Source of the DNA: Chondrosia reniformis
Lineage: Eukaryota; Porifera; Demospongiae; Chondrillida; Chondrillidae
NCBI GenBank assembly: GCA_947172415.1
Contig: OX359190.1
Location: 6,572,001-6,636,000, forward strand
DNA length: 64,000 bases
Direction of reading: 5' to 3'
The position numbers and the translations under genes are program-made. The notes under the pieces were generated by a model that was not told where the DNA came from, did not search any database, and saw nothing but the letters and a program-made list of their open reading frames with translations. Positions within the stretch are counted from its first letter, which is position 1, and each line of letters starts with the position of its first letter. Below, in pieces: positions 1 through 64,000 of the stretch.

Positions 1-1
1 C

Positions 2-1150
2 CATATCTTGGCATTTGTTAGAGTTACGGGACTAAATGTACATTAAAATTTAACATATTATCATCTCTAAGTAGGGATGGTCCGAAAAAATGGATGCCGT
101 ATTCAATGTATTACAGATTAACACCTTATAAGTAGGCAGGAAATGCGTTTTTACCTCGTAATGTGTCTTTTTTGTATAATTTCAATTGAGGGAAGCTGTT
201 TTCAAGAGCACATAAAGACTCCAAGTTTGTAAAACGGTTTCAGGCCTACTTCCGGTTTTCCTTATTTTCTTCTTCTTTTTATTATTATTCTTCCTTTTAT
301 TTCACGCAAGTGCATAAACACGCTTGTAGATAAATACATCTTAGGGGCATATCGTCTAAATGTTTTAGCAACTAGGGAATAGGCACCTTTCTGTCTTCAA
401 ACAATTGGTGCAAAGACGGTTTTCTGTGGCGCATAAAAACATTGGAACCTTTTTGTCGCCATTTTCTAATTGGGAGTTCTTGGTCATATCCTTTTTATCT
501 TTGACTAAGACGTTATTTCGAGTTATTGCAAAAAAAACTTACAAACTAGTTTTAATAAGTATAAACAAAGAAGGAATACAAGTAAATAAAACATTTAAAA
601 AATGAAATGATAAGTAGGGATGGCAGTCCCTGCAACAGTACCTATCACATCTAGAAAAGGCAATGAAACAAGACAATGATCATATAATAAGGCTAACAAT
701 ACACAAATGGATTATATACTGCCTCAAATTTCAGTGACTTAACAATACACATCACTTCCATGTTTAGTCGCACTCTCCCTACTTCAGCCATCATGGTGCG
801 CCCAAACATGGAAGTGATGTGTATTGTTAAGTCACTGAAATTTGAGGCAGTATATATTCCATTTTTGTATTGTTAGCCTTATTATATGATCATTGTCTTG
901 TTTCATTGCCTTTTCTAGATGTGATAGGTACTGTTGAAGGGACTGCCATCCCTACTTCTCATTTCATTTTTTAAATGTTTTTATTTTCTTGTATTAATTT
1001 AATGCATCGTGAGAGATAGGGCAAATATGAATGTAAATGAAATTTCCTAAAACTCTTTGGAAATGTTTCATTCATGTCTGTGAATGCTGACATCAGGTAT
1101 TAGCTTCATATCTTGGCATTTGTTAGAGTTACGGGACTAAATGTAGATTA
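2..1150. repeat. Pair of ~39-bp direct repeats about 1.1 kb apart
   Basis: The first ~45 bases of the window recur at 1,107-1,150 almost without change; both copies read catatcttggcatttg at their start and then continue to the same ...ctaaatgta. Between them lies a foldback element (573-997). The spacing and near identity suggest a duplicated flank or the ends of a larger element whose left side is cut off by the window edge. I see no coding potential in the repeat. Confidence 0.75.
573..997. mobile_element. Foldback MITE with ~190-bp inverted arms
   Basis: The two halves are reverse complements over roughly 190 bp each. The left arm holds taagtagggatggcagtccc and the right arm holds its complement gggactgccatccctactt; the loop is around 763-805. 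Arms stay similar out to about 573 and 995, where an AT-rich edge begins. There is no gene inside. This is the structure of a non-autonomous foldback DNA element; the parent family is not identified. Confidence 0.85.
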
Positions 1151-1389
1151 AGCCTAAGGGAAAATGATATCCTTTAATGCTCTCTTCTATGTACATAAAC
1201 TACAACATTACTCAAATTTTCGAAATATATATACAGTGCAAGTTAATATATATATATATACGTATAATTATAATAGAATTATATAATAAAATTCTGTTTG
1301 GGATAAGTTTGTTCTGTATATATATAATGTATATTTTCCTAGACTAACATGCTTTAATGCTTATGAAAGATAAATTTGTTGGAACTATC

Positions 1390-1445
1390 GGCAACAAAAT
1401 TGAGCTAGATTGAACGTTTCGACCCGTAGGTCTTCATCAGCAGTA
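1390..1445 (-). other. Hammerhead-ribozyme-like core, Penelope type
   Basis: On the minus strand the sequence reads ctgatga, then a perfect 4-bp stem with a tacg loop (gacc-tacg-gguc), then gaaac. That is the CUGAUGA - stem II - GAAAC order of a hammerhead core. Hammerheads of this kind are known in the terminal repeats of Penelope-like retroelements, usually downstream of a T-rich, TATA-like stretch, which is also present here (1,446-1,560 read on the minus strand). I could not find a convincing stem III and cleavage triplet, so activity is not claimed. A related motif is seen at 58.3 kb and a looser one at 18.7 kb. Confidence 0.5.
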
Positions 1446-1589
1446 ATAAGGAATAGGATTACAGAGTTGGTTTAAATAGAGGAAAGGTGACAAGAGTTGA
1501 AAAATTGAATAAGATAAAAATAATGAAAGTAGAATAAAAAATCTTGTCAAAATGAAAAATCAATTGTTAGTGTTAATTGAAGGTATGAT

Positions 1590-1646
1590 GTCATTCCAGA
1601 TGGGGTCAAGTGACATGATATGTCACTTGACCCCATTTGGAATGAC
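1590..1646. repeat. 27-bp near-perfect inverted repeat with a 3-nt loop
   Basis: The arms contain ggggtcaagtgacat and its complement, separated by only three bases, with about one mismatch in 27. Such a tight hairpin in AT-rich DNA is likely the core of a small foldback element. No flanking duplication was recognised. Confidence 0.8.
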
Positions 1647-1817
1647 TACTTTTACTTCTAACCCTATGAAAAATTTTCAGTGAAAAGTTGTTTGCTTGTA
1701 GGAATAACTAAAATTTATAGTAACAGTAAATAATATAACTGTTAAAACAATATACTAATACATAAAAGATAGCAACAAAGCAGCAAAAACAGTCTAAGTT
1801 AGTTCCATGCACTCCAG

Positions 1818-3363
1818 TCAGATGCAGTCCATAATCCATGTCAGTTCCGGATCATTAAGAATCACCAACCATTCATAGTGAAAGTCACTGTAGTTGGCAT
1901 AATCAACAGGAAGTTCCAACATGCAATCATAACTGTGTGCTATTGGTCTTCAGGCAAAACCACTCAAGCAGTTAAATTGAAGGGAAAATTCTTTCACTGT
2001 TAGCACACTGCTACCTTTTGTAAAGCGGAGAAATCGTTGCAGTTCATTGCATGACATTTTCCCAATCATAGTGATTAAGTAGCCAGAAACACACTTCTCT
2101 GCTGGATTCATTAAGTCAGGGAGCTTCAAAATATCAAGTACCTTTGCACTAGACACTGTCAGTATCTTGTAAATGATGCCTACACCTTCAACAGACTTAC
2201 AACTCCAAAACCCGGTATGGCAATTGGTTATACCTGTATACATCAGGGTCAACGCTGCTGCAGGTTTACTGCTAAACTCAAACTGGGCAACCTGACGTAA
2301 GCAGCTCTTTATATCAGAGGGGTTTGGCCTTTGGTGGCAGTCAAACCTTGCCAATGTTTGCAGAAGCTTTTCCTGTACCACTGGAGAAAATTCACTTGCA
2401 GATGTCTCTATGGCGTCCTTGAAAAGACTCCTTTCAATATCCGATATATAATCCAAAAATGCATCACAAAGGATTTGATTACCCACGGTCGCACTGTGTC
2501 CACAAAGGATACCAACCAGCAGGGGAGAGCAATTCTGGCAGGTAGGAAGCCACTGACCAGATAACCATGCGAGATGATCCTTCCTAATATTGGTAAAATG
2601 GCAGTGTCCGTCTGAGGGCACAGCATAGGAACAAATAGTGCTGTGACAGTTCTTCTTTTTCTGCCTTGGTGTATTTTGTTAGCTTCTTAGTAATGGCAGA
2701 TGCTTCTCCATAAATATTTCTCTTCAATACAGATTCATGCAGACATGCTAAAGGTCCGACCAATATTTATAAAAAATCAGATGTATTGTATAGCACTTAT
2801 TAATAATTTCTGCGGGATAAATGGTTTTAAAGTATCCATTTGTATTGGTACCATGCAGATCTGAGCTATATACATAGTCACTGCATGTTTAATTTGGGTT
2901 TTGGCCAGATGCATGAAGCTATAAAGACCGTAGCTATATATGGGAAAAGTGATCTTTATTCAATGCATGTCCTTCAGTATTCCAAGCAGACCTATAAATG
3001 TACGTATGAAATATGCCTTTTGCATATATATCATATACTTACATGACTCTCATTGGGATTAATTGCCTTCAAAATTGATTTATCTGGTATGTCAAGTATA
3101 TTAGATACATCTACATATTCTCCTTGCCATTCTTCATTTTTCAGTTGAAGGATTAAGTTCATACCTGGCCTCATGACATCTTTAAACTTAGCTTTAATTG
3201 TTGAAATCAGCTCGTCAGAAGAGAAGCTTACTTCTCGCTTATATTCAAGGAAAGAAACCAGAACGGTCTTAGTTGGCTTCTCATAATCAGATTGCATAGT
3301 AGTATATATGTAGTAATAAAACCTATGAAGGAAAAGTATATATACGTTCAATAAGGCCAACAA
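1818..3363 (-). pseudogene. HECT-like (G2E3-type) ubiquitin-ligase-like gene, degenerate
   Basis: Two blocks on the minus strand. The upstream block (about 3,329-3,043) encodes a beta-rich segment containing NLILQLKNEEWQGEYVDV and ends at a good donor (AGTCAT|GTAAGT). The downstream block (about 2,760-1,818) encodes the C-terminal lobe of a HECT-like domain: it contains LQRFLRFTKGSS, then FNCLSGFA, an in-frame TGA, then RPIAHS...CMLELPVDY...WIMDCI and a final stop at 1,818-1,820. The family pattern is 'LSGxARRPIAHTCxCxLELP', so the TGA sits where an Arg codon (CGA) is expected. A frame change also lies near 2,620-2,640. HECT proteins pass ubiquitin to a substrate from a Cys; a cysteine in the right context (AHSYDC) remains. 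Many animals carry lineage-specific expansions of such genes. It is either a host-gene copy or cargo once spread by an element. Confidence 0.6.
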
Positions 3364-3957
3364 GTTACTAAATGCCGAAACATGTAAATTTATATAATAG
3401 CAACAATTATTACTGATGGCTTAGTTTAAAGTGACTTAATCTACTTTGCTACAAGTAATAATTATACTAATAAGCTTGCTGAAGATGATAACTTAGACTA
3501 ATCCAAAGAACTTACAGGTGATTCACCGGATACAACACACACCGAATTAAGCACACGTCTTGTCGATTTACACGAGGTGGAACAGCTTTAATTAAAATCG
3601 TTTTGTAGCAACTGTTGACGTAAGGCCTGTTTTTATCGTCTTTCCAGTTAGCCAGGCATTTATGTGTAAAACAGAAGATTGGGCATTTATTATGAGGAAC
3701 TACATCTGAGGACGTTATGAGGCACACACGACGTCGTGAGGGACTGAAGCAGTTGTGATAAGGCACTCACAACGTCGTAAGAGGGTGACGATTTTTGTTA
3801 CAAACGGCATGCATTACGTATGGTTCAGAGAGGGCGTCGTGAGTATGCGTCTATTTTTGTTACAAACGGCATCCCAAACGATTCAATCGAATGCCAAGTG
3901 CCTACTGTTTGAAGAAGGTATGATTCTAGATACACCAACACCTGCAACAGGTTTTGT

Positions 3958-5240
3958 GAGGAAGAATCGACTTCAGAAGTGAGAAACCGTGACTCAAGGG
4001 TCAGCTTTGAGGACAAGGAGGAAGAAGATGCCATCACCAAATTTATCACTGAAACTTGTTGCTGCACACTTGGACCAAAGAAGACACCCTGTTCCAAGCA
4101 ATTCTCTCTGGAGACTATCACATTAATTCGCAATAACGATCTCCAAATGACTAGCAGTGAGTTAGAGTTGGTTGTCATGGCTCAACTGTATGCACTGCAT
4201 ACCAATGCATCCTCCCACCAAGAAAATGCAGAGAACTTCAGGCCTTTTACAAGATACCTTATGCATGGATTGCAGATTTGTAAGATGTTTTTATTTGTTC
4301 ATGCAATTGGCAAGAAGCGACTTAAAAATATGTCCAAGGCTTTTGATAGGCAGGGTGTGGTACAGAGGGTACATGGTAATGTAAAGTAATTAAGGCACAA
4401 TCAGATAGAAGAAGAAGTAAGAAGGGTAAAAGAATTTATTGTAAATGTGGGCAACATTCACGGGTCTCCTCTACCTGGAAGATTGCCAAATGTCACAGAT
4501 AAGGTTCTGTTGTTGCCATCAGATAGGCCAAAGAGCAAAGTGGATAAATATTATAAAACGGCTTGCGAAAAGAAACCCTATACTACAGTAGGAAGAAGCA
4601 ATTTTTATGACCTAAATTGATACCATGAAACCAACAACTGATCTATGTTTCCAAGGCCAACAAAATATCACGCAGATCATGAGATCTGCTAATCTTTCAG
4701 AGGAAGCAAAGTCAGAACGATTACAGGATGCTGAGGAACACCTTCAACTTGCCAAGATAGAGCACGAATTGTACAAGATTGAAGAATGTAAGACTTCTAC
4801 CACCATAATGCACTATAGCTTTGATTATGCCCAGCAAGTGCTTTTTCTTCAAAAACCAGGACTAGCCTTCTTTCAAACCGCTAGAAAATGCCAAATCTTT
4901 GGAATTGCATGCGAACCACTTGGTAAACAAGTAAACTATCTAATAGATGAGGCACAAGTAGTGGGTTTAGAAGCAAATGCCACCATAAGCATGCTTGATC
5001 ACTGCTTGAAGAATTATGGTCAGAAGGAAGATCATTTCTATTGCATGCTGACAACTGTGTTGGCAAGAACAAGAACAACACTACCTGACTCGGTACCTGT
5101 CCAACTTTGACATGAAGAGTTTAAGATAATTCAAATCACTCAAAGCCTATTTTTACTTCACTGATGGCTTAGTGAAGAATGTTTGGATTTGCCAAATTAA
5201 GCCTACCAACTACATTTATGTAAGATGTCACTGCATGGCT
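3958..5240 (+). pseudogene. HADNC-motif family gene (DUF7869-like, presumably transposase-derived), copy 1, broken
   Basis: The N-terminal part (3,979-4,389) contains the family-like stretch KMFLFVHAIGKKRLKNM followed by SKAFDRQGVVQRVHGN. A middle part in another frame (4,440-4,620) gives LPGRLPNVTDKVLLLPS and YYKTACEKKPYTTVGRS. The third part (4,625-5,110) starts MKPTTDLCF and holds MHYSFDYAQQV and QVNYLIDEA. Just past it, one frame over, is HADNCVGKNKNN (5,043-5,080), matching the conserved HADNCxGQNKNN motif I recall from a widespread animal family of unknown function. At least three frame changes break it. The acidic motif suggests an RNase H-like or nuclease fold, but that is inference. 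A second, more decayed copy is at 31.9-32.7 kb. Confidence 0.6.
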
Positions 5241-5243
5241 TCG

Positions 5244-6220
5244 TTATCTGCCAAGAAGGTTTATACAGTGTTTATTTATCTGAATAAAGTAGAAATTGTT
5301 TTTTCTGCAAAGTGCCTTTGCAATGCTGGGTGAGTGCATAAACTGTTTTATGTACAGTTCCAGTCCATGCATGCAAGATTGATTAAGTATGCATATCCAC
5401 TTTATAAATATCCCTGTCATGGTAGCCCCAGAAACACCAAATCGATCAGCCACATCTGTATTAAGAAGACCTAGTCTTAATCGCATCAAAACTGTGAAGA
5501 ATTCATCTTCCTGTTGTAATTTCCTAGGTCTACTAAAGTCATCTGTTAACTGAATGGATTGATTTGCAGCATTTGTTATGTACGTAAACAACGCCATCAG
5601 GACCTGAAAATTTTGTGGGCCAGTATAAAATCGCACTCTGACATCATTCCCAGCCACCTTTTTGACACCCCATTTAGTTAGCCTTAGTTCCTCTTCTAAA
5701 TTTTCTGTAGTTCCTCAACCTTCTGCAGTAAATACTGATTTTGCTCCTTTAACATTCGTTTTTCTTATTCTGTACTGATCTCATGTTGATCTTGTTGACT
5801 TTCTCCTTCCAAGCAGTTGGAATTGTCTTTGAAAGACATCGAGCCTTTAGCCTCTTGTAGTTGAATTAAAGCGGTTGCTGCTTCAAACGATTCCTCAACA
5901 AATTTTGCTCTCTTTGCCTGCCTTTCAGTGCGCCCCGGTGTGATCTTGGTCCGTATGCGTTTCTTCTTGTCACTGAATACAGTAGGCACGTAATCCACAT
6001 CATTGGCGTCTTTAGAAGGCCTTACAGAAACAAAATGAGCACTGCAGAGACAGTGATGGTCTTTCAGCTCCCAATTGGTCCGAGAAATAGCTCTTACCCA
6101 GCATTTATGTCTTTCTGTATCTTCGGGAAAACGACAGAACTTAACTGAAGACTGCCAAGTTGGTTTTGTCCTCACTCAGTCCACCAACACTTTACCATTT
6201 CCAGCTCCTTCCATAGTACA
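5244..6220 (-). pseudogene. THAP + helix-turn-helix transposase N-terminal part (ISL2EU-like)
   Basis: The first block (6,175-5,765) is most of a THAP zinc finger: VKFCRFPEDTERHKCWVRAI, NWELKDHHCLCSAHF, then DYVPTVF, but the leading CxxC half is out of frame or missing. THAP domains bind DNA and are common in transposases. The second block (5,657-5,244) is a helix-turn-helix of the HTH_Tnp_4 type: QEDEFFTVLMRLRLGLLNTD followed by VADRFGVSGATMTGIFIKWI. In the ISL2EU group a DDE_Tnp_4 catalytic domain follows; here it is absent, and the adjacent sequence belongs to the plus-strand HADNC-family gene. So this is a 3'-truncated remnant. Confidence 0.65.
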
Positions 6221-6379
6221 CCTAGACATAATACAAGATGAAGAGAGAGAACAAGAAAACACTCCACCAATGCATTCAGAGTTGATGCTCCCTGTTGAAT
6301 CCACGTTGATACAACACCATCAACATCTGCATTTCCGGTTTAGGATCCACATTCTTCCACAAATACTTAATCACTCCCT

Positions 6380-7805
6380 AAACCGGGTACTATAGAGCCA
6401 GAGGGTGAAATAGTTAGTAATGGTTTCGGCTTTTTTGAGCTAATATTAGGAAAAGAGATGTACAAGCACATTGCTGAGCAGAGCAACCTCTATGCACTAC
6501 AGTCTAACATCAGCCTTTCATCTGAGGTGTTAGAAAATGAAATCAAGACCTCCTTAGGTATGCTAATAGCCATGGATCTACACAAGATGCAACATGTGGA
6601 TGACTACTGAAGAGAACACTCGCTCCTTGGTGTACCTGGTATCACACAAAATGGTGAGTAATAGGTTTAAGGAAATCCTTAGAAGTTTACACCTTAATGA
6701 TAAAATCAATAGACCAATGGTGGAGGAAGTAGCGTATGATAAACTGCACAACGTACACCCATTAATTAATTAATAGCCTAAGACGAACAAGCCATGCAGA
6801 ATACGTACTATTTACATCAGGCAGTGTCTGTGGATGAGGCTATGGTATTATATAAAGGTCGCAGTTCCCTTTAGCAATACATGCCCTTAAAGCCAGTTAA
6901 GCAGGGCTATAAGATGTGTTGTTTATGTGCTTCAACTAACGGATATGTCTACAATTTTGAAGTTTATACAGGAGCCATACTGGGGCTCCAGAAGGCAACC
7001 TTGGGTCAGAGGTTAAGCCTATGGTAAACCCCATAGTAGGAAGAGGCCACCACGTTTACATGGAAAATTTCTTTACCTCAGTTGGACTAGCCGAAGACCT
7101 TCAGAGTGCGAACACCTACATTATAGGTACGGCATAGACCAACCGAAAGAGATGGCCATCACAAATAAAAAAAATAAAACATTTTTAAAAAATACTCAAG
7201 GTGGGAGAAACGAAGTCAGTTATTTCGAATATACCATAGATTGTGTTACATATGTAAGGACAACAGAGTTGTCCCCTTAGCAAACACCATTTCTAACCCA
7301 ACTAATATGACACATGTGCAAAGAACAAACAAGGATGGCCCAAACGTGAATTGCCCAATGAATACATGGGGAGTTGATCTCTTCGATTCCAGAAGAAAGA
7401 CCTATATATTCATGTTTATCCAAGTTAAAAAAATGGTGGGTTAGACTTTTCTATTTCTTGATAGATATGGCCACTGTTAATGCCTATTTACTCTACAAAG
7501 AATCGCCTAAACTATCAAAACCCACTTAAAAAGAAGTCTTTCTTGAGCTATGCGATCATCTGATTTCTTGTAACACTTCTAGAAACCAACCCACTCATTG
7601 TGATCCCCCAATCGCCAAAAAGCTTCTTGAAAGGCATTTCCCATCAAAACTGAAAGCTTCACGAAAATGTGCTATATGTCCTGATAGGAAACGTACGCTT
7701 CATGGCTGCGAAGATTGCAACTCACATAATCAGGTTCCCCCTGTATCACACCATGCTTCACACTTTACCATACAATCATTACAATACCGAAGAGACGCCA
7801 CATAG
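6380..7805 (+). pseudogene. piggyBac-type transposase (DDE_Tnp_1_7), heavily broken
   Basis: Pieces in family order: an N-terminal block (GFGFFELILGKEMYKHIAEQ, SNLYALQS); the catalytic block SVDEAMVLYKGRSSL then QYMPLKPVKQGYKMCC and NGYVYNFEVYTG; the later block NTWGVDLFDSRRKTY followed in a shifted frame by ATVNAYLLYKES; and a C-terminal Cys-rich domain SRKCAICPDRKRTLHGCEDC. PiggyBac enzymes cut and paste at TTAA. Numerous stops and frame changes separate the blocks. No terminal repeat with TTAA was confirmed. Confidence 0.8.
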
Positions 7806-8224
7806 ATTGTCCAGAAGACAAACACTACTCAACCTGCTTCCACAATGACCATTTTACATTTGTATAACCTTGTTGTATATTTGCGTTTTGGGTTATTCAC
7901 TTGCGTTATTGTGTAGCTTTATTTCTCTTATTATTTACTTCTGTTAGCATAATAATGAATAAAATTTCACATGAAGATAATACTATATACAGGCTATTGA
8001 TTCATATAAATTTCAAAACAATCAGATGAGTTCTTAATTTTGCGGCTGCTAACGTACTAAACAGTTTTAAGCCATTATAGTGGCTATTTGCTGATAAGGG
8101 GTTAACTGTAATAAAGTGTTAAAACATGGGTATGGAAAATTGAAGCATACGGTAAACGTCAAAAAAAAGATAACGGTGAAAAAAAAAAGTTAAACCAATA
8201 ACCAGCACGACAACTGTACTATCT

Positions 8225-8760
8225 CTAATATAAGCCCGGGGTTTCTATTTTTCAAACCCCTTTAAACCTGGGCTTTTATTGGAGACTGGTTTTGCATAAG
8301 AGACTGACTGGGCTTTTATTTTTTCAACCCTTCAACTCATATTGATAAATCAACTTTGTGTTGGGACAATTTCCACGTAAACTACGGTACCAGTCAGTAA
8401 GAACTGAACGTTTTCCGTCTCTATGTGCGTCCATACCCTTCAGCCATTGTTGGCACATTCAATAGGACGATACTTTTACTTCCTTAACAGCTCGATCGAT
8501 AACACTCGCTTCTCGCCACGGTCTCGCTACACTACTTTACTCGCATACCTTTGCTTTAACACCTAAAACACCTAAACCACGTACAGGTGAAAGGCGCCCT
8601 TTTACATACGGCTACAGAAATGGTTCAGTTTTTTCCGGCTGGTTGTCAGTGGGCTTATATTGGGGATTGGGCTTCTATTTTTTCAATGACTCGTAAAAGT
8701 GGGTTTCTATTGGAGACGGGCTCGCATAAGAGATCTGGGCTTATATTACACACGCCAGCT
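8225..8760. repeat. Degenerate internal repeat of 'gggctt...tattttttcaa' and 'ggagac..g' units
   Basis: The phrases gggcttttattttttcaa (8,310 area), gggcttctattttttcaa (8,670 area), and tattggagactgg / tattggagacggg followed by gcataagaga (8,275 and 8,705 areas) each occur at least twice. The distribution looks like the subterminal repeats at one end of a DNA transposon and lies directly beside the 3' end of the hAT remnant. The stretch 7,806-8,224 shows nothing I can name. Confidence 0.55.
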
Positions 8761-8829
8761 GTAGCAAATGGCAGTGGCAATGTAGAAAAATTGCATGAGG
8801 TGCCATCTTCTTGAAATGCATCAGGACTC

Positions 8830-9846
8830 CAGTTTTCTTTCCAGAGAATGTGGCTGCCCCATCCCTACAATTTTGGACACTTGGAGATTTTCCTCCTTCA
8901 AACAGTCAACAAGGGTTATGAAGATGGTTTCTGCATCAACTTTTTCAGGTGGATAATCTCAAAGAAATGCTCTACTGGTATGCCATTTTCTTCCCAGCGG
9001 CAGAACAGAGACATTTCCTCAAGAGTTGCAATATCTGTACACTCATCTGCCATGATACTATAATGGGATGCCCTTTGCTGATGCTTCAGTATGGACTCTT
9101 CAACCCACGTTCCAAGAGTTTCCATAAAATCTACTACTGCTGCATGAGAAGTGTACAGGGCATTCTTTCCTGTACTCTCAAGGAAATGTCTCAAATCTCA
9201 CCACCATATGAAACAACTAAATCAACAAGTTTGTCAAAATTTGTTGTATGAGGTATGTGCTGACATGCAAGAAAATGAGTGCACCGAATCGAAGACTTGA
9301 TAGCAGCTCTATTCTTCATTCTTTATTGACAGTCAGATTTTTGAAGTTGCTGCAGGATTGATCCTAGTTGTATTGCCATCTGTGCTTCCAAAGCCGCCTG
9401 ATTAGCCCTATCATGGATACTGCTTTGCTCATGTGTCTTCATTTTTTTCAACAGCTTTCTTCCAATTCGTGAATGGTGATCCATACTCCTCTTGAAGTCT
9501 GCATTGCCATGCTTTTGTTTCCAAATGTCCTGCAGATATTGCAGAAGGCACCTTCACAGTTCTCATCATACTCCAGCCAAAGAAAGTCTTTTTCCCACTT
9601 CTTCGAGTACTTTCTTACTAATGTCAACGCAGAATGAGATTTGCTGCACTGCTTTTTTGTGGGTCCAGGTCCTAAGTGTTCTTCGTCAGAATCATCACTG
9701 CTGTTTGCTGGTTTAGAAGTTGGCATGCCAGTGGCATCAAAGAATGAATGAATATCCATAATAGGGTTCAATGGCAAGGGTTGTTTTTTTCCAAGCTCTG
9801 TCAGGCCTGTGAGGCTCCTTTTTATAGCCTTGGCTAGTATCAGCAT
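8830..9846 (-). pseudogene. hAT-family transposase with TTF-type zinc finger (ZNF862/KIAA1586-like), broken
   Basis: The N-terminal part (9,846-9,448) has an acidic linker and then RKYSKKWEKDFLWLEYDEN with CxxC (FCNICRTFGN), the TTF/BED-like finger typical of this hAT subgroup. A shifted segment continues with EKMKTHEQSSIHDRANQAAL. The block at 9,194-8,916 carries ASHYSIMADECTDIAT, the first catalytic-Asp region, then LSLFCRW-like and EIIHLKKL. Sequence stops resembling hAT at about 8,830, so the rest of the RNase H fold and the dimerisation domain are absent. Several frame changes occur. hAT enzymes make 8-bp target duplications; none was identified here. Confidence 0.75.
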
Positions 9847-10097
9847 GATGTAATGTTCTGCTACTCTTTTTAAATACTTGATTGGCTGTATTTCTTACTA
9901 TTTTTAGAAACTGTATTCTAAAGGTAGTCTTGTTTCTGTGCTTTTTTGTGCCATCCCTACATCTTTACTATTTTTGTAGAAAATTTTTATTGTTTCTAGT
10001 TTCTGTACTTTTTATGGAGCATAAGCTGGGAATTACCTTCCTTGCATAACTTCTTTAAATTACATATTAAATTTCTAATAACTTTACGGTTTCAAAA

Positions 10098-10972
10098 TGA
10101 TCCAGAGTCAAACCACATGTACAATATGACTGATAATGACATGAAAGTGTATAATACCATAACTTCACAAAAGAGGATGAATATATATACACCTTTAAGG
10201 CTAGGTAAATGGGAGCATTTTGGAACGTTGTCTAAAGACGCAGTTGGGTAATTAATTAACCATAAGTTTTTAGACACTCCGAATAAGTAGAAATGTTTTA
10301 ATTATAAATTAAAACAAATTCGTTTTTTACAGTTTTATCTCTATCATACAGGATGAACTAATGCTGATGGAAGAGGGCCTATTGAAAAGGGGCTGCAAGC
10401 TGGGACCCAACCTGTCCCCCAGCAACCCCAGCCAGTTCCTCCAGAGGGGGTGCAAGCTGGGGCCAAAGCTGTGAAACCCAAACCCGTTCCTCCAGAGGGT
10501 GTGCAAGCTGGGGGCCAACCTGTCCCCCAGCAACCCCAGCCAGTTCCTCCAGAGGGGGTGCAACCTGGGGGCCAATGTGTCCCCCAGCCCAAAGAAAGAA
10601 CTAGGGGATGGACCTGCCAAAGGTAAGTCATGTGTGGTCCATTAGTACATATTCTAACATGCATACATTTGCATCTAAACATGTATATATATACTCTTTA
10701 CTATATATATCTTCTCTTTTATATGCAGCTGCAGGTTTTACAACTTTGGCTTTTGCCAAAGATGTAAAACCTGCGGTAAAGGCAAGGCCGCAGGTTTTCA
10801 GGGTCGAGGTCGAGGTCGAGGCCGGAGGCCTTACACAAGGGGAAATGTGAGTTTAAATTCCCTTACAATATGTGTACATTAATATGCATTACATTGTTTT
10901 AATTGTTTCTTATTTTTATAGACATATAACAACATTACAGTAATGGAGGGGGGAAATGTGCAGTTCAGTTAA
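10098..10972 (+). CDS. Small spliced gene: P/Q repeats, Cys cluster, RG-rich tail; function unknown
   Basis: Exons read in one consistent phase. A possible first exon (about 10,098-10,247) encodes MYNMTDNDMKVYNTITSQKR and LGKWEHFGTLSKD, then donor GG|GTAATT. The second (about 10,374-10,622) encodes 17-19-residue repeats of the type PVPPEGVQAGGQPVPQQPQ and ends AAAG|GTAAGT. The third (10,729-10,846) joins in phase to give CRFYNFGFCQRCKTCGKGK then GRGRGRGRRPYTRGN, with donor AAT|GTGAGT. The last (10,922-10,972) ends in TAA. The last three exons are well supported by phase and splice signals; the acceptor before the second exon is weak. The Cys spacing suggests a small zinc-binding unit and the RG run an RNA-binding tail. 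I do not recognise the family; it could also be an accessory gene of a transposon. Confidence 0.5.
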
Positions 10973-11207
10973 CTAAACTCTATCTATTTATTTATTTGTT
11001 CATTTATTGCATATGGACATTTAATCCTTAATCCTTACCATCCATCATGTATTTTATCACTATTAGATATTATCATCTGTATTTATATATATATATATAA
11101 TTTGTTTGTTGATATTATGTACATTCAACCCTAACCAGCAAGCAGAGAGGGATGCCAAGACTTTGTTAAATAATCTTTAATGCATATCCTCATTACCAAC
11201 AAATTAG

Positions 11208-11720
11208 TGAAGTCTCGCATAAAGAAACGCTTCCATTCTATTGCCAACCATAATTATAGATTTAAAGAATGTCTACATCAACTAATCACCGCAAGAATAC
11301 TACATAGAAACACATGCAGTCATACATTATGTCATACGCGCTGGGGATAAGCTAAAGAGCTAAGCTACGCAGCCCTAGGCCTCGTAATAATTCATTCACG
11401 CTATTGATGAGCTTAGCTCTTTTTCGAATTAAAATGTTTATAAACTTAACATTGTAATGAGTCGCTCAAAAGACTCGCACATAGAAACGCCCATCCTTCC
11501 ATTCCACACGTTACTTTTAATAATGTTAGCTTGTAAGGTTTACACCTTTCAAGCTACCCTTAACCTAACTTACAATGTTAAATAATTTAGACCGTAGCCT
11601 TGGGCATTCTAATAATTCCTTCACGATAGTGATAAGATTATCTCTATTACAAATTAAAGTGTTTCTTAACGTTCTACTGTAATGAGTCGCTTTAAAGACT
11701 TGCACATAGAAACGCAACCG
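11208..11720. repeat. Degenerate tandem units of ~225-260 bp
   Basis: A core (gactcgcacatagaaacgc-like) recurs at about 11,212, 11,471 and 11,697. The preceding segments, with 'taataattc.ttcacg...tgataag' and 'taatgagtcgct..aaagact', also line up between the second and third units. The array abuts the truncated end of the minus-strand Tigger remnant, so it may be the element's terminal region or its target. Confidence 0.6.
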
Positions 11721-12535
11721 AAAAAGGAGTTACACTGTTTAATGTAATGACTGACAGAAAGCCACACAAGTAGGCTTTAAGGGTATTGATGATCCCCTGA
11801 TCGCATGGTTGAATCTCACTAGTTGAATTTGGAGGTAGATAGGCAAGTTCAATTGATTGAAGTCCTTCAACATGGGGATACGCAGCACAATTATCAATAA
11901 ACAATATGATCTTCCTGACCTTTCGAGTGAGTTCATTGTCCAATTTCCTCAGCCATTGTTCAAAAATTGAGGAGGTCATCCAAGCAGTGCTATTAGCCTC
12001 ATACTCTGTGGGTAAATGCTTAATGCCATTGAAGAACCTAGGTTTTTTCCAATTGTGAGCAAAGGACGTTTTTCAGTTCCTGTCATGTTAGCACAAACTA
12101 AAAGTATAACCCTGTCTTTACTCTTCTTCCCTACTGTGCAAGTTTCACCAGCTACAGCATGAGTTTTGTCTGGTAAAAGCCTCCAGTATAGGCCTGTCTC
12201 ATCAGCATTAAAAATGTCATCAGCCTTGTATTGCTGTAAAATTGGCATTAATTTTGTCTGCTTCCAGTCTTCACATACTTCCTTGTTAACAGCTGCATTC
12301 TCTCCAGAAATAGCCCCATACTTGATATTGTGCCTGATCCATCTACAGATCTAACCATTTGAACATGTCCATGATTCTGTTGCATTGAGTTCATGACTTA
12401 GTTCCTCTGCCTTTGCCTTAAGTATATCACCACTAATGGGTACTGATTGTGCCTTAGCTGCAGAAAACCATTGAAAAAGAACAGCATCTACATCTGCCTG
12501 TGATGAACCTCTATTGCGTTTTCTTGAATTTCTTC
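11692..12535 (-). pseudogene. Tigger/pogo transposase (CENP-B HTH + DDE), 3'-truncated
   Basis: Reading the minus strand: a CENP-B-type DNA-binding segment (LFQWFSAAKAQSVPISGDIL, KAKAEELSHEL, then ICRWIRHNIKYGAISGE after a stop), a linker, then DDIFNADETGLYWRLLPDKT (first Asp), KSKDRVILLVCANMTG, and in the next frame KIILFIDNCAAYPHV (second Asp) and LAYLPPNSTSEIQPCDQGII. The frame is lost around 11,980 and the protein stops at about 11,692, before the end of the domain. The gap 12,540-13,080 upstream holds nothing I can name. Confidence 0.8.
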
Positions 12536-13082
12536 CATAAGAACAAAAAATCTTTACCTTACCTAGTATACAAATACTATGACGTTGATGACAATGTACT
12601 CACCTTAAGTAGTCTACTACAAATTGAAGAAAAGGAGCAAAGCTTTGAAAATAGGCAATGGTTACTTATAAATTAAGGAATTGGCTCAGCTCTACACCTC
12701 ATCCATAGCCATATTTACCTACATAATGACATAACAGGGGCAATATAATACTATCAGATATCAGCATTAGTAGCCATAAATTCACTCCTATAATAATAGA
12801 TTTAGGAAAGGCTTGCACTACAAACAAGTCCAAGAAATACAATTTAAGTACTATAGAGTACTATACAGAAAAGAGAATATTAGATAAAGCATTCCCACAG
12901 AATTTTAAATCTGACATTTATTCCTTTGGAAAGGTCCTTAAAGCAATCATGGCTATATGCTCCCTACCTATTCTCAGCAGTGTTACAAATGACTGCCTCA
13001 ACAGTGATCCCCACAAACGGCCTACAACAAGTGGTTTGAACAGTAGTTTTATATAGTATCTATAAGAAAATCTAAATATACT

Positions 13083-13630
13083 GACAGAGGCACATGAATT
13101 CTTTGACTATATATTTGGAAAGGACACATTTGAGTACATCACAGAACAAACTAATCTTTATGCTAAGCAGAAGAACATTCTCTTAGCCCAGAGAATTTCG
13201 AAAGGTCTACATACAATTTTTCAAAGGCAAGTTCAAGTAAAACTATTGAGCCTCGCAAAAATGAAGAAGCGTCATCCTCACTGGGCCATGACGAAGACCA
13301 GACAAATTTACCTTGTGAAGAAGTTACTTTCACAACAATTAATGACCTGTCAGACAATTCTTGTGACAGTGATTCTGATGAAGAGTCTAATTGTGACATA
13401 ATTAGCGATGTGTCCAACAGTAAACACGCCGAGGAACTGGCAGAGCTGCAAAAAGAAATGCTAATCCTAAAAGGGGAATCTTTTCTCACTGAAACAGGTA
13501 CAGTAGAAACAGCAGCACTTTTAGGTTCCATTGTAAACCTATAGCAAATGCTACAAGGTTTCCTAGAAAACTGTTTGCAGTTTATGGAAAGAATGGCGGC
13601 GTCACCAACGAGAGCAAAAGAAAGCAATTA
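13083..13630 (+). pseudogene. piggyBac-like N-terminal scrap followed by an acidic coding remnant
   Basis: At 13,083-13,160 the plus strand encodes EFFDYIFGKDTFEYITEQTN then LYAKQKN, very close to the start of the piggyBac transposase domain and to the copy at 6.4 kb. From about 13,187 another plus-strand frame runs to 13,630 with one TAG: it is Ser/Asp/Glu-rich (CDSDSDEESNCD) and then holds AEELAELQKEMLILKG, a short coiled-coil-like stretch. Acidic N-termini are common in piggyBac proteins, but here the order is unusual, so this second part may come from another gene. Not recognised further. Confidence 0.4.
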
Positions 13631-15639
13631 GAGAATTAAAGCAAACGGGTAATACGGAACCAGCTACAAACCTAACCGGACACACTCGAGGAAAGGTGAA
13701 AGTACCAATTGAATGCTCAGTAAGCACAAGTTAGTTGCCACTAGAGTATTGATTGCAATATTTATTATAAAAATGTCATCAAACTTGTTGTGAAATATTT
13801 ATTAAAATGGCGGCTTCAAGACAGGATATTCTTTTAAGCGCTTTTACTGGATGTTACTATTTTCCTGCTCATACATTGACATTTTTGAGTTTAAATACTC
13901 ATATTAAGGCATTTTATTAATATAATACAGTCTTTATTGGTTTCAGTAGTCGATTTTAGGTTAGAAAATCATTAACGTTTTAGGACGCCATTTTTCTTAT
14001 ATACATTAGAATTGTCTTCTCACTGACTTTGGCTTCTAAAGGTTGGCATCTCTGCCTTAGGGGTGTGAAATAGCATGTTTACTGCTTAGGTTCTGTGCCG
14101 TTAATGACATGCTGGCGATGAACCCCTGTTTTTCAATATAAGGATAAACATAAGTTTACGTGGGTCTAGGTAGAGATCTAGAGTATCATCGATTATTTTG
14201 TGGTAAGAAGGGACACCCAGGCGAGAGCGAAGGATGTCAAGGTGGTGAAAGGCACAGACGTCAGTAGTGACCACTATCTACTGTTGTTGAGAATGAGTAT
14301 GAGGTTGCAAGGTGCAAAATGCTGGAAAGAAGGCTGTAAATGTGGCAATCCGGACAGATCAGTTGAAAGAGAGAGAGATGAAAATAAAGTTCCAAGTGAA
14401 ATTACTAGGGTAGATGAATGAGCTGAATTAAGTAGGGAGGAGAGAATCCAGGAGAGTGGCGTGAGTGTGCAAGATGTTTGGTTGGAGTTTTAGGAGGGTG
14501 TGATTGGTGCGGTGGTAGAGGTATTTGGGGTAAGACGGTCCAAGGAATGTAGGAAGAGAAAGAGATGGTGTAACAATGACGTAAAAGAAGTTATGGAGCA
14601 AAAGAAGATAGCATACCTGAGATGGTTGCAGCAGTAGACAGTGGAAGTAAAAGACGTATACCAAACAGCTAAGAAAAATGAAAGGAGACTAATAAGACAG
14701 GCACAAAATGAAGAGTGGGCAAAGTTGGGAGAATACCATCAAAATGATTTTGAGAAAATCATTGGAGGTTTTGGAAGAGACATCTGACAGAAAGAGAGAA
14801 GAGCCTGATAAAGTGAGTGCTGCTGATGGTCAAGTGATAGTGAAGGTGACAAACATGGTATTCTGGAACGCTGGCGAGAGTATTTTGCTGGACTGCTGCA
14901 AAGGGATTCCCAGGGGAGAGATGATGGGGCTGGTGATGTTGTAGGTGAATCGCAAAAAAAGAAGAGGATGATATCAGGTATGAGGAAGTTGCTAAGGCTA
15001 TAGGAAAGCTAAAGAATAGAAAGGCACCAGGGGTGTGTGGAATTAATGCTGAAATGTTGAAAGCAGGAGGGGGTATGGTGGTTGACTGGTTGCACTCGGT
15101 CATACAGTTGAGGTGGAAAAGGGATGAAGTGCTGGAAGATTGGAAAAGAGCTAGGATAGTACCATTGGATAAGAAGGGCAGCAAATTGGCATGCAGCAAT
15201 TATAGAGAGATTAGTTAGTTAAGTATACCGAGTAAAGTGTATGCCAAAATCTTGGATAGTAGGCTAGGAATAGAACAGAGAACATGGTGATGGAAATGCA
15301 AGAGGGTTCCAAAAGTGGAGTGAAGAGAAGCTGTGTCGACCAGATCTTTACCATCAGACAGCTGAGTGAAAAGATTCTAGAGAAAGATAAGCAGATTATA
15401 ATAGCATGTGTTGATTTGGAGAAGGCGTATGATAGAATATACAGGGAGAACTTTGGAGAATATTGGTGAGGTATAAAGTAGGTACGTGGACAGTTACTAA
15501 GAGCTATTAGATCATTGTACAGGCAGAGTCAAGCATGTGTACGGACAAATGGAAAACTCTCAAGATGGTTGCCTATATCTCAAGGTGTTCAGCAAGGGTG
15601 TGTGATGTCGCCGTGGCTGTTTAATATATATATATATAT

Positions 15640-16111
15640 GCCTTCCAATTACCTTTTCACACCTAAGTATAGACTGAAGATGATGCATCTGCATGCCATT
15701 ATCAGCAAAAATTCCAGTCTCATGCAGGGGATCTCAGCCAATAATCACCGCAGATTTGACTTGCCTTGAGTGTCAGCTAGGAGTACCATTGGTTGCTTGC
15801 ATGCATTCACATAAACAACAGGGTTAGAGACGATTTGGTAACTTGCACACTGGGACATAAAGGCTGGGGCCTTTAATTTATTTCATGAACAATGTCCCTT
15901 GTGTGCAAGTTACCAAATCGTCTCTAACCCTGTTGTTTATGTGAATGCATGCAAGCAACCAATGGTACTCCTAGCTGACACTCAAGGCAAGTCAAATCTG
16001 CGGTGATTATTGGCTGAGATCCCCTGCATGAGACTGGAATTTTTGCTGATAATGGCATGCAGATGCATCATCTTCAGTCTATACTTAGGTGTGAAAAGGT
16101 AATTGGAAGGC
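15640..16111. mobile_element. Palindromic MITE, ~225-bp arms, inside the LINE
   Basis: The outer ends ccttccaattacc...ggtaattggaagg are exact complements and the arms remain nearly identical through tcagctaggagtacc and gttagagacgatttgg to a loop near 15,863-15,895. It begins right after the LINE sequence ctgtttaatatata, so it marks the left edge of the first insertion into the LINE. One arm of the same family recurs, diverged, at 23,713-23,935. Confidence 0.85.
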
Positions 16112-16920
16112 CATGTATTTAACCTTATATGATCTGTAGAGACTACTACTCTGTATGCAGCAGTTGAGAATTTCAGTGTGGCTAAAGTCTTGTAGCGTTT
16201 AATATACCTGATTGTGATTATTTTGGGAGTCATTTGCATCCGTGTATAAATTTGTAACTTGCACTGTGTAGTACTTGATTGTATTTAAACAAGCATAATA
16301 TATAACACTCCTTATTCCTATATATATATATATATAGAACATCGATACATACACCCATAATGGATAATATGTACAAACATGGATGAATGTGTTCATAAAT
16401 ATACAGTTGAATCTATCGAATATTCACTATACTGAATACAAACTTGGATGAATGTGACTATATGTACCGTATGAGCTTGCACGCACGCATATTTATCCAA
16501 ATCCACCCCTACGTATCCAATTACACTCCTGCATACGTACGTACACACATGGATAGGTAAAAATATTAACAGAAAACAAAAGAAGAGATGACGGAGCTTA
16601 AAGTACCAAAGTTTTACTACGGTCGTCTAAACGAATTTATTTTATTTATTTTACATCAATATATAGCAACAATTCTGGCTTAAACTTAACATGAACGTAT
16701 ACAAATACGCTTTATCTAACCTTCCCTACAACTCGCTTATTCCGTAGCTCCTTCTCGTAGGAGAGCGTCGACTTGTCATAGCCGTTCACGAAAGGATGAT
16801 CTTCTTTAGCAACGAGTCGGTGACGTTTTCGCAACGTCACAAGATTCACTAAATGTTTACGGAGCGACATACGAGAGGTGTTGGTGACGCCCTAGAGAAA
16901 CATCATAATACATCACGAGA
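16112..16920 (+). repeat. Interspersed repeat 'X', copy 1
   Basis: About 700-800 bp that reappears in inverted orientation at 21,560-22,196. Matching landmarks are ttgcatcc.tgtataaat, ccaattaca, the hairpin-bearing agctccttctcgtaggaga, gtcgacttgtcatagccgtt and ttggtgacgc. It continues directly from the palindromic MITE, so both probably belong to one larger non-autonomous element. No protein is readable. Confidence 0.7.
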
Positions 16921-17129
16921 TTGCGCAATCGTAACCTTGAATTCTTCGTTATATCTTGGTTATTTTGCTCATTTAATTAAGCAAAACTTCGCCAGACGTT
17001 TGTCATACACTTGTACCATGATATATGTCGGTTTCACAGTTATCTGACCAATTGAAAATTTTTATTAATATAACACATGGTTTCAATATAAATTTCCCAT
17101 AGGTTTTCTATAGTCCTATGGCATTTTAT

Positions 17130-17350
17130 ATGCAGACTTTGTCCTCCGTTTTCTAACAAACGGAGGCCTAAATAAAAAATCCCTTCAATTTAAAATGAGT
17201 TTTATACCCTAAACTTTATGATGATGTGCCCATTTTGTTTCTAGGTCCTTTCTTGGAGCCATATGAATTATTTAATTACATTATATTACATTACATTACA
17301 TTATATTATATTATATTATTTATATTAGATTACCTTAGTATATTGTAACT
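17130..17350 (+). repeat. Tigger-type 3' end (untranslated region and terminus)
   Basis: This stretch matches 24,455-24,655, which follows a recognisable Tigger coding remnant there. Shared landmarks: a hairpin cctccg..ttctaac..cggagg, taaataaaaaatccctt, tttctaggtcctt, ggagccatatgaattattt and the shared end taacttgcactg. It forms the right edge of the first insertion into the LINE, which resumes at tatatagatggaataag. Confidence 0.65.
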
Positions 17351-17874
17351 TGCACTGTATATAGATGGAATAAGTAAGAAGGCAATGGACAAATTTGTAG
17401 GGGGTGTGCACAGCTATCAAACTTAAATGTGCAGGTGCTACTTTTTGCTGATGATATTGTAATGGTCACTGACAGGAAGAAGGGAAATACAGAAGAATCT
17501 TGAAGTGTTAAAGGCAGGTATGGAGAAGTCGGTGATGATGACACATCTAAGGTGATGGTAGTGAGTAGAGCAGAAGAGGAATGTAGTGTGACAATGGACA
17601 GTGAGAAGATTGAAGAAGTGCAGAGTCTAAAGTATCTTGGGTCAAGTATTAGTGCTGATGGGTCGAGCGATTAAGATATTCAACAATAATAGGTGCTGCG
17701 ACAAGGGTGATTGGTGCAATGAGGAAGGAATTGTTGGAGTGGAGGGAGTTAAAGAAGGAAACTAACCTGCGGGTCTTTATTGCCAACACAGTGTCTACTC
17801 CTCAGTATGGATGTGAAACATGGACAGTGCAAAAGAGGTGTGAAAGTAGGTTACAGGTTTGTGAAATGACGCTA

Positions 17875-18956
17875 GTGGAACATGTCCACACTTTCGGAAA
17901 TTTTCAATAAATTTAAAGTCACTAATTAACACTCTTTTTTAATTTATTCTATTTTACTTTAGAAACATCGTAACGCTAAACAAATTATATAGAATTGAAG
18001 CGCTATTTTTTCGTAATATTTTGGCAACAACAGTGTCAGAATTGCAGGCAAGAAGTTAAGCGGCCGTAAGTGATAGGTGCCAAATCGCCAAAAAGGTTTT
18101 CTTAGACAGTGGAAAATACGAATATAGAATAAATGGTGACATCAATCTATGAAGGATAATGATATCTAACGATTATATGTATACCCCTTTTAAATTCCCT
18201 TTAGTTGTTGAATTATAATTGAAAACGTATTTTCGTACCTTTATCAGGTGCCTCTAGTACTTCATATCTCAGTTAAACAAGGGAATATTCCAGGAGTATA
18301 CATACAACGTTTAGGCTGTTAGTTACTGAAGAGAGTAATGTAAAAAGATAGTTTGATATACAATCCTCCACTGTCTAATAATCGGTTCATTTTCCATTTG
18401 TGTCTTCTCCTTCGAGTAATGGTATTATCACATGATTATCAGCCAAAATTAGTAGTATAGCTTAGGCATCATACAATGATGTCTTATGACGTTGCATATG
18501 TACCCAAATATTTGTTAACACGTTATACAAACATTAGATTTCTGAAGTTGATATTTCAAGTAAGGCTTCTCAGTAGGGATACAGTTTCCTTGATCAAATT
18601 TTTTTGTTGTCGTAAGTAGTAAGTGGAAACAGTATGCATATTGCATGTCTACTAATATCTATGTAATTATCAATGGCGAAAATGTATGAGCAATTAACGA
18701 AGTATAATCCAAAGAAAATAGAACGTTTCGTTCACGTAGGCCTTTATTGGCCTTCCTCCGCTATACTATATGAATTGCTCATAAGTTTTCAGAATTGATA
18801 AATTGACATCGATAACGACTAGTGATGACTCGTGACGTTTCAGTGCTGGTGCTCCACTTCACGTGCAGGTCACATGCTAAAGACACTTCTGCCTGGAATG
18901 TGACACATCTGTAGGCGACGAGTTACAAATATCGGAAATTCGAAGACATGTTCCAC
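17875..18956. mobile_element. Non-autonomous DNA element with TIRs, inserted in the LINE
   Basis: The left end reads gtggaacatgtccacacttt and the right end reads as its approximate complement (gacatgttccac). Taking out 17,875-18,956 joins CEMTL to MRMYLRRIEGV in the same LINE frame, which sets the boundaries well. There is no coding sequence inside. The interior holds a ribozyme-like repeat motif at 18,665-18,790. Confidence 0.8.
18665..18790 (-). other. Degenerate hammerhead-like repeat with flanking inverted repeat
   Basis: On the minus strand a stem (ggcc-aataaa-ggcc) is followed by gaacgaaacgttc, the same tail as the motif at 1.4 kb, but the CTGATGA half is replaced by gaggaa. The unit is bounded by atgagcaatt and its complement aattgctcat, a 10-bp stem that could close the structure. 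Likely a decayed Penelope-type terminal motif. Confidence 0.35.
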
Positions 18957-19346
18957 ATGCGGATGTATTTGCGAAGAATAGAGGGTGTAGATAGGGTGAG
19001 AAATGAGGACATTCGTAAGTCTCTGGGACAAGTGGCAGTGGTGGACATGGTGAAGGACAGGCAGATGAGGTGGAAGGAGAAGCTAGAGGAAATGGATGGT
19101 GGTAGACTAGTAAAGCCGGTGTACGAGGGTGATATAGCTGGAAAAAGACCAAGAGGACAACCAAAGAAGAGAGGGATTGAGAATTTTAAATAGGTGAAAT
19201 AGACTCTGTGATACCATCCCCTTCATAGAACATATTTACTTTTATTTGACATATATATTTATTTTATTATACTATATATATTAGCGGCTACCTCCTGCAT
19301 AGGAGACAAAAGCCTGGCTGAGTAATAATAATAATTCTGGCTTGTC

Positions 19347-21559
19347 CATTGATGATTTAAGAGAGAGAGGTCGTTCCTTTTCAGTAGTTTTGTTGTCGTC
19401 ACCTTCATGGCTTTGATTGGTGTTTCTATTGCCAGAAGAGAAGAGGTTTTCTCTATACCAAGTGAGATCAATCTGCACTTATATTTTAATCATTTCTAAG
19501 CAACTGAGATGCTAAAGACATGCTAATTACGGTTTCCACAATCTTTAGGGCCTCGTTCATATGGTAAGCTCTGTTTACCCATTATAGTTTTGATGTCAGT
19601 AAGCCGATTGATATCGGCGAATATGTTATGTATAACCAAGTCGAACATAATGTTATGAATAAGCAAATTTCAATGTAACATGCACTTGCAAAAATAAACG
19701 ACTGTAGTTATCTATTATGTATTAGGATTAAGGAAATGTCGTCAATGTAAAATTCATAATTATACATGCAAGCTATTTAATGTGAAATTTGTTAATTTCA
19801 TTGTAGCCAAGAAATTTTACCATGTTCAGTGGATTACTTGTAGCTTCTTCGTGACAACGTTGAGGGTATTACAAAGCTTCGCCCACGATAATTAATGTTG
19901 TGACTCATCCAATTATATCACCAATAACCAATTGTTAAGACGTGTTGAGTGAAGCGCCTGGCTACTGCTTGTGCAAGACAATCTGACATTATGTACAACC
20001 ACTGTATGAAGAGTGGATGGGCCCTCGTTGGCCAAAGTAGTTTGGAGGCGGGGAGGTGAGAGAATTATTTGATTTATTTCGTGCATATATTGAAACATTA
20101 TCGCTCACATTCTTTTATAGAAGAGATATTTTGTTAAGTCCTCTAGCACAGTAATGGTGCCAAACACTCGAGTGAAATCTGCCTGTTTGACTTTGTGTTA
20201 TAATGAGGGTGGACCTCCAATACATCACATTAATTGTGACATGATAAAGCGTATCAACCCCCTATGCAATCTATCTACGGATTGCATATATATACTAACA
20301 TGCAACTGCTTGTGCAACTTATTCTAAGAGTTTGAAAGAATATAGTACAGTGGACCCTTGCTTATCCTATAGGAAGAAAAACAACTCTATCTCAATCAGC
20401 AGGGATAAAATTAAGAATAGAAAGCAACTCAGAGATGTATGGAATAATACAATACATGTGAATTGATATATGCGGCATGTATGGTACGCATGGAAATTAA
20501 GTTTACATTCGCATACGAATAGAAAGCGGGGGTACCAGGAGTAAGTGCCCCCCTTAATTTTATTTTCAAGATTGTGCCCCCCCAACTATCTAGATCTTTC
20601 ACTCTTAAGCTGAGTAAAGTTATACTAGGCCTAACCTTTTAAGGACCTCGTGTTGCTGTTTTCACTACCCCCTTAAGGCCCAGACCACTTTAGTGGCGCA
20701 TGAATATAAACTACTTTTTCTAACCTTTTATACATCTCTTTTTAACTTCGTTAATTCTGAAAACCTTCCAAAGATCCTCTGCTGATGTACAAAGGACAAT
20801 GAAATGTAAAAGTCATGTAAGAAAATTAGTCCTTGTTTAAATGGCCATTCTTTATATTTAGTATAAATTCCATAAACTATGCATTTTTCGTTAACACTTT
20901 CATAATCTGTATACTTGTAATATGTAATATATTTTTCATTATACAGTTATACTGTAACAAAAACATTTAATATTTAACACTTAGGTTACAGTATACTAGC
21001 ACTATTATGCAAGTTTCAAAAAGACTGTATGATTATTTTACCTTACCAGGTGTAGCCATGAATAAAGTCCAAGGCTAAGCATATACCTTGGATAATATAT
21101 AACCATTGCTTGTTACCGATGCTATCTAAGTGAATTTTATCTTCCAGAAGAAATACAGTGAAGATTATTGCATTTCTGCCAACATCATAGTATTATTATA
21201 TATAAACTAAGTGAGGCAAGACTTTATCTTTGAAGTATATACCGAAGTAGAGTGTAAGACGAGTGTGCCCCCCGCAGAGCTTCTGAGCTTAGTAGGTGCA
21301 CTTTATGTGCCGTAAAAGTTTTCAAGGATAGTGTGCACAATACAAGGAGTATCACTAGGGCAGCTATAGTTGCAATAACTTTGTAGCATGTGCCGAATGT
21401 TCCACTACCTATATAATGAAGGAGCTATAGCAGTGTATACAGTTAAAATTATTTACACATGTGAAACTATATATGTTTGCACACTACCAGTTTGTAAATA
21501 AATAAATACAAGCAACACTGCATGCTATATCCAACCGTAATTTTATTAATGAACAAATT
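19347..21559. other. No recognisable feature (2.2 kb, AT-rich)
   Basis: Open frames here are short and show no family pattern. I see no long repeats, no convincing splice-bounded exons and no RNA gene. Confidence 0.5.
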
Positions 21560-22196
21560 AACTCGAAGCCTGCACATTAATGTGTTCTATTGCGTCACCA
21601 ACAACTGTGTATGTCGCTGGGTACACATTTTAGGGATTCATTTGATGTTGCAAAAACATCACCGCCTTTATGCAAAAAGATCATATTGAGAACGGCTATG
21701 ACAAGTCGACACTCTCCTACGAGAAGGAGCTACCGAATAAGGGAGTTGTAGTGAAGGTTAGATAAAGCATATTTGTTATACGTTTCCATTAATTTTGAGG
21801 CAGAATCCGTTTAGGCGGCTTTATTAAAACTTTGCCAATTTAAACGCTGTCTTCTTTTCTGTTATATGTTTTCTTAACCATGTTTGCACGTACGTATGGA
21901 ATGTAATTGGGCACGTAGGGATGCATTTGAATAAACATTGCATGTGTGCAAATATGTACAAACAGTATAGAATTTCAGTATAATGAAATCGCTTATAGTG
22001 AATGTCTCAGTATAATGTGGTACTTAGCTAGCCTTAGCAAAATCAATATTAGATATAATATATTCTGAACTGACTAAAGGTGATGCAACATATTTTACAT
22101 TTTTATACATGTCCAATTACAATCTAGTATTACATAATTCAAATTATGAATTTATACATGGATGCAAGTGACTTCCAAAATAATCAAGATCAGGTA
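21560..22196 (-). repeat. Interspersed repeat 'X', copy 2, first part
   Basis: This is the inverted counterpart of 16,190-16,920. It runs up to caggta at 22,196, where homology is cut by a Tigger-type MITE. The homologous sequence resumes at 23,713 with tgtatattaaac, exactly where copy 1 continues (minus strand caggta-tattaaacgc). Everything between (22,197-23,712) is therefore inserted material. Confidence 0.7.
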
Positions 22197-22648
22197 CAGT
22201 GGGCCCTAGTTTAACCGACCTTGAGTTAACCGACAACCTTATTTAACCGAAAGAATCGACTGAAACCAATCTAAATCGTATTCCCCGTAATACTTTAGGC
22301 CCTCGTATATCCGACTCGGTTTATCCGTATCCGACACAATTTTCCGATACAGATTTAGGTGTGTGTATATTTTTAACCTTTATTATCCGACAATTGCGGA
22401 GTAGATTAAGAAAGTTTCAGAGAATGGCAGAAAAACGATCGACTGTCAGCGAATTCCTTAAAGAATCGTCCTTGAAGAGGATTCCAACAGCACAAGGAGT
22501 AGACTACCACACCACGAGAAGATGAAATAAGCGTTTTTGACTATTCGTGCTCTATCTATCATTATTTCGCAACCCTTTTTATCTGACACCTGATTTATCC
22601 GACATTTTTGGTTGAAACAAACAGTGTCGGTTAAACCAGGGCCCACTG
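22197..22648. mobile_element. Pogo/Tigger-type MITE (CAGTGGGCCC termini)
   Basis: The ends are cagtgggccctagtttaacc and its complement ggttaaaccagggcccactg. The interior repeats 'accga' phrases (ttgagttaaccgacaacc, atccgaca), as is common in pogo-type ends. A TA precedes the left end; the right flank is ca, so the expected TA duplication has probably mutated. A short plus-strand frame beginning MAEKRSTVSEFLKES may be a coding scrap. Confidence 0.75.
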
Positions 22649-22742
22649 CATGTAACCTTAGTGTCTGACTATTAGATTATTTAGTTGATCATAGGACTGT
22701 TTACTATGTGGTATTATGTTTACCATACCACCGAACTAATGT

Positions 22743-23712
22743 TTAAGTATTATCACCTATTGTACTATTTAAGCTGCTGTAGTTGTAGCTGATATTGATT
22801 CATTTTGTCAGTGTGGTTAACCGTTCAGTGATCACTCGTGCTAGCGTTCTGTGAGCTATCTTGGCAAGGCGCATGGATTAGCTCTGATATTGCATACCTG
22901 GGCTTACATTTGTGGGCCTGTCCGGGAGATAGTAATCTCAATTAATAGGAGACCGCGACCTTGAGGCATGTCCAGGATGGAGAGTTTGATCCTAGAGTTG
23001 GAAGGAGTTCAAGCTGAACTACAACAGGTTAAGAGCGAGAATAGGTGGCTCAGAGAGTCTTGCCCTGAGCGGGCACAGCAGGTCAACTCAGAGGCGGAGA
23101 ACTCTAGATTAAAGGAGTGGTACGAGCAGGCGCTCAGGCATATCCAAGAGAAGGAGTCCCAACTTAAGGAGAGCAAGAGCCAGATCAATGACCTAAACGG
23201 TGCACTGACAGAAAAGGAGAGAGGAATCACGGAGGCTGAGGAAGAAAGGAGGAAAGCCCAAGCGGCATCACTAGAAGCCAACAAAGAGTGGGAACAATTG
23301 CGCCAGGAAATCGCCGACTTCAGACGGAAGCACAGATTGCCGAGGAGAAGGCGGAACTTCACAGGTACAGAGAATTAGAAAATGAGCGAGCTAAGTGGGA
23401 GCGGCGTGAAGGGCTATTGATGAAACAACTAGACAGTCCACAGAAACTCGACCAGAGGTCAGTTTACCTAGAAGCCAGGTGATAGATGATGTCACCTCTG
23501 CAAGAGACAACACAACCCCTCAAGAAGTGATAACTTCCAATGGGTCTGAAGTATTATCACCTATTGTACTATTTAAGCTGCTGTAGTTGTAGCTGATATT
23601 GATTTATTTTGTCAGTGTAGTTAACCGTTAAGTGATCACTCGTGCTAGCGTTCTGTGAGCTATCTTGGCAAGGCGCAGGGATTAGCTCTGATATTGCATA
23701 CTTGGGCTTACA
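22743..23712 (+). mobile_element. Short non-autonomous LTR retroelement with coiled-coil frame (fossil)
   Basis: Two direct repeats of 166 bp (22,743-22,908 and 23,547-23,712) differ at about six positions (~3.6%), so the insertion is of moderate age. The 5' repeat is followed by tgggcctgtccggg, which resembles a tRNA-Pro-type primer site. The internal part is only ~640 bp and encodes one frame (22,968-23,378, 136 codons) that is almost entirely charged heptad-like helix (LEGVQAELQQVKSENRWL); retroelement gag proteins can be coiled-coil, so a gag origin is possible. No protease, reverse transcriptase or integrase is present: it looks like a TRIM/LARD-type element that depended on another element. 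Confidence 0.65.
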
Positions 23713-23935
23713 TGTATATTAAACACTACAAGACTTTAGCTAAACATTCCATTCTCAGGGGGTCTTAGCCAATAATCATTGCATATTTGATTTGCCTTGA
23801 GTGTGAACTAGGAGTACCAAAGGTTGGTTGCATGCATTCATATAAAATACAGGGTTAGAGATCATTTGGTAACTTGCACACAGGGACATTGTACATAAAA
23901 TACATTTGGCCTCAGCCTTTATGTCCCTGTAGCCT
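23713..23935 (-). repeat. Repeat 'X', copy 2, second part, with one arm of the palindromic MITE
   Basis: After the LTR element, tgtatattaaacactacaag resumes the 16-kb repeat in inverted orientation, skips ~130 bp relative to copy 1, and runs into the MITE arm (agccaataatca, gagtaccaaaggttgg, gggttagaga) up to its central loop. It ends at the Tigger remnant. Confidence 0.7.
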
Positions 23936-23939
23936 ACTC

Positions 23940-24660
23940 ACATGGATCAAACTATTTGAATTAAAATTTAGACGAAACTGGTTGTTTCTGGAGATCTCTT
24001 CCAGATAAAGGGTTTGGTGAAAAGGGAAAAAAGTGTAAAAGAGGGAAAAATCGAAGCAAAGAGTAACAGTAGCCTTTTTGGTGAATCCATCCGATAGTAA
24101 TCTGGACATTGCAAACACCTAGGTGCTTTAGAGGTGTAGGAACAAATTCACTACCAGTAGATTATTTTCACCAGAAAAAAGCCTGGATGACAGGTGAAAT
24201 CTTAAACAAGATAATGTCTGCTTTTAATCGCAGATTTTTCCTGCAGAAGAGAATGGTATTGCATTTGATGGATAATGCCGGCTGTTATCCTGAAGACATT
24301 AAAGATAAATGCAAAGTAGTTTTTCCACCCAATACAACATCCAAATTGCAACCATTAGACCTAGGGGTTATTCAAAACTTCAAAATTCATTAACACCGAC
24401 TTCTCCATTTTGTGCTGGCTTCAACTGACAGCTGCAGCTCAGCATTTGAAGTAATTGGTCCTCTGTTTTCTAACAAATGGAGGGCTAAATAAAAAATCCC
24501 TTATTTTAAAATGAGTTTTATCCTCTAAACTTTATAATATATCCATTCTGTTTCTAGGTCCTTTTTTTGGAGCCATATGAATTATTTAATTATATTATTT
24601 ATTTATGATATATTATTTAGATTACCTTAGTATATCATAACTTGCACTGTATATATACTG
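23940..24660 (+). pseudogene. Tigger transposase C-terminal half plus 3' end
   Basis: Codons around 23,960-24,110 give the ETG..WR.LPDKG-type start in broken form. The frame 24,109-24,393 is clear: TPRCFRGVGTNSLPVDYF, KAWMTGEILNKIMSAFNRR, VLHLMDNAGCYPEDI (second catalytic Asp) and FPPNTTSKLQPLDLGVIQNF. Coding traces continue to DSCSSAFEV (~24,450), followed by the 3' untranslated region shared with 17.13-17.35 kb and a terminus taacttgcactg. Truncated at its 5' side. Confidence 0.8.
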
Positions 24661-25085
24661 TGAAACCTCTCAATAACGGACAAGTTGGTGCAAAGGGACT
24701 TGAGGTTGTCCTTTACTGGGAGGTGTTCATAATAAAAGCTTTATATCTGTATATAATGCTATCTGAAACAGGTTCAGCTGTACGTATGTTACTTTGTTAG
24801 TACATTTAAGATTAGTCGATAGTGTAGAAGAGTAACATTAAACTACTTACCTTTGTCCGCGATTGGTTGACGTGTAATCTGCATGTGTGTGTTAGCTGTT
24901 ATCACTTATTGTGTGTTAGAGTAAAATTAGGCCATTAGTAATTTCCTGTATAACTGTTTAAAGAAAGCAGAAAGAGAGGACTAGAGAGTATGTTTTTTGT
25001 GTATGTAAGAGAGAAAGAGAGAGACATTACGCTTCGGCTGGTTGTGTTTTGAATGATAATTGATTTGACCATTTTGAGTGTTGCA
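24658..25085. other. Mostly featureless; possible single MITE end
   Basis: Right after the Tigger end comes ctgtgaaacctctcaataac, which looks like a pogo-type terminus (CAGTgaAACCTCT...), with a partial local echo gttgtcctttactgggagg. I could not find the opposite terminus. The rest is AT-rich with no readable gene. Confidence 0.35.
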
Positions 25086-25089
25086 AGAC

Positions 25090-26569
25090 AGCGCAATTGT
25101 TACAATAGGATGGTTTGACTTATTTAACAGCTCCATCAATACTTGGTGAGAGGCATCTCTCGTTATGTACGGAAATTGTGTCAATGCAGGCATCTCCAAG
25201 GAGTGTTGTTCCCTGAGAGATACCCCTCTCTGGACATGGCAGTCACACAGACACTGCAAGCCTCACATAAAGGATGCCTATCATACTACCTGGTCCAACC
25301 AGCGGACTGGGTCCTATTGGGCATACAGTGGCAGGGACAGTTCTACTTAGATATCCGGCTCCCCTTTGGCCTCAGATCGGCTCCCAAGATATTTACAGCA
25401 GTGGCTAATGTGATTCAATGGCTTGCTAAGGAAAGGGTGTTCAATGCTGCATTCACTACTTGGATGATTACTTGTTTGTGGAGCCACCGAATGTGACAGC
25501 ACAGACCCTGCCTATTGCAACAGCCACCCTTCAAGGCCTGGGTGTCCAACTTGCCCCAGAGAAAGTAGAGGGTCCCTATACAAGCCTAACCTTTTTTGGC
25601 ATCGAACTGCCCAAGCTATGATAGCACGGCTACCCCAATAAAAGCTAACATGCCTGTCGGTCCTCTTGGAGGCCTGGCAGGACAAGTAGGCTTGCAGAAA
25701 GAGGGAATTCCTATCCCTTCTAGGGGTTCCTCACCATGCTGCTATGGTGGTCCAGTTTGGCAGGGTATTTGTTCGTCGGATGATAGAGCTGGCCAAGCCT
25801 GCCAAAGAGGGCCACCACTTCCTAGGTCTATATAAATAAAGAATTCCAATGTGACCTGCAGTGATGGCGATTATTACTTCTTAGATGGAACAGAAGCAGT
25901 TTCCTATGGGATGCATATGCAGCTACTCCTGATGTTTACCTCTATTCTGATGCGTCAGGCTCTTGGGGCCATGGAGCCTGGTGCCAGTGTCCCTGCCAGT
26001 TGTTCCAAGAAAGTTGGCCCCAAGCCTAGGTAACAAAGAATATGACCCCCAAGGAGCTATTACCAATTGTGCTGGCAGCAGCCCTTTGGGGACTACAGTG
26101 GCAATGCCGATCCATTTGCATCCACTGCGTCAATTAGTCACAGTAGGCAAAAGTACTGAGCTTGCTGTTATGCACTTACTCAGAGGCCTGTACCTGTTCG
26201 CCATGGCTCACGGCTTCTGCATCTCGGCTGCCCAGACAGCTGGCAAGGACAACAGCCCAGTTCATGCCCTCTCACGTAACCAACACTCTTCTTTCCTCAC
26301 ACAGGTCCCCGAAACTCCTGCAGAACAAGCCATCATACCACCCGAGCTCCTCAAGCTCTTACTGGCAGAACAACCACCGGACAGGCTATCAGCAGACTGG
26401 AGGAAGCTGATGACTACTATCTTGGGGCCGGCAGCGCAAAATCCACATCCCAGACATACAAATCAGGCCAAAAGCACGACCTAACTTTCTGCCACCAGAC
26501 AACACTTTCCCTGCTTCCTAATTCCGAACAACAACTACTGCTATTTTCAGCATATCTACGGGTTAAAAT
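25090..26569 (+). mobile_element. DIRS-like tyrosine-recombinase retroelement, left portion (fossil)
   Basis: Reading blocks match the reverse transcriptase - RNase H - recombinase order of this group: ERYPSLDMAVTQTLQ, QPADWVLLGIQW, YLDIRLPFGLRSAPKIFTAV (25,143-25,470), RNase H traces with the 'AGKDNSPVHALSRNQ' end (26,230-26,285), and the start of the recombinase region (26,480-26,569). Several breaks are present; it is clearly dead. It is split at 26,569/30,007 by the Gypsy element. Confidence 0.7.
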
Positions 26570-26756
26570 TGCACTATTATTCGACGATAGTCCGCAACAA
26601 GAAAGACAGTTCACACGAGTCTCAATTAATTATCTCTACAATGACCTTACAATAAAAATACAAAAACTATTGTTCTCTCAGGAAGTTATGTCATCCCTAT
26701 ATTTAACTATCACTAAATAATAAACAGCTAGCTATGCAGTTCTAGATCACGCCACA
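26570..26756 (-). repeat. 3' LTR of the Gypsy element
   Basis: Bounded by tgcactattattcg and gatcacgccaca. It shares about 95% identity with 29,817-30,001. The adjacent internal tract, read on the minus strand, is ggagaaagggaga, the polypurine tract. Confidence 0.9.
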
Positions 26757-29700
26757 TCTCCCTTTCTCCAGTAATTGAGGCAATCAGGAGGGCCAACAAT
26801 AGTTCCTGTACGAGAATGGGTGTTGTGGCTTGGTGTTTCTTGAGTTTCTTGAGCAGCTACTATACAAGTAGGACAAGCTTTGATGTAATCTTCCACCTGC
26901 CGAGATACCCCTGGCCACCAAACTGATGAATTAACACGGAGGCGACATTTTTGAATGCCTTGGTGACCACAATGAATCTTCTCTAAGATCTGTTTTTGCA
27001 TGATTTTGGAATCACCATGCGTCCCCCATAAAGAAGAAGATTGTCAGAAAGGGTAAGGGCATTTCGCTCTGGCCAAAACCTGAGGGTTTCCCCCTTTAAT
27101 CTATCACGACTAGGCCATCCATTTTTGCAAAAGGTAATCAGTTGAGAACAGGTTTCATCTGCATGTTGGGCCTCCTTGTATGTCTCCAATGTAGACTTTT
27201 TTGCTGGTAGGAAAGATGTCATTGACTCCATAAAAGATTCTGTTTTTATGGCTTCTCCATTGTCCTTTTCATCTGCTGCTGACACAGGAGCCCGTGATAG
27301 AGTGTCTGCTGTGTATTTATGTTTTCCAGGTACATGACTAACCGTGTAGGTAAATCTAGCTAGCCTCAGTCTGAAGCGAAGAACTCTAGGTGGCAATGTA
27401 TCCAGGTCCTTCTTATTCAAAATTGGCACCAAGGGCTTGTGGTCAGTCTCCAGTTGGATATGTTTTCCTAAGATGTAGGTGGCAAATTTCTCACAGGCCC
27501 GGGTGACAGCTAAAGCTTCCTTTTCGATCTGTGCATATCGCCTCTCCACTTCCGATAAAGATCTGGAAGCATAAGAAATTGGCTTAAATTCATTCTGCTT
27601 TGATTGCTGCATCAATACAGCTCCAATACCATATGCAGAGGCATCTGCACTTATCTTAGTTGGTGCCTCTGGATTGTAGATAGCTAACACTGTAGGTTTA
27701 ATTAGCTCCTCTTTGAGTCTTTCAAACGCTATTTCTTGAGCAGAATCCCACATCCACATCTTCTTATTACTGAGGATTTCACGGAGTGGTTGACTCAGCT
27801 CCGCCACCTTGGGTGTTAATTTACTCAGCTGGTTGACCATGCCTAAGAATCTCCTCAACTCTGTAGTGGTCTTGGGTTGTTTCATCTGTATTATTGCAGT
27901 GGTCTTGTGAGGGTCTTGAGAGATGCCCTTTTCATCAATCACATGACCAAGGAAGTTAATGTGTTTTTTGTTAAACTCACACTTTTCCTGGTTAAGTGTT
28001 GCTCCAGCAGCTGTAATTTTCTGGAGTACCGCATGTAGCCTTTTATCATGCTCCTCTTGGTTGCCCCCAAAGATCAGTATGTCATCCATGTGGCATAATA
28101 CTCCTTCCTGTCCTTCCAGAATTTGATTCATCTGCTTCTGGAAGTGTTCTGGGGCGCTATTGATCCCAAAAGGTAGCCTGTTGAACTGGTATCTCCCAAA
28201 GGGTGTTATGAACGTAGTAAGATGGCATGAATTTTTGCCTAGGGGTACCTGCCAGAATCCTAAGTTGGCATTAAGCTTGCTGAAGATCGTTGCTCCTGTC
28301 AGTTTAGCCAGGGTGTCTTCAACTTTAGGTAAGGGGTGTACCTCCCTTAAAACACTTTCATTCAGTGGACGGAAATCAACACAGATGCGAATAGCTCCTG
28401 ATTTTTTGGGAACAACTACCATCCCTGCACACCATTCTGTTGGTTCATTGACTTTGGCAATGACTCCAAGTGCTTCCATTCGTTGAAGCTCTGTTTGGAC
28501 CCTTTTTAGCATAGGCAATGGTACATTTCTTGGAGTAGAAAGAGCAAATGGCTTAGCATCTGGTTTCAACTTGATTTCGTATTCATTGGGAAATGTACCT
28601 AGCCCATTGAACAGGACTGGGTATTGCTCTGGAATGGATTTTTCCCCCATATTATCAGCTTGGGCCAGCAATTGCAATGCTTGAATGGCAGGTAAGCCTA
28701 ACAGGTTGTGCTGTAACTGTGCCATTACATATACAGGTTGTTGATAGGACTTACCTTTGTGGGTCAAAGTGCATGTTACCTGACCTAGAACATCTAAGGC
28801 TTTCCTGTCAGGACCACACAAAACTTTGTTGGAGGTATCTAACTGTCCATCTTGAGATGGCGGTCACTTCTGCTCCAGTGTCCATTTTGAAGTGGACTTC
28901 TTTCCCTTGTACTCGTATAGTTTTGGTCCATGCTTTGGTTTGCTTGGATAAGATGGCATCAAGGTATGCAAAATCATTATATTCCTCAGAGTTTTCTTGT
29001 GGCTGCTCACTAGCAGCAGTAACATCTCCAATGGTCTTTGCAGTGAAGCATTGGGATTTGTAGTGGCCTTTCTTTTTGCAAGAATGACAAATTACATCCT
29101 TTGCAGGGCACTGATTGCGAGGATGTGCTCCTTTTCCACATCTAGTACATTTGTTTGCTGCTGTACTTTTTGGCCTCCTCAGAAATCTGTTTTGCTGCTT
29201 CTTGGCTTCCTTGTGGTCCTGTGAGCGCTGAATATATTCAAGGGTTTCTTCTCCTAGAAATCGTTCTTCAGTAACGCTTGCTGTTCGTGTACAGCCTCTC
29301 TTTGGCGAATTATTTTTTTTCGCGCTATCGAGCGTGAGATCTGCGTCCATTTGTAAACGTTCTGACAAGGTTGAGTCACAAATGCCTACGACCAGACGAT
29401 CTCGGATCATTTCTTCCCTAAGGTCTCCGTACGCACAGTCTTCTGCCAGTTGATAGAGGCAGGTGATGAATTGTTCAGCCGATTCTCCGTCAATTTGGAT
29501 CCTCCTATTGAACCGTGCACGTTCAAATATGGTATTTTTATGGACCTTGAAAAATGTGTCAAATTGAGCTATTACTCGACCGTACACCTTCTTATCGTTG
29601 GATGAAATATTCGTAGAGACTAAAACATCTTCGGCATCTTCTCCGAGACAGTAAAGGAAGGCAGAAACTTGACGTTCCTCAGCTTCTTTAGACAAACCCG

Positions 29701-29816
29701 ACGCCAAACGATATTGCTCGAAGCGACGTTTCCACTTCAGCCAGTCATCTGGGTTGTTGAAGTTGAATGCCTCCGGGGGGTGCAGCTGTATAGTAGCCAT
29801 CCGACTTCTGACACCA

Positions 29817-30001
29817 TGTACTATTATTCGACAATAGTCTGCAACAAGAAAGAGAGTTCACACAAGTCTCAATTAATTATCTTTACAATGACCTTACAAT
29901 AAAAATACCAAAACTGTTGTTCTCTCAGGAAGTTATGTCATCCCCATATTTAACTATCACTAAATAAAACAGCTAGCTATGCAGTTCTAGATCACGCCAC
30001 A
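29817..30001 (-). repeat. 5' LTR of the Gypsy element
   Basis: Bounded by tgtactattattcg and gatcacgccaca. It sits next to the primer-binding site and is followed outside by the aaaat target duplication. Confidence 0.9.
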
Positions 30002-30006
30002 AAAAT

Positions 30007-30420
30007 GGCAGACTATCAAGACTTATCTGTTGGCAGTCTGAAATGTCCACATTATGGACGCCCTTTTCTCTGAGGGCAGCAGACCCCACCTTTAACTGAT
30101 GCTTAAAGGAATCAACAGGGCTACTTCGGCCATAAAAACAAAACCACACTTACCTATTACGTGGCTATACTTGGACAATAGTGCAACCTCCGCCAAACAA
30201 GTACGGGTAGAATTCTTGGATGACCAATACCACTGCCAAAGCTTACCTTTCATTAGTGGAATAGTTCCACTGAGGCTTTCCCAATTGCATACAGTGGTAT
30301 GCATTAACACTCTCCTTACCGTTTTAAACCTGGCTGAGGACTCACTGCAAGGGAATATCAAATTTTGGATAGAAAAGAATGGGTGGATTAATGAGTAATT
30401 GTCTGAGCTAGTCAAAAGCC
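30007..30420 (+). mobile_element. DIRS-like element, right portion: recombinase remnant (fossil)
   Basis: After the Gypsy LTR and aaaat duplication, the recombinase region resumes. A plus-strand frame (30,099-30,398) begins LKGINRATSAIKTKPHLPIT, matching the central part of tyrosine recombinases of this group. The catalytic C-terminal part is not readable. Broken. Confidence 0.55.
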
Positions 30421-30464
30421 CTGCTGACACTGTGAGGTCCAACAGAAACCTCTTGCATTCTTCC

Positions 30465-30600
30465 TGGTCAGTTTGTACAAAGGCTGTGCAATAGATGCAA
30501 AACCCTGTACAAGGCGGTGGTAGTAGTTAGCTAGACCCAGGAATCCTCGCACCTCCTACATGTCTGTAGGTGGAGGATAGGATGTTACTGCCTCTATCTT
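30465..30600 (-). mobile_element. Scrap of a second Ty3/Gypsy reverse transcriptase (fossil)
   Basis: The minus strand encodes EVRGFLGLANYYHRLVQGFA followed by SIAQPLYKLT, the conserved connection between reverse transcriptase and RNase H in Ty3/Gypsy. The sequence differs clearly from the larger Gypsy copy (ELRRFLGMVNQLSKL), so it comes from a different family. Confidence 0.7.
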
Positions 30601-30957
30601 TGGCTAGATCCAAGGTAGTGAACATGACAGTATGGGCCAGAAGTCCAGTGTTTCGTCGATCCTTGCCATGGACACAGCCAACGATCCCAGCTAACAACTT
30701 ACGGGCGCATCTGATTTTCGAAAGCTTACGGTGATCCTTCCATCCATCAATCCCTACGAACAAACAAAGAAGTAAAGGCAGTAAATGCCCAGCGATACTT
30801 GGAAGCGCCTCTTGAAGTGATGCATAAGTGATTGGTTACGTCATAATAGCAAATGGACGCCATGTCCGTATATTACGGGTGATCCATCTTTTGCATAAAA
30901 GTTCAGCAATGATCTTCTCAAGTTGATCCACTTAGGCAATTATCTTTGTATACGATC

Positions 30958-31177
30958 CGTTGAGAAGCCCAGCTGAAAGCCCCGAGTTGAATCCGATAGA
31001 GTTAATTTTGGGGGCAATGAGGACTTTCCTACGTGACAAACATAAAAAAATCTAGAGGATCTAAAAGCTGGAATTCAACTATACTGGAAGCGACTAACAC
31101 CAGATGTTTGTACCAGGTATGTCAGCCAAGTCCTTCCAGCTGTTATCTCTAAAAATGGAGGTCCTTCTGGAGATTAA
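30958..31177 (+). pseudogene. IS630/Tc1-type transposase, C-terminal scrap
   Basis: The plus strand encodes SPAESPELNPIELILGAMRT then FLRDKHKK, and in the next frame AGIQLYWKRLTPDVCTRYV, ending QVLPAVISKNGGPSGD and a stop. The third acidic residue lies in NPIEL and the GGPSG end is the family's usual C-terminus. The N-terminal two-thirds are not readable upstream. It belongs to the same superfamily as the transposase at 40.1-41.1 kb (ending GGPTGY). The stretch 31,178-31,910 holds nothing I can name. Confidence 0.75.
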
Positions 31178-31914
31178 ATGTTAGAGCCAACTTTCTATTG
31201 TTTTATTTTATATTTCATTTATCTTGTACAATTTACAAATACAAGTTTTCATAATCTATGGTGATTCTAGATGTATATGCGTATGTACATTCTATCTATA
31301 ATAATAATTACATTATACAAAACAAACCATTGTTTGTATAAGACATCCTCGATTACTGCAGAAAGCATTGTAGGCAATTACGGATAGCAGTGCAGATGTA
31401 GGCGGTGATTCCTTACTAATACGTTGAGAATTTTGCCGAAAACTCTAAGTTAATTTTGACTTGTACCATATGTCTTTCGATTTTTACAATAAGAAGGGAC
31501 CTAACATATAGATGTTAGTTTCCCTTTAAGGAATGGAAGAAAGGCTGTTTTTAAATAGTTGAGTACAAGTAACCAAGAGAGAAATAAATGTAATATACAT
31601 AATTGTGTGGAAAGAGGAGACCCATCCAAATTCCCTTCTTAAAAGACATCCTTTTATGGGTCTGATGAGGATACAGATTAAATATTCAGACATATATGTA
31701 AACACTCATCTGTGCACAAACACTTTGAGACCTTGTCTTTAATTATACCCCATCCTTTATATATTACAATCTCATATACAGATTAAAGTATTAATCTGTA
31801 AACTTCATATCAGATATTAGTGTAAATGGTTCTCTTGCATGCAGTTAATATTAAAAGTCGATTCAATATATAGTTTGACTGATCATGATCTATAACATTT
31901 AAAGCAATGGAGAA

Positions 31915-32700
31915 TAACTACCACACCAAACGTTGGCTTGGCAATGTAAGGGGAATCAAGATATGCCAGGAAATGTGCATATTTTTGCATACTATATTCA
32001 AAAGTAAGTTTGATAACTCGTGCCAGTATGCAGACAACCAAGGTATAATAGAGTGAATTCACAAGAACACCAAGTGTTTAGCTACCAGTTTGCCATGCAG
32101 ATAGAAGAAGTTATTCAGTATGTTGATAGCATTGCAACTTCCCATGGCATGCCTTTGCCTGGATGATTGCCTCCTTTTATTTCCAATGAAAACGTCAAGA
32201 ACCAAAATCTATTGACAATATATACAAGCATGCCAGTCTGCTAATAAGCCAGTAATGGGTAAAACAAAGTTTTATCAATTATGGAAGGAAACAAGGTCAT
32301 TCATTGTCACCATGAAGCCAGCAGATGATCTTTGTTTTGACTGCCAAAAAAGTATCTTCATCTTTTTAAAGTCTTGCCATCTTTCAAAAAAGGAGTAAGC
32401 AATCAAATTAAGACGTACACTGAAGACCTAGATATGGCCAAAAAAGAGAGATCAGCCTATAACCAACAAATATTGTAATGCAGGGAATCCTACCAGCAAA
32501 CCCTTGAATGTCACTCAGAATTGAAGGCTGAAATACCCATGCACTATTCTTACGAGTTTCCTCAACAAGTACATTATCCAAATAACCCTCTTCAACCTGG
32601 TTCAGCTTACTTTTTGACAGCCCAAAGTGCCAAGATCAATCGGAAGAAATTAGAGAAGAAACCCCAATACCAAAGAGGAAATCCCCTACTTACAAGTTAG
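31915..32700 (+). pseudogene. HADNC-motif family gene, copy 2, more decayed
   Basis: Blocks in the same order as copy 1 at 4-5 kb: GIKICQEMCIFLHTIFKS, then in other frames QIEEVIQYVDSIATSHGMPL and LWKETRSFIVTMKPADDLCF (32,280-32,345), and MHYSYEFPQQVHYPNNPLQP then GSAYFLTAQSAK (32,540-32,640). The HADNC motif itself is not found, so the copy is truncated before it. Many stops and shifts. Two independently decayed copies in 30 kb argue that the family moved as an element. Confidence 0.55.
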
Positions 32701-32816
32701 GTAAACTAAACAGTAGTTAGAGGCATTCATAGCTGCTAGAGAACTAACTTACTATTTCCTAGAGTGACAGTTTGATATTCTAAGTTATTTCGCATTGCCA
32801 GACATGGTGTTAATTG

Positions 32817-33418
32817 CGTAGAATCTTTGAAATCAGTTGAACAAAGTTTGATGTAAACCTATTTTTGGACATACCGAACATCTATATATCATCTAAGACA
32901 CAAATGCAGTAAGACTTTAATCATCCATACCTCAGATAAGTATATGTACAAAAATAACGTCTTCATTGTGTAGAAAAGGTGGTCGTCCTTTGATCAAATT
33001 GGGGTTGGCCCGTCTTTCGTGTGAAATTCACACTAAATGGCATGATGAAGGGAGCGAACTTCTATGCAATTTTGATAGTACTTCAATCGAATTTCGTATG
33101 AATTGGCATAGAAAATTAAACCTGATGATTTATACACGTTAATAAGATGTTAAATAAGAATGACCACCACAAACAACTGCTATTAATACTCGAATATTTG
33201 GCTTTGAAATTATTAACACTTAAAGAAGTGTTAATTATTTCAAAGCTAAATACAAAATTGAATCATTGACAAAGCCAATTTCGATCATAATTCGTTCGTA
33301 ACTCTCACGAACAATCTCCAATATTTTATTGTAAGACTTTAGTTGCTTAATCATAGCTCAATGGTATCAATTACGTAGAATCTTTGAAGTCAATCGAAGT
33401 TAGATGTAAACCTTTGCG
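32817..33418. repeat. Short direct repeats bracketing a hairpin
   Basis: The phrase gtagaatctttgaa.tca..gaa followed by gatgtaaacct occurs at 32,817 and again at 33,374, about 557 bp apart. Between them is an inverted repeat at 33,200-33,247 with 22-base arms (ggctttgaaa.tattaacactt). The layout suggests a small foldback element inside duplicated flank. No gene is readable. Confidence 0.5.
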
Positions 33419-33815
33419 ATCTCCTTAATCTAGCCCAAAAGCGATTCTGATTACCTTTTACAAGGGTGTCCAGCATTGTTATATTTAGTGGCTGTATCTG
33501 CAGAATAAAAACTTGAGGGCTGGGTGAGATGGTAGATTGTACTATTTGTCCAAAACAGATGTTGCCACTCTGATCACAATAACAACAATACATGTTGTCT
33601 CTTTTATCGCTGATGGACTTGCGATAACTAGTGGAATGGTAAAGAACCTTGTCCTTAAGCAGTCTTGTGAAAATCTTGAAAATTTGGTTTCTATGTCCAG
33701 TGGCTCTTGCTTGGTCAGGTGTAGGTTTTGTTACTTCAACCTGGCCAATGGCATATGTGTGCTTCCTGATACATATCATATTCTGTCTGGGTGTCAGATG
33801 AGTTGAATGATTGAT
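33390..33815 (-). pseudogene. Unnamed element-associated coding remnant
   Basis: A 129-codon minus-strand frame contains KDKVLYHSTSYRKSISDKRD, then NMYCCYCDQSGNICFGQI and a C-terminal basic end. The pattern (exposed YxR site, then 'YCxxDxSGxxCFGQI') resembles a family of uncharacterised invertebrate proteins found next to transposases, but I cannot name it. Its start and end are not fixed by splice signals. Low confidence as a gene. Confidence 0.3.
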
Positions 33816-34715
33816 ATAGCTGATGGTTTCTTCTGACTCACAACCAAGAAGCTGTGACTGTACTTGCTATTATATGTGTAGCTGATATCAATATTAAACA
33901 ATAATTGGTGGACGATGTCAGACCTCCCATGAAAAAGATGTTTCAACTGGCCATTCTTACTTTCAAATCCAAAAGCAGAATGTGTCCAAAGAGGTCCCTA
34001 CAAACTTATATACTTCGGTAAATGAAGCATCAAGTGGGGATTGGCAGTGCAACTTGACTCCCCATATATTTCAGGCAGAAGAATGCAAAAATCAATTATC
34101 ATCTACTCTGCTGCATCCAATTGAGTATGACTGATGTCATCACTAAGCATGACGTGCATTGCACACACAAGAGAGCATAATGGTGCCAAAAAAGAGATGG
34201 TATGAAGGGGACAAGTAGAGGTAGGGAATAATTAAAAGAGAGGCCAATTGTTAAGTTCTGAGACTTTACAATATCGTATATGTTTAATTATAGATCGTGG
34301 TGGACGTTGTTTCAGTTGTTCTGAATCAATTTTTCAGTTTCCTTGATGTGTCCTTGTGTTGCACTCTCTTCCACCCTCTATTCGTTTCACTAGGAATTCG
34401 AAGTGATAAATAAAGGTGTATAAAATTCATTCAGATTTGAACTGAAATCATTTCACACCCATTGTTAATCGTCGTTGTCACCTTACGTGTTTATTTCTAG
34501 ATCGCATAGGAATGCCTCACAACTTCGGTAAAAAAGTGATAAAACTTCGGTGGAAAAGCGATCGAACTTCGGCTGAACTGCAATCTAACTGCTGTCAAAC
34601 TTGGCTTTAACTTCAAGACAACTTCGAAAGGAAACTAATTTTCCACTCGTACCGTATTTTCTACGAAACAGATAAAAGGCTAAGTTATGCACTGGATTTC
34701 TAGGTTGCAAACAAG

Positions 34716-34940
34716 TTGCAAATTCTAAACGTCACAACTGAAGTTGATGCGCATAACCTTGGTGAAAGACTTTCAAATTGTGACAAGAGCGGGGTGTGCA
34801 CATTTATGGTATCCAGTACAGTACTCGCCCGAAGAGGAGCACAGTGGGTCCATGAGACCACTGGAGGATGTAGCAGTGCGATTACCACCATCCCCATTGG
34901 AGGATCGGCATCAGGAAGACACTTGCCTCCTTTTGTTGTA
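34716..34940 (+). pseudogene. Pogo-like (DDE_1) transposase, left part, split by a 6.6-kb element
   Basis: The plus strand reads NCDKSGVCTFMVSSTVLARR then GAQWVHETTGGC, and SGRHLPPFVV directly before the element terminus. This is the 'CDxSG...LARRG...SATGxxLPPFVVYKG' core of pogo-like transposases (first catalytic Asp in CDKSG). One base-level frame change lies within. It stops at 34,940 exactly where the terminal repeat of the large element begins; the missing half resumes at 41,556 (YKG...). Confidence 0.75.
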
Positions 34941-35195
34941 CGGTACGTACGGAAATTACGTTTCCACGAAGTTCAAAGCGAACTTCGACTGAACTTCGAC
35001 CGTAATTCGACAAATCTTCGGGTGAACTTCGTGCGTACTTCGAACTGACTACGTTTAAGTTCAATTCGACTTCGTACCAACTTCGATAAATCTTCGGACG
35101 AACTTCGTGCGTACTTCGAATTGACTACGTTTAAGTTCGATTTGACTTCGTGCAAACTTCGATTAATCTTCGGACGAACTTCAGCGAAACTTCTC
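34941..35195. repeat. Left terminal repeat with 76-bp tandem duplication
   Basis: After the outer 25 bp the sequence becomes an array of cgaacttcg/cgtacttcg units. Two 76-bp copies are clear (35,025-35,100 and 35,101-35,176), both running aacttcgtgcgtacttcgaa to aatcttcggacg. The orientation of most units is opposite to those in the right repeat, as expected for inverted ends. Confidence 0.8.
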
Positions 35196-35596
35196 AACTC
35201 CTTCTTGGCAAACAAGCGCGCGCGGGTAAACTCTTCATATAAAAACGTAGCCCTTTCCTACAGATTTATTGATAGGCTATAGACTTTGTTGAAAGAAAAT
35301 AATAATGACTACTTGTAGATTGCTAGAGAAGGAAGGAAAGGAAAATAATGAAGGTAAAATTGTCAATTAAGGTAGTAGGTATGGTTAAAGTGATCAAATC
35401 AAACTTGCACGATTTTTGGTGCAGATGTTTGGTTATGGGTCTCATTCACGTTCACTAAGTTTTATGCCGGTCACGACTAGTTTGCAAGAATTATAGGAGA
35501 AACAAAAAACGTTTAATCTGTGCGAAATTTCAAGTGTAATAACTGATTAATTGATGGGCCATATTCTAATTGCTCTGTTGGCAAAGGAAGAGGCAT

Positions 35597-36200
35597 GGCT
35601 GTGTCGACGAGGTTGTCTTTAGAGGACGCTATTGTCGTCTTGGAAGCAAAATTTGTAGACAATGGGTATGCGACCGCTCTGCACCGTCTGTACGCTAGTG
35701 GTTACCGTGCTTCTTTGTAGTTTTGAGAACGCACCGCCGGGCCTTGTTGCCTTACTGAAGACGACTCAAAGCGACGCAATCGGGCGGTCCAAGCTGTATC
35801 GACGCTTGTACGGTATTCTTTGGGTGAGTTGTGCTCGGAATTTGCTGAAATAGCTAAAAGACGCGATCCTGTCATCTTCTAGCACGGTGGGAAGGTCGGC
35901 GCTGGCTACTTTGAAGGAAACCAGCCTACCTACGTGTATCCATCGGCTCTGAAAGATGTAGTAAGGGCGTGCTTTCCAGAAGAACTGGATACAGTGCCCA
36001 AGCCAGACCCTGAAGGCAATACGGTGTGTATGCATACTTGTCTTGGTCATATCCAATACACGTATTCGGATGTATAAGAAGTGTATCAATATAAAAACAT
36101 TTACTCTTATAATGATGCAGGTGTACACAGTCACCTACCAAGATCTATACCAGGCCAAATGGCCTGCTATTAAAGGTGCACCAGTTCGCGGGCAGGCGAC
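35597..36200 (+). pseudogene. Broken cargo gene of unknown function in the large element
   Basis: From ATG at 35,597 the plus strand reads MAVSTRLSLEDAIVVLEAKF then YATALHRLYASGYRASL, two close stops, and LTEDDSKRRNRAVQAVSTLV with RYSLGELCSEFAEIAKRRD, one more stop, then FEGNQPTYVYPSALKDVVRA and FPEELDTVPKPDPEGNT up to GTGTGT. A possible second exon after ...atgatgcag gives VYTVTYQDLYQAKWPAIKGA. The composition is GC-richer than the surroundings and protein-like, but I do not recognise it. Stops in the first exon indicate decay. Confidence 0.4.
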
Positions 36201-36361
36201 TAGTAGTTGACATTAGCACTATATAGATTGCATTGCGACAATACACACAGACATGCATGGCTATAGTAATTATATGATAATTATAAAAATAATTGAGGAG
36301 TGTTGTGTTATCATGAAACTGACAGTGAAATGTGGTAATACTAATGCATAATCAATCAAGA

Positions 36362-37415
36362 TTATTTATTTAGTGGGCAACCATGAAACGACACACGGGA
36401 ATGTGATGTGGAGCCACACTTGCATGGTTTCTGCTCCTTTCCTTTCCTCGAAGGCTGTGTTGATGACTGTTCAATGCTTCCCCAAAACCAGTAGATCTCC
36501 ATGGCCATCACTGTCTGCACTATGTTCACCACCAATAAGTGCATATACAGTAGTGTTGCTGTCCACAGGGTCTGCTTCCTCAGTTTGCTCAAGCTCTTCC
36601 TCTTGGTTATCATAACTGTGCACAATCTGCTGTCGCTTTGTCCACTGCTTACGTTCTTGCTGCTCCGCTACACGTGCAGTCTTCATCTGGATTCTGTACT
36701 TTTTCACCTCATCAGTCTTCTTCTTCACAAGAGCCTTTGATCTTTGTTCGATGTCAGCTTTCCAAATATCTGCCATGCCATCAAGAATAGGCAGTCCCAT
36801 CTGGCTGAACAAAGTGACATATGGTGAAATATCACTCTGGTCAACACAGCTCATTATGAGCCCCCAGTTCGTCATGGTAATGTAAGAGAGCCTATGTAGT
36901 GCAAGACTCTTAGAACGGAAACGAGGAAGAATGTTGAAGGCTGCCTCACAAAGATTTGAATGCCCTCTACCCATTACGGTGTGGATAACACTCTCTGCAT
37001 TCAAAGCCCTCCGCTCACACTCAACCACATATCCAAGGGAATGCAGTTCACATGAGAGGACAAACTTCCTTTCGTATGGCTTGCCCACACATTGTAGATC
37101 GTCTACATCATTGCATCCACCACATGAACAGACGACTGAGGGGTGGAAAGAACACTGGCCTCCATCCCAGCTGTGTATACCACGGGCATGATACTTCCCA
37201 AGTTCTCTCATGTGCTGGGCATAGATGTTGGGATCGTTTTCAGCCTGGATGCAAACAAGAAAGTGACTGATTTGGGCATTTCTAATGAATCCTTCTGTTA
37301 TGCACCCACATCCTGCTTTGTGTTTCCCCCTCTCACAGCAGCAGGTCACAGTTGCAACAGTTGGATGTGCCTGTTTGTATCTTCGTGAAAGATGTGTGTT
37401 TTCGTCTCTTCCTGT
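36362..37415 (-). pseudogene. Cys-rich protein of an unnamed transposon-linked family, nearly complete
   Basis: A 292-codon frame (37,349-36,471) with upstream coding to about 37,400 (LSRRYKQAHPTVATVTCCC). Landmarks: CCCERGKHKAGCGC, GKYHARGIHSWDGGQCSFHP, VCSCGGCNDVDDLQC, KPYERKFVLSCELHSLGY, GRGHSNLCEAAFNILPRFRS, LHRLSYITMTNWGLI, then a charged helix. One frame change near the end leads to KPCKCGSTSHSRVSFHGCPL, a terminal zinc-knuckle-like motif. I recall similar unnamed proteins with an 'HARDIHEWDGG' motif expanded in lophotrochozoan and amphioxus genomes, always multi-copy; function unknown. The start is unclear because a stop lies just upstream and an upstream exon is possible. Confidence 0.55.
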
Positions 37416-37640
37416 CCTTCAATTTCGGCATCGCGTATAGTGATACCCTTACAACTAATGCTGTGCGCTATTACCTAACAACTACTGATATGCGCAGGTA
37501 TTCCCAAACATTTAGATGCTAGCGGGAGGTTAGCTGTTGAAGCTTGAGATACGCCTGCTAGATCACTGGACTGCAACGATCAGTTGTTCCGCGCTTAGCA
37601 GGAATGTAAACATATAAGATGTGTTAGTTGGCGACAGGTT

Positions 37641-37713
37641 TGAGGTGTGAAACGAGGTGTGAAACGAGGTGTGAAACCACAGCTCTTCAAGCCACCAATT
37701 AAGGTGGCTTGAA
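37641..37713. repeat. Triple 12-bp repeat next to a perfect 12-bp hairpin
   Basis: gaggtgtgaaac occurs three times in a row (37,641-37,677). It is followed by cttcaagccacc, a 6-nt loop, and ggtggcttgaag. The site lies between the divergent minus-strand Cys-rich gene and the plus-strand BEN gene, so it may be part of their shared upstream region. Confidence 0.7.
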
Positions 37714-38393
37714 GAACTTTCTTGCTTTGGCGTATTGTGGGCGATCGCTGTGGTCGCAAAGCTTAAAAGGTACCTGAATGCGTGTTATAGAAGCGTCTCC
37801 TAGTGTTGGGTTAGTTAGCACGCATTAAATCCTCTAAGAAGGCCTCCTCTGGTATTGTAGTGTCTGAGATCAAGGTGTTGCTGAGCTATCTAGTCTGTAA
37901 CGTTACTAACAAAACAAACGCGGCTTGGTTCATCGGAATGCACACGGAAATGCGCTAAAAATGATGGGAGGCCACTTAAAAAATCGCATGCGCAGACAAG
38001 TTATCATAACTTTCGCAACTTTTATATAAAAAGTAAATAACTTGGCCATGAAAGAGAAAATGGAGGTGGCCTCCCATAGGATTGTGCACACACGTTTGTA
38101 GATTATATATGCCAAGTTTGGTTTTTCCCAGCCATTAATGGCATAACTAGATAGAGTTTCCCTGAAGGTACTTGAGTTTTTCTGAGGAGATATTTTTTGA
38201 TTTTAAATTACATTATTGCAATAACGGAAGTGTCAATCAATTATTTATTTACACCAAATTATAAGAAATTTACCTGACAATCACTCCTGCAATAGTCAGG
38301 CTGGTTTGCTGTATGGTTTGTGAGTTACATACCCAGAAGTAATGCACCCTAAAGGAAGCTTTTAGCCATACCTACTACCTTAATGACAAAGAA

Positions 38394-39542
38394 ATGTTAA
38401 TTCGCAAGAGGAAATGTTTCATTAAATTTTCTAATGGCCTATGCCCCATAGAGACTAAAACACATTACTTGCTTTTTTGGGAGGAGGAAGTGACAACATC
38501 CATAGTCGATCAGAAATCTATAATTGAGCCAGAAAGTCTGAAAATAAACACAATGATTAAAGTTAAATGGGGAAAAAAAGTGTTGACAGCCAAACTTGTT
38601 GGGAAAGGTTCAAGAACAGAAATGGAAAAGAAAGAAGCTACCTTTTGCAAAGGAAGTGATGTTAAGCCAGAAGCACTTAAGGAGGATAAAACAGAGACTC
38701 CTCCATTGAAAAAGAAAAAGACTGAATGCCAAAAAAAATTAACCAAGCGTAATAAGGACTTCAAAGTTCTTAGAATAACGTCACCGCAGAAGTCACAGCA
38801 TAGGCCTGAAGAAACTTGTATTCTGGGGGAAGAAGATGCCAGAGATAATGTAACTTTGGATACTAAGCTGCCTACATGTACTACTTGTGCAACAGACATA
38901 CCCATACTTAAGTTAACTTTAGAAAACACAGCAAGCTTCTTCTCGGAACAAATGGTCATTCTTCAAGTTGCTAATGACACTCAGGCAAACGTCATTAGCC
39001 AACTGAAAGACCAGATATTGCAACAAGAAGCTAGGATTTGCCAAATTGAGGAGGGCTTAAAAGTCCTAAAAAATAAAGAAGTAGAAGGTTCTATGTCCAA
39101 ATATGTCACAACAGTAAGACCAAGTCCTCAAGTACCTCAAGATAAAATCATGGACACATCACAAACAATTGCAAAGCCATGTTTGGACATAGAACCCAAA
39201 TTACTGAAGTCACCAGAAGAAGTTATAGAAGATAACATCGGCCTCCTTAACACCTCAGCTAAAGCTGGACGTTTAGCTGTGAGACTTGCCAAAGACGCTT
39301 ACTTTGGTACAGACATGATGAAGACAAACACTATCTCATCTCTGCCAGCACCACAAAAAAAGAAAATTAAAGAAAAGGTATTCAAGGCATATAACTTTAC
39401 CAACCCATTGGAATTTGAGCCAATTTGGCAGAAATGTGTTATTGCCATAGGAAAGGCCTGCCAAGCCCTGAGAGCTGAAAAATATAATATACAAACTGAA
39501 AACTGCTGCATAACAACTATATACATACAATACAACTTATAG
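38394..39542 (+). CDS. BEN-domain protein, intact 382-codon frame
   Basis: A single uninterrupted frame from ATG to TAG. Residues 1-75 look like a small beta-rich module (THYLLFWEEEVTTSIVDQKS, MIKVKWGKKVLTAKLVGKG), as at the start of several BEN-domain proteins. A Lys/Glu-rich linker follows (~76-150), then a predicted coiled coil (~185-235; SQLKDQILQQEARICQIEEG). Residues ~283-362 are the BEN domain: LNTSAKAGRLAVRLAKDAYF, GTDMMKTNTISSLP and FEPIWQKCVIAIGKACQALR. BEN domains bind DNA and recruit chromatin repressors. The gene lies inside the large TIR element and is the only undamaged frame there. Start chosen because it precedes the conserved module and no earlier in-frame ATG was seen. No introns needed. 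Confidence 0.8.
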   Translation: MLIRKRKCFIKFSNGLCPIETKTHYLLFWEEEVTTSIVDQKSIIEPESLKINTMIKVKWGKKVLTAKLVGKGSRTEMEKKEATFCKGSDVKPEALKEDKTETPPLKKKKTECQKKLTKRNKDFKVLRITSPQKSQHRPEETCILGEEDARDNVTLDTKLPTCTTCATDIPILKLTLENTASFFSEQMVILQVANDTQANVISQLKDQILQQEARICQIEEGLKVLKNKEVEGSMSKYVTTVRPSPQVPQDKIMDTSQTIAKPCLDIEPKLLKSPEEVIEDNIGLLNTSAKAGRLAVRLAKDAYFGTDMMKTNTISSLPAPQKKKIKEKVFKAYNFTNPLEFEPIWQKCVIAIGKACQALRAEKYNIQTENCCITTIYIQYNL

Positions 39543-40127
39543 GACCAGAACAACAATCTTGTATTATTTTATAGTCTATATAGTATTTATAATGTTGTAT
39601 TTAGGCTGTATTAATATTCAAAAACTCTCAAAATGGAATGGGCATTTACCTTGTGATTTTGCTAGTTGACTATGTGAGCCTTCAATGTAGCAAGGTAACT
39701 TAGGCAGCCTTATCTTTGTTATGAAGGTCAAAAGGACATTCCTGGTTCCCCATTCCCTTGGTTTTAAGGGTTCCTACCCTAAATCCTCCTCATTCATATC
39801 ACTTGTTAGGCAAAATATAGGCAGAAGTCTATATAAACTAGCACCTCTAACATAAATATAATAAATTAATTGTACACCACATCAAAGGATGTTTTAGGGT
39901 GACTTGCTTATAAAGGGTGTCTTGGTACCTAGGCAACATAGATAAGGCTTGTAAAACAAACAATAATGTTTACTATAGGCGTATCACCTAAATAATAATG
40001 GCTATGTCAAGGATATGGGCTGAGCCTTGTTTATTCCTGAAAGTTCCATTTACTTTATTTTTTAATTCTTGTATTTATGTACATTAAAAGTATGAAAAAA
40101 CTACATAGTACTCTTATAGTAAAAACA

Positions 40128-41123
40128 CTAATACCCTGTTGGTCCACCATCACATTGTATAATTTTTGGTAATACTTTTTCTAAGTGATTTATATAACGA
40201 CTACATTTGGCTATATCTACAGAGTCCCAAAAATCTTGAATGCCTTTTAACAATTCTTCTTTGGTGTGTGGCTTTGCAACTCTTCTGATGTATTCCTTTA
40301 GCTCATGCCACAGATTTTCAATTGGATTGGCATCTGGGGATTCTGGTGGTGTTGGCCACTAGTTAACTTGCTGATCTACATAAAACTCTCTTGCATGGCG
40401 TGATGTGTGCTTTGGATCATTATCCTGTATAAAGCGGTGGCCTTCCGGAAAAAGTTCCTTGATCATTGGCAGTAAGGTCTGCTCTAATATAGTAGTGTAG
40501 GAAGGAGCATCCATACAGCCTTCAAATATACAAATTCTTGATGCCCCTCTCTTGCTAATAGCAGCCCATACGTGAACCTTAATGGGATGCTTTGGACGAG
40601 GTTTGCATCTGGGTTTCACACCTCTTTTGGTGCAACAGAATCTCCTATGATTCTCTAACTGTACGGTTGTTTCATCAGAAAAGATGCAGTCACTAAAGTC
40701 ATCACCTAAGGTTTCCTTAGCCCACTGCAACCGCTTGACCTTATTGGCATCTCTAATCATTTGGCAGTATGCGCTTCCCCGATGAGTCCATCCAAGTTCA
40801 CTTCTAGCCTTAAGTATAGTAGTTCGGCCTAAGCTGACTTGATTAGCTGACAACATCTGTTGTAATTCCTTTAATGTTGTTTCATCATCTGCCTCCATCC
40901 TTTCATCTATCAGCCTCTTAACATGAGCTGTGAGCTTTGTTTTCCTACCCCTCCCGGCATCACAGCTTATTGTTCCAATGGCTTGATATTTGCTAAGAAA
41001 TTAATGGATGCCCTGTCTACTGGCCTAGATATTTTCATCTGCAAGAAGTTGCGCAATCGCTGGTGCCTTATAGCCCTTCTTGGCTAGAGAAATGATCCTT
41101 AGTCTTGTATACGCACTGAACAT
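40128..41123 (-). pseudogene. IS630/Tc1-type transposase, near full length with three in-frame stops
   Basis: The frame runs from ATG at 41,123 (MFSAYTRLRIISLAKKGYKA) to the final stop after CDGGPTGY, 332 codons including the stop, the normal length. N-terminal helix-turn-helix region to ~residue 75, then RTTILKARSELGWTHRGSAY. The catalytic residues are present: DCIFSDETTVQLE (first Asp), HRFIQDNDPKHTSRHA (second Asp) and DANPIENLWHELK (Glu). In-frame stops occur twice in the N-terminal part (after LLADENI and RQGIH) and once at a likely Trp codon (TGG to TAG) after DQQVN. No frameshift was seen, so the copy is quite young. It starts about 100 bp inside the right repeat of the large element and is its best candidate mobilising enzyme. 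Confidence 0.85.
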
Positions 41124-41221
41124 AATTTTGTCTCTTATAAACTAAAGCGAAAAATAAGCTACTTTAGGTTTAAATACAGTTTAAAACCGCCTTTCTATGT
41201 GCGTATGTTAATCGTAACTTA

Positions 41222-41553
41222 AACGAGAAGCCTCGAAAAAACTTCGAAAGAATTGTGAAGAAACTTCGCTCATACTACAGTCACGATCGGTAGGGACTTC
41301 GGCGGTACTTCGTTCGAACATCGGCTGTACTTCGTTCAAACTTCGGCCGTATTTCGTTCGAACTTCGGCGGTACTTCGTCTGAACTTCGGCCGTACTTCG
41401 CCTGAACCTCGACGGTATTTTCTTCGAATTTCGCCCGTACTACGTACGAATTTCGGATGTTTATCGTAGGAAGTTCGCGTGTAGTTCGTACGAAGTTCGC
41501 CTAAACTTCTCGAAGTTGGACTTCGAATGTAAACGTAATTTCCGTACGTACCG
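41222..41553. repeat. Right terminal repeat with ~20-bp acttcg units
   Basis: Consecutive units such as cttcggcggtacttcgttcg, acttcggccgtatttcgttc and acttcggcggtacttcgtct recur about every 20 bp from 41,295 to 41,420, then decay before the outer terminus at 41,520-41,553. The motif spacing is near two helical turns, which could suit cooperative binding by the transposase. Confidence 0.8.
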
Positions 41554-41555
41554 TT

Positions 41556-42440
41556 TATAAGGGAAGCATTTGTTTTCTTCGTGGAAAAAGAGGCCCTGAG
41601 GGTGCCACATATTCTCTTAGTGAGAGTGGGAGGATGGAGAAGGCTAATTTCCTTAGCTGGTTCCAGAAGGTTTCAAACCGTCTGTTCAACATCTTCTGGA
41701 GTCAGGGCCTGTTGTACTCATGTTAGATGGTCATCATTCACATATGAGCATCGAGCTGCTGGAACAAGCCAGATCTAAAAATTATCACCTTTTGCACATA
41801 CATCCCACATTCTTCAACCCATGGATGTTGGGGTTTTTGGACCAATGAAAAAAGCCTAGAAGAAGGTGCTCAAAGAACACAAAATTAGCACCAGGGCTTC
41901 CAATGTTACAAAGGATGCCTTTCTATCACTCCATAACCAACTGTGGTTAAGCTCTATCCAACCAGAGCACATTATAGCTGGTTTCCAAGGAAGTGGCTTC
42001 TAGCCCCTCAAAATGTCAGCTATTCCCCAGTACAAGATAGCACCATCAGTAGCAATGTTTCATGGTGGAGGTAAATCACCATCAACTACGGTTGAAACCC
42101 CTTTACGTACCGAGCTGAGGGATTTTTTTGCCAAGCGCCTACTGCTAACAGAAGTATCTAAAGCTAAAAGAGAAAGAATTTAGGTGCACATAGAAGGAGA
42201 AGCAATGACCAATGCTGAAGTTATAGATATACTAAGGAGAAAGAAGCAAGATCGGAAAAGGCAAGAGAAAGAAGAAGGCTCAGACATATAAACTCCCGTC
42301 ACCTAATGCAAGTGATAAAGACACAACTCACTGTTTTAAGTGTGGTGGTGAATATTTAGACTTTGATATGGATAATTTTATCGTTGGTATCACTTGAAAT
42401 GCGCTGGATTCAAAACCATGCCTAAATCAAGTGACCAAAT
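41556..42440 (+). pseudogene. Pogo-like (DDE_1) transposase, right part
   Basis: The reading resumes at the element border with YKGKH-like sequence across a shifted base, then GPEGATYSLSESG, ANFLSWFQKV, PVVLMLDGHHSHMSIELLEQ (second catalytic Asp), MKKAWKKVLKEHKIS-like traces, and HIEGEAMTNAEVIDILRRKK near the end. A final Cys motif follows (CFKCGGEYLD ... WYHLKCAGFKTMPKSS), like the C-terminal zinc finger of this group. Several stops and shifts. With 34,716-34,940 this is one gene split by the 6.6-kb insertion. Confidence 0.75.
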
Positions 42441-42764
42441 TTCGCTGCTACGTATGCTATCATTAATTTTTGAGCTCACAATTTGCTGTTTTAAATGAGT
42501 TTTGATTCCAACAATTGCAAAAAATCTTGATTTCTGTGTTCAACTGCATTACAAAGATCATTTAGCAGAATTTCATCACGTGACCCAAATTAGGCAATAG
42601 TGCTGCTCTTGACCTTACTTGCTTTCTCGGTTGTTATCTGCTGATAGCAAGCTTACTTTGGAACGATCGAATGCGCGCTGTAAAGACCAAGCACTAAAGT
42701 ATGTTCTGATGTGTTGAAACTTTTATTTAGATACATCTCGATGGGTAGATATCGACTAAAAGAT

Positions 42765-44770
42765 AAAAAAGCGGCAGGTCCAGATGGTCTAGGCCCTAGT
42801 ACACTTAAAAACATTAATACTCTTAAATATCTACATAAACTATTTAACCTCTGTTTTAAGAAATCATTGATACCAGATGAATGGTACTATAGCTCACTGA
42901 CACCCATATACAAGGGTATTGGAAATAAATATGACACAAATAATTACAGAGGAATAGCAGTACAATCTTGTATTACTAAGTGCTATTGTAAAATCCTGAA
43001 TAATCGTCTTACAGCATACTTGGATTCTAATGATCTACTATGTGAAGAGCAAGGTGGATTTAGGAAAAATAGAAGCTGTCAAGACCAAATATTTTCTCTT
43101 TTTAGCATTATTGAAAATCGAAAGTCAAGGAAAAAAGATACATTTGCTTGTTTTGTTGACTTTAAAAAAACCTTTGACTCTATACCAAGAGAGAAATTAT
43201 GGTCAAAATTAAACAATATAGGTATCAATGGCCTTTTTCTCAGTTCTATCCGTAGACTTTATTCTAACACACAATATGCAGTATGTACTGAAAATGGTAC
43301 CACTGATTGGTTCCAAGTTAATACAGGTGTTAAGCAAGGATGTGTTTTGTCCCCCACTCTATTTAACATTTATATCAATGATCTACCGGTTTCCCTCAGG
43401 GAAGTAAATGCCCCAATTAGCTTTGGTAATATAAAGATCGATGCTCTACTATATGCAGATGATTTAGTTATCATAGCAGACTCTCCTAGAATCCTACAGA
43501 ATAAGTTAAATTCTCTTACCTCTTATTGTAACTTATGGAATTTGTCTATAAACCCTGATAAAACTAAAACAGTGCATTTCAGAAACAATAGAAAACCACT
43601 AGACTCAAAAATATTTAAATGCTGTAATGCTTATATTACTTACACTGATAAATACAAGTACCTAGGTGTCATATTTACTGAACACCTTAGTCTGAAGGCT
43701 ACAATTGAAGCAACCTCCATCTCAGCCAGTAGAGCTGCCAACCTTTTAATCTGTAAATCTAGGACCTCAGGTAATTTTAACTACAATGTATACAGTAAAA
43801 TATATGAAAGTCTAATCTTACCAGTCATTAATTATAGCTCCTTTTTATGGGGATTTAAGTCCTATGATCAGGTTAACAAAATACAGTTTAAACTAATTAG
43901 AAACTTCTTAGGACTTAATCGGAATGTACCTCTTGACGCTTTAATAGGGGAGATGGGTTGGAAACCTATATCATGTCTGACAAAAATCACATGTATTAAA
44001 TTTTGGAAAAGACTACACACCCTACATAATAATCGTATCACAAAAGCAGTTTTTATTGAAGCATGTAGATTGGCCGAGCAAGGCACCCATAATTGGGTTA
44101 GCTCTGTAAATAATTTGTTTTCTAGCTACTGGCCCCAATACTCCCCCCCTGCAACACTTGATCTTAACTCTATTGTACATCTTACCACCCAAAGTATCTG
44201 TGTTAATTATGATTTACTCTGGTATCAAAATATTAATAGAATCCCTTATAACTCCAGTTCTGGTGGTAGATTAAATCTTTACCGTAAGATAAAATTTGCT
44301 CCCAAGGTAGATAGTTATATAATGAGATGTGACAAAGGCAGGAGACGAGTCATCGCTGGTCTACGTACTGGTTGCCTTCCCCTTGCAGTCGAAGTTGGTC
44401 GTTACACCTCCATCCCATTTGATCAGAGGACATGTCAGGTCTGTGCTGGGGGTGAGGTGGAGGACCAAGCACATTTTTTGCTGGATTGTTGTAAACTTAA
44501 TATTATAAGAAAAGATTTATTTACCTACTGTACCAATCTTAATCCCAATTTTACATGTATGTCTCCCTCCACTAAATTACAATATCTTTTAACCTCAGAC
44601 AATACAAAAGTCATTAATTTTATTTATAGAATGTATAATCTTAGACAATCCCTTTTATTCCCATCATAATTTATTGTAAACACCCTCACCAATCTTTTTT
44701 GTGACTAATAAGCCAAACCTGGCTGGTCAGCTTGTATACTGATAGTCACTTTAATAATAATAATAATATA
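42765..44770 (+). mobile_element. 5'-truncated LINE with an uninterrupted RT frame and taa tail
   Basis: The open frame (42,711-44,669, 652 codons) has no breaks, so the insertion is recent. It begins inside the reverse transcriptase (KKAAGPDGLGPSTLKN), then SLTPIYKGIGNKYDTNNYRG, EEQGGFRKNRSCQDQIFSL, CFVDFKKTFDSIPREKLW, GVKQGCVLSPTLFNIYINDL and the catalytic LLYADDLVI. The C-terminus has a zinc-knuckle-like CQVC...DQAHFLLDCC. The endonuclease and everything upstream are missing. The 3' untranslated region holds a hairpin (gtgacta...tagtcac) and ends in taataataataat, as in I-like clades. The first ~18 codons (before KKAAG) are probably flanking DNA. A target duplication was not recognised. 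Confidence 0.85.
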
Positions 44771-44936
44771 ACAAAACAATGAAGTGTGACCCAAATATGG
44801 ACGGTTTACCTTAGTCTTAGCCTACACTCTAAGAGACTGACGATTTGCTGCAAAACGAATAAATAGCGTTCCCATTCTAATTTCAAACCTTCCATCTCTC
44901 GACTAGTAAAAAAGTTACCGTAAATCTTGGCCGTCC

Positions 44937-44989
44937 ATTTCGCCTCCATATTTACCTGATGACGCCTGAAGTAAATATGGAGGCGAAAT
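44937..44989. promoter_or_regulatory. 19-bp perfect inverted repeat 35 bp before the Rab-like start codon
   Basis: atttcgcctccatatttac and its exact complement are separated by 15 bases. If transcribed it would form a strong hairpin in the 5' leader; as DNA it could be a cruciform or paired binding site. It may also be a tiny foldback element. No TATA box is obvious. Confidence 0.7.
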
Positions 44990-45024
44990 AGTGGTCTGGG
45001 CTACCCGAGAGTAGTAGTTCAGAC

Positions 45025-48000
45025 ATGGCGGAGGCTTACGATCACCTTATAAAAGTACTACTTGTTGGAGAAGCGCAATGTGGAAAGACTTCCATTTTAT
45101 CGAAGTTTGCAAATGATACCTTCTGTGAACAGTACATTTCAACCATTGGCAAGTTCTCCTATTAAGCATATAGGCTACCTTTACGTGTGTTGGGTTTTCT
45201 GTAGTCGTAACTGCGTAGCATCGTGCATAAATCTTCCCCAATTTCAGTATCTATAGTCCATTTTATCTAGTGGGCGCATCAGACACATTAAAAAGGGCGT
45301 GAGTTACTAACTTGTGAGTACTAAAACAATTTACACTTTCCTATTGGCTGAAAATCCTAAAATTGTATCCCCTTTTCTGTCCAAGGTTGCTTCTTATGTA
45401 TCTAAAGCATTTCATGGATGATACGCTTAAATTTTAGAGTATAGGATAAATTATCCTAGAGTAGGATAAAATTTCCTAGTTTCGTTTATCCACCGGGATA
45501 GTTTATAGTATCCAGGCAGATAAAATCCACGGGGGATAAAATATCCTGTAACATCGGGTGTTGAATAGTGGTTTAATCATCTACAAAGGCTACAATTTTG
45601 CCATCATCAGAGAGGATTTTTTCTATTTTAGCCAATACTATGGACACAAAATGAGAATCATGGTGTCCAGTACAATATACAAGCGTATCTAAAGTTCTCA
45701 GTATTGATTCAGCTAGACTGCTATGATTTAAAGTAGATGGCAAGGATTTTAGAGCATGGCATTTGGATAAATCAAGGTATTGACGGTTTACAGAAAGTGA
45801 CCAGGTGAAGTCCTTCTGTATCATGAGGCAATGGGTTATCTTGACAGGCTGTGTAATACTAGTTAACTCATATGAGAGTTTACAATATAATAGAACATCT
45901 AGGCTTTCTGGACTTAGGTCCCTCCGTGCATTACAGGGAAGTGTGACTGCAGTTTGCAATGAGTGTAGTGATTCCACAGCTATAGTCTCAGGCTGAGTAC
46001 CAGCTACTTTATTTCAGCAACTCTGACAGCTTCAGGTATGGTGGATGACTGCTTTGCTGCTTGCTTTTTCCTAGTACTGTTCTTCTTATGGTGCGACCCA
46101 TTACTGTGAACATATAAAGGAACTTGGTCTTCAAATACTTCTTGTTATTCCTAAATAACATTTTGACCTCTCAAAAACACCAGACTCTTATTTGTTAATG
46201 GTATATCAATGGGCCTAGCCGCTATATATGTAACTGACTAAAATTGCTCGTGTAGCATGATAAAATGAGAGATTTTAAATACATGAAGAACTGGAGTCAA
46301 CATATTTGTGATTATTCTAAGTTTCTACCATTCAATGCTATCACAAAAATGTTTCATTGATATTATAGGAGTACACAAGTGTGGGCAACTTCCTTCGTAC
46401 CCACCTTTAGGCCCCGTGCTATTATAAGGAATGTATACTTATCCATACGATCGCATACCTTATTTCCGGTAATATGGGCAACGAAACTTGCACAAGTGGT
46501 CTTAAAACCAAGCGAAATTCTAAAATGGATAATATATCCTTACTTCTGGTGAAACACGGATCATAACACAGGAATTTTGTGGAGCACCGTATAAATCGCA
46601 TACATGAACGCACGTGATACACTTACATTGCCAATCCCTGTAGGACGGTTATTATATCTATGATTATGTCTATGCATTGACTTGTACACTCTGCGACTGT
46701 AATTGCAGTCCAATCAGATTACAAGACGGCTCATTATTTCTGAGTCCCAAAAGCATGGTGGCACGTGAAAGTGGCAGCGACTGAAGCTGTACAGCGGTTA
46801 CGAAGCCTGTGCAGTTGCAGGTTGTGTCTGGCCAATATGTCTTTCCCGTATTGCTGACTGACTTAAGAAAGAGCCTGTGCTTTGCGTATCTTCTTGCAGT
46901 ATTCAACCGAGTGCTGCCAATTGGCAAACCTTAAATTGTCCTTGTTGTGGCTCCATTGACAGCTATTATGAAGGATCAGGTAAGCGTCTAATGTGTAGCA
47001 TGATAGTTGACATTGTGAATTTTAAGTGTCAAGCTCCTAAGCTCGATTCATAGCTAGCTACATCACAGGTTTAGCTAGCTCATTTTGTATGAGCATTACC
47101 ATTCTCTTCAGGATGTGTCTTTTGGTTTCTGGATGTTTCATACACTCAGTGACAAAGGCCTGCTTGCTCTTTCTTGCCACTGCCTTCAAAATATGCTTGA
47201 GGCTAGGTGTTAGCGCATACGTGCAAGGCGTCTGGTATCCCACATGAACCTGCATGGGAAACCATGCATGCTTGCACGATTACAACTAGCAATTGTGTAG
47301 TAAACAAATTGCACGTGGAAAACAGTAATAGCTATATGACGCACAGTAAGAATGAACGATATTTGCAGAAACTTACTTTAACACCAGGACACTGTGACTC
47401 TCTTTGGAGTATAGGACAGGACTGGAGGCACCTTGTTTTGCAGCTAGGGTGGTATCAATAGCACCGGTAGGCCTAGGATCACAAGCAATGACATCAATAG
47501 CCTTCCTTACTCTCTATTCTAACATTGCTTGACACTCAGCAGCTTCTCATAGGTGTAAAAGCACTTCATGCACATATACCCTATCGTTAGGTCGCCATAA
47601 TCGTAGATGAAACCGTTCAAGTCAGCATGCTGTCCCCTTTTGTCAAGCTCCCTGCTAGCAATTTGCTTCCATACAGGCACTAATGCTTCGATGTGCTGCT
47701 GTTCGGATTGCGTCTGTCCGTTGACTGTGTTACTTCGCCTCTAGTGAGGCATAGCACTGCAGGTTTGTCTTATACAGACATAGCCGCAGACAATTTATGA
47801 TGCAACTGGGTTTCCCCTTCGTGTGCATGGTGTCTGTGGTTAGATGTTATATAAACACTCTGCAATAATTGCATTCCAAAGTGACAAATCAATGTAAGTG
47901 ATGGTACCTGACCCTTCCTCTGTTGTGGAAGGTTGGCTACACCTGACTACGAAAACATACCATTTCAGAACTTTAAACACTGTCTAAAGCTAAAGAAAGG

Positions 48001-51000
48001 CTCTAGCCGTAGTTTCCTATGATAGGATCGGAAATTTAGGGGTCAAAAAGACTAAATTTTTGCGGTGTTGGGCAATATTAAATGGCTGCTAACTCTCACA
48101 AATTTTGATGGTGCATTATATTCACTGTGGTGTTTACCTATTGAAAGAAACATATAAATTGTAACGATTTCATCAGTCTAGTACTCTGCACTTTGTACAG
48201 CCATTAATACAGAAAGCCGGGTATTCCAATGCCAATGCTTATGCTATAACTATAATGTGAGGCCATAATTAAGACCTACAGATGTCTCTCGATGTAGAGT
48301 AAATAGATTGTAAGTGTTTGCATATGCTTTATTGCGCATGTCTGATAGTATTTGGAGGCATTAAATGACTTTTGAGCTCTACACGATCATGGTAACTTGT
48401 GGTATGCACAACAACAGAGACTAGCCATTACTTGTGTATAGTCCTTGGGTTATTTTGGAGATGCCTTGACCAAATAGCGGATTTCATTTTGTCCATTTAA
48501 GTGTGGGGTCTGCAATATGATTTAATACTCCATACGCATACAGTGCTTAAAATTGGATTTAGGACTTGCTTGGACAAATGTCAAACAAATGTCCAAGTAA
48601 GTCAATTAGTGATTTGTGATCTCCTTCTTTGTTTGGGCACTGTTGCTGGCCTATTATCTTAATTTAGTAGCCTTAAAACGCCCATCAGATTTTGATACTA
48701 TAACTAGCAAAATACACTGGCACTCAGTTTAAATTCTCCAAACATGCTGTCTGAAATATGATGCCACAGTCAAATATGTTTAAATCACCAATGAAAGGTG
48801 AAATTTCGGGAAACAGACTCATTTACAGGAGTTTGGTGTAATAATAAGGGTAAAAATTGAATCATTTAGGAAGCTGTATTATTGTCCATAATTTTACAGG
48901 ATTCCCTTAAGTAGTAAATGCAAAAGAGCAATGATGATTTTTCTGTCCAGCTCTTTGTATTCCCTTAATTGAACTTGAATGGACGTTTACTAGACCATTA
49001 AACAATTCATGTGCTTTTTGTATTTCATATTAAATATATTCTCTTAGGTGTTGATTTTTCTACTAAGTTTGTCCAAGTTGATGACAAGTCCATTAAATTA
49101 ATGATTTGGTAGGTGTATTTACATGTTACTTTCGACTGAAGAATGTGTACTGAAAACTAACTACATAGGGATACTGCTGGTCAGGAAAAGTTTAGAAGCA
49201 TAACTAAAGCTTATTATAGAGGATGTGCAGTAAGTTAATTACCTTGGATATATTTTGTTGTGCCATCACTTTTTTTAGTTGATACGAATAGTACTTTTGA
49301 ATTTGCTTCAGGCTGTGTTTATAGTTGTTGATATGACAGAAACGCGGGACTGTGAAAAGCTACAGAAATGGTTACAAGATGTGAAAGGAGTAAGTCTTTC
49401 TAATCTTAAAAAGGGATTTGTTCTGTAACATTAGTGCATGGTTCTCTGCGTGTTACTCTGTCAGATTACTGATATAGATTTAGGCATACAGTATAACTAT
49501 ATTAACGCTAATTTGGAATATATGCACTTGTTTTGTTGTCACTTCTGGTACTAATCCTTATTGTACACTATATCTTTATGTTTGCTATTTAAAATCTAGT
49601 TAGTGATTTAGCTGATATCTTAAAGGCACAGACACACAATATTGTAGTGACTCATTGCTACTTAGGATAAACTTCATACGTAGTTGTATATTTCCAGTAG
49701 GTTTTACATTTTATTGTTAATTTTTATTTTTTTATTTTTTTAATAGTATGTGTATGGCATCTTAGGTGGGGCTCATGTTGTAAAGTAAAAGTGCATATAT
49801 TTAGTAATGTGAGGACAATGTTCATGTTATGTTTAGCTCTGGTGTTCATGTAATGGTTTAAGTAATATGTACATAAGTGCTGCGGTGTATATGGACTTTG
49901 GTGTCATGAGACCGAGGGCGCATAGTGCCTGAAGGCAGTAACTCTAATGTCCTTATACACTGATGGCCACAGTATATGTGTTATGTATGCTGTCTAGCTT
50001 TTGTATGCTTTTGGCAGGAATCTTTGAGGGGCTATGAGAAATGACTGAATGGTGGACATGAACCCTTACAAAATGGTTTATGATTTAAAGCAAAGTAAAT
50101 TCACTGAAGCACTCAAAAACCTAAACTCCTGAGACAGTAATAAGTATTATGTACGATCTGTCCTTCGAAACTTTTAACATCTGCTTTTAGCGTACAGTTA
50201 GTTGTTCATGATGCATTCTAAACTTAAATGTAGGTTAATCTACAATAATTCCACTAGTACAAAGTGAAATACTGGCAAGGTAAAGCACACAGGCGAAAAC
50301 TAAATATTGGAACTAGTATAACTAAATTCTTTGAGTTTGCTGCTAAAGAGGCTTTAAAAATCAGCATTTTAACACTCCTACCCTCCCATATGTTATTGTT
50401 TCTTTGAAAAGGCTACAGAATGATACCTATAAGAGCAATTGACCTACTTTTTGTAGGCTAGCATTCAGAAAAGTTGGACAATTTGTGATATCTTTTGTGA
50501 CCTTGTTTGCAATGGCAACGATTGCTCAATCGCTCGGAAAATTTGAATTGTGCAATTGAAAAATGAACAAGATTATTATTATTATTATTTTATATCTTCT
50601 CCTTCTTCATATCACAATTATATGGGTATCATTGGAATGCTTAAAGCCTTCTCTCTCTATGGTAAAAGAAAATGTAAGAGATACAACATGTTCCCATGAA
50701 GTTGTGGACTTAGAAATATGGATATACCAAAAAGGTTAGAAACAGTTAGAGGCAATTTAGTTAAGTGGGCCTTTTATTGAGTGAAACAGAAAAGCTTCAC
50801 TTTTACAACTCTCTTTCTCTTGTTCTTTGAACCTTTAGGCTCCTCCGTTGTGTTTTGATGGTAGAGTAGTAATGGTTTGATAATGCTTTGCTAAGTATTT
50901 TTGTTTCATCTTGGCAAACCAATCCCTACATTTAATAGATAATTAGCAAAGTTGCCATCCCCACCCATGATAATTGGGGTCATGGGGTCGATGGTGAATG

Positions 51001-54000
51001 TAGGTGCGATTTAGTACGGCAAAGTGTTACTTTTCGTGTTGTCTGAGATGTCTCATTGACAGTGTTGCGTCTGGAACTGTTCTAATTGTAAGGGAAGGTG
51101 TCCTCAGGATGTACGCAGTGCATTAGTGTGCGGATGCAGCGATATGAAGTCAACTGCCGATATTCTTTCCTTGCACAACATCGCACGTATGCCTGACGAC
51201 ATCAAGAAGGGAAAGAAGTGGGAGCCCGCTTGAGATTGTTTCATCTGCAACTTGCACTATGCAGGCTTCCTTGGTCCAAACAGGAAGACAGAATTCCTCA
51301 GAATTTTGCTAGGCCCTTGCCATCAGTTCCTGCCAAGCAGAAGCAGAGAATACTGCAGAGTGCCAATTGAGAACAAGAATTGCCCATGGATGATTCAGTG
51401 GCTAGAGAAGAAGGAATACAGCCTCAATCTCTCAGTGATTTGGAAGAGATGGATTCATCAGATACACCAGTGATAAATCATCTACTTTGGATAATGATAC
51501 CAGGGTGAAACAGTTGACCTTGATGAATGCATCCTTGCACAAGCTGAATAAACATCTGCAGCCAGAGATCAAGGCCCTCTTGGCATTACTCAAAGGTTGC
51601 ATTGAAGTTGCATCTGTTAGAGATTGTCGTTCATGTTCCATCTCTATATACTCTCCAAATCCAACAGACAATCCACTAGTCTGCAATTCCTGTACTAGTG
51701 CTGAGGTATCAAGTATAGCTCCAGAGTAAGGTTGGTATCCTGTGCTGCTTGCCTGTCCAAAGTCAAGTTCTGTCAATAACTGTGCTTTGCCTGAAGGTCT
51801 GGACCATACACAGACTTGACTAGTGCGCTCTGTTTGTGTTACTTCTGCTAGTGTTAGCAGTAATCCTGCTATGTGCATACAACCTTGAGATTCTCCTGTA
51901 GGGCATCTGCAATTTTCATCCTCTATATCAATGGTATCCTTCTCTTCAGATGGACTCTGCTTCAAACAATTCTCGTAGTAGGGTGGATTATGTCACATGG
52001 TGGTCTACAGCGTGCCTTAAGGAAGGTAAAGGGTCCAGATTTGCTTCTCTGGATATGTGACACATGTCCACATTGAGCCAAACATGCTCCTGTTCGCTAA
52101 TTATTCGTGTAGCCACCCATTTTATGTAGGTAACTAACTGCTCACCCACTGTTGGAAGATCTCACGAGGTCCATCCAGTCACCAGTAAGTCTCCGAAGGT
52201 GGGTGCTTCAGAATCGTGTGGTCTACGAAGGCCTTCACATCGATAGTGCTGTATCCATGTTGAAATGATGCACTTTGATTAAGTTACGCAATTCCCCCCA
52301 CTCGAATTGGCCATGTATTTCAAGGTGGTGTTCATTAGTGACAAGGAAATACTGTTTCAGATCTGGCACAGTAATTCAACTAAGGTAGATACATTAGCCC
52401 TCTTAGTTTGCCGGCTGAAGCTTCCTGTATCACTCGTTTATACAGTGTCGAAGTCAATGCATTACAGAATTACCCCCTTTTATCTTATTGTAGATGAAAA
52501 TATGAGGTTACTAAGCAATTCTGATCTGCTGATACCCAGTAGTTCATGCTGTTTGCCATACATTGAGGGGGTGTGGATTGTGCATTGCATGCACTGTATA
52601 GGTAGTCAGTTAATGATATCCATGATGGTTTGTTCGTATAATTATATTTTACGAGTATTAAACTTTGCGTTTTTATACAAAACAGCAGAAATATCAAACG
52701 TTAGTATCTGCAAAAATTAATCACCTTAATTAGGGTAGATCGCACCTTTGGTCACTATTGACCCCGTGACCCCAATTATCATTGGCGGGGGACTTAACTT
52801 TGCATATCGCTTATTGAAATCTACTGCTATGCCATCTTTTATGGCAATCCTTTCTTATGGATGGGCAGAGGGTAGCTGAAAATGGGCAATCAGGACACCT
52901 ATGAGAGCATTTGCTTTGACAAATGTTACACCTTTGCCTCTTATCGGAAAGTGTTGATCCATACCTGATGCTGAAAGCATATGATGGATTTTCTTTGAAT
53001 TGCTGTCGGGCAAGCTGTACTTAGAAATGATGGATAGAATTAAGGCATACCTGAAACTGCTTACAGTTGGAATTCTTTTTCCTGTTTCCATACACTCTTC
53101 ATTTTTGTATTATTGTCGCATTGGTAACACTGATTTCAAGGACATGATAGAATAATGTTTGCCGGTACTTTTTAGTTTGTCTCAATATCCTGTGATAGCA
53201 GAGGAATCGACATATCAACTCCTCCCATGAAAAGATTATGGTTTTTGATGGCAGAAAGGAGAGCAACATCTAAGATTTCATAGTTTCTGATTTCACTTCT
53301 ACATCTCCTCTGGAATTGTAAAAGGCAAATTTTTCATTCTCATACTGCTATTCCTCTTGTGTTGTCACAACATGAAAAAATGTATTGATTGCCTCAAATC
53401 GGTTTCTTGTCATTAAATCAAGCAGTCGGACAAATATCTATATAATATATAACAATTTGCAAGTACATGTGTATATCCTTTTACAATTATAGAGCAATAA
53501 TAATAAACATTTCTCTATGCAGCAATGCAATGGCGTGTATTATGTTGTGGCTGCTGACCTGAACGCTGTGTTCCATGCCAGATGATAATTCTTGAGGGAG
53601 TTGATACTGCGTATTAGGAGGTCACCTATGTACCTAAATATCTCCTCTTTGATTAAGATATGTTGCTTGTATCTTCTGTACATGGCTGGCTTTGTTGCTT
53701 TGTTCTCTACAGCATAGGAATTAGTTGCCTCAACTAATGTTCCACTACGTACATCATCACTAATGTAAAGGCTAAAGAGTTCCAGTTCAGTTCCTACATG
53801 TCCTTCTGATAAATGGGGTCCTGGCTTCTGAATCAAGATCACCATTTTGCAAGTGTTCATTTCCACCATTCCGCCATTTCGCTTAGCCTGTCTTGAAGGC
53901 TACCCAGCTTTTATAGCTAATCTTTTGTTCATTATTATAGTATAGGCTCAATTAACTCTTTTCATATTCAGCAATGTGATCTAGATGATATCCTATTGTA

Positions 54001-54990
54001 GTTATACACCGCTTATGGAGTTCAACTAATGTTGTACCTGACACCCTGTATGGGAGACACCATTTTATTTGCTGCCTCCCTGGGTCTGGAAAAGACTAGG
54101 CCAAAAACCGTTGCACCAGGCTGGAGTTGATCTGATAAAGCAGATTACTGCAGTCACAAGTTGAGATCTTGCGATGGTAGGTCGAGGTACAAGGGATTTA
54201 GTTTATCCACTGGGTACATCTATCAGAGAAAAACAGAATGAGGCTGTACTGACGGTTATTTGTAGCAAGGACATTTTTGTTCGATTGCCAACTAGACCGT
54301 GATCACTCCCAGGTGCAGTGTCATTAAACACATGCTGGAAGAAAAATGGCAGTTTATGGTCCTCGGCATCTGCCTCTTATTTCTCTGATGATGGACCAGC
54401 GAAAGCAACTTCGGCTAATGGTCGTAAATGCAGATTTTCTGCCACAAACCAGTAGATATATTCCAGCCAATTGATTCGCATTTCTTCTGTGATATTTACC
54501 CATTTGTATGTTTTTCAATGGTTAGCTGTAGTAAATTATTATTAAGGAAGATTTCCCGAGGGTGAGGTGCACATTAACTAAAAGATGGGTATACCACTTA
54601 TTTGTTGCTGGATAACATACATATTTACAAGGCTGTAGACATGAGGCATATAGTACAATCTGTTAACTATAAATGTAGCATTCTTTTACTGCAGTAACAT
54701 TAGGTTAACCACTTTTTACCTTTTAAGCAGCCACTGAAGTGTAAATATTTATAGCAATTTACTCTTCTTTATTTATATAGGAAGGTAAAGCCAATGTTCA
54801 AATTGCAATCCTTGCTAACAAGTATGACATGGAGGATGATTTTCAACTTTCAGAACAAACATTGCAAAAGTTTGCTTTTGAAAATGATTTAGAAATATTC
54901 TACACTAGTGCAAAATCTGGATTGAATATAGAAGAAGCTTTTCTTAGCATTGTCAGGAATGTTATTCATTACCAAATTGAAAATAACTGA
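45025..54990 (+). CDS. Rab-like small GTPase, five exons, no C-terminal cysteine
   Basis: Exons 45,025-45,148, 49,048-49,108, 49,169-49,229, 49,312-49,389 and 54,781-54,990 join in phase to a 177-residue protein. G1 is GEAQCGKTS, G2 the Thr of STIGVDF, G3 WDTAGQEKF, G4 NKYD and G5 TSAKSG, all intact; the switch regions (FRSITKAYYRGCA) are Rab-type. Rab proteins switch between GTP and GDP forms to direct vesicle traffic. The protein ends HYQIENN, with no hypervariable tail and no prenylated CC/CXC, so it should not be lipid-anchored in the usual way. Intron 1 has a GC donor (G|GCAAGT), the others GT; introns 1 (3.9 kb) and 4 (5.4 kb) are large and host mobile DNA. The start is the only ATG before the G1 block, and all coding residues look undamaged, so the gene is probably active. 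Confidence 0.88.
45573..46150 (-). CDS. Minus-strand coding remnant in Rab-like intron 1, unknown
   Basis: From about 46,140 the minus strand reads EVFEDQVPLYVHSNGSHHKK with a basic run and IPEAVRVAEIK, then after a one-base shift AGTQPETIAVESLHSLQTAV, and on to a stop at 45,573 via FTWSLSVNRQYLDLSKCHAL and YCTGHHDSHFVSIVLAKIEK. The pattern 'DFTWxVxxx...CxGxxDxxFxxL' resembles unnamed transposon-associated proteins of invertebrates. It may be the downstream half of the minus-strand gene at 47.06-47.75 kb. The single shift suggests decay. Function not known. Confidence 0.35.
47055..47745 (-). CDS. Minus-strand two-exon gene or remnant in Rab-like intron 1, unknown
   Basis: Exon A (about 47,742-47,372) follows a possible acceptor (cactag|AG) and reads SEQQHIEALVPVWKQIASRE, LDKRGQHADLNGFIYDYGDL and TIGYMCMKCFYTYEKLLSV. 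After a shift near 47,530 it continues RKAIDVIACDPRPTGAIDTT, ending GTTAAA|GTAAGT. Exon B (about 47,252-47,055) after ...catgcag gives VHVGYQTPCTYALTPSLKHI and ESKRHILKRM-like sequence to a TAG. Splice sites and protein-like content support coding; one shift and one stop suggest a decayed copy. I do not recognise the family; the CxxC in CMKC might bind metal. Confidence 0.35.
47750..49040. other. Rest of Rab-like intron 1: no recognisable feature
   Basis: AT-rich sequence with short frames only. A phrase ggacaaatgtcaaacaaatgtcc (48,572 area) is a small local repeat. No element end could be assigned. Confidence 0.4.
51060..51480 (+). pseudogene. Possible THAP-like DNA-binding scrap
   Basis: The plus strand reads RMPDDIKKGKKWEPA, a stop, DCFICNLHYAGFLGPNRKTE, and in another frame a Glu/Asp-rich tail ending LSDLEEMDSSDTPVIN. 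'RxP.D...+..W' followed by 'CxxHF/Y' is the THAP spacing, but the leading CxxC and the AVPTIF-like end are not convincing. Alternative: an unrelated Cys-His finger. Weak call. Confidence 0.3.
51432..51995 (-). pseudogene. SWIM-like zinc finger scrap (family often fused to YqaJ nuclease)
   Basis: The minus-strand frame reads ENCLKQSPSEEKD, then CRCPTGESQGCMHIAGLLLT (CxCPxGxxxxCxHIAALL, the SWIM pattern), TSQVCVWSRPSGKAQ and LDFGQASSTGYQPYSGAILD. In invertebrate multi-copy genes this order ('CxCP..CSHIAALL...TSxxCxWxxP...FxxxSSTGYxPY') precedes a YqaJ-type recombinase nuclease; here no nuclease core is present. Function is presumably in element mobility. Truncated upstream by stops. Confidence 0.5.
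52800..54775. other. Rest of Rab-like intron 4: no named feature
   Basis: A 109-codon minus-strand frame (53,869-53,540) reads MVEMNTCKMVILIQKPGPHL and later YKQHILIKEEIFRYIGDLLI; it has no flanking splice support and I do not recognise it. Other frames are short. No element ends were found. Confidence 0.35.
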
Positions 54991-56238
54991 CTGTATTTGT
55001 TATATTCCTGTAGTTTTATATAATTTGTAATGTAAATGTTTTAAAATTAGCTTGTAGGTTATTGCACAACACATGGTAATAGTATTAGTTTAAAGCTTTA
55101 GCCACACAATGTTTCAGCCATCATTTTTCAGCAGTTTAACCTTTTCAACCTGGAGGTGTTCCTCAGCAGTATGAGGAAATGTTTTTTGAGGCACTCTAAT
55201 AATTGCAGCACTGGACAGCAACAGGTTTGAACCCAGCAAAAATGGCTGGGGCCGCAAAATAGTAATTCGTCATCCTTTTAACTGGTACCAAATGATATCC
55301 CTATTTGGTAGTTATGCTACAGCACAAGTTGTAGAGGGTAGCAACCACAAGTGCAGGTAGAGTGTTTGCGCTATATTGTAACTGCACAAAAACGTACCTT
55401 TGAAGTTGAAGAATCCCCCAGGGCCAAGAAGTCCCATTTAAGAAACTTTATCTCTAGATCTTCAGAAGACTGAAGAAGAACCATCTCAAAGATTGTGATA
55501 TGTCATTTAGCGCTACCAATCTTACTGCAATTAATTGGAGATTGCAAGTTTTTTTAAGATTATCTGGGCTCTAAACTGTGCATAGTAGAGAGAACCATGC
55601 CTAATGTATTATGAACGTGCTTGTAGTACATATATGTATATTTAGGAAACTTAATTTTCAATGAAAATACTGTGGGAATTTGTAAATTCATTAAAAACAT
55701 TATAGTAATCATGCACTTTTACTTTGGCTTATGTAGATAGAACCAAGTGTTTTGTTTTTGATGTTATTATTTCCTAATTCTAAGGTGATAAACACCCATG
55801 GTATCACAGAAGCAAGGCCCTATATTATAAGAGATTTCCTCAAAATATTCAAAAAGATATACTATGTATGCATGGGACTGAGCTCTATAAGCTGCATGGT
55901 ATTCATTGAATGAAGTTTTCAATTTAAGGAGCCTTCCAATATGTGCATGGTCAAATTTGCTTTCTTCCAAATGCATGTACGTATGCATGGTTACAAGCAG
56001 GACTCAAATGATTGTACACTTGCCTGTATATGCAAACACCACAACCATATCCATTCACTTGTGAAGGTGTGTCCTATATATGAATGGTATATGAATTAGT
56101 AAACAACACTTACACATACATCACTATTAACTGTGAAAAGAATTCACTTAGAGTTTGGCTGCATGCCTTGGAAACGTTTACCTTCTGGAGAGTCCTCTCC
56201 TGCCAGTTAAAAACATTAATTTACTCCCTCTGTTTCAG
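54991..56238. other. Intergenic: end of Rab-like transcript and spacer
   Basis: No gene, repeat or RNA is recognisable. A canonical AATAAA was not seen close to the Rab-like stop codon, so the 3' end of that transcript is not placed. Confidence 0.4.
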
Positions 56239-57660
56239 CCTGCTTCTCAAATAGTGCCCTTTGATGGATACAATATATATGTACATATGCGTGAGTTACA
56301 AATTTTTATGCTGTTATATCTGCATGCTATCAATTAGCTATCTCATAAGTTACTAGTTTGATAAAGGTTAGTAGTAACTGCTATATATAGGCCGCATGCT
56401 GTTTATGTAGATTTATGACGGTAAACTTGTCATACTGTATGCAGATTCACCAACTGCTTCTGGATTTTCTAACTGGCGGCTGCATGGTGCAGATGAAAGT
56501 TGGGAAGTTTGGCTTACAGATGATCTCCCAACAAGAGCTGATACTGAAAGAATCAATACATCTCTAACAAATTCCATATCCTCAATTGTACGACTGCAAT
56601 ATGGCTGCTGACATACAATAGAAATACCAGGTAGTTCATATACAATGTATAAATTAATATAGTTGCTCCAGTTTGATTTTTTGGGATTGCAATATGTTAC
56701 ATGTTTTACTAATGGAGGATGAAGACAAAGATCATATTAGCTATCAAAGGGTTAACAGTAGTCTGAATATGCAGCTGTCTTCGGTTTGTCTACTTGAGCA
56801 ACACTTAACCAGATATTAATTAGTCATTGGGGCTAACTGCATGGTAAGTGTTTATTGTTAGTTTATTCACACTTGACAGAGTTGATGTCAGACTTATTGC
56901 AATGCCATTGGTTCAACTGGGTGGCATGCAGTGCAGGTATAAGATTTTGCAACAAGATCAGAGTTGTGTTCCCCTGCAGTTTCTAGTGGATGCATTTTAC
57001 TCCAGTATGGTTTATATGACTACTCCAGTGTTTGTAAATCCAACAAGACCAGAAGGTTCATGTGTTGCTGTACCATTCAATGCAACATTTATGGAGCAAA
57101 TTGTAGCTGCAACATCAAATCCCTCAATTAGGTAAGTACTGATAATCTGGCATATGCATGCCTTGTATGTATACAATACATGAGTTTATTGAACTCTGAC
57201 TATTTCAATAAAAAAGATTAATAAATATTCTGCTTTCTGATGTTGAGTACTATATACTTGTCACTGGTAGTCCGAAGTTGTTTAGGTTAAGATGTGTTAC
57301 ATTAAGGAATTTGAATTATAACTTCTTTAATTGCACTTACGTATATATATTTCTGTTAATTTTATGTAGCCTATTGTCAGATAAGAGATGCAATACCTTA
57401 TTAGGCAGTGGTACGTATGTTGTTCTTTTGTCCAAAGATGTGGATGTACTATTGCATATTTTACATCCACATCAGATCAAGTGACTAACACAGATTCATA
57501 GGAGTTTACATTTGAATACACCAATGAAATAAGCTACACATTCCTTTGCAGTGTGCACTTGGTTGGCGATCAGTCTAATTTTGTAGATTGTCATGGTTCA
57601 TTTGCAGTGTTGGGTCCAGTAGATCGAGGGAGCTGTAGGAACTACAATAGATACAGTGGG
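56239..57660 (+). CDS. Exons of an unrecognised gene, possibly decayed
   Basis: Exon 56,239-56,290 (ctgtttcag|CC ... ATGC|GTGAGT) joins in phase to 56,445-56,611 to read PASQIVPFDGYNIYVHMHSP, FSNWRLHGADESWEVWLTDD and SLTNSISSIVRLQYGC, then TGA. A further exon (56,880-57,131, ending ATTAG|GTAAGT) reads VDVRLIAMPLVQLGGMQCRY, CVPLQFLVDAFYSSMVYMTT and SCVAVPFNATFMEQIVAATS; it joins in phase to 57,370-57,410 (LLSDKRCNTLLGS). A last block (57,552-57,655) has VHLVGDQSNFVDCHGSFAVL but is off by one phase. Several Cys suggest a secreted or disulfide-rich protein. The TGA and two phase conflicts mean that either splicing differs or the gene is dead. Family not recognised. Confidence 0.45.
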
Positions 57661-57668
57661 TAATATAC

Positions 57669-58195
57669 AATGTAACCCCTTATATGGGACTCTCTGAAAT
57701 GCGAACATCGCGATTATGCGGACACAAATATAAGGTCCCAATTGTTGCCCGTAGATGTACATATTTAACTAACCTCTGATTTACGGACACCTCGATATTC
57801 CGTAATGCTGACATATATCCTTGTACAGCGTATATCAATTACAATAGAAAATACTGTCTTTAAAGCGGACAATAATTTCAGTAGAAAGGAAATAACATTT
57901 CAGCTGGCAAGGATCTTCAATCGATCACAGTAAGCTTTAGGACCATACAGACGGTATGCACATGGAATCTCCAAACCAAGTCCAGCGTCACAGTTTACTT
58001 TACTTGTCACCTGTATTGCATAGTGCATGAGTGTATTATACTGAAGGTATATAACTGCCTATATATATATAGGACATAAATGAATGAGTCTTAGGCTCTG
58101 CATAATAAAACCCTTGAAAAGTTGACACCCCTATAATAAGGACAGTTTGGGAATGTCCCAAAGTGTCTGGATTAGAGGGGTTCCACTGTATACTT
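57669..58195. mobile_element. Pogo-type MITE
   Basis: The left end ta-caatgtaaccccttatatgg and the right end ggattagaggggttccactg-ta are imperfect complements flanked by TA. The interior shows the usual 'gcggacac / ccgtaatgctgacat' phrases of pogo-derived repeats and no gene. Similar outer phrases (aacc-cctta, ggggtt-cca) mark many pogo ends in animals. Confidence 0.65.
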
Positions 58196-58307
58196 ATTAC
58201 ATCTACATATATAATAGGGCTGCCCTTTTCAGTATATTAACAATATATTTGGCTCTAACTCCATAGATTATAATGATCTGGAAACTCCACTAGCCTAAAA
58301 AATATCA

Positions 58308-58700
58308 CTGGACGATGTCGTGGTCACGTAATTTAGACGTTTCGGCCCAATCCTGGGCCCTCATTAGTGAAAAAGATTATGTTACAAAAAACGGTAGGTG
58401 TTTATATACACATGAATGTTCGGAATTGGTGGCAGGGGTGAGGAGAGGAAGGGAATGATAGTAATAATGATAATAGAATAGTAACGAATGTCAAAACATG
58501 AACGTGTTTCCTGAATTCCATAGATCTACTTTCCTGCCAAGATTTTGAAGTGACCAGCTGGGTAATCACCAATATTGGCGACTTCAGTACAGGAGGAAGA
58601 TTTTGAACCGACAGTGTATACATTAGTGCAGATGTGCAGACTTTCTGAATAGCAGAAAAGTGAGCTCTCTTTGTCACGAAAGATTTGTTGACCCTGAAGA
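58308..58700 (-). mobile_element. Penelope-type terminal region with hammerhead-like core
   Basis: On the minus strand, a TATA-like tgtatataaacacc is followed by ctaatgaggg, a stem ggccc-aggatt-gggcc, and gaaacgtc. This is the CUGAUGA - stem II - GAAAC order with one change (CUAAUGA). Short pairing tcact/agtga flanks the core. The same promoter-plus-core arrangement is seen at 1.4 kb. Sequence up to 58,700 may hold the end of the element's coding part, but I could not assign it. Confidence 0.45.
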
Positions 58701-58982
58701 TTGCTATATATAGCAAGTTACAGTTAATCTTGACATTGGCATCTTCTATATATGTGTTGTTCAGACTGATATAATGAAGTAAGATTAATTGTCTCTATAT
58801 GCTTAATCATTTATGATATTAAAACCTTAGCCCTTCTTCCTGCATAGTTGATTGATGAGTAACCATTCCTTCAGCCCAAGAAGGGAAAAGTTTGAGCAAG
58901 TTATAAAAAAAATATAATTTCTGCTCTTCCTGAAACTGAACTCCAGGACAACAGTTACTGGGCACTCTAGACCTTCAATATT

Positions 58983-59372
58983 ACCGTATAGCGGGAAATC
59001 TTCGTGAATCTTTGTTCAGTCCTAAGAATACATGTTCGTGGTTCCTATTTTCGCGTGCTCCAAGTGTACTTAATCTGGACGGATGGCAGCTGGTGCAGAA
59101 CGTGAGCGCTTCAGCGTGGAAGCGATGGTGAGAGATTATCATGCGGACAAAGACACTAGCGACCTTAACGTACGTTCGTCTAGAAGGTGTCGAGGATGTG
59201 CTGGCCTTACACACCTGCTGGTTCACATCTCGAATGGTAGCGGGGCTGATGGTGTCGCACAAAGGGCCGTTCGGTAGTAGCAGCGCATTGACAGCCTTGA
59301 ACCACCGTTGCATAGAGGGGGCCATAGCTAAAACACGTGAAACTCGCGAAATTTCTTCCATATAGGGAGATT
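58983..59372. mobile_element. MITE with taccgtatagcggg-type ends, larger copy
   Basis: The left end taccgtatagcgggaaatct and the right end gaaatttcttccatataggg are imperfect complements. The interior is GC-rich, with open frames on both strands (e.g. plus strand 59,083-59,277, MAAGAERERFSVEAMVRDYH), which could be a captured gene scrap; the frames mirror each other and have no support as genes. A second element with the same ends is at 63,546-63,764. Confidence 0.6.
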
Positions 59373-59806
59373 TATGGTGATGTTATGTGCATTTATGTAG
59401 AACAGAATAGATTATATTAATTGGAAAGGATTCTTCACAGTATATCAAAAGAATCATTAACTAAATATTTAGAGCAGGATGAACTAATCCTGATTTTGTA
59501 GTAAATGACACTGGAAGCAAAGGAGATGAGAGTTTCAGTCTATGTAAAATTAAAAGATTTTAGATTTGTCAGCTGTAATGTATCAGCAGTAACAAGCTAC
59601 AATCTCAACATATTCAATGATCCTGGTAAGTCTGAGTTTTCAAGTATTTTTGCACTATCATATCTACTGTCATAAATACACGTGATTATGAAATGTTACT
59701 ATAATCTGGGAACCAGACTGTTGAAGTTTGACCTCCTTATAGAGGAACAGAGACACCTAATTACAATTTATTAATACTGCAGCAGAAATATTGTAAAGCC
59801 AAGGTA

Positions 59807-62309
59807 TCATTTAGGTTTGACACTAGAGAAGGCTGTAGAAATTGCATCTTCTTTGGCAAATTTCCTAAAAATCTCAATCCAATGACTACACTTAAGAGGT
59901 TCATTTGTTGATGTGTTCAACAAGAAATTGAAAAGACCCATCCACTCATTTCTATTCCAAGACCTATAAGAGGAGTAAATTATTTAATCTATGGTTTCAA
60001 ATACGTAGTATGGTTTAAGGTGAATGTGACTTTACCGTGAAATCCTCTTTGTATACTTGTATCGTTTTTCAGCTTCATCATATGTATAGTGGAAGTTGTA
60101 ATCCTTTTGAATCATTGTGTGTATCGTCACTGCAAGACTGTAAGTGTCAATCTAACATTAAAAATACGAAATGTGTACTTACTATTTGATTAAATAAACA
60201 ATAAATTAAAATGTAAGAGATAACCACTTGCATGCATGTTGCAGATACACATAAACATAAAGCCAGAGCAAACTAATTTCATGGATGCTGTTATATGACT
60301 TTAAATCCACCTGGGAAGGAAAATAACAAAGGAAAAACGAACGTATGCCTATCTAAATCATTTGAACAAGTGTGAAAAGAGTTTGTACTGACACATACCT
60401 CAATACTGTGTTTTAAAGCTCCAATTTAAATGACAGAATTAAATATAGTTGAAACTCGTTAAAATGAACACCCTAAAGACAAATATTAGCTTTGTACAAA
60501 TCCAGTAGAACATTTTGATTGGATTCCTATATGATTAAGGACATACATACGTATATGATGAACAAGGTTTATTCGAATTACCAGATAACACGAATGCACC
60601 CAGACAGTTTGTTCATTCTAGCAGTATTATTGTATACGTACCAAACAAGGCTATAGTAAAGACCTTCCTTTCCCTACAAAGAAGGTTGACATTCTACAAA
60701 AACTTGAGGAAATTGTGAAAACATGGATTAAAGATGAAAATCGCCTTGAAGTTTCCGAAGTTGACATTACGATGATTGTTTATTTAAAAATAAAGACAAG
60801 ATTAAGGAATCATACCAGCTGTCTACATTCTGATATTCAGCTGTCAATATTCTCATAATGAGGACATCAGATAATAAGAACTACTTTATGGGTCCCATGA
60901 AGTGTGTCTTAACAAGTTTCAACTGTATTTGTATTTTTGATAGCTGTTTTTACCAAAGGAAATAAACCAGCTATGGCTTTACCTGATACTTCCATGGCTC
61001 ATCTTTCTGCATTTGTATACATTCAAAGCAAGAGGTGTTTGATTTTCCTGTAAACACAACATCATCTGGAAATGCTCTCAAATCAATAGCCCGATTAAAG
61101 TCAGCCACCACTAGAAAATTCCTGCTTTTCAGTCTGTATAATGAGTAATATCATGTGTAACTTCTCCGTCAGCTTTACTCTACACATATTATAAGTTGAT
61201 CAGAAAAATACATTTAGGTCTAAACAAGCAATAATGTACGTAGCATACAGCTTAGATTCAGCTGGACGATTTAGCCGTGGTGGCCTTCATCAAAAGCTTG
61301 ATCTGGTGATATTATCAAAATTTAATGTGTGTTAGACTCTATTGGAACATTGGTGCAACAATAATTCATGGCTCAGTGATGGCAAAGCTAGCTGTTTACA
61401 AGGTGGGCAACCTGAAGAGAACTAAACCAAGGGATATGGCATTTTAAGACCGCAGATCATCATTAATCTAGTATTAACACAACAGAAACATTTAACAGAC
61501 TTCCCTACATATTTCATAACAACCTCTATTCAGAAGGATGGCTCTTACATTCTTCCCACAAAACCAAACAAATGGTCATAGAAAGCTAGGGCAAACAAAC
61601 CTAGCCTAGCCCTGTTAGTCTATGGGAGAAAACAGCTTATGGGAAAGTGGTCTTTTGCAGCAAATGTGCTACCATCAGCTTTGTATGCTGACAGTCTGCC
61701 TTTTCAGTTATATAAGAAGCCCATCCAGGAGAGAAGCCTGAGATGCTTCCTAAGAATCAGTAATTCTTAGAATAGTAATCAATGCTTCTCTGGACAGACA
61801 GCCTATGAAAAGTCTTTATGAACAAATTATAAATACGTACTGCTCAAAACTACATTCAAACTAACTTACTTATACGAACGAACTTTCTAGGAAAATTTGA
61901 ATTGTGGGGAGAATCTGTGAGGTGCATGGCTGAATAGCCAGCAATGTTTGTTAAGATTGTTTTGAGCATATTTACGTACATACTGGTCTGCCCATGAAGA
62001 CATCTCATAAAACTTACTTAAATATTAAATAATTATTAATTAAAAGAAAATTACATACATACACACATAAACATACCTTCCCATGTCAATAAAAATATTG
62101 TCTGGCTTGAGGTCTCCATGAATGATGTCCATTCTGTGAAGTGCACTGACAGCGTTCAACAATTGAATTGCAAACACAGCAATAACACCCTCACGACATA
62201 AAGCTAAGAATTTATTGAACACATCCAATAGAGTGTGTTCATATAAGGGCATCACCAACACAGCTTGGTTTGCAAAAACAATACCCTTCACAATATCCAC
62301 AAAGAGATC
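59807..62309 (-). CDS. BUB1/BUBR1-like mitotic checkpoint kinase, C-terminal exons
   Basis: Four minus-strand exons: 62,309-62,077, 61,133-60,983, 60,137-60,036 and 59,963-59,807 (stop 59,809-59,807). They encode ANQAVLVMPLYEHTLLDVFN, the catalytic loop IIHGDLKPDNIFIDMG, then ADFNRAIDLRAFPDDVVFTG, KSNTSCFECIQMQKDEPWKY, LAVTIHTMIQKDYNFHYTYD and NRNEWMGLFNFLLNTST. These match BUB1 ('IIHGDIKPDNF', '[20 protein letters not shown]', 'CVEMLSNKPWNYQ'). The protein guards chromosome attachment at kinetochores. The Mg-binding DFG/DLG motif is DFN here. Exons 1-2 and 3-4 join in phase; exons 2-3 do not, so a small exon (IDYFG-like) is probably missed between 60,138 and 60,982. Upstream, 62,700-62,489 (AFAVQVHSASTLEEG) may be the N-lobe exon, without clear splice support. 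Confidence 0.8.
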
Positions 62310-63545
62310 CTACAAATATGATTAAAATATTATTGTCTTTGTCATGGCAATGGTTTGATCAATGGTTTGATAATTAACTACTGTATACAGTAACATGATA
62401 TAACGTAAAGTTACAATTGTATGCGTGAGGTTTATGTATTTATGTGAATTATGTGAGGCAATACCTGGGTGCATAAATTTCTATCGAACTATATTAGTAC
62501 TGCATAAAATTTGACCACACCTATGGCCACTTCAAGCACATTACAATGAATTCCTTCTTCAAGCGTTGATGCAGAGTGTACTTGAACAGCAAATGCATCC
62601 GCAGAAAAATCGATACTGGCAGTAAACATAGAAGCGGCCAATTTTAAATAAATCGATATTGTCACTTTCGAAAATTGTTTTGAAATAGACACCATTTAAA
62701 AGATAGGTTTGCGGCAGTTAAAAGAAATCTTGATAGATGAAGACGCATAAAAAGTGCATAAATTTGTTTTAAGGCCAAATATTCTAAATTGCATAAATTT
62801 CTCACAAGTATACAATTATATACTGTTGTTACGGTATATTGTGTGGATTGCTGAACAGGAAAGGAACTAATTAAGACAGCCAGTTACTGTAAATTGCCCA
62901 ATATTATAGCAATTTTGAAACCAAAGATATTTAAGGTCCCTCTAAGTTAGTAAAAAACAAAACACTCAGAATTAAAATTTGTAAACTTTCACATACCAAG
63001 TTATATATACATTGGTCATAACAGATTAATTTTCAATACAAGATTTCTTAAATTCCTTTTTAAAAAAATCTGGAGGGTAAGGTATTTTAGAAAAGTGCTA
63101 GAAAACCATTCATCTTCATAATCACATGATAGGGATAAACCTGCATCTGCTAGTAAATAACCTTCTGCTTTAGACAACATTTTATTCATATGACCCTAAC
63201 TTTAGTACTATATTTTAGTATTTTCAGAATGAAAAGAAAATTGGATTTACAGTATTAGCAATTATTGATATCGATACCTATAAAACCATTATATTTAGTG
63301 GCCATAAATGTTAGCGAATGATGTATTTCACTAACATTAAGTTTTAAAAAGGTTAAATTACTTCAAACCATTTAGCAATAGCAAATTAGTGCATTTGATT
63401 GAAACTTGGTATTCTAATGATATGCAATGGAAACTCACTATTCTGGTTCTCTCAACACCTCGCTATAGTGGCCACTCTGTGTGTCACGGATTATTACCTC
63501 GATTTCAAAGGTGATCAAACGTCCCTGAATTTTGGCAACCTCACT

Positions 63546-63764
63546 ACCGTATAGCGGAAAATTTGGCGAGGACTTAAATTTGGAGATTTGGCAAGTAGTT
63601 TGAAGCTCGCCAAATTTAATTCTTTGCCAAATTCGCAAATGTAGCTATCAATCTCGAACGTATCAATTCACATCAATAAATTTCAAGGGGCAATATGCCA
63701 AATATAAAACTTGCCAAATGCAAAAATCGGGCATTTTGCCGAATAAATTGCCGCCATACGGAAT
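63546..63764. mobile_element. MITE with taccgtatagcgg-type ends, short copy
   Basis: The left end taccgtatagcggaaaattt and the right end aaattgccgccatacgg are complements. The 219-bp interior repeats 'ttgccaaat/atttggca' in both orientations. No gene. It shares terminal sequence with 58,983-59,372. Confidence 0.75.
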
Positions 63765-64000
63765 TCTATTAAGCGGTAAGCTTTTGAAAGCCCTGATTTC
63801 ATTTTAATACTCCATGTAACAGCCATACATATTTCTGGTTGTGGTTTTTACGGTTAGACTTACGTAGACCTTCCTCAGCTGAATTTAATACTAAATAAGT
63901 TGCATCTCTTACATAAACACACTGATTGGTGAGGTAATGGTTGTTCGTGTAGTCTGTTTAGTGCTGAGAGAATGGTCTACAAACTGAAATGACAATCGCT

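What the first reader, a model, noticed from the sequence alone, without database searches (positions are those of the whole stretch)
34941..41553. A 6.6-kb cargo-bearing TIR element caught inside a pogo-like transposase gene
Seen: exact complementary ends (cggtacgtacgg...), arrays of acttcg repeats inside both ends, and host reading interrupted between PPFVV and YKG. Known: IS630/Tc1 elements target TA and are usually 1-3 kb with one gene. Inference: this one grew by taking up a BEN-domain gene, a Cys-rich gene and another gene, and its transposase sits next to the right end. Large cargo versions of Tc1-like elements are rarely described, so this may be a new element type.
Basis: partly seen in the sequence, partly recalled or inferred. 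Interest (0 to 1): 0.8.

Follow-up and report, generated by a model that had tools for sequence, protein, structure and literature searches.

The report
Sponge Tc1 transposons carrying BEN gene
The 6.6-kb insertion is a decayed, interrupted copy of a two-gene "jumping gene" family in a sponge, in which a Tc1-type transposase travels with a DNA-binding BEN-domain gene; most BEN domains found in that genome lie beside such transposases, which may bear on where animal BEN regulators came from.

Summary
In detail: a 6,613-bp element (34941-41553) with matching ends sits at a TA inside a pogo-like gene, and four other loci match the joined flanks across the junction. It is not a Tc1 element that picked up three cargo genes. 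Two elements are nested. The outer one is a two-gene Tc1-type transposon: a BEN-like accessory gene (38343-39542, +) facing a stop-broken DD34E transposase (40128-41123, -). Inside it lies a separate ~3.0-kb TTAA-flanked element holding the Cys-rich fragment. The BEN gene belongs to the family: 80 of 95 BEN-domain loci found lie within 6 kb of a related transposase, 67 of them convergent (random placement: mean 1.6, maximum 7); of 20 Pfam BEN matches over the cut-off, 18 do. One copy has both frames open and a 99.6% identical sibling elsewhere, implying recent mobility. The ends are CpG-rich in a CpG-poor genome, with 11-bp arrays in this subfamily. Most likely the BEN protein binds the ends, as transposition helper or anti-silencing factor like plant VANC; that step is inference. 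Host, by assembly size: the sponge Chondrosia reniformis. New variant of a known kind.

The parts
34939..34940 (.). TA target-site duplication, left copy
   Evidence: the closest empty site (C6) has TA at this point
41554..41555 (.). right copy of the target dinucleotide, now TT
   Evidence: 17 of 18 related termini are preceded by TA
34941..34966 (+). left terminal inverted repeat (CGGTACGTACGGAAATTACGTTT...)
   Evidence: I1, 96%; 18 related termini in the genome, reversed control 0
34967..35208 (+). left subterminal array of ACTTCG-type units, 11-bp period; CpG o/e 2.66 over the first 230 bp of the element
35367..35370 (.). TTAA flank of the nested element, left
35371..38379 (.). nested element with ends GGTAGTAGGTATGG, flanked by TTAA; its two outer parts are about 98% identical to a 1.9-kb copy on C12 (L044); ~0.82-kb relatives elsewhere
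   Evidence: (I2)
36325..37426 (-). segment absent from the C12 copy of the nested element; holds the Cys-rich ORF (36471-37418), which matches the C-terminal part of 611-625-aa frames elsewhere; no Pfam family
38380..38383 (.). TTAA flank of the nested element, right
38343..39542 (+). accessory gene of the outer element: open frame of 399 codons (stop to stop) with an N-terminal domain shared with other copies, a variable middle and a C-terminal BEN-like domain (about 39195-39497)
40128..41123 (-). Tc1-type DD34E transposase of the outer element, three in-frame stops
   Evidence: (DDE_3)
41240..41515 (-). right subterminal array, 11-bp period; CpG o/e 2.41 over the last 230 bp of the element
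41528..41553 (-). right terminal inverted repeat
34800..34938 (+). host pogo-like gene, part left of the insertion
41556..41819 (+). host pogo-like gene, part right of the insertion (DDE_1 match at E 0.079, below Pfam cut-off)
34521..34656 (-). solo right end of a second family member (array plus terminus) just left of the host fragment
   Evidence: (I6); no partner end found near it

Best explanation
The finding is a dead copy of a two-gene Tc1/mariner-type transposon family in a sponge (Chondrosia reniformis by assembly size), with an unrelated TTAA-flanked element nested inside it. SHOWN BY SEQUENCE: terminal inverted repeats, TA target, a DD34E transposase gene and a BEN-type accessory gene facing each other, and CpG-rich subterminal stretches (regular motif arrays in this subfamily). 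The same pair of genes recurs across divergent subfamilies. INFERRED MECHANISM: the transposase cuts and pastes the element at TA. The accessory protein binds the subterminal stretches through its C-terminal BEN domain. It thereby helps assemble the ends for transposition and/or keeps the terminal promoters unmethylated and active, like plant VANC proteins. Short array-only derivatives (MITEs) are moved in trans. Each end also serves as the promoter of the gene that starts next to it.
For: Unit: L010 (2.75 kb; TA on both sides; matches to both genes, transposase 55-78% and accessory 26-49% identical to the window, both frames broken). L056 (3.47 kb; TA on both sides; open frames of 449 and 348 codons) and its sibling L054, 99.6% identical over 3,274 bp with a different right flank. 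L057 (open frames of 515 and 350 codons between matching ends). Parts: the L057 BEN passes Pfam (29.7 vs cut-off 23.2) and matches BEND3 structures (1.3e-6); its transposase matches Sleeping Beauty (4.4e-21); the window family's domain profile aligns with the L057 BEN (hhalign probability 91). Linkage: 80 of 95 BEN-domain loci within 6 kb of a related transposase, 67 convergent; random mean 1.62, maximum 7 in 500 trials. Pfam BEN search: 18 of 20 over cut-off. Ends: CpG o/e of the terminal 230 bp is 1.49-2.66 in the 10 ends of five elements and 1.40 in the left end of L055; interiors 0.34-0.50. The five most CpG-rich of 555 overlapping tiles in the window are the two arrays. Three MITEs of 175-216 bp with TA flanks are mostly array.
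Against: No binding, expression or methylation data. The window's own accessory protein gives no Pfam hit; of 6 family domains scanned one hit BEN weakly (0.0082); the PDB profile search found no BEN chain; the single-sequence fold was of low confidence and its search uninformative. A clear 11-bp period is seen only in the window and L055; the ends of L010, L056 and L057 show none, and their top 6-mers do not exceed shuffles (those of the L053 right end and L055 left end do). 13 of 51 long transposase loci have no BEN match within 6 kb, and 15 of 95 BEN loci no transposase. 10 BEN loci are divergent from their nearest transposase. Of 14 loci fetched around other termini only 2 (L009, L010) match both genes; 12 match none of the window proteins. 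The L054 accessory frame is cut by one stop. The transposase itself may bind the arrays.
Confidence: 0.62

Rival explanations
1. Two-gene transposon as above, but the arrays are binding sites of the transposase; the BEN protein has another role (chromatin targeting, nuclear import, repression of the host response). Can be partly true together with the promoter-only view.
For: Tc1-type transposases bind their own terminal repeats (recalled, e.g. Sleeping Beauty). Three array-bearing MITEs keep the arrays and little else, as expected of a transposase site.
Against: Tc1-type ends usually hold one or two sites (recalled), not about a dozen per end. The subterminal sequences differ between subfamilies; the accessory protein diverges faster than the transposase (22% against 42% between L056 and L057).
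Confidence: 0.25
2. One reading: one Tc1-like element that captured three host genes as cargo.
For: Three non-transposase ORFs of some length do lie between the ends.
Against: The BEN gene is shared by tens of loci across divergent subfamilies. The Cys-rich ORF lies in a TTAA-bounded nested element with relatives elsewhere.
Confidence: 0.03
3. The BEN gene is a separate mobile element or host gene that only happens to be near Tc1 copies through shared insertion hot spots.
For: 15 of 95 BEN-domain loci have no transposase match within 6 kb. Nested insertions occur in this window.
Against: Convergent order in 67 of 80 pairs with mostly short spacing, and both genes lying between one pair of TA-flanked inverted repeats in L010 and L056.
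Confidence: 0.03
4. The CpG-rich ends are simply promoters, unmethylated as ordinary CpG islands; no special binding by the BEN protein.
For: In the convergent layout each gene starts next to one end.
Against: Three MITEs of 175-216 bp with no genes have CpG o/e 1.77-2.10 while their flanks have 0.25-0.32 (flanks of 1 kb, but only about 250 bases for L022); youth could also explain this.
Confidence: 0.2

Closest known systems
Tc1 group of Tc1/mariner (IS630-Tc1-mariner), e.g. Sleeping Beauty
   Same: DD34E transposase with DDE_3 domain, HTH N-terminus, TIRs, TA target
   Different: Members usually carry one ORF (PMC8533490, passage seen); here a second, BEN-type gene and CpG-rich subterminal stretches; copies of 2.75 and 3.47 kb (L010, L056)
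Ciliate TBE elements (Oxytricha), three-gene Tc1/mariner elements
   Same: Multi-gene Tc1/mariner element; accessory ORFs of unknown function (PMC4724952, passages seen)
   Different: TBE accessories are a 22-kD ORF and a 57-kD zinc finger/kinase ORF, not BEN; TIRs carry telomeric repeats; protist germline
VANDAL elements with VANC (Arabidopsis)
   Same: Accessory protein that evolves with short motifs arrayed in tandem in the element's non-coding parts (PMC5735166, passages seen): the model for the proposed mechanism
   Different: Different transposon and accessory protein (no relation sought here); the function is shown there, only inferred here
BEN-domain proteins (BEND3, BANP)
   Same: BEN domain by Pfam and PDB sequence match of L057
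   Different: Those are host proteins (recalled); here the gene lies inside transposons

Membership tests
Tc1/mariner (Tc1, DD34E) | DDE_3 catalytic domain | tested here: met
   (window 7.1e-10, L056 6.9e-24, L053 1.5e-21, L057 3.9e-17)
Tc1/mariner (Tc1, DD34E) | 34 residues between second D and E | tested here: met
   Counted by eye in L056, L057 and the window; the catalytic D taken by analogy with Sleeping Beauty (which D it is, recalled)
Tc1/mariner (Tc1, DD34E) | TA target-site duplication | tested here: met
   17 of 18 termini preceded by TA; closest empty site with one TA; in the window the right copy is TT
Tc1/mariner (Tc1, DD34E) | Terminal inverted repeats | tested here: met
Tc1/mariner (Tc1, DD34E) | One ORF only (usual, not strictly required) | tested here: not met
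   Two genes in L010, L056, L057
BEN-domain family (PF10523) | Pfam gathering score in the family | tested here: met
   L057 29.7 vs 23.2; 20 of 24 listed loci over the cut-off in the genome
BEN-domain family (PF10523) | Pfam gathering score for the window's own protein | tested here: not met
   No hit; related to the L057 BEN by profile comparison, so called BEN-like
VANC-type anti-silencing | Protein binds arrays and removes methylation | not testable with these tools
   Only array and CpG signatures seen
TTAA elements (piggyBac, Kolobok; recalled) for the nested element | TTAA duplication and inverted ends | tested here: met
   Window and 7 of 9 fetched relatives (L044-L047, L050-L052) have TTAA at both ends; L048 shows an altered left end and L049 only one end
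TTAA elements (piggyBac, Kolobok; recalled) for the nested element | Family transposase | tested here: inconclusive
   The Cys-rich ORF and three longer relatives scanned have no Pfam family above cut-off; no such pair of ends was found around those relatives (L040-L043)

The most novel reading that the evidence does not exclude
A large animal transposon lineage has long carried a BEN-domain DNA-binding protein matched to CpG-rich motifs in its own ends, an animal counterpart of plant VANC anti-silencing. Animal BEN regulators (BEND3, BANP, insensitive, NACC1) would descend from, or have been spread by, such transposon accessory genes.
Probability: 0.27. Interest if true: 0.88.

Novelty: new variant of a known kind. 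Interest (0 to 1): 0.7.

Why it matters
Tc1/mariner elements usually carry one gene (PMC8533490, passage seen). A lineage that keeps a second, DNA-binding gene across divergent subfamilies suggests that the gene does something for the element. It gives BEN domains, whose origin is unsettled to my knowledge, a mobile carrier: in this genome 18 of the 20 Pfam BEN matches over the cut-off lie within 6 kb of such a transposase. It also makes a concrete question testable: do animal transposons encode sequence-specific anti-silencing factors? The copies with open frames (L056, L057) make expression and binding tests straightforward.

Tried and rejected
Rejected: three-gene cargo capture. Rejected: two separate small elements at the two ends, because the empty sites join there and L010 has the same pair of ends. 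Rejected: insertion without duplication; the C6 empty site has TA and the window TA/TT, though with TT on one side it is less than certain.

Led nowhere: Pfam on the accessory proteins of L010, L053, L055 and L056 (hits below cut-off or none, none to BEN); PDB profile search with A2 (3 chains up to E 10, none BEN); structure of the window BEN-like domain from one sequence (mean pLDDT 61.8) and its Foldseek search (no match at E <= 0.001); scans of viral and GTDB contigs with the L056 transposase (no relative). A first frame chosen for the window transposase was off by one, repeated. The first co-location count (43 of 69 convergent) mixed N-terminal-only rows and was replaced. Search tables were capped: one search lists 150 rows of 153 matches and scored 150 of 257 candidates; one search scored 119 of 319; 84 of 267; counts are therefore lower bounds. 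Rows dropped: one search kept 30 of 53, one search kept 44 of 56, one search kept the 20 of 24 over the cut-off, one search kept 32 of 89 (N-terminal-only and low-complexity rows dropped). Two contig lengths (C10, C14) in its random control were approximate. In one search the L055 'right' figure (CpG o/e 1.02) is the edge of the fetched stretch, not the element's end, and was dropped; the L057 right end lacks its last bases.
Full report
WHERE. The window is G000:C2:6572001-6636000 of a 117,379,552-base genome in 15 contigs; C1 is 10,409,357 bases long. These figures match the Chondrosia reniformis assembly odChoReni1.1: 117.37 Mb, 14 scaffolds plus mitochondrion, longest 10.41 Mb (PMC12181767, abstract and passages seen). 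The species is an inference from size.

THE INSERTION IS REAL. The ends form a 27-nt, 96% inverted repeat, 6.6 kb apart. With three mismatches allowed the terminus occurs 18 times in the genome and its reversed control never. 17 of the 18 termini are preceded by TA, and the bases further out differ apart from two termini of a duplicated stretch (L015); the exception is the window's right end. The flanks joined at one TA match four other loci across the junction, at 92, 76, 74 and 73%. Three of them were fetched and aligned; the closest has TA at the junction, the other two read TG there. The host gene is pogo-like: its right part matches DDE_1 only below the Pfam cut-off.

IT IS TWO ELEMENTS, NOT ONE. 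Element positions 427-1384 and 2487-3448 match one continuous 1.9-kb stretch on C12 at 98%. In the window this is 35371-38379, bounded by GGTAGTAGGTATGG ends and TTAA. Seven of nine fetched relatives (L044-L052) have the same ends with TTAA on both sides and different surroundings. The window copy has 1.1 kb more than the C12 copy, holding the Cys-rich ORF. That ORF matches the C-terminal part of longer proteins elsewhere. Three of those proteins have no Pfam family above cut-off, and no such pair of ends was found around L040-L043. It is not cargo of the outer element. Without the nested element the outer element is about 3.6 kb.

THE OUTER ELEMENT IS A TWO-GENE TRANSPOSON. Of 14 loci fetched around other termini, two (L009, L010) match both genes and twelve match none of the window proteins; three of the latter are MITEs with both ends. 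L010 is 2.75 kb between matching ends with TA on both sides; both of its genes are broken into shorter frames. L053-L057 were then fetched because the match tables promised both genes. L056 (3.47 kb) has open frames for both (449 and 348 codons) and TA on both sides. L054 is 99.6% identical over 3,274 bp, with one stop in the accessory frame; its right flank differs at once outside the terminus, so the subfamily moved recently; its other end was not fetched. L057 has open frames of 515 and 350 codons between matching ends, its right end reaching the edge of the fetched stretch. The transposases carry DDE_3; that of L057 matches Sleeping Beauty (4.4e-21); the spacing is DD34E (counted by eye). 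In the window the transposase has three in-frame stops, so this copy is dead; the accessory frame is still open.

THE SECOND GENE IS A BEN GENE. The L057 protein passes the Pfam BEN cut-off and matches BEND3 and, weakly, BANP chains by sequence (1.3e-6 and about 0.05). The window's own protein does not pass by itself, but its family profile aligns with the L057 BEN over 83 columns, probability 91, and shares W, I, C and L positions. An N-terminal domain is shared by the window, L053 and L055 proteins; in L056 a similar stretch lies upstream, apparently on another exon (read by eye). The accessory protein diverges faster than the transposase: L056 against L057, 22% in the BEN region and 42% in the transposase.

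THE PARTNERSHIP IS GENERAL. From four searches 95 BEN-domain loci were merged, and 138 transposase loci. Of the 95, 80 have a transposase within 6 kb: 67 convergent, 10 divergent, 3 same strand. Random placement gives 1.62 on average and at most 7 in 500 trials. Three of the four BEN queries were accessory proteins of the family (window, L056, L057), which may favour paired loci; the Pfam profile is free of that bias: 20 matches over the cut-off, of which 18 are paired (the unpaired ones are C5:2080408 and C8:1902697). From the other side, 38 of 51 transposase loci of 900 bases or more have a BEN within 6 kb and 13 do not; fast-evolving partners could be missed. The searches were capped, so the counts are lower bounds.

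THE ENDS. The window's arrays have an 11-bp period; L055 shows 11 and 22; L010, L056 and L057 show none. Enriched 6-mers exceed shuffles in the window, the L053 right end and the L055 left end, not in the others. CpG observed/expected of the terminal 230 bp is 1.49-2.66 in the ten ends of five elements (window, L010, L053, L056, L057), and 1.40 in the one known end of L055. Interiors are 0.34-0.50 and the 64-kb window 0.50. In the window the five most CpG-rich of 555 overlapping tiles are these two arrays. Three MITEs of 175-216 bp with TA flanks are mostly array, with CpG o/e 1.77-2.10 against 0.25-0.32 in the flanks.

HOW IT LIKELY WORKS. Shown: anatomy, recurrence, recent mobility of one subfamily. 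Established for the family (recalled): a DD34E transposase cuts at the TIRs and inserts at TA. Inferred: the BEN protein binds the subterminal stretches. Two roles fit. One is a helper in forming the transposition complex, which would explain why MITEs keep arrays. The other is an anti-silencing factor that keeps the ends unmethylated, which would explain high CpG in a CpG-poor genome. In Arabidopsis, VANC proteins bind short motifs arrayed in tandem in VANDAL elements and evolve with them (PMC5735166, passages seen); the arrays and the fast-evolving partner here are alike in kind.

WHAT IS KNOWN. Members of this superfamily usually carry one ORF (PMC8533490, passage seen). Ciliate TBE elements are three-gene Tc1/mariner elements (PMC4724952, passages seen), so multi-gene members exist, but I found none with a BEN gene. 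In the held library, papers with 'BEN domain' together with 'mariner' and 'transposon' (3), 'transposase' (12) or 'transposable elements' and 'DNA-binding' (7) show none that, by title and start of abstract, describes this pairing (listings seen). A survey of transposon-derived animal transcription factors does not use the word BEN in its main text (PMC10027918, word search). Further searches listed nothing on it by title. Repbase, preprints and most subscription papers were not searched.

VERDICT. A real and informative element, misread as cargo capture. New variant of a known kind.

Noticed in passing
34521-34656: A solo right end of another member of the same family (array plus terminus) lies just left of the host pogo fragment; no left partner within 5 mismatches nearby.
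   Followed up: partly
20480: A solo terminus like that of the L010 subfamily (TATGGTACGCATGGAAATTAAGTTTACATTCG, TA on its outer side).
   Followed up: no
16446-17020 and 22196-22540: Other CpG-rich tiles of the window (o/e 1.42-1.83); could be ends of other elements or promoters.
   Followed up: no
26983-28863 (-): Open frame of a retrotransposon polyprotein (RVT_1 and RNase H domains).
   Followed up: no
42684-44669 (+): Long open frame of a reverse transcriptase (RVT_1, 661 codons), perhaps a LINE, right of the host fragment.
   Followed up: no
C7:908367-1135954, C7:2359015-2606295, C2:2653329-2731582 (genome): Groups of matches to the N-terminal domain alone of the L057 accessory protein: perhaps a host family or another mobile family sharing that domain.
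   Followed up: no
L040-L043: Relatives of the Cys-rich ORF: frames of 611-625 aa in L041-L043; the two of these that were scanned (L041, L042) have no Pfam family above cut-off. Perhaps an undescribed transposase type.
   Followed up: partly
C1, C3, C6, C10, C12 (genome): A group of transposases about 38-48% identical to the queries has its BEN match on the divergent side (mostly 0.9-1.6 kb away), suggesting a second layout of the two-gene unit.
   Followed up: partly
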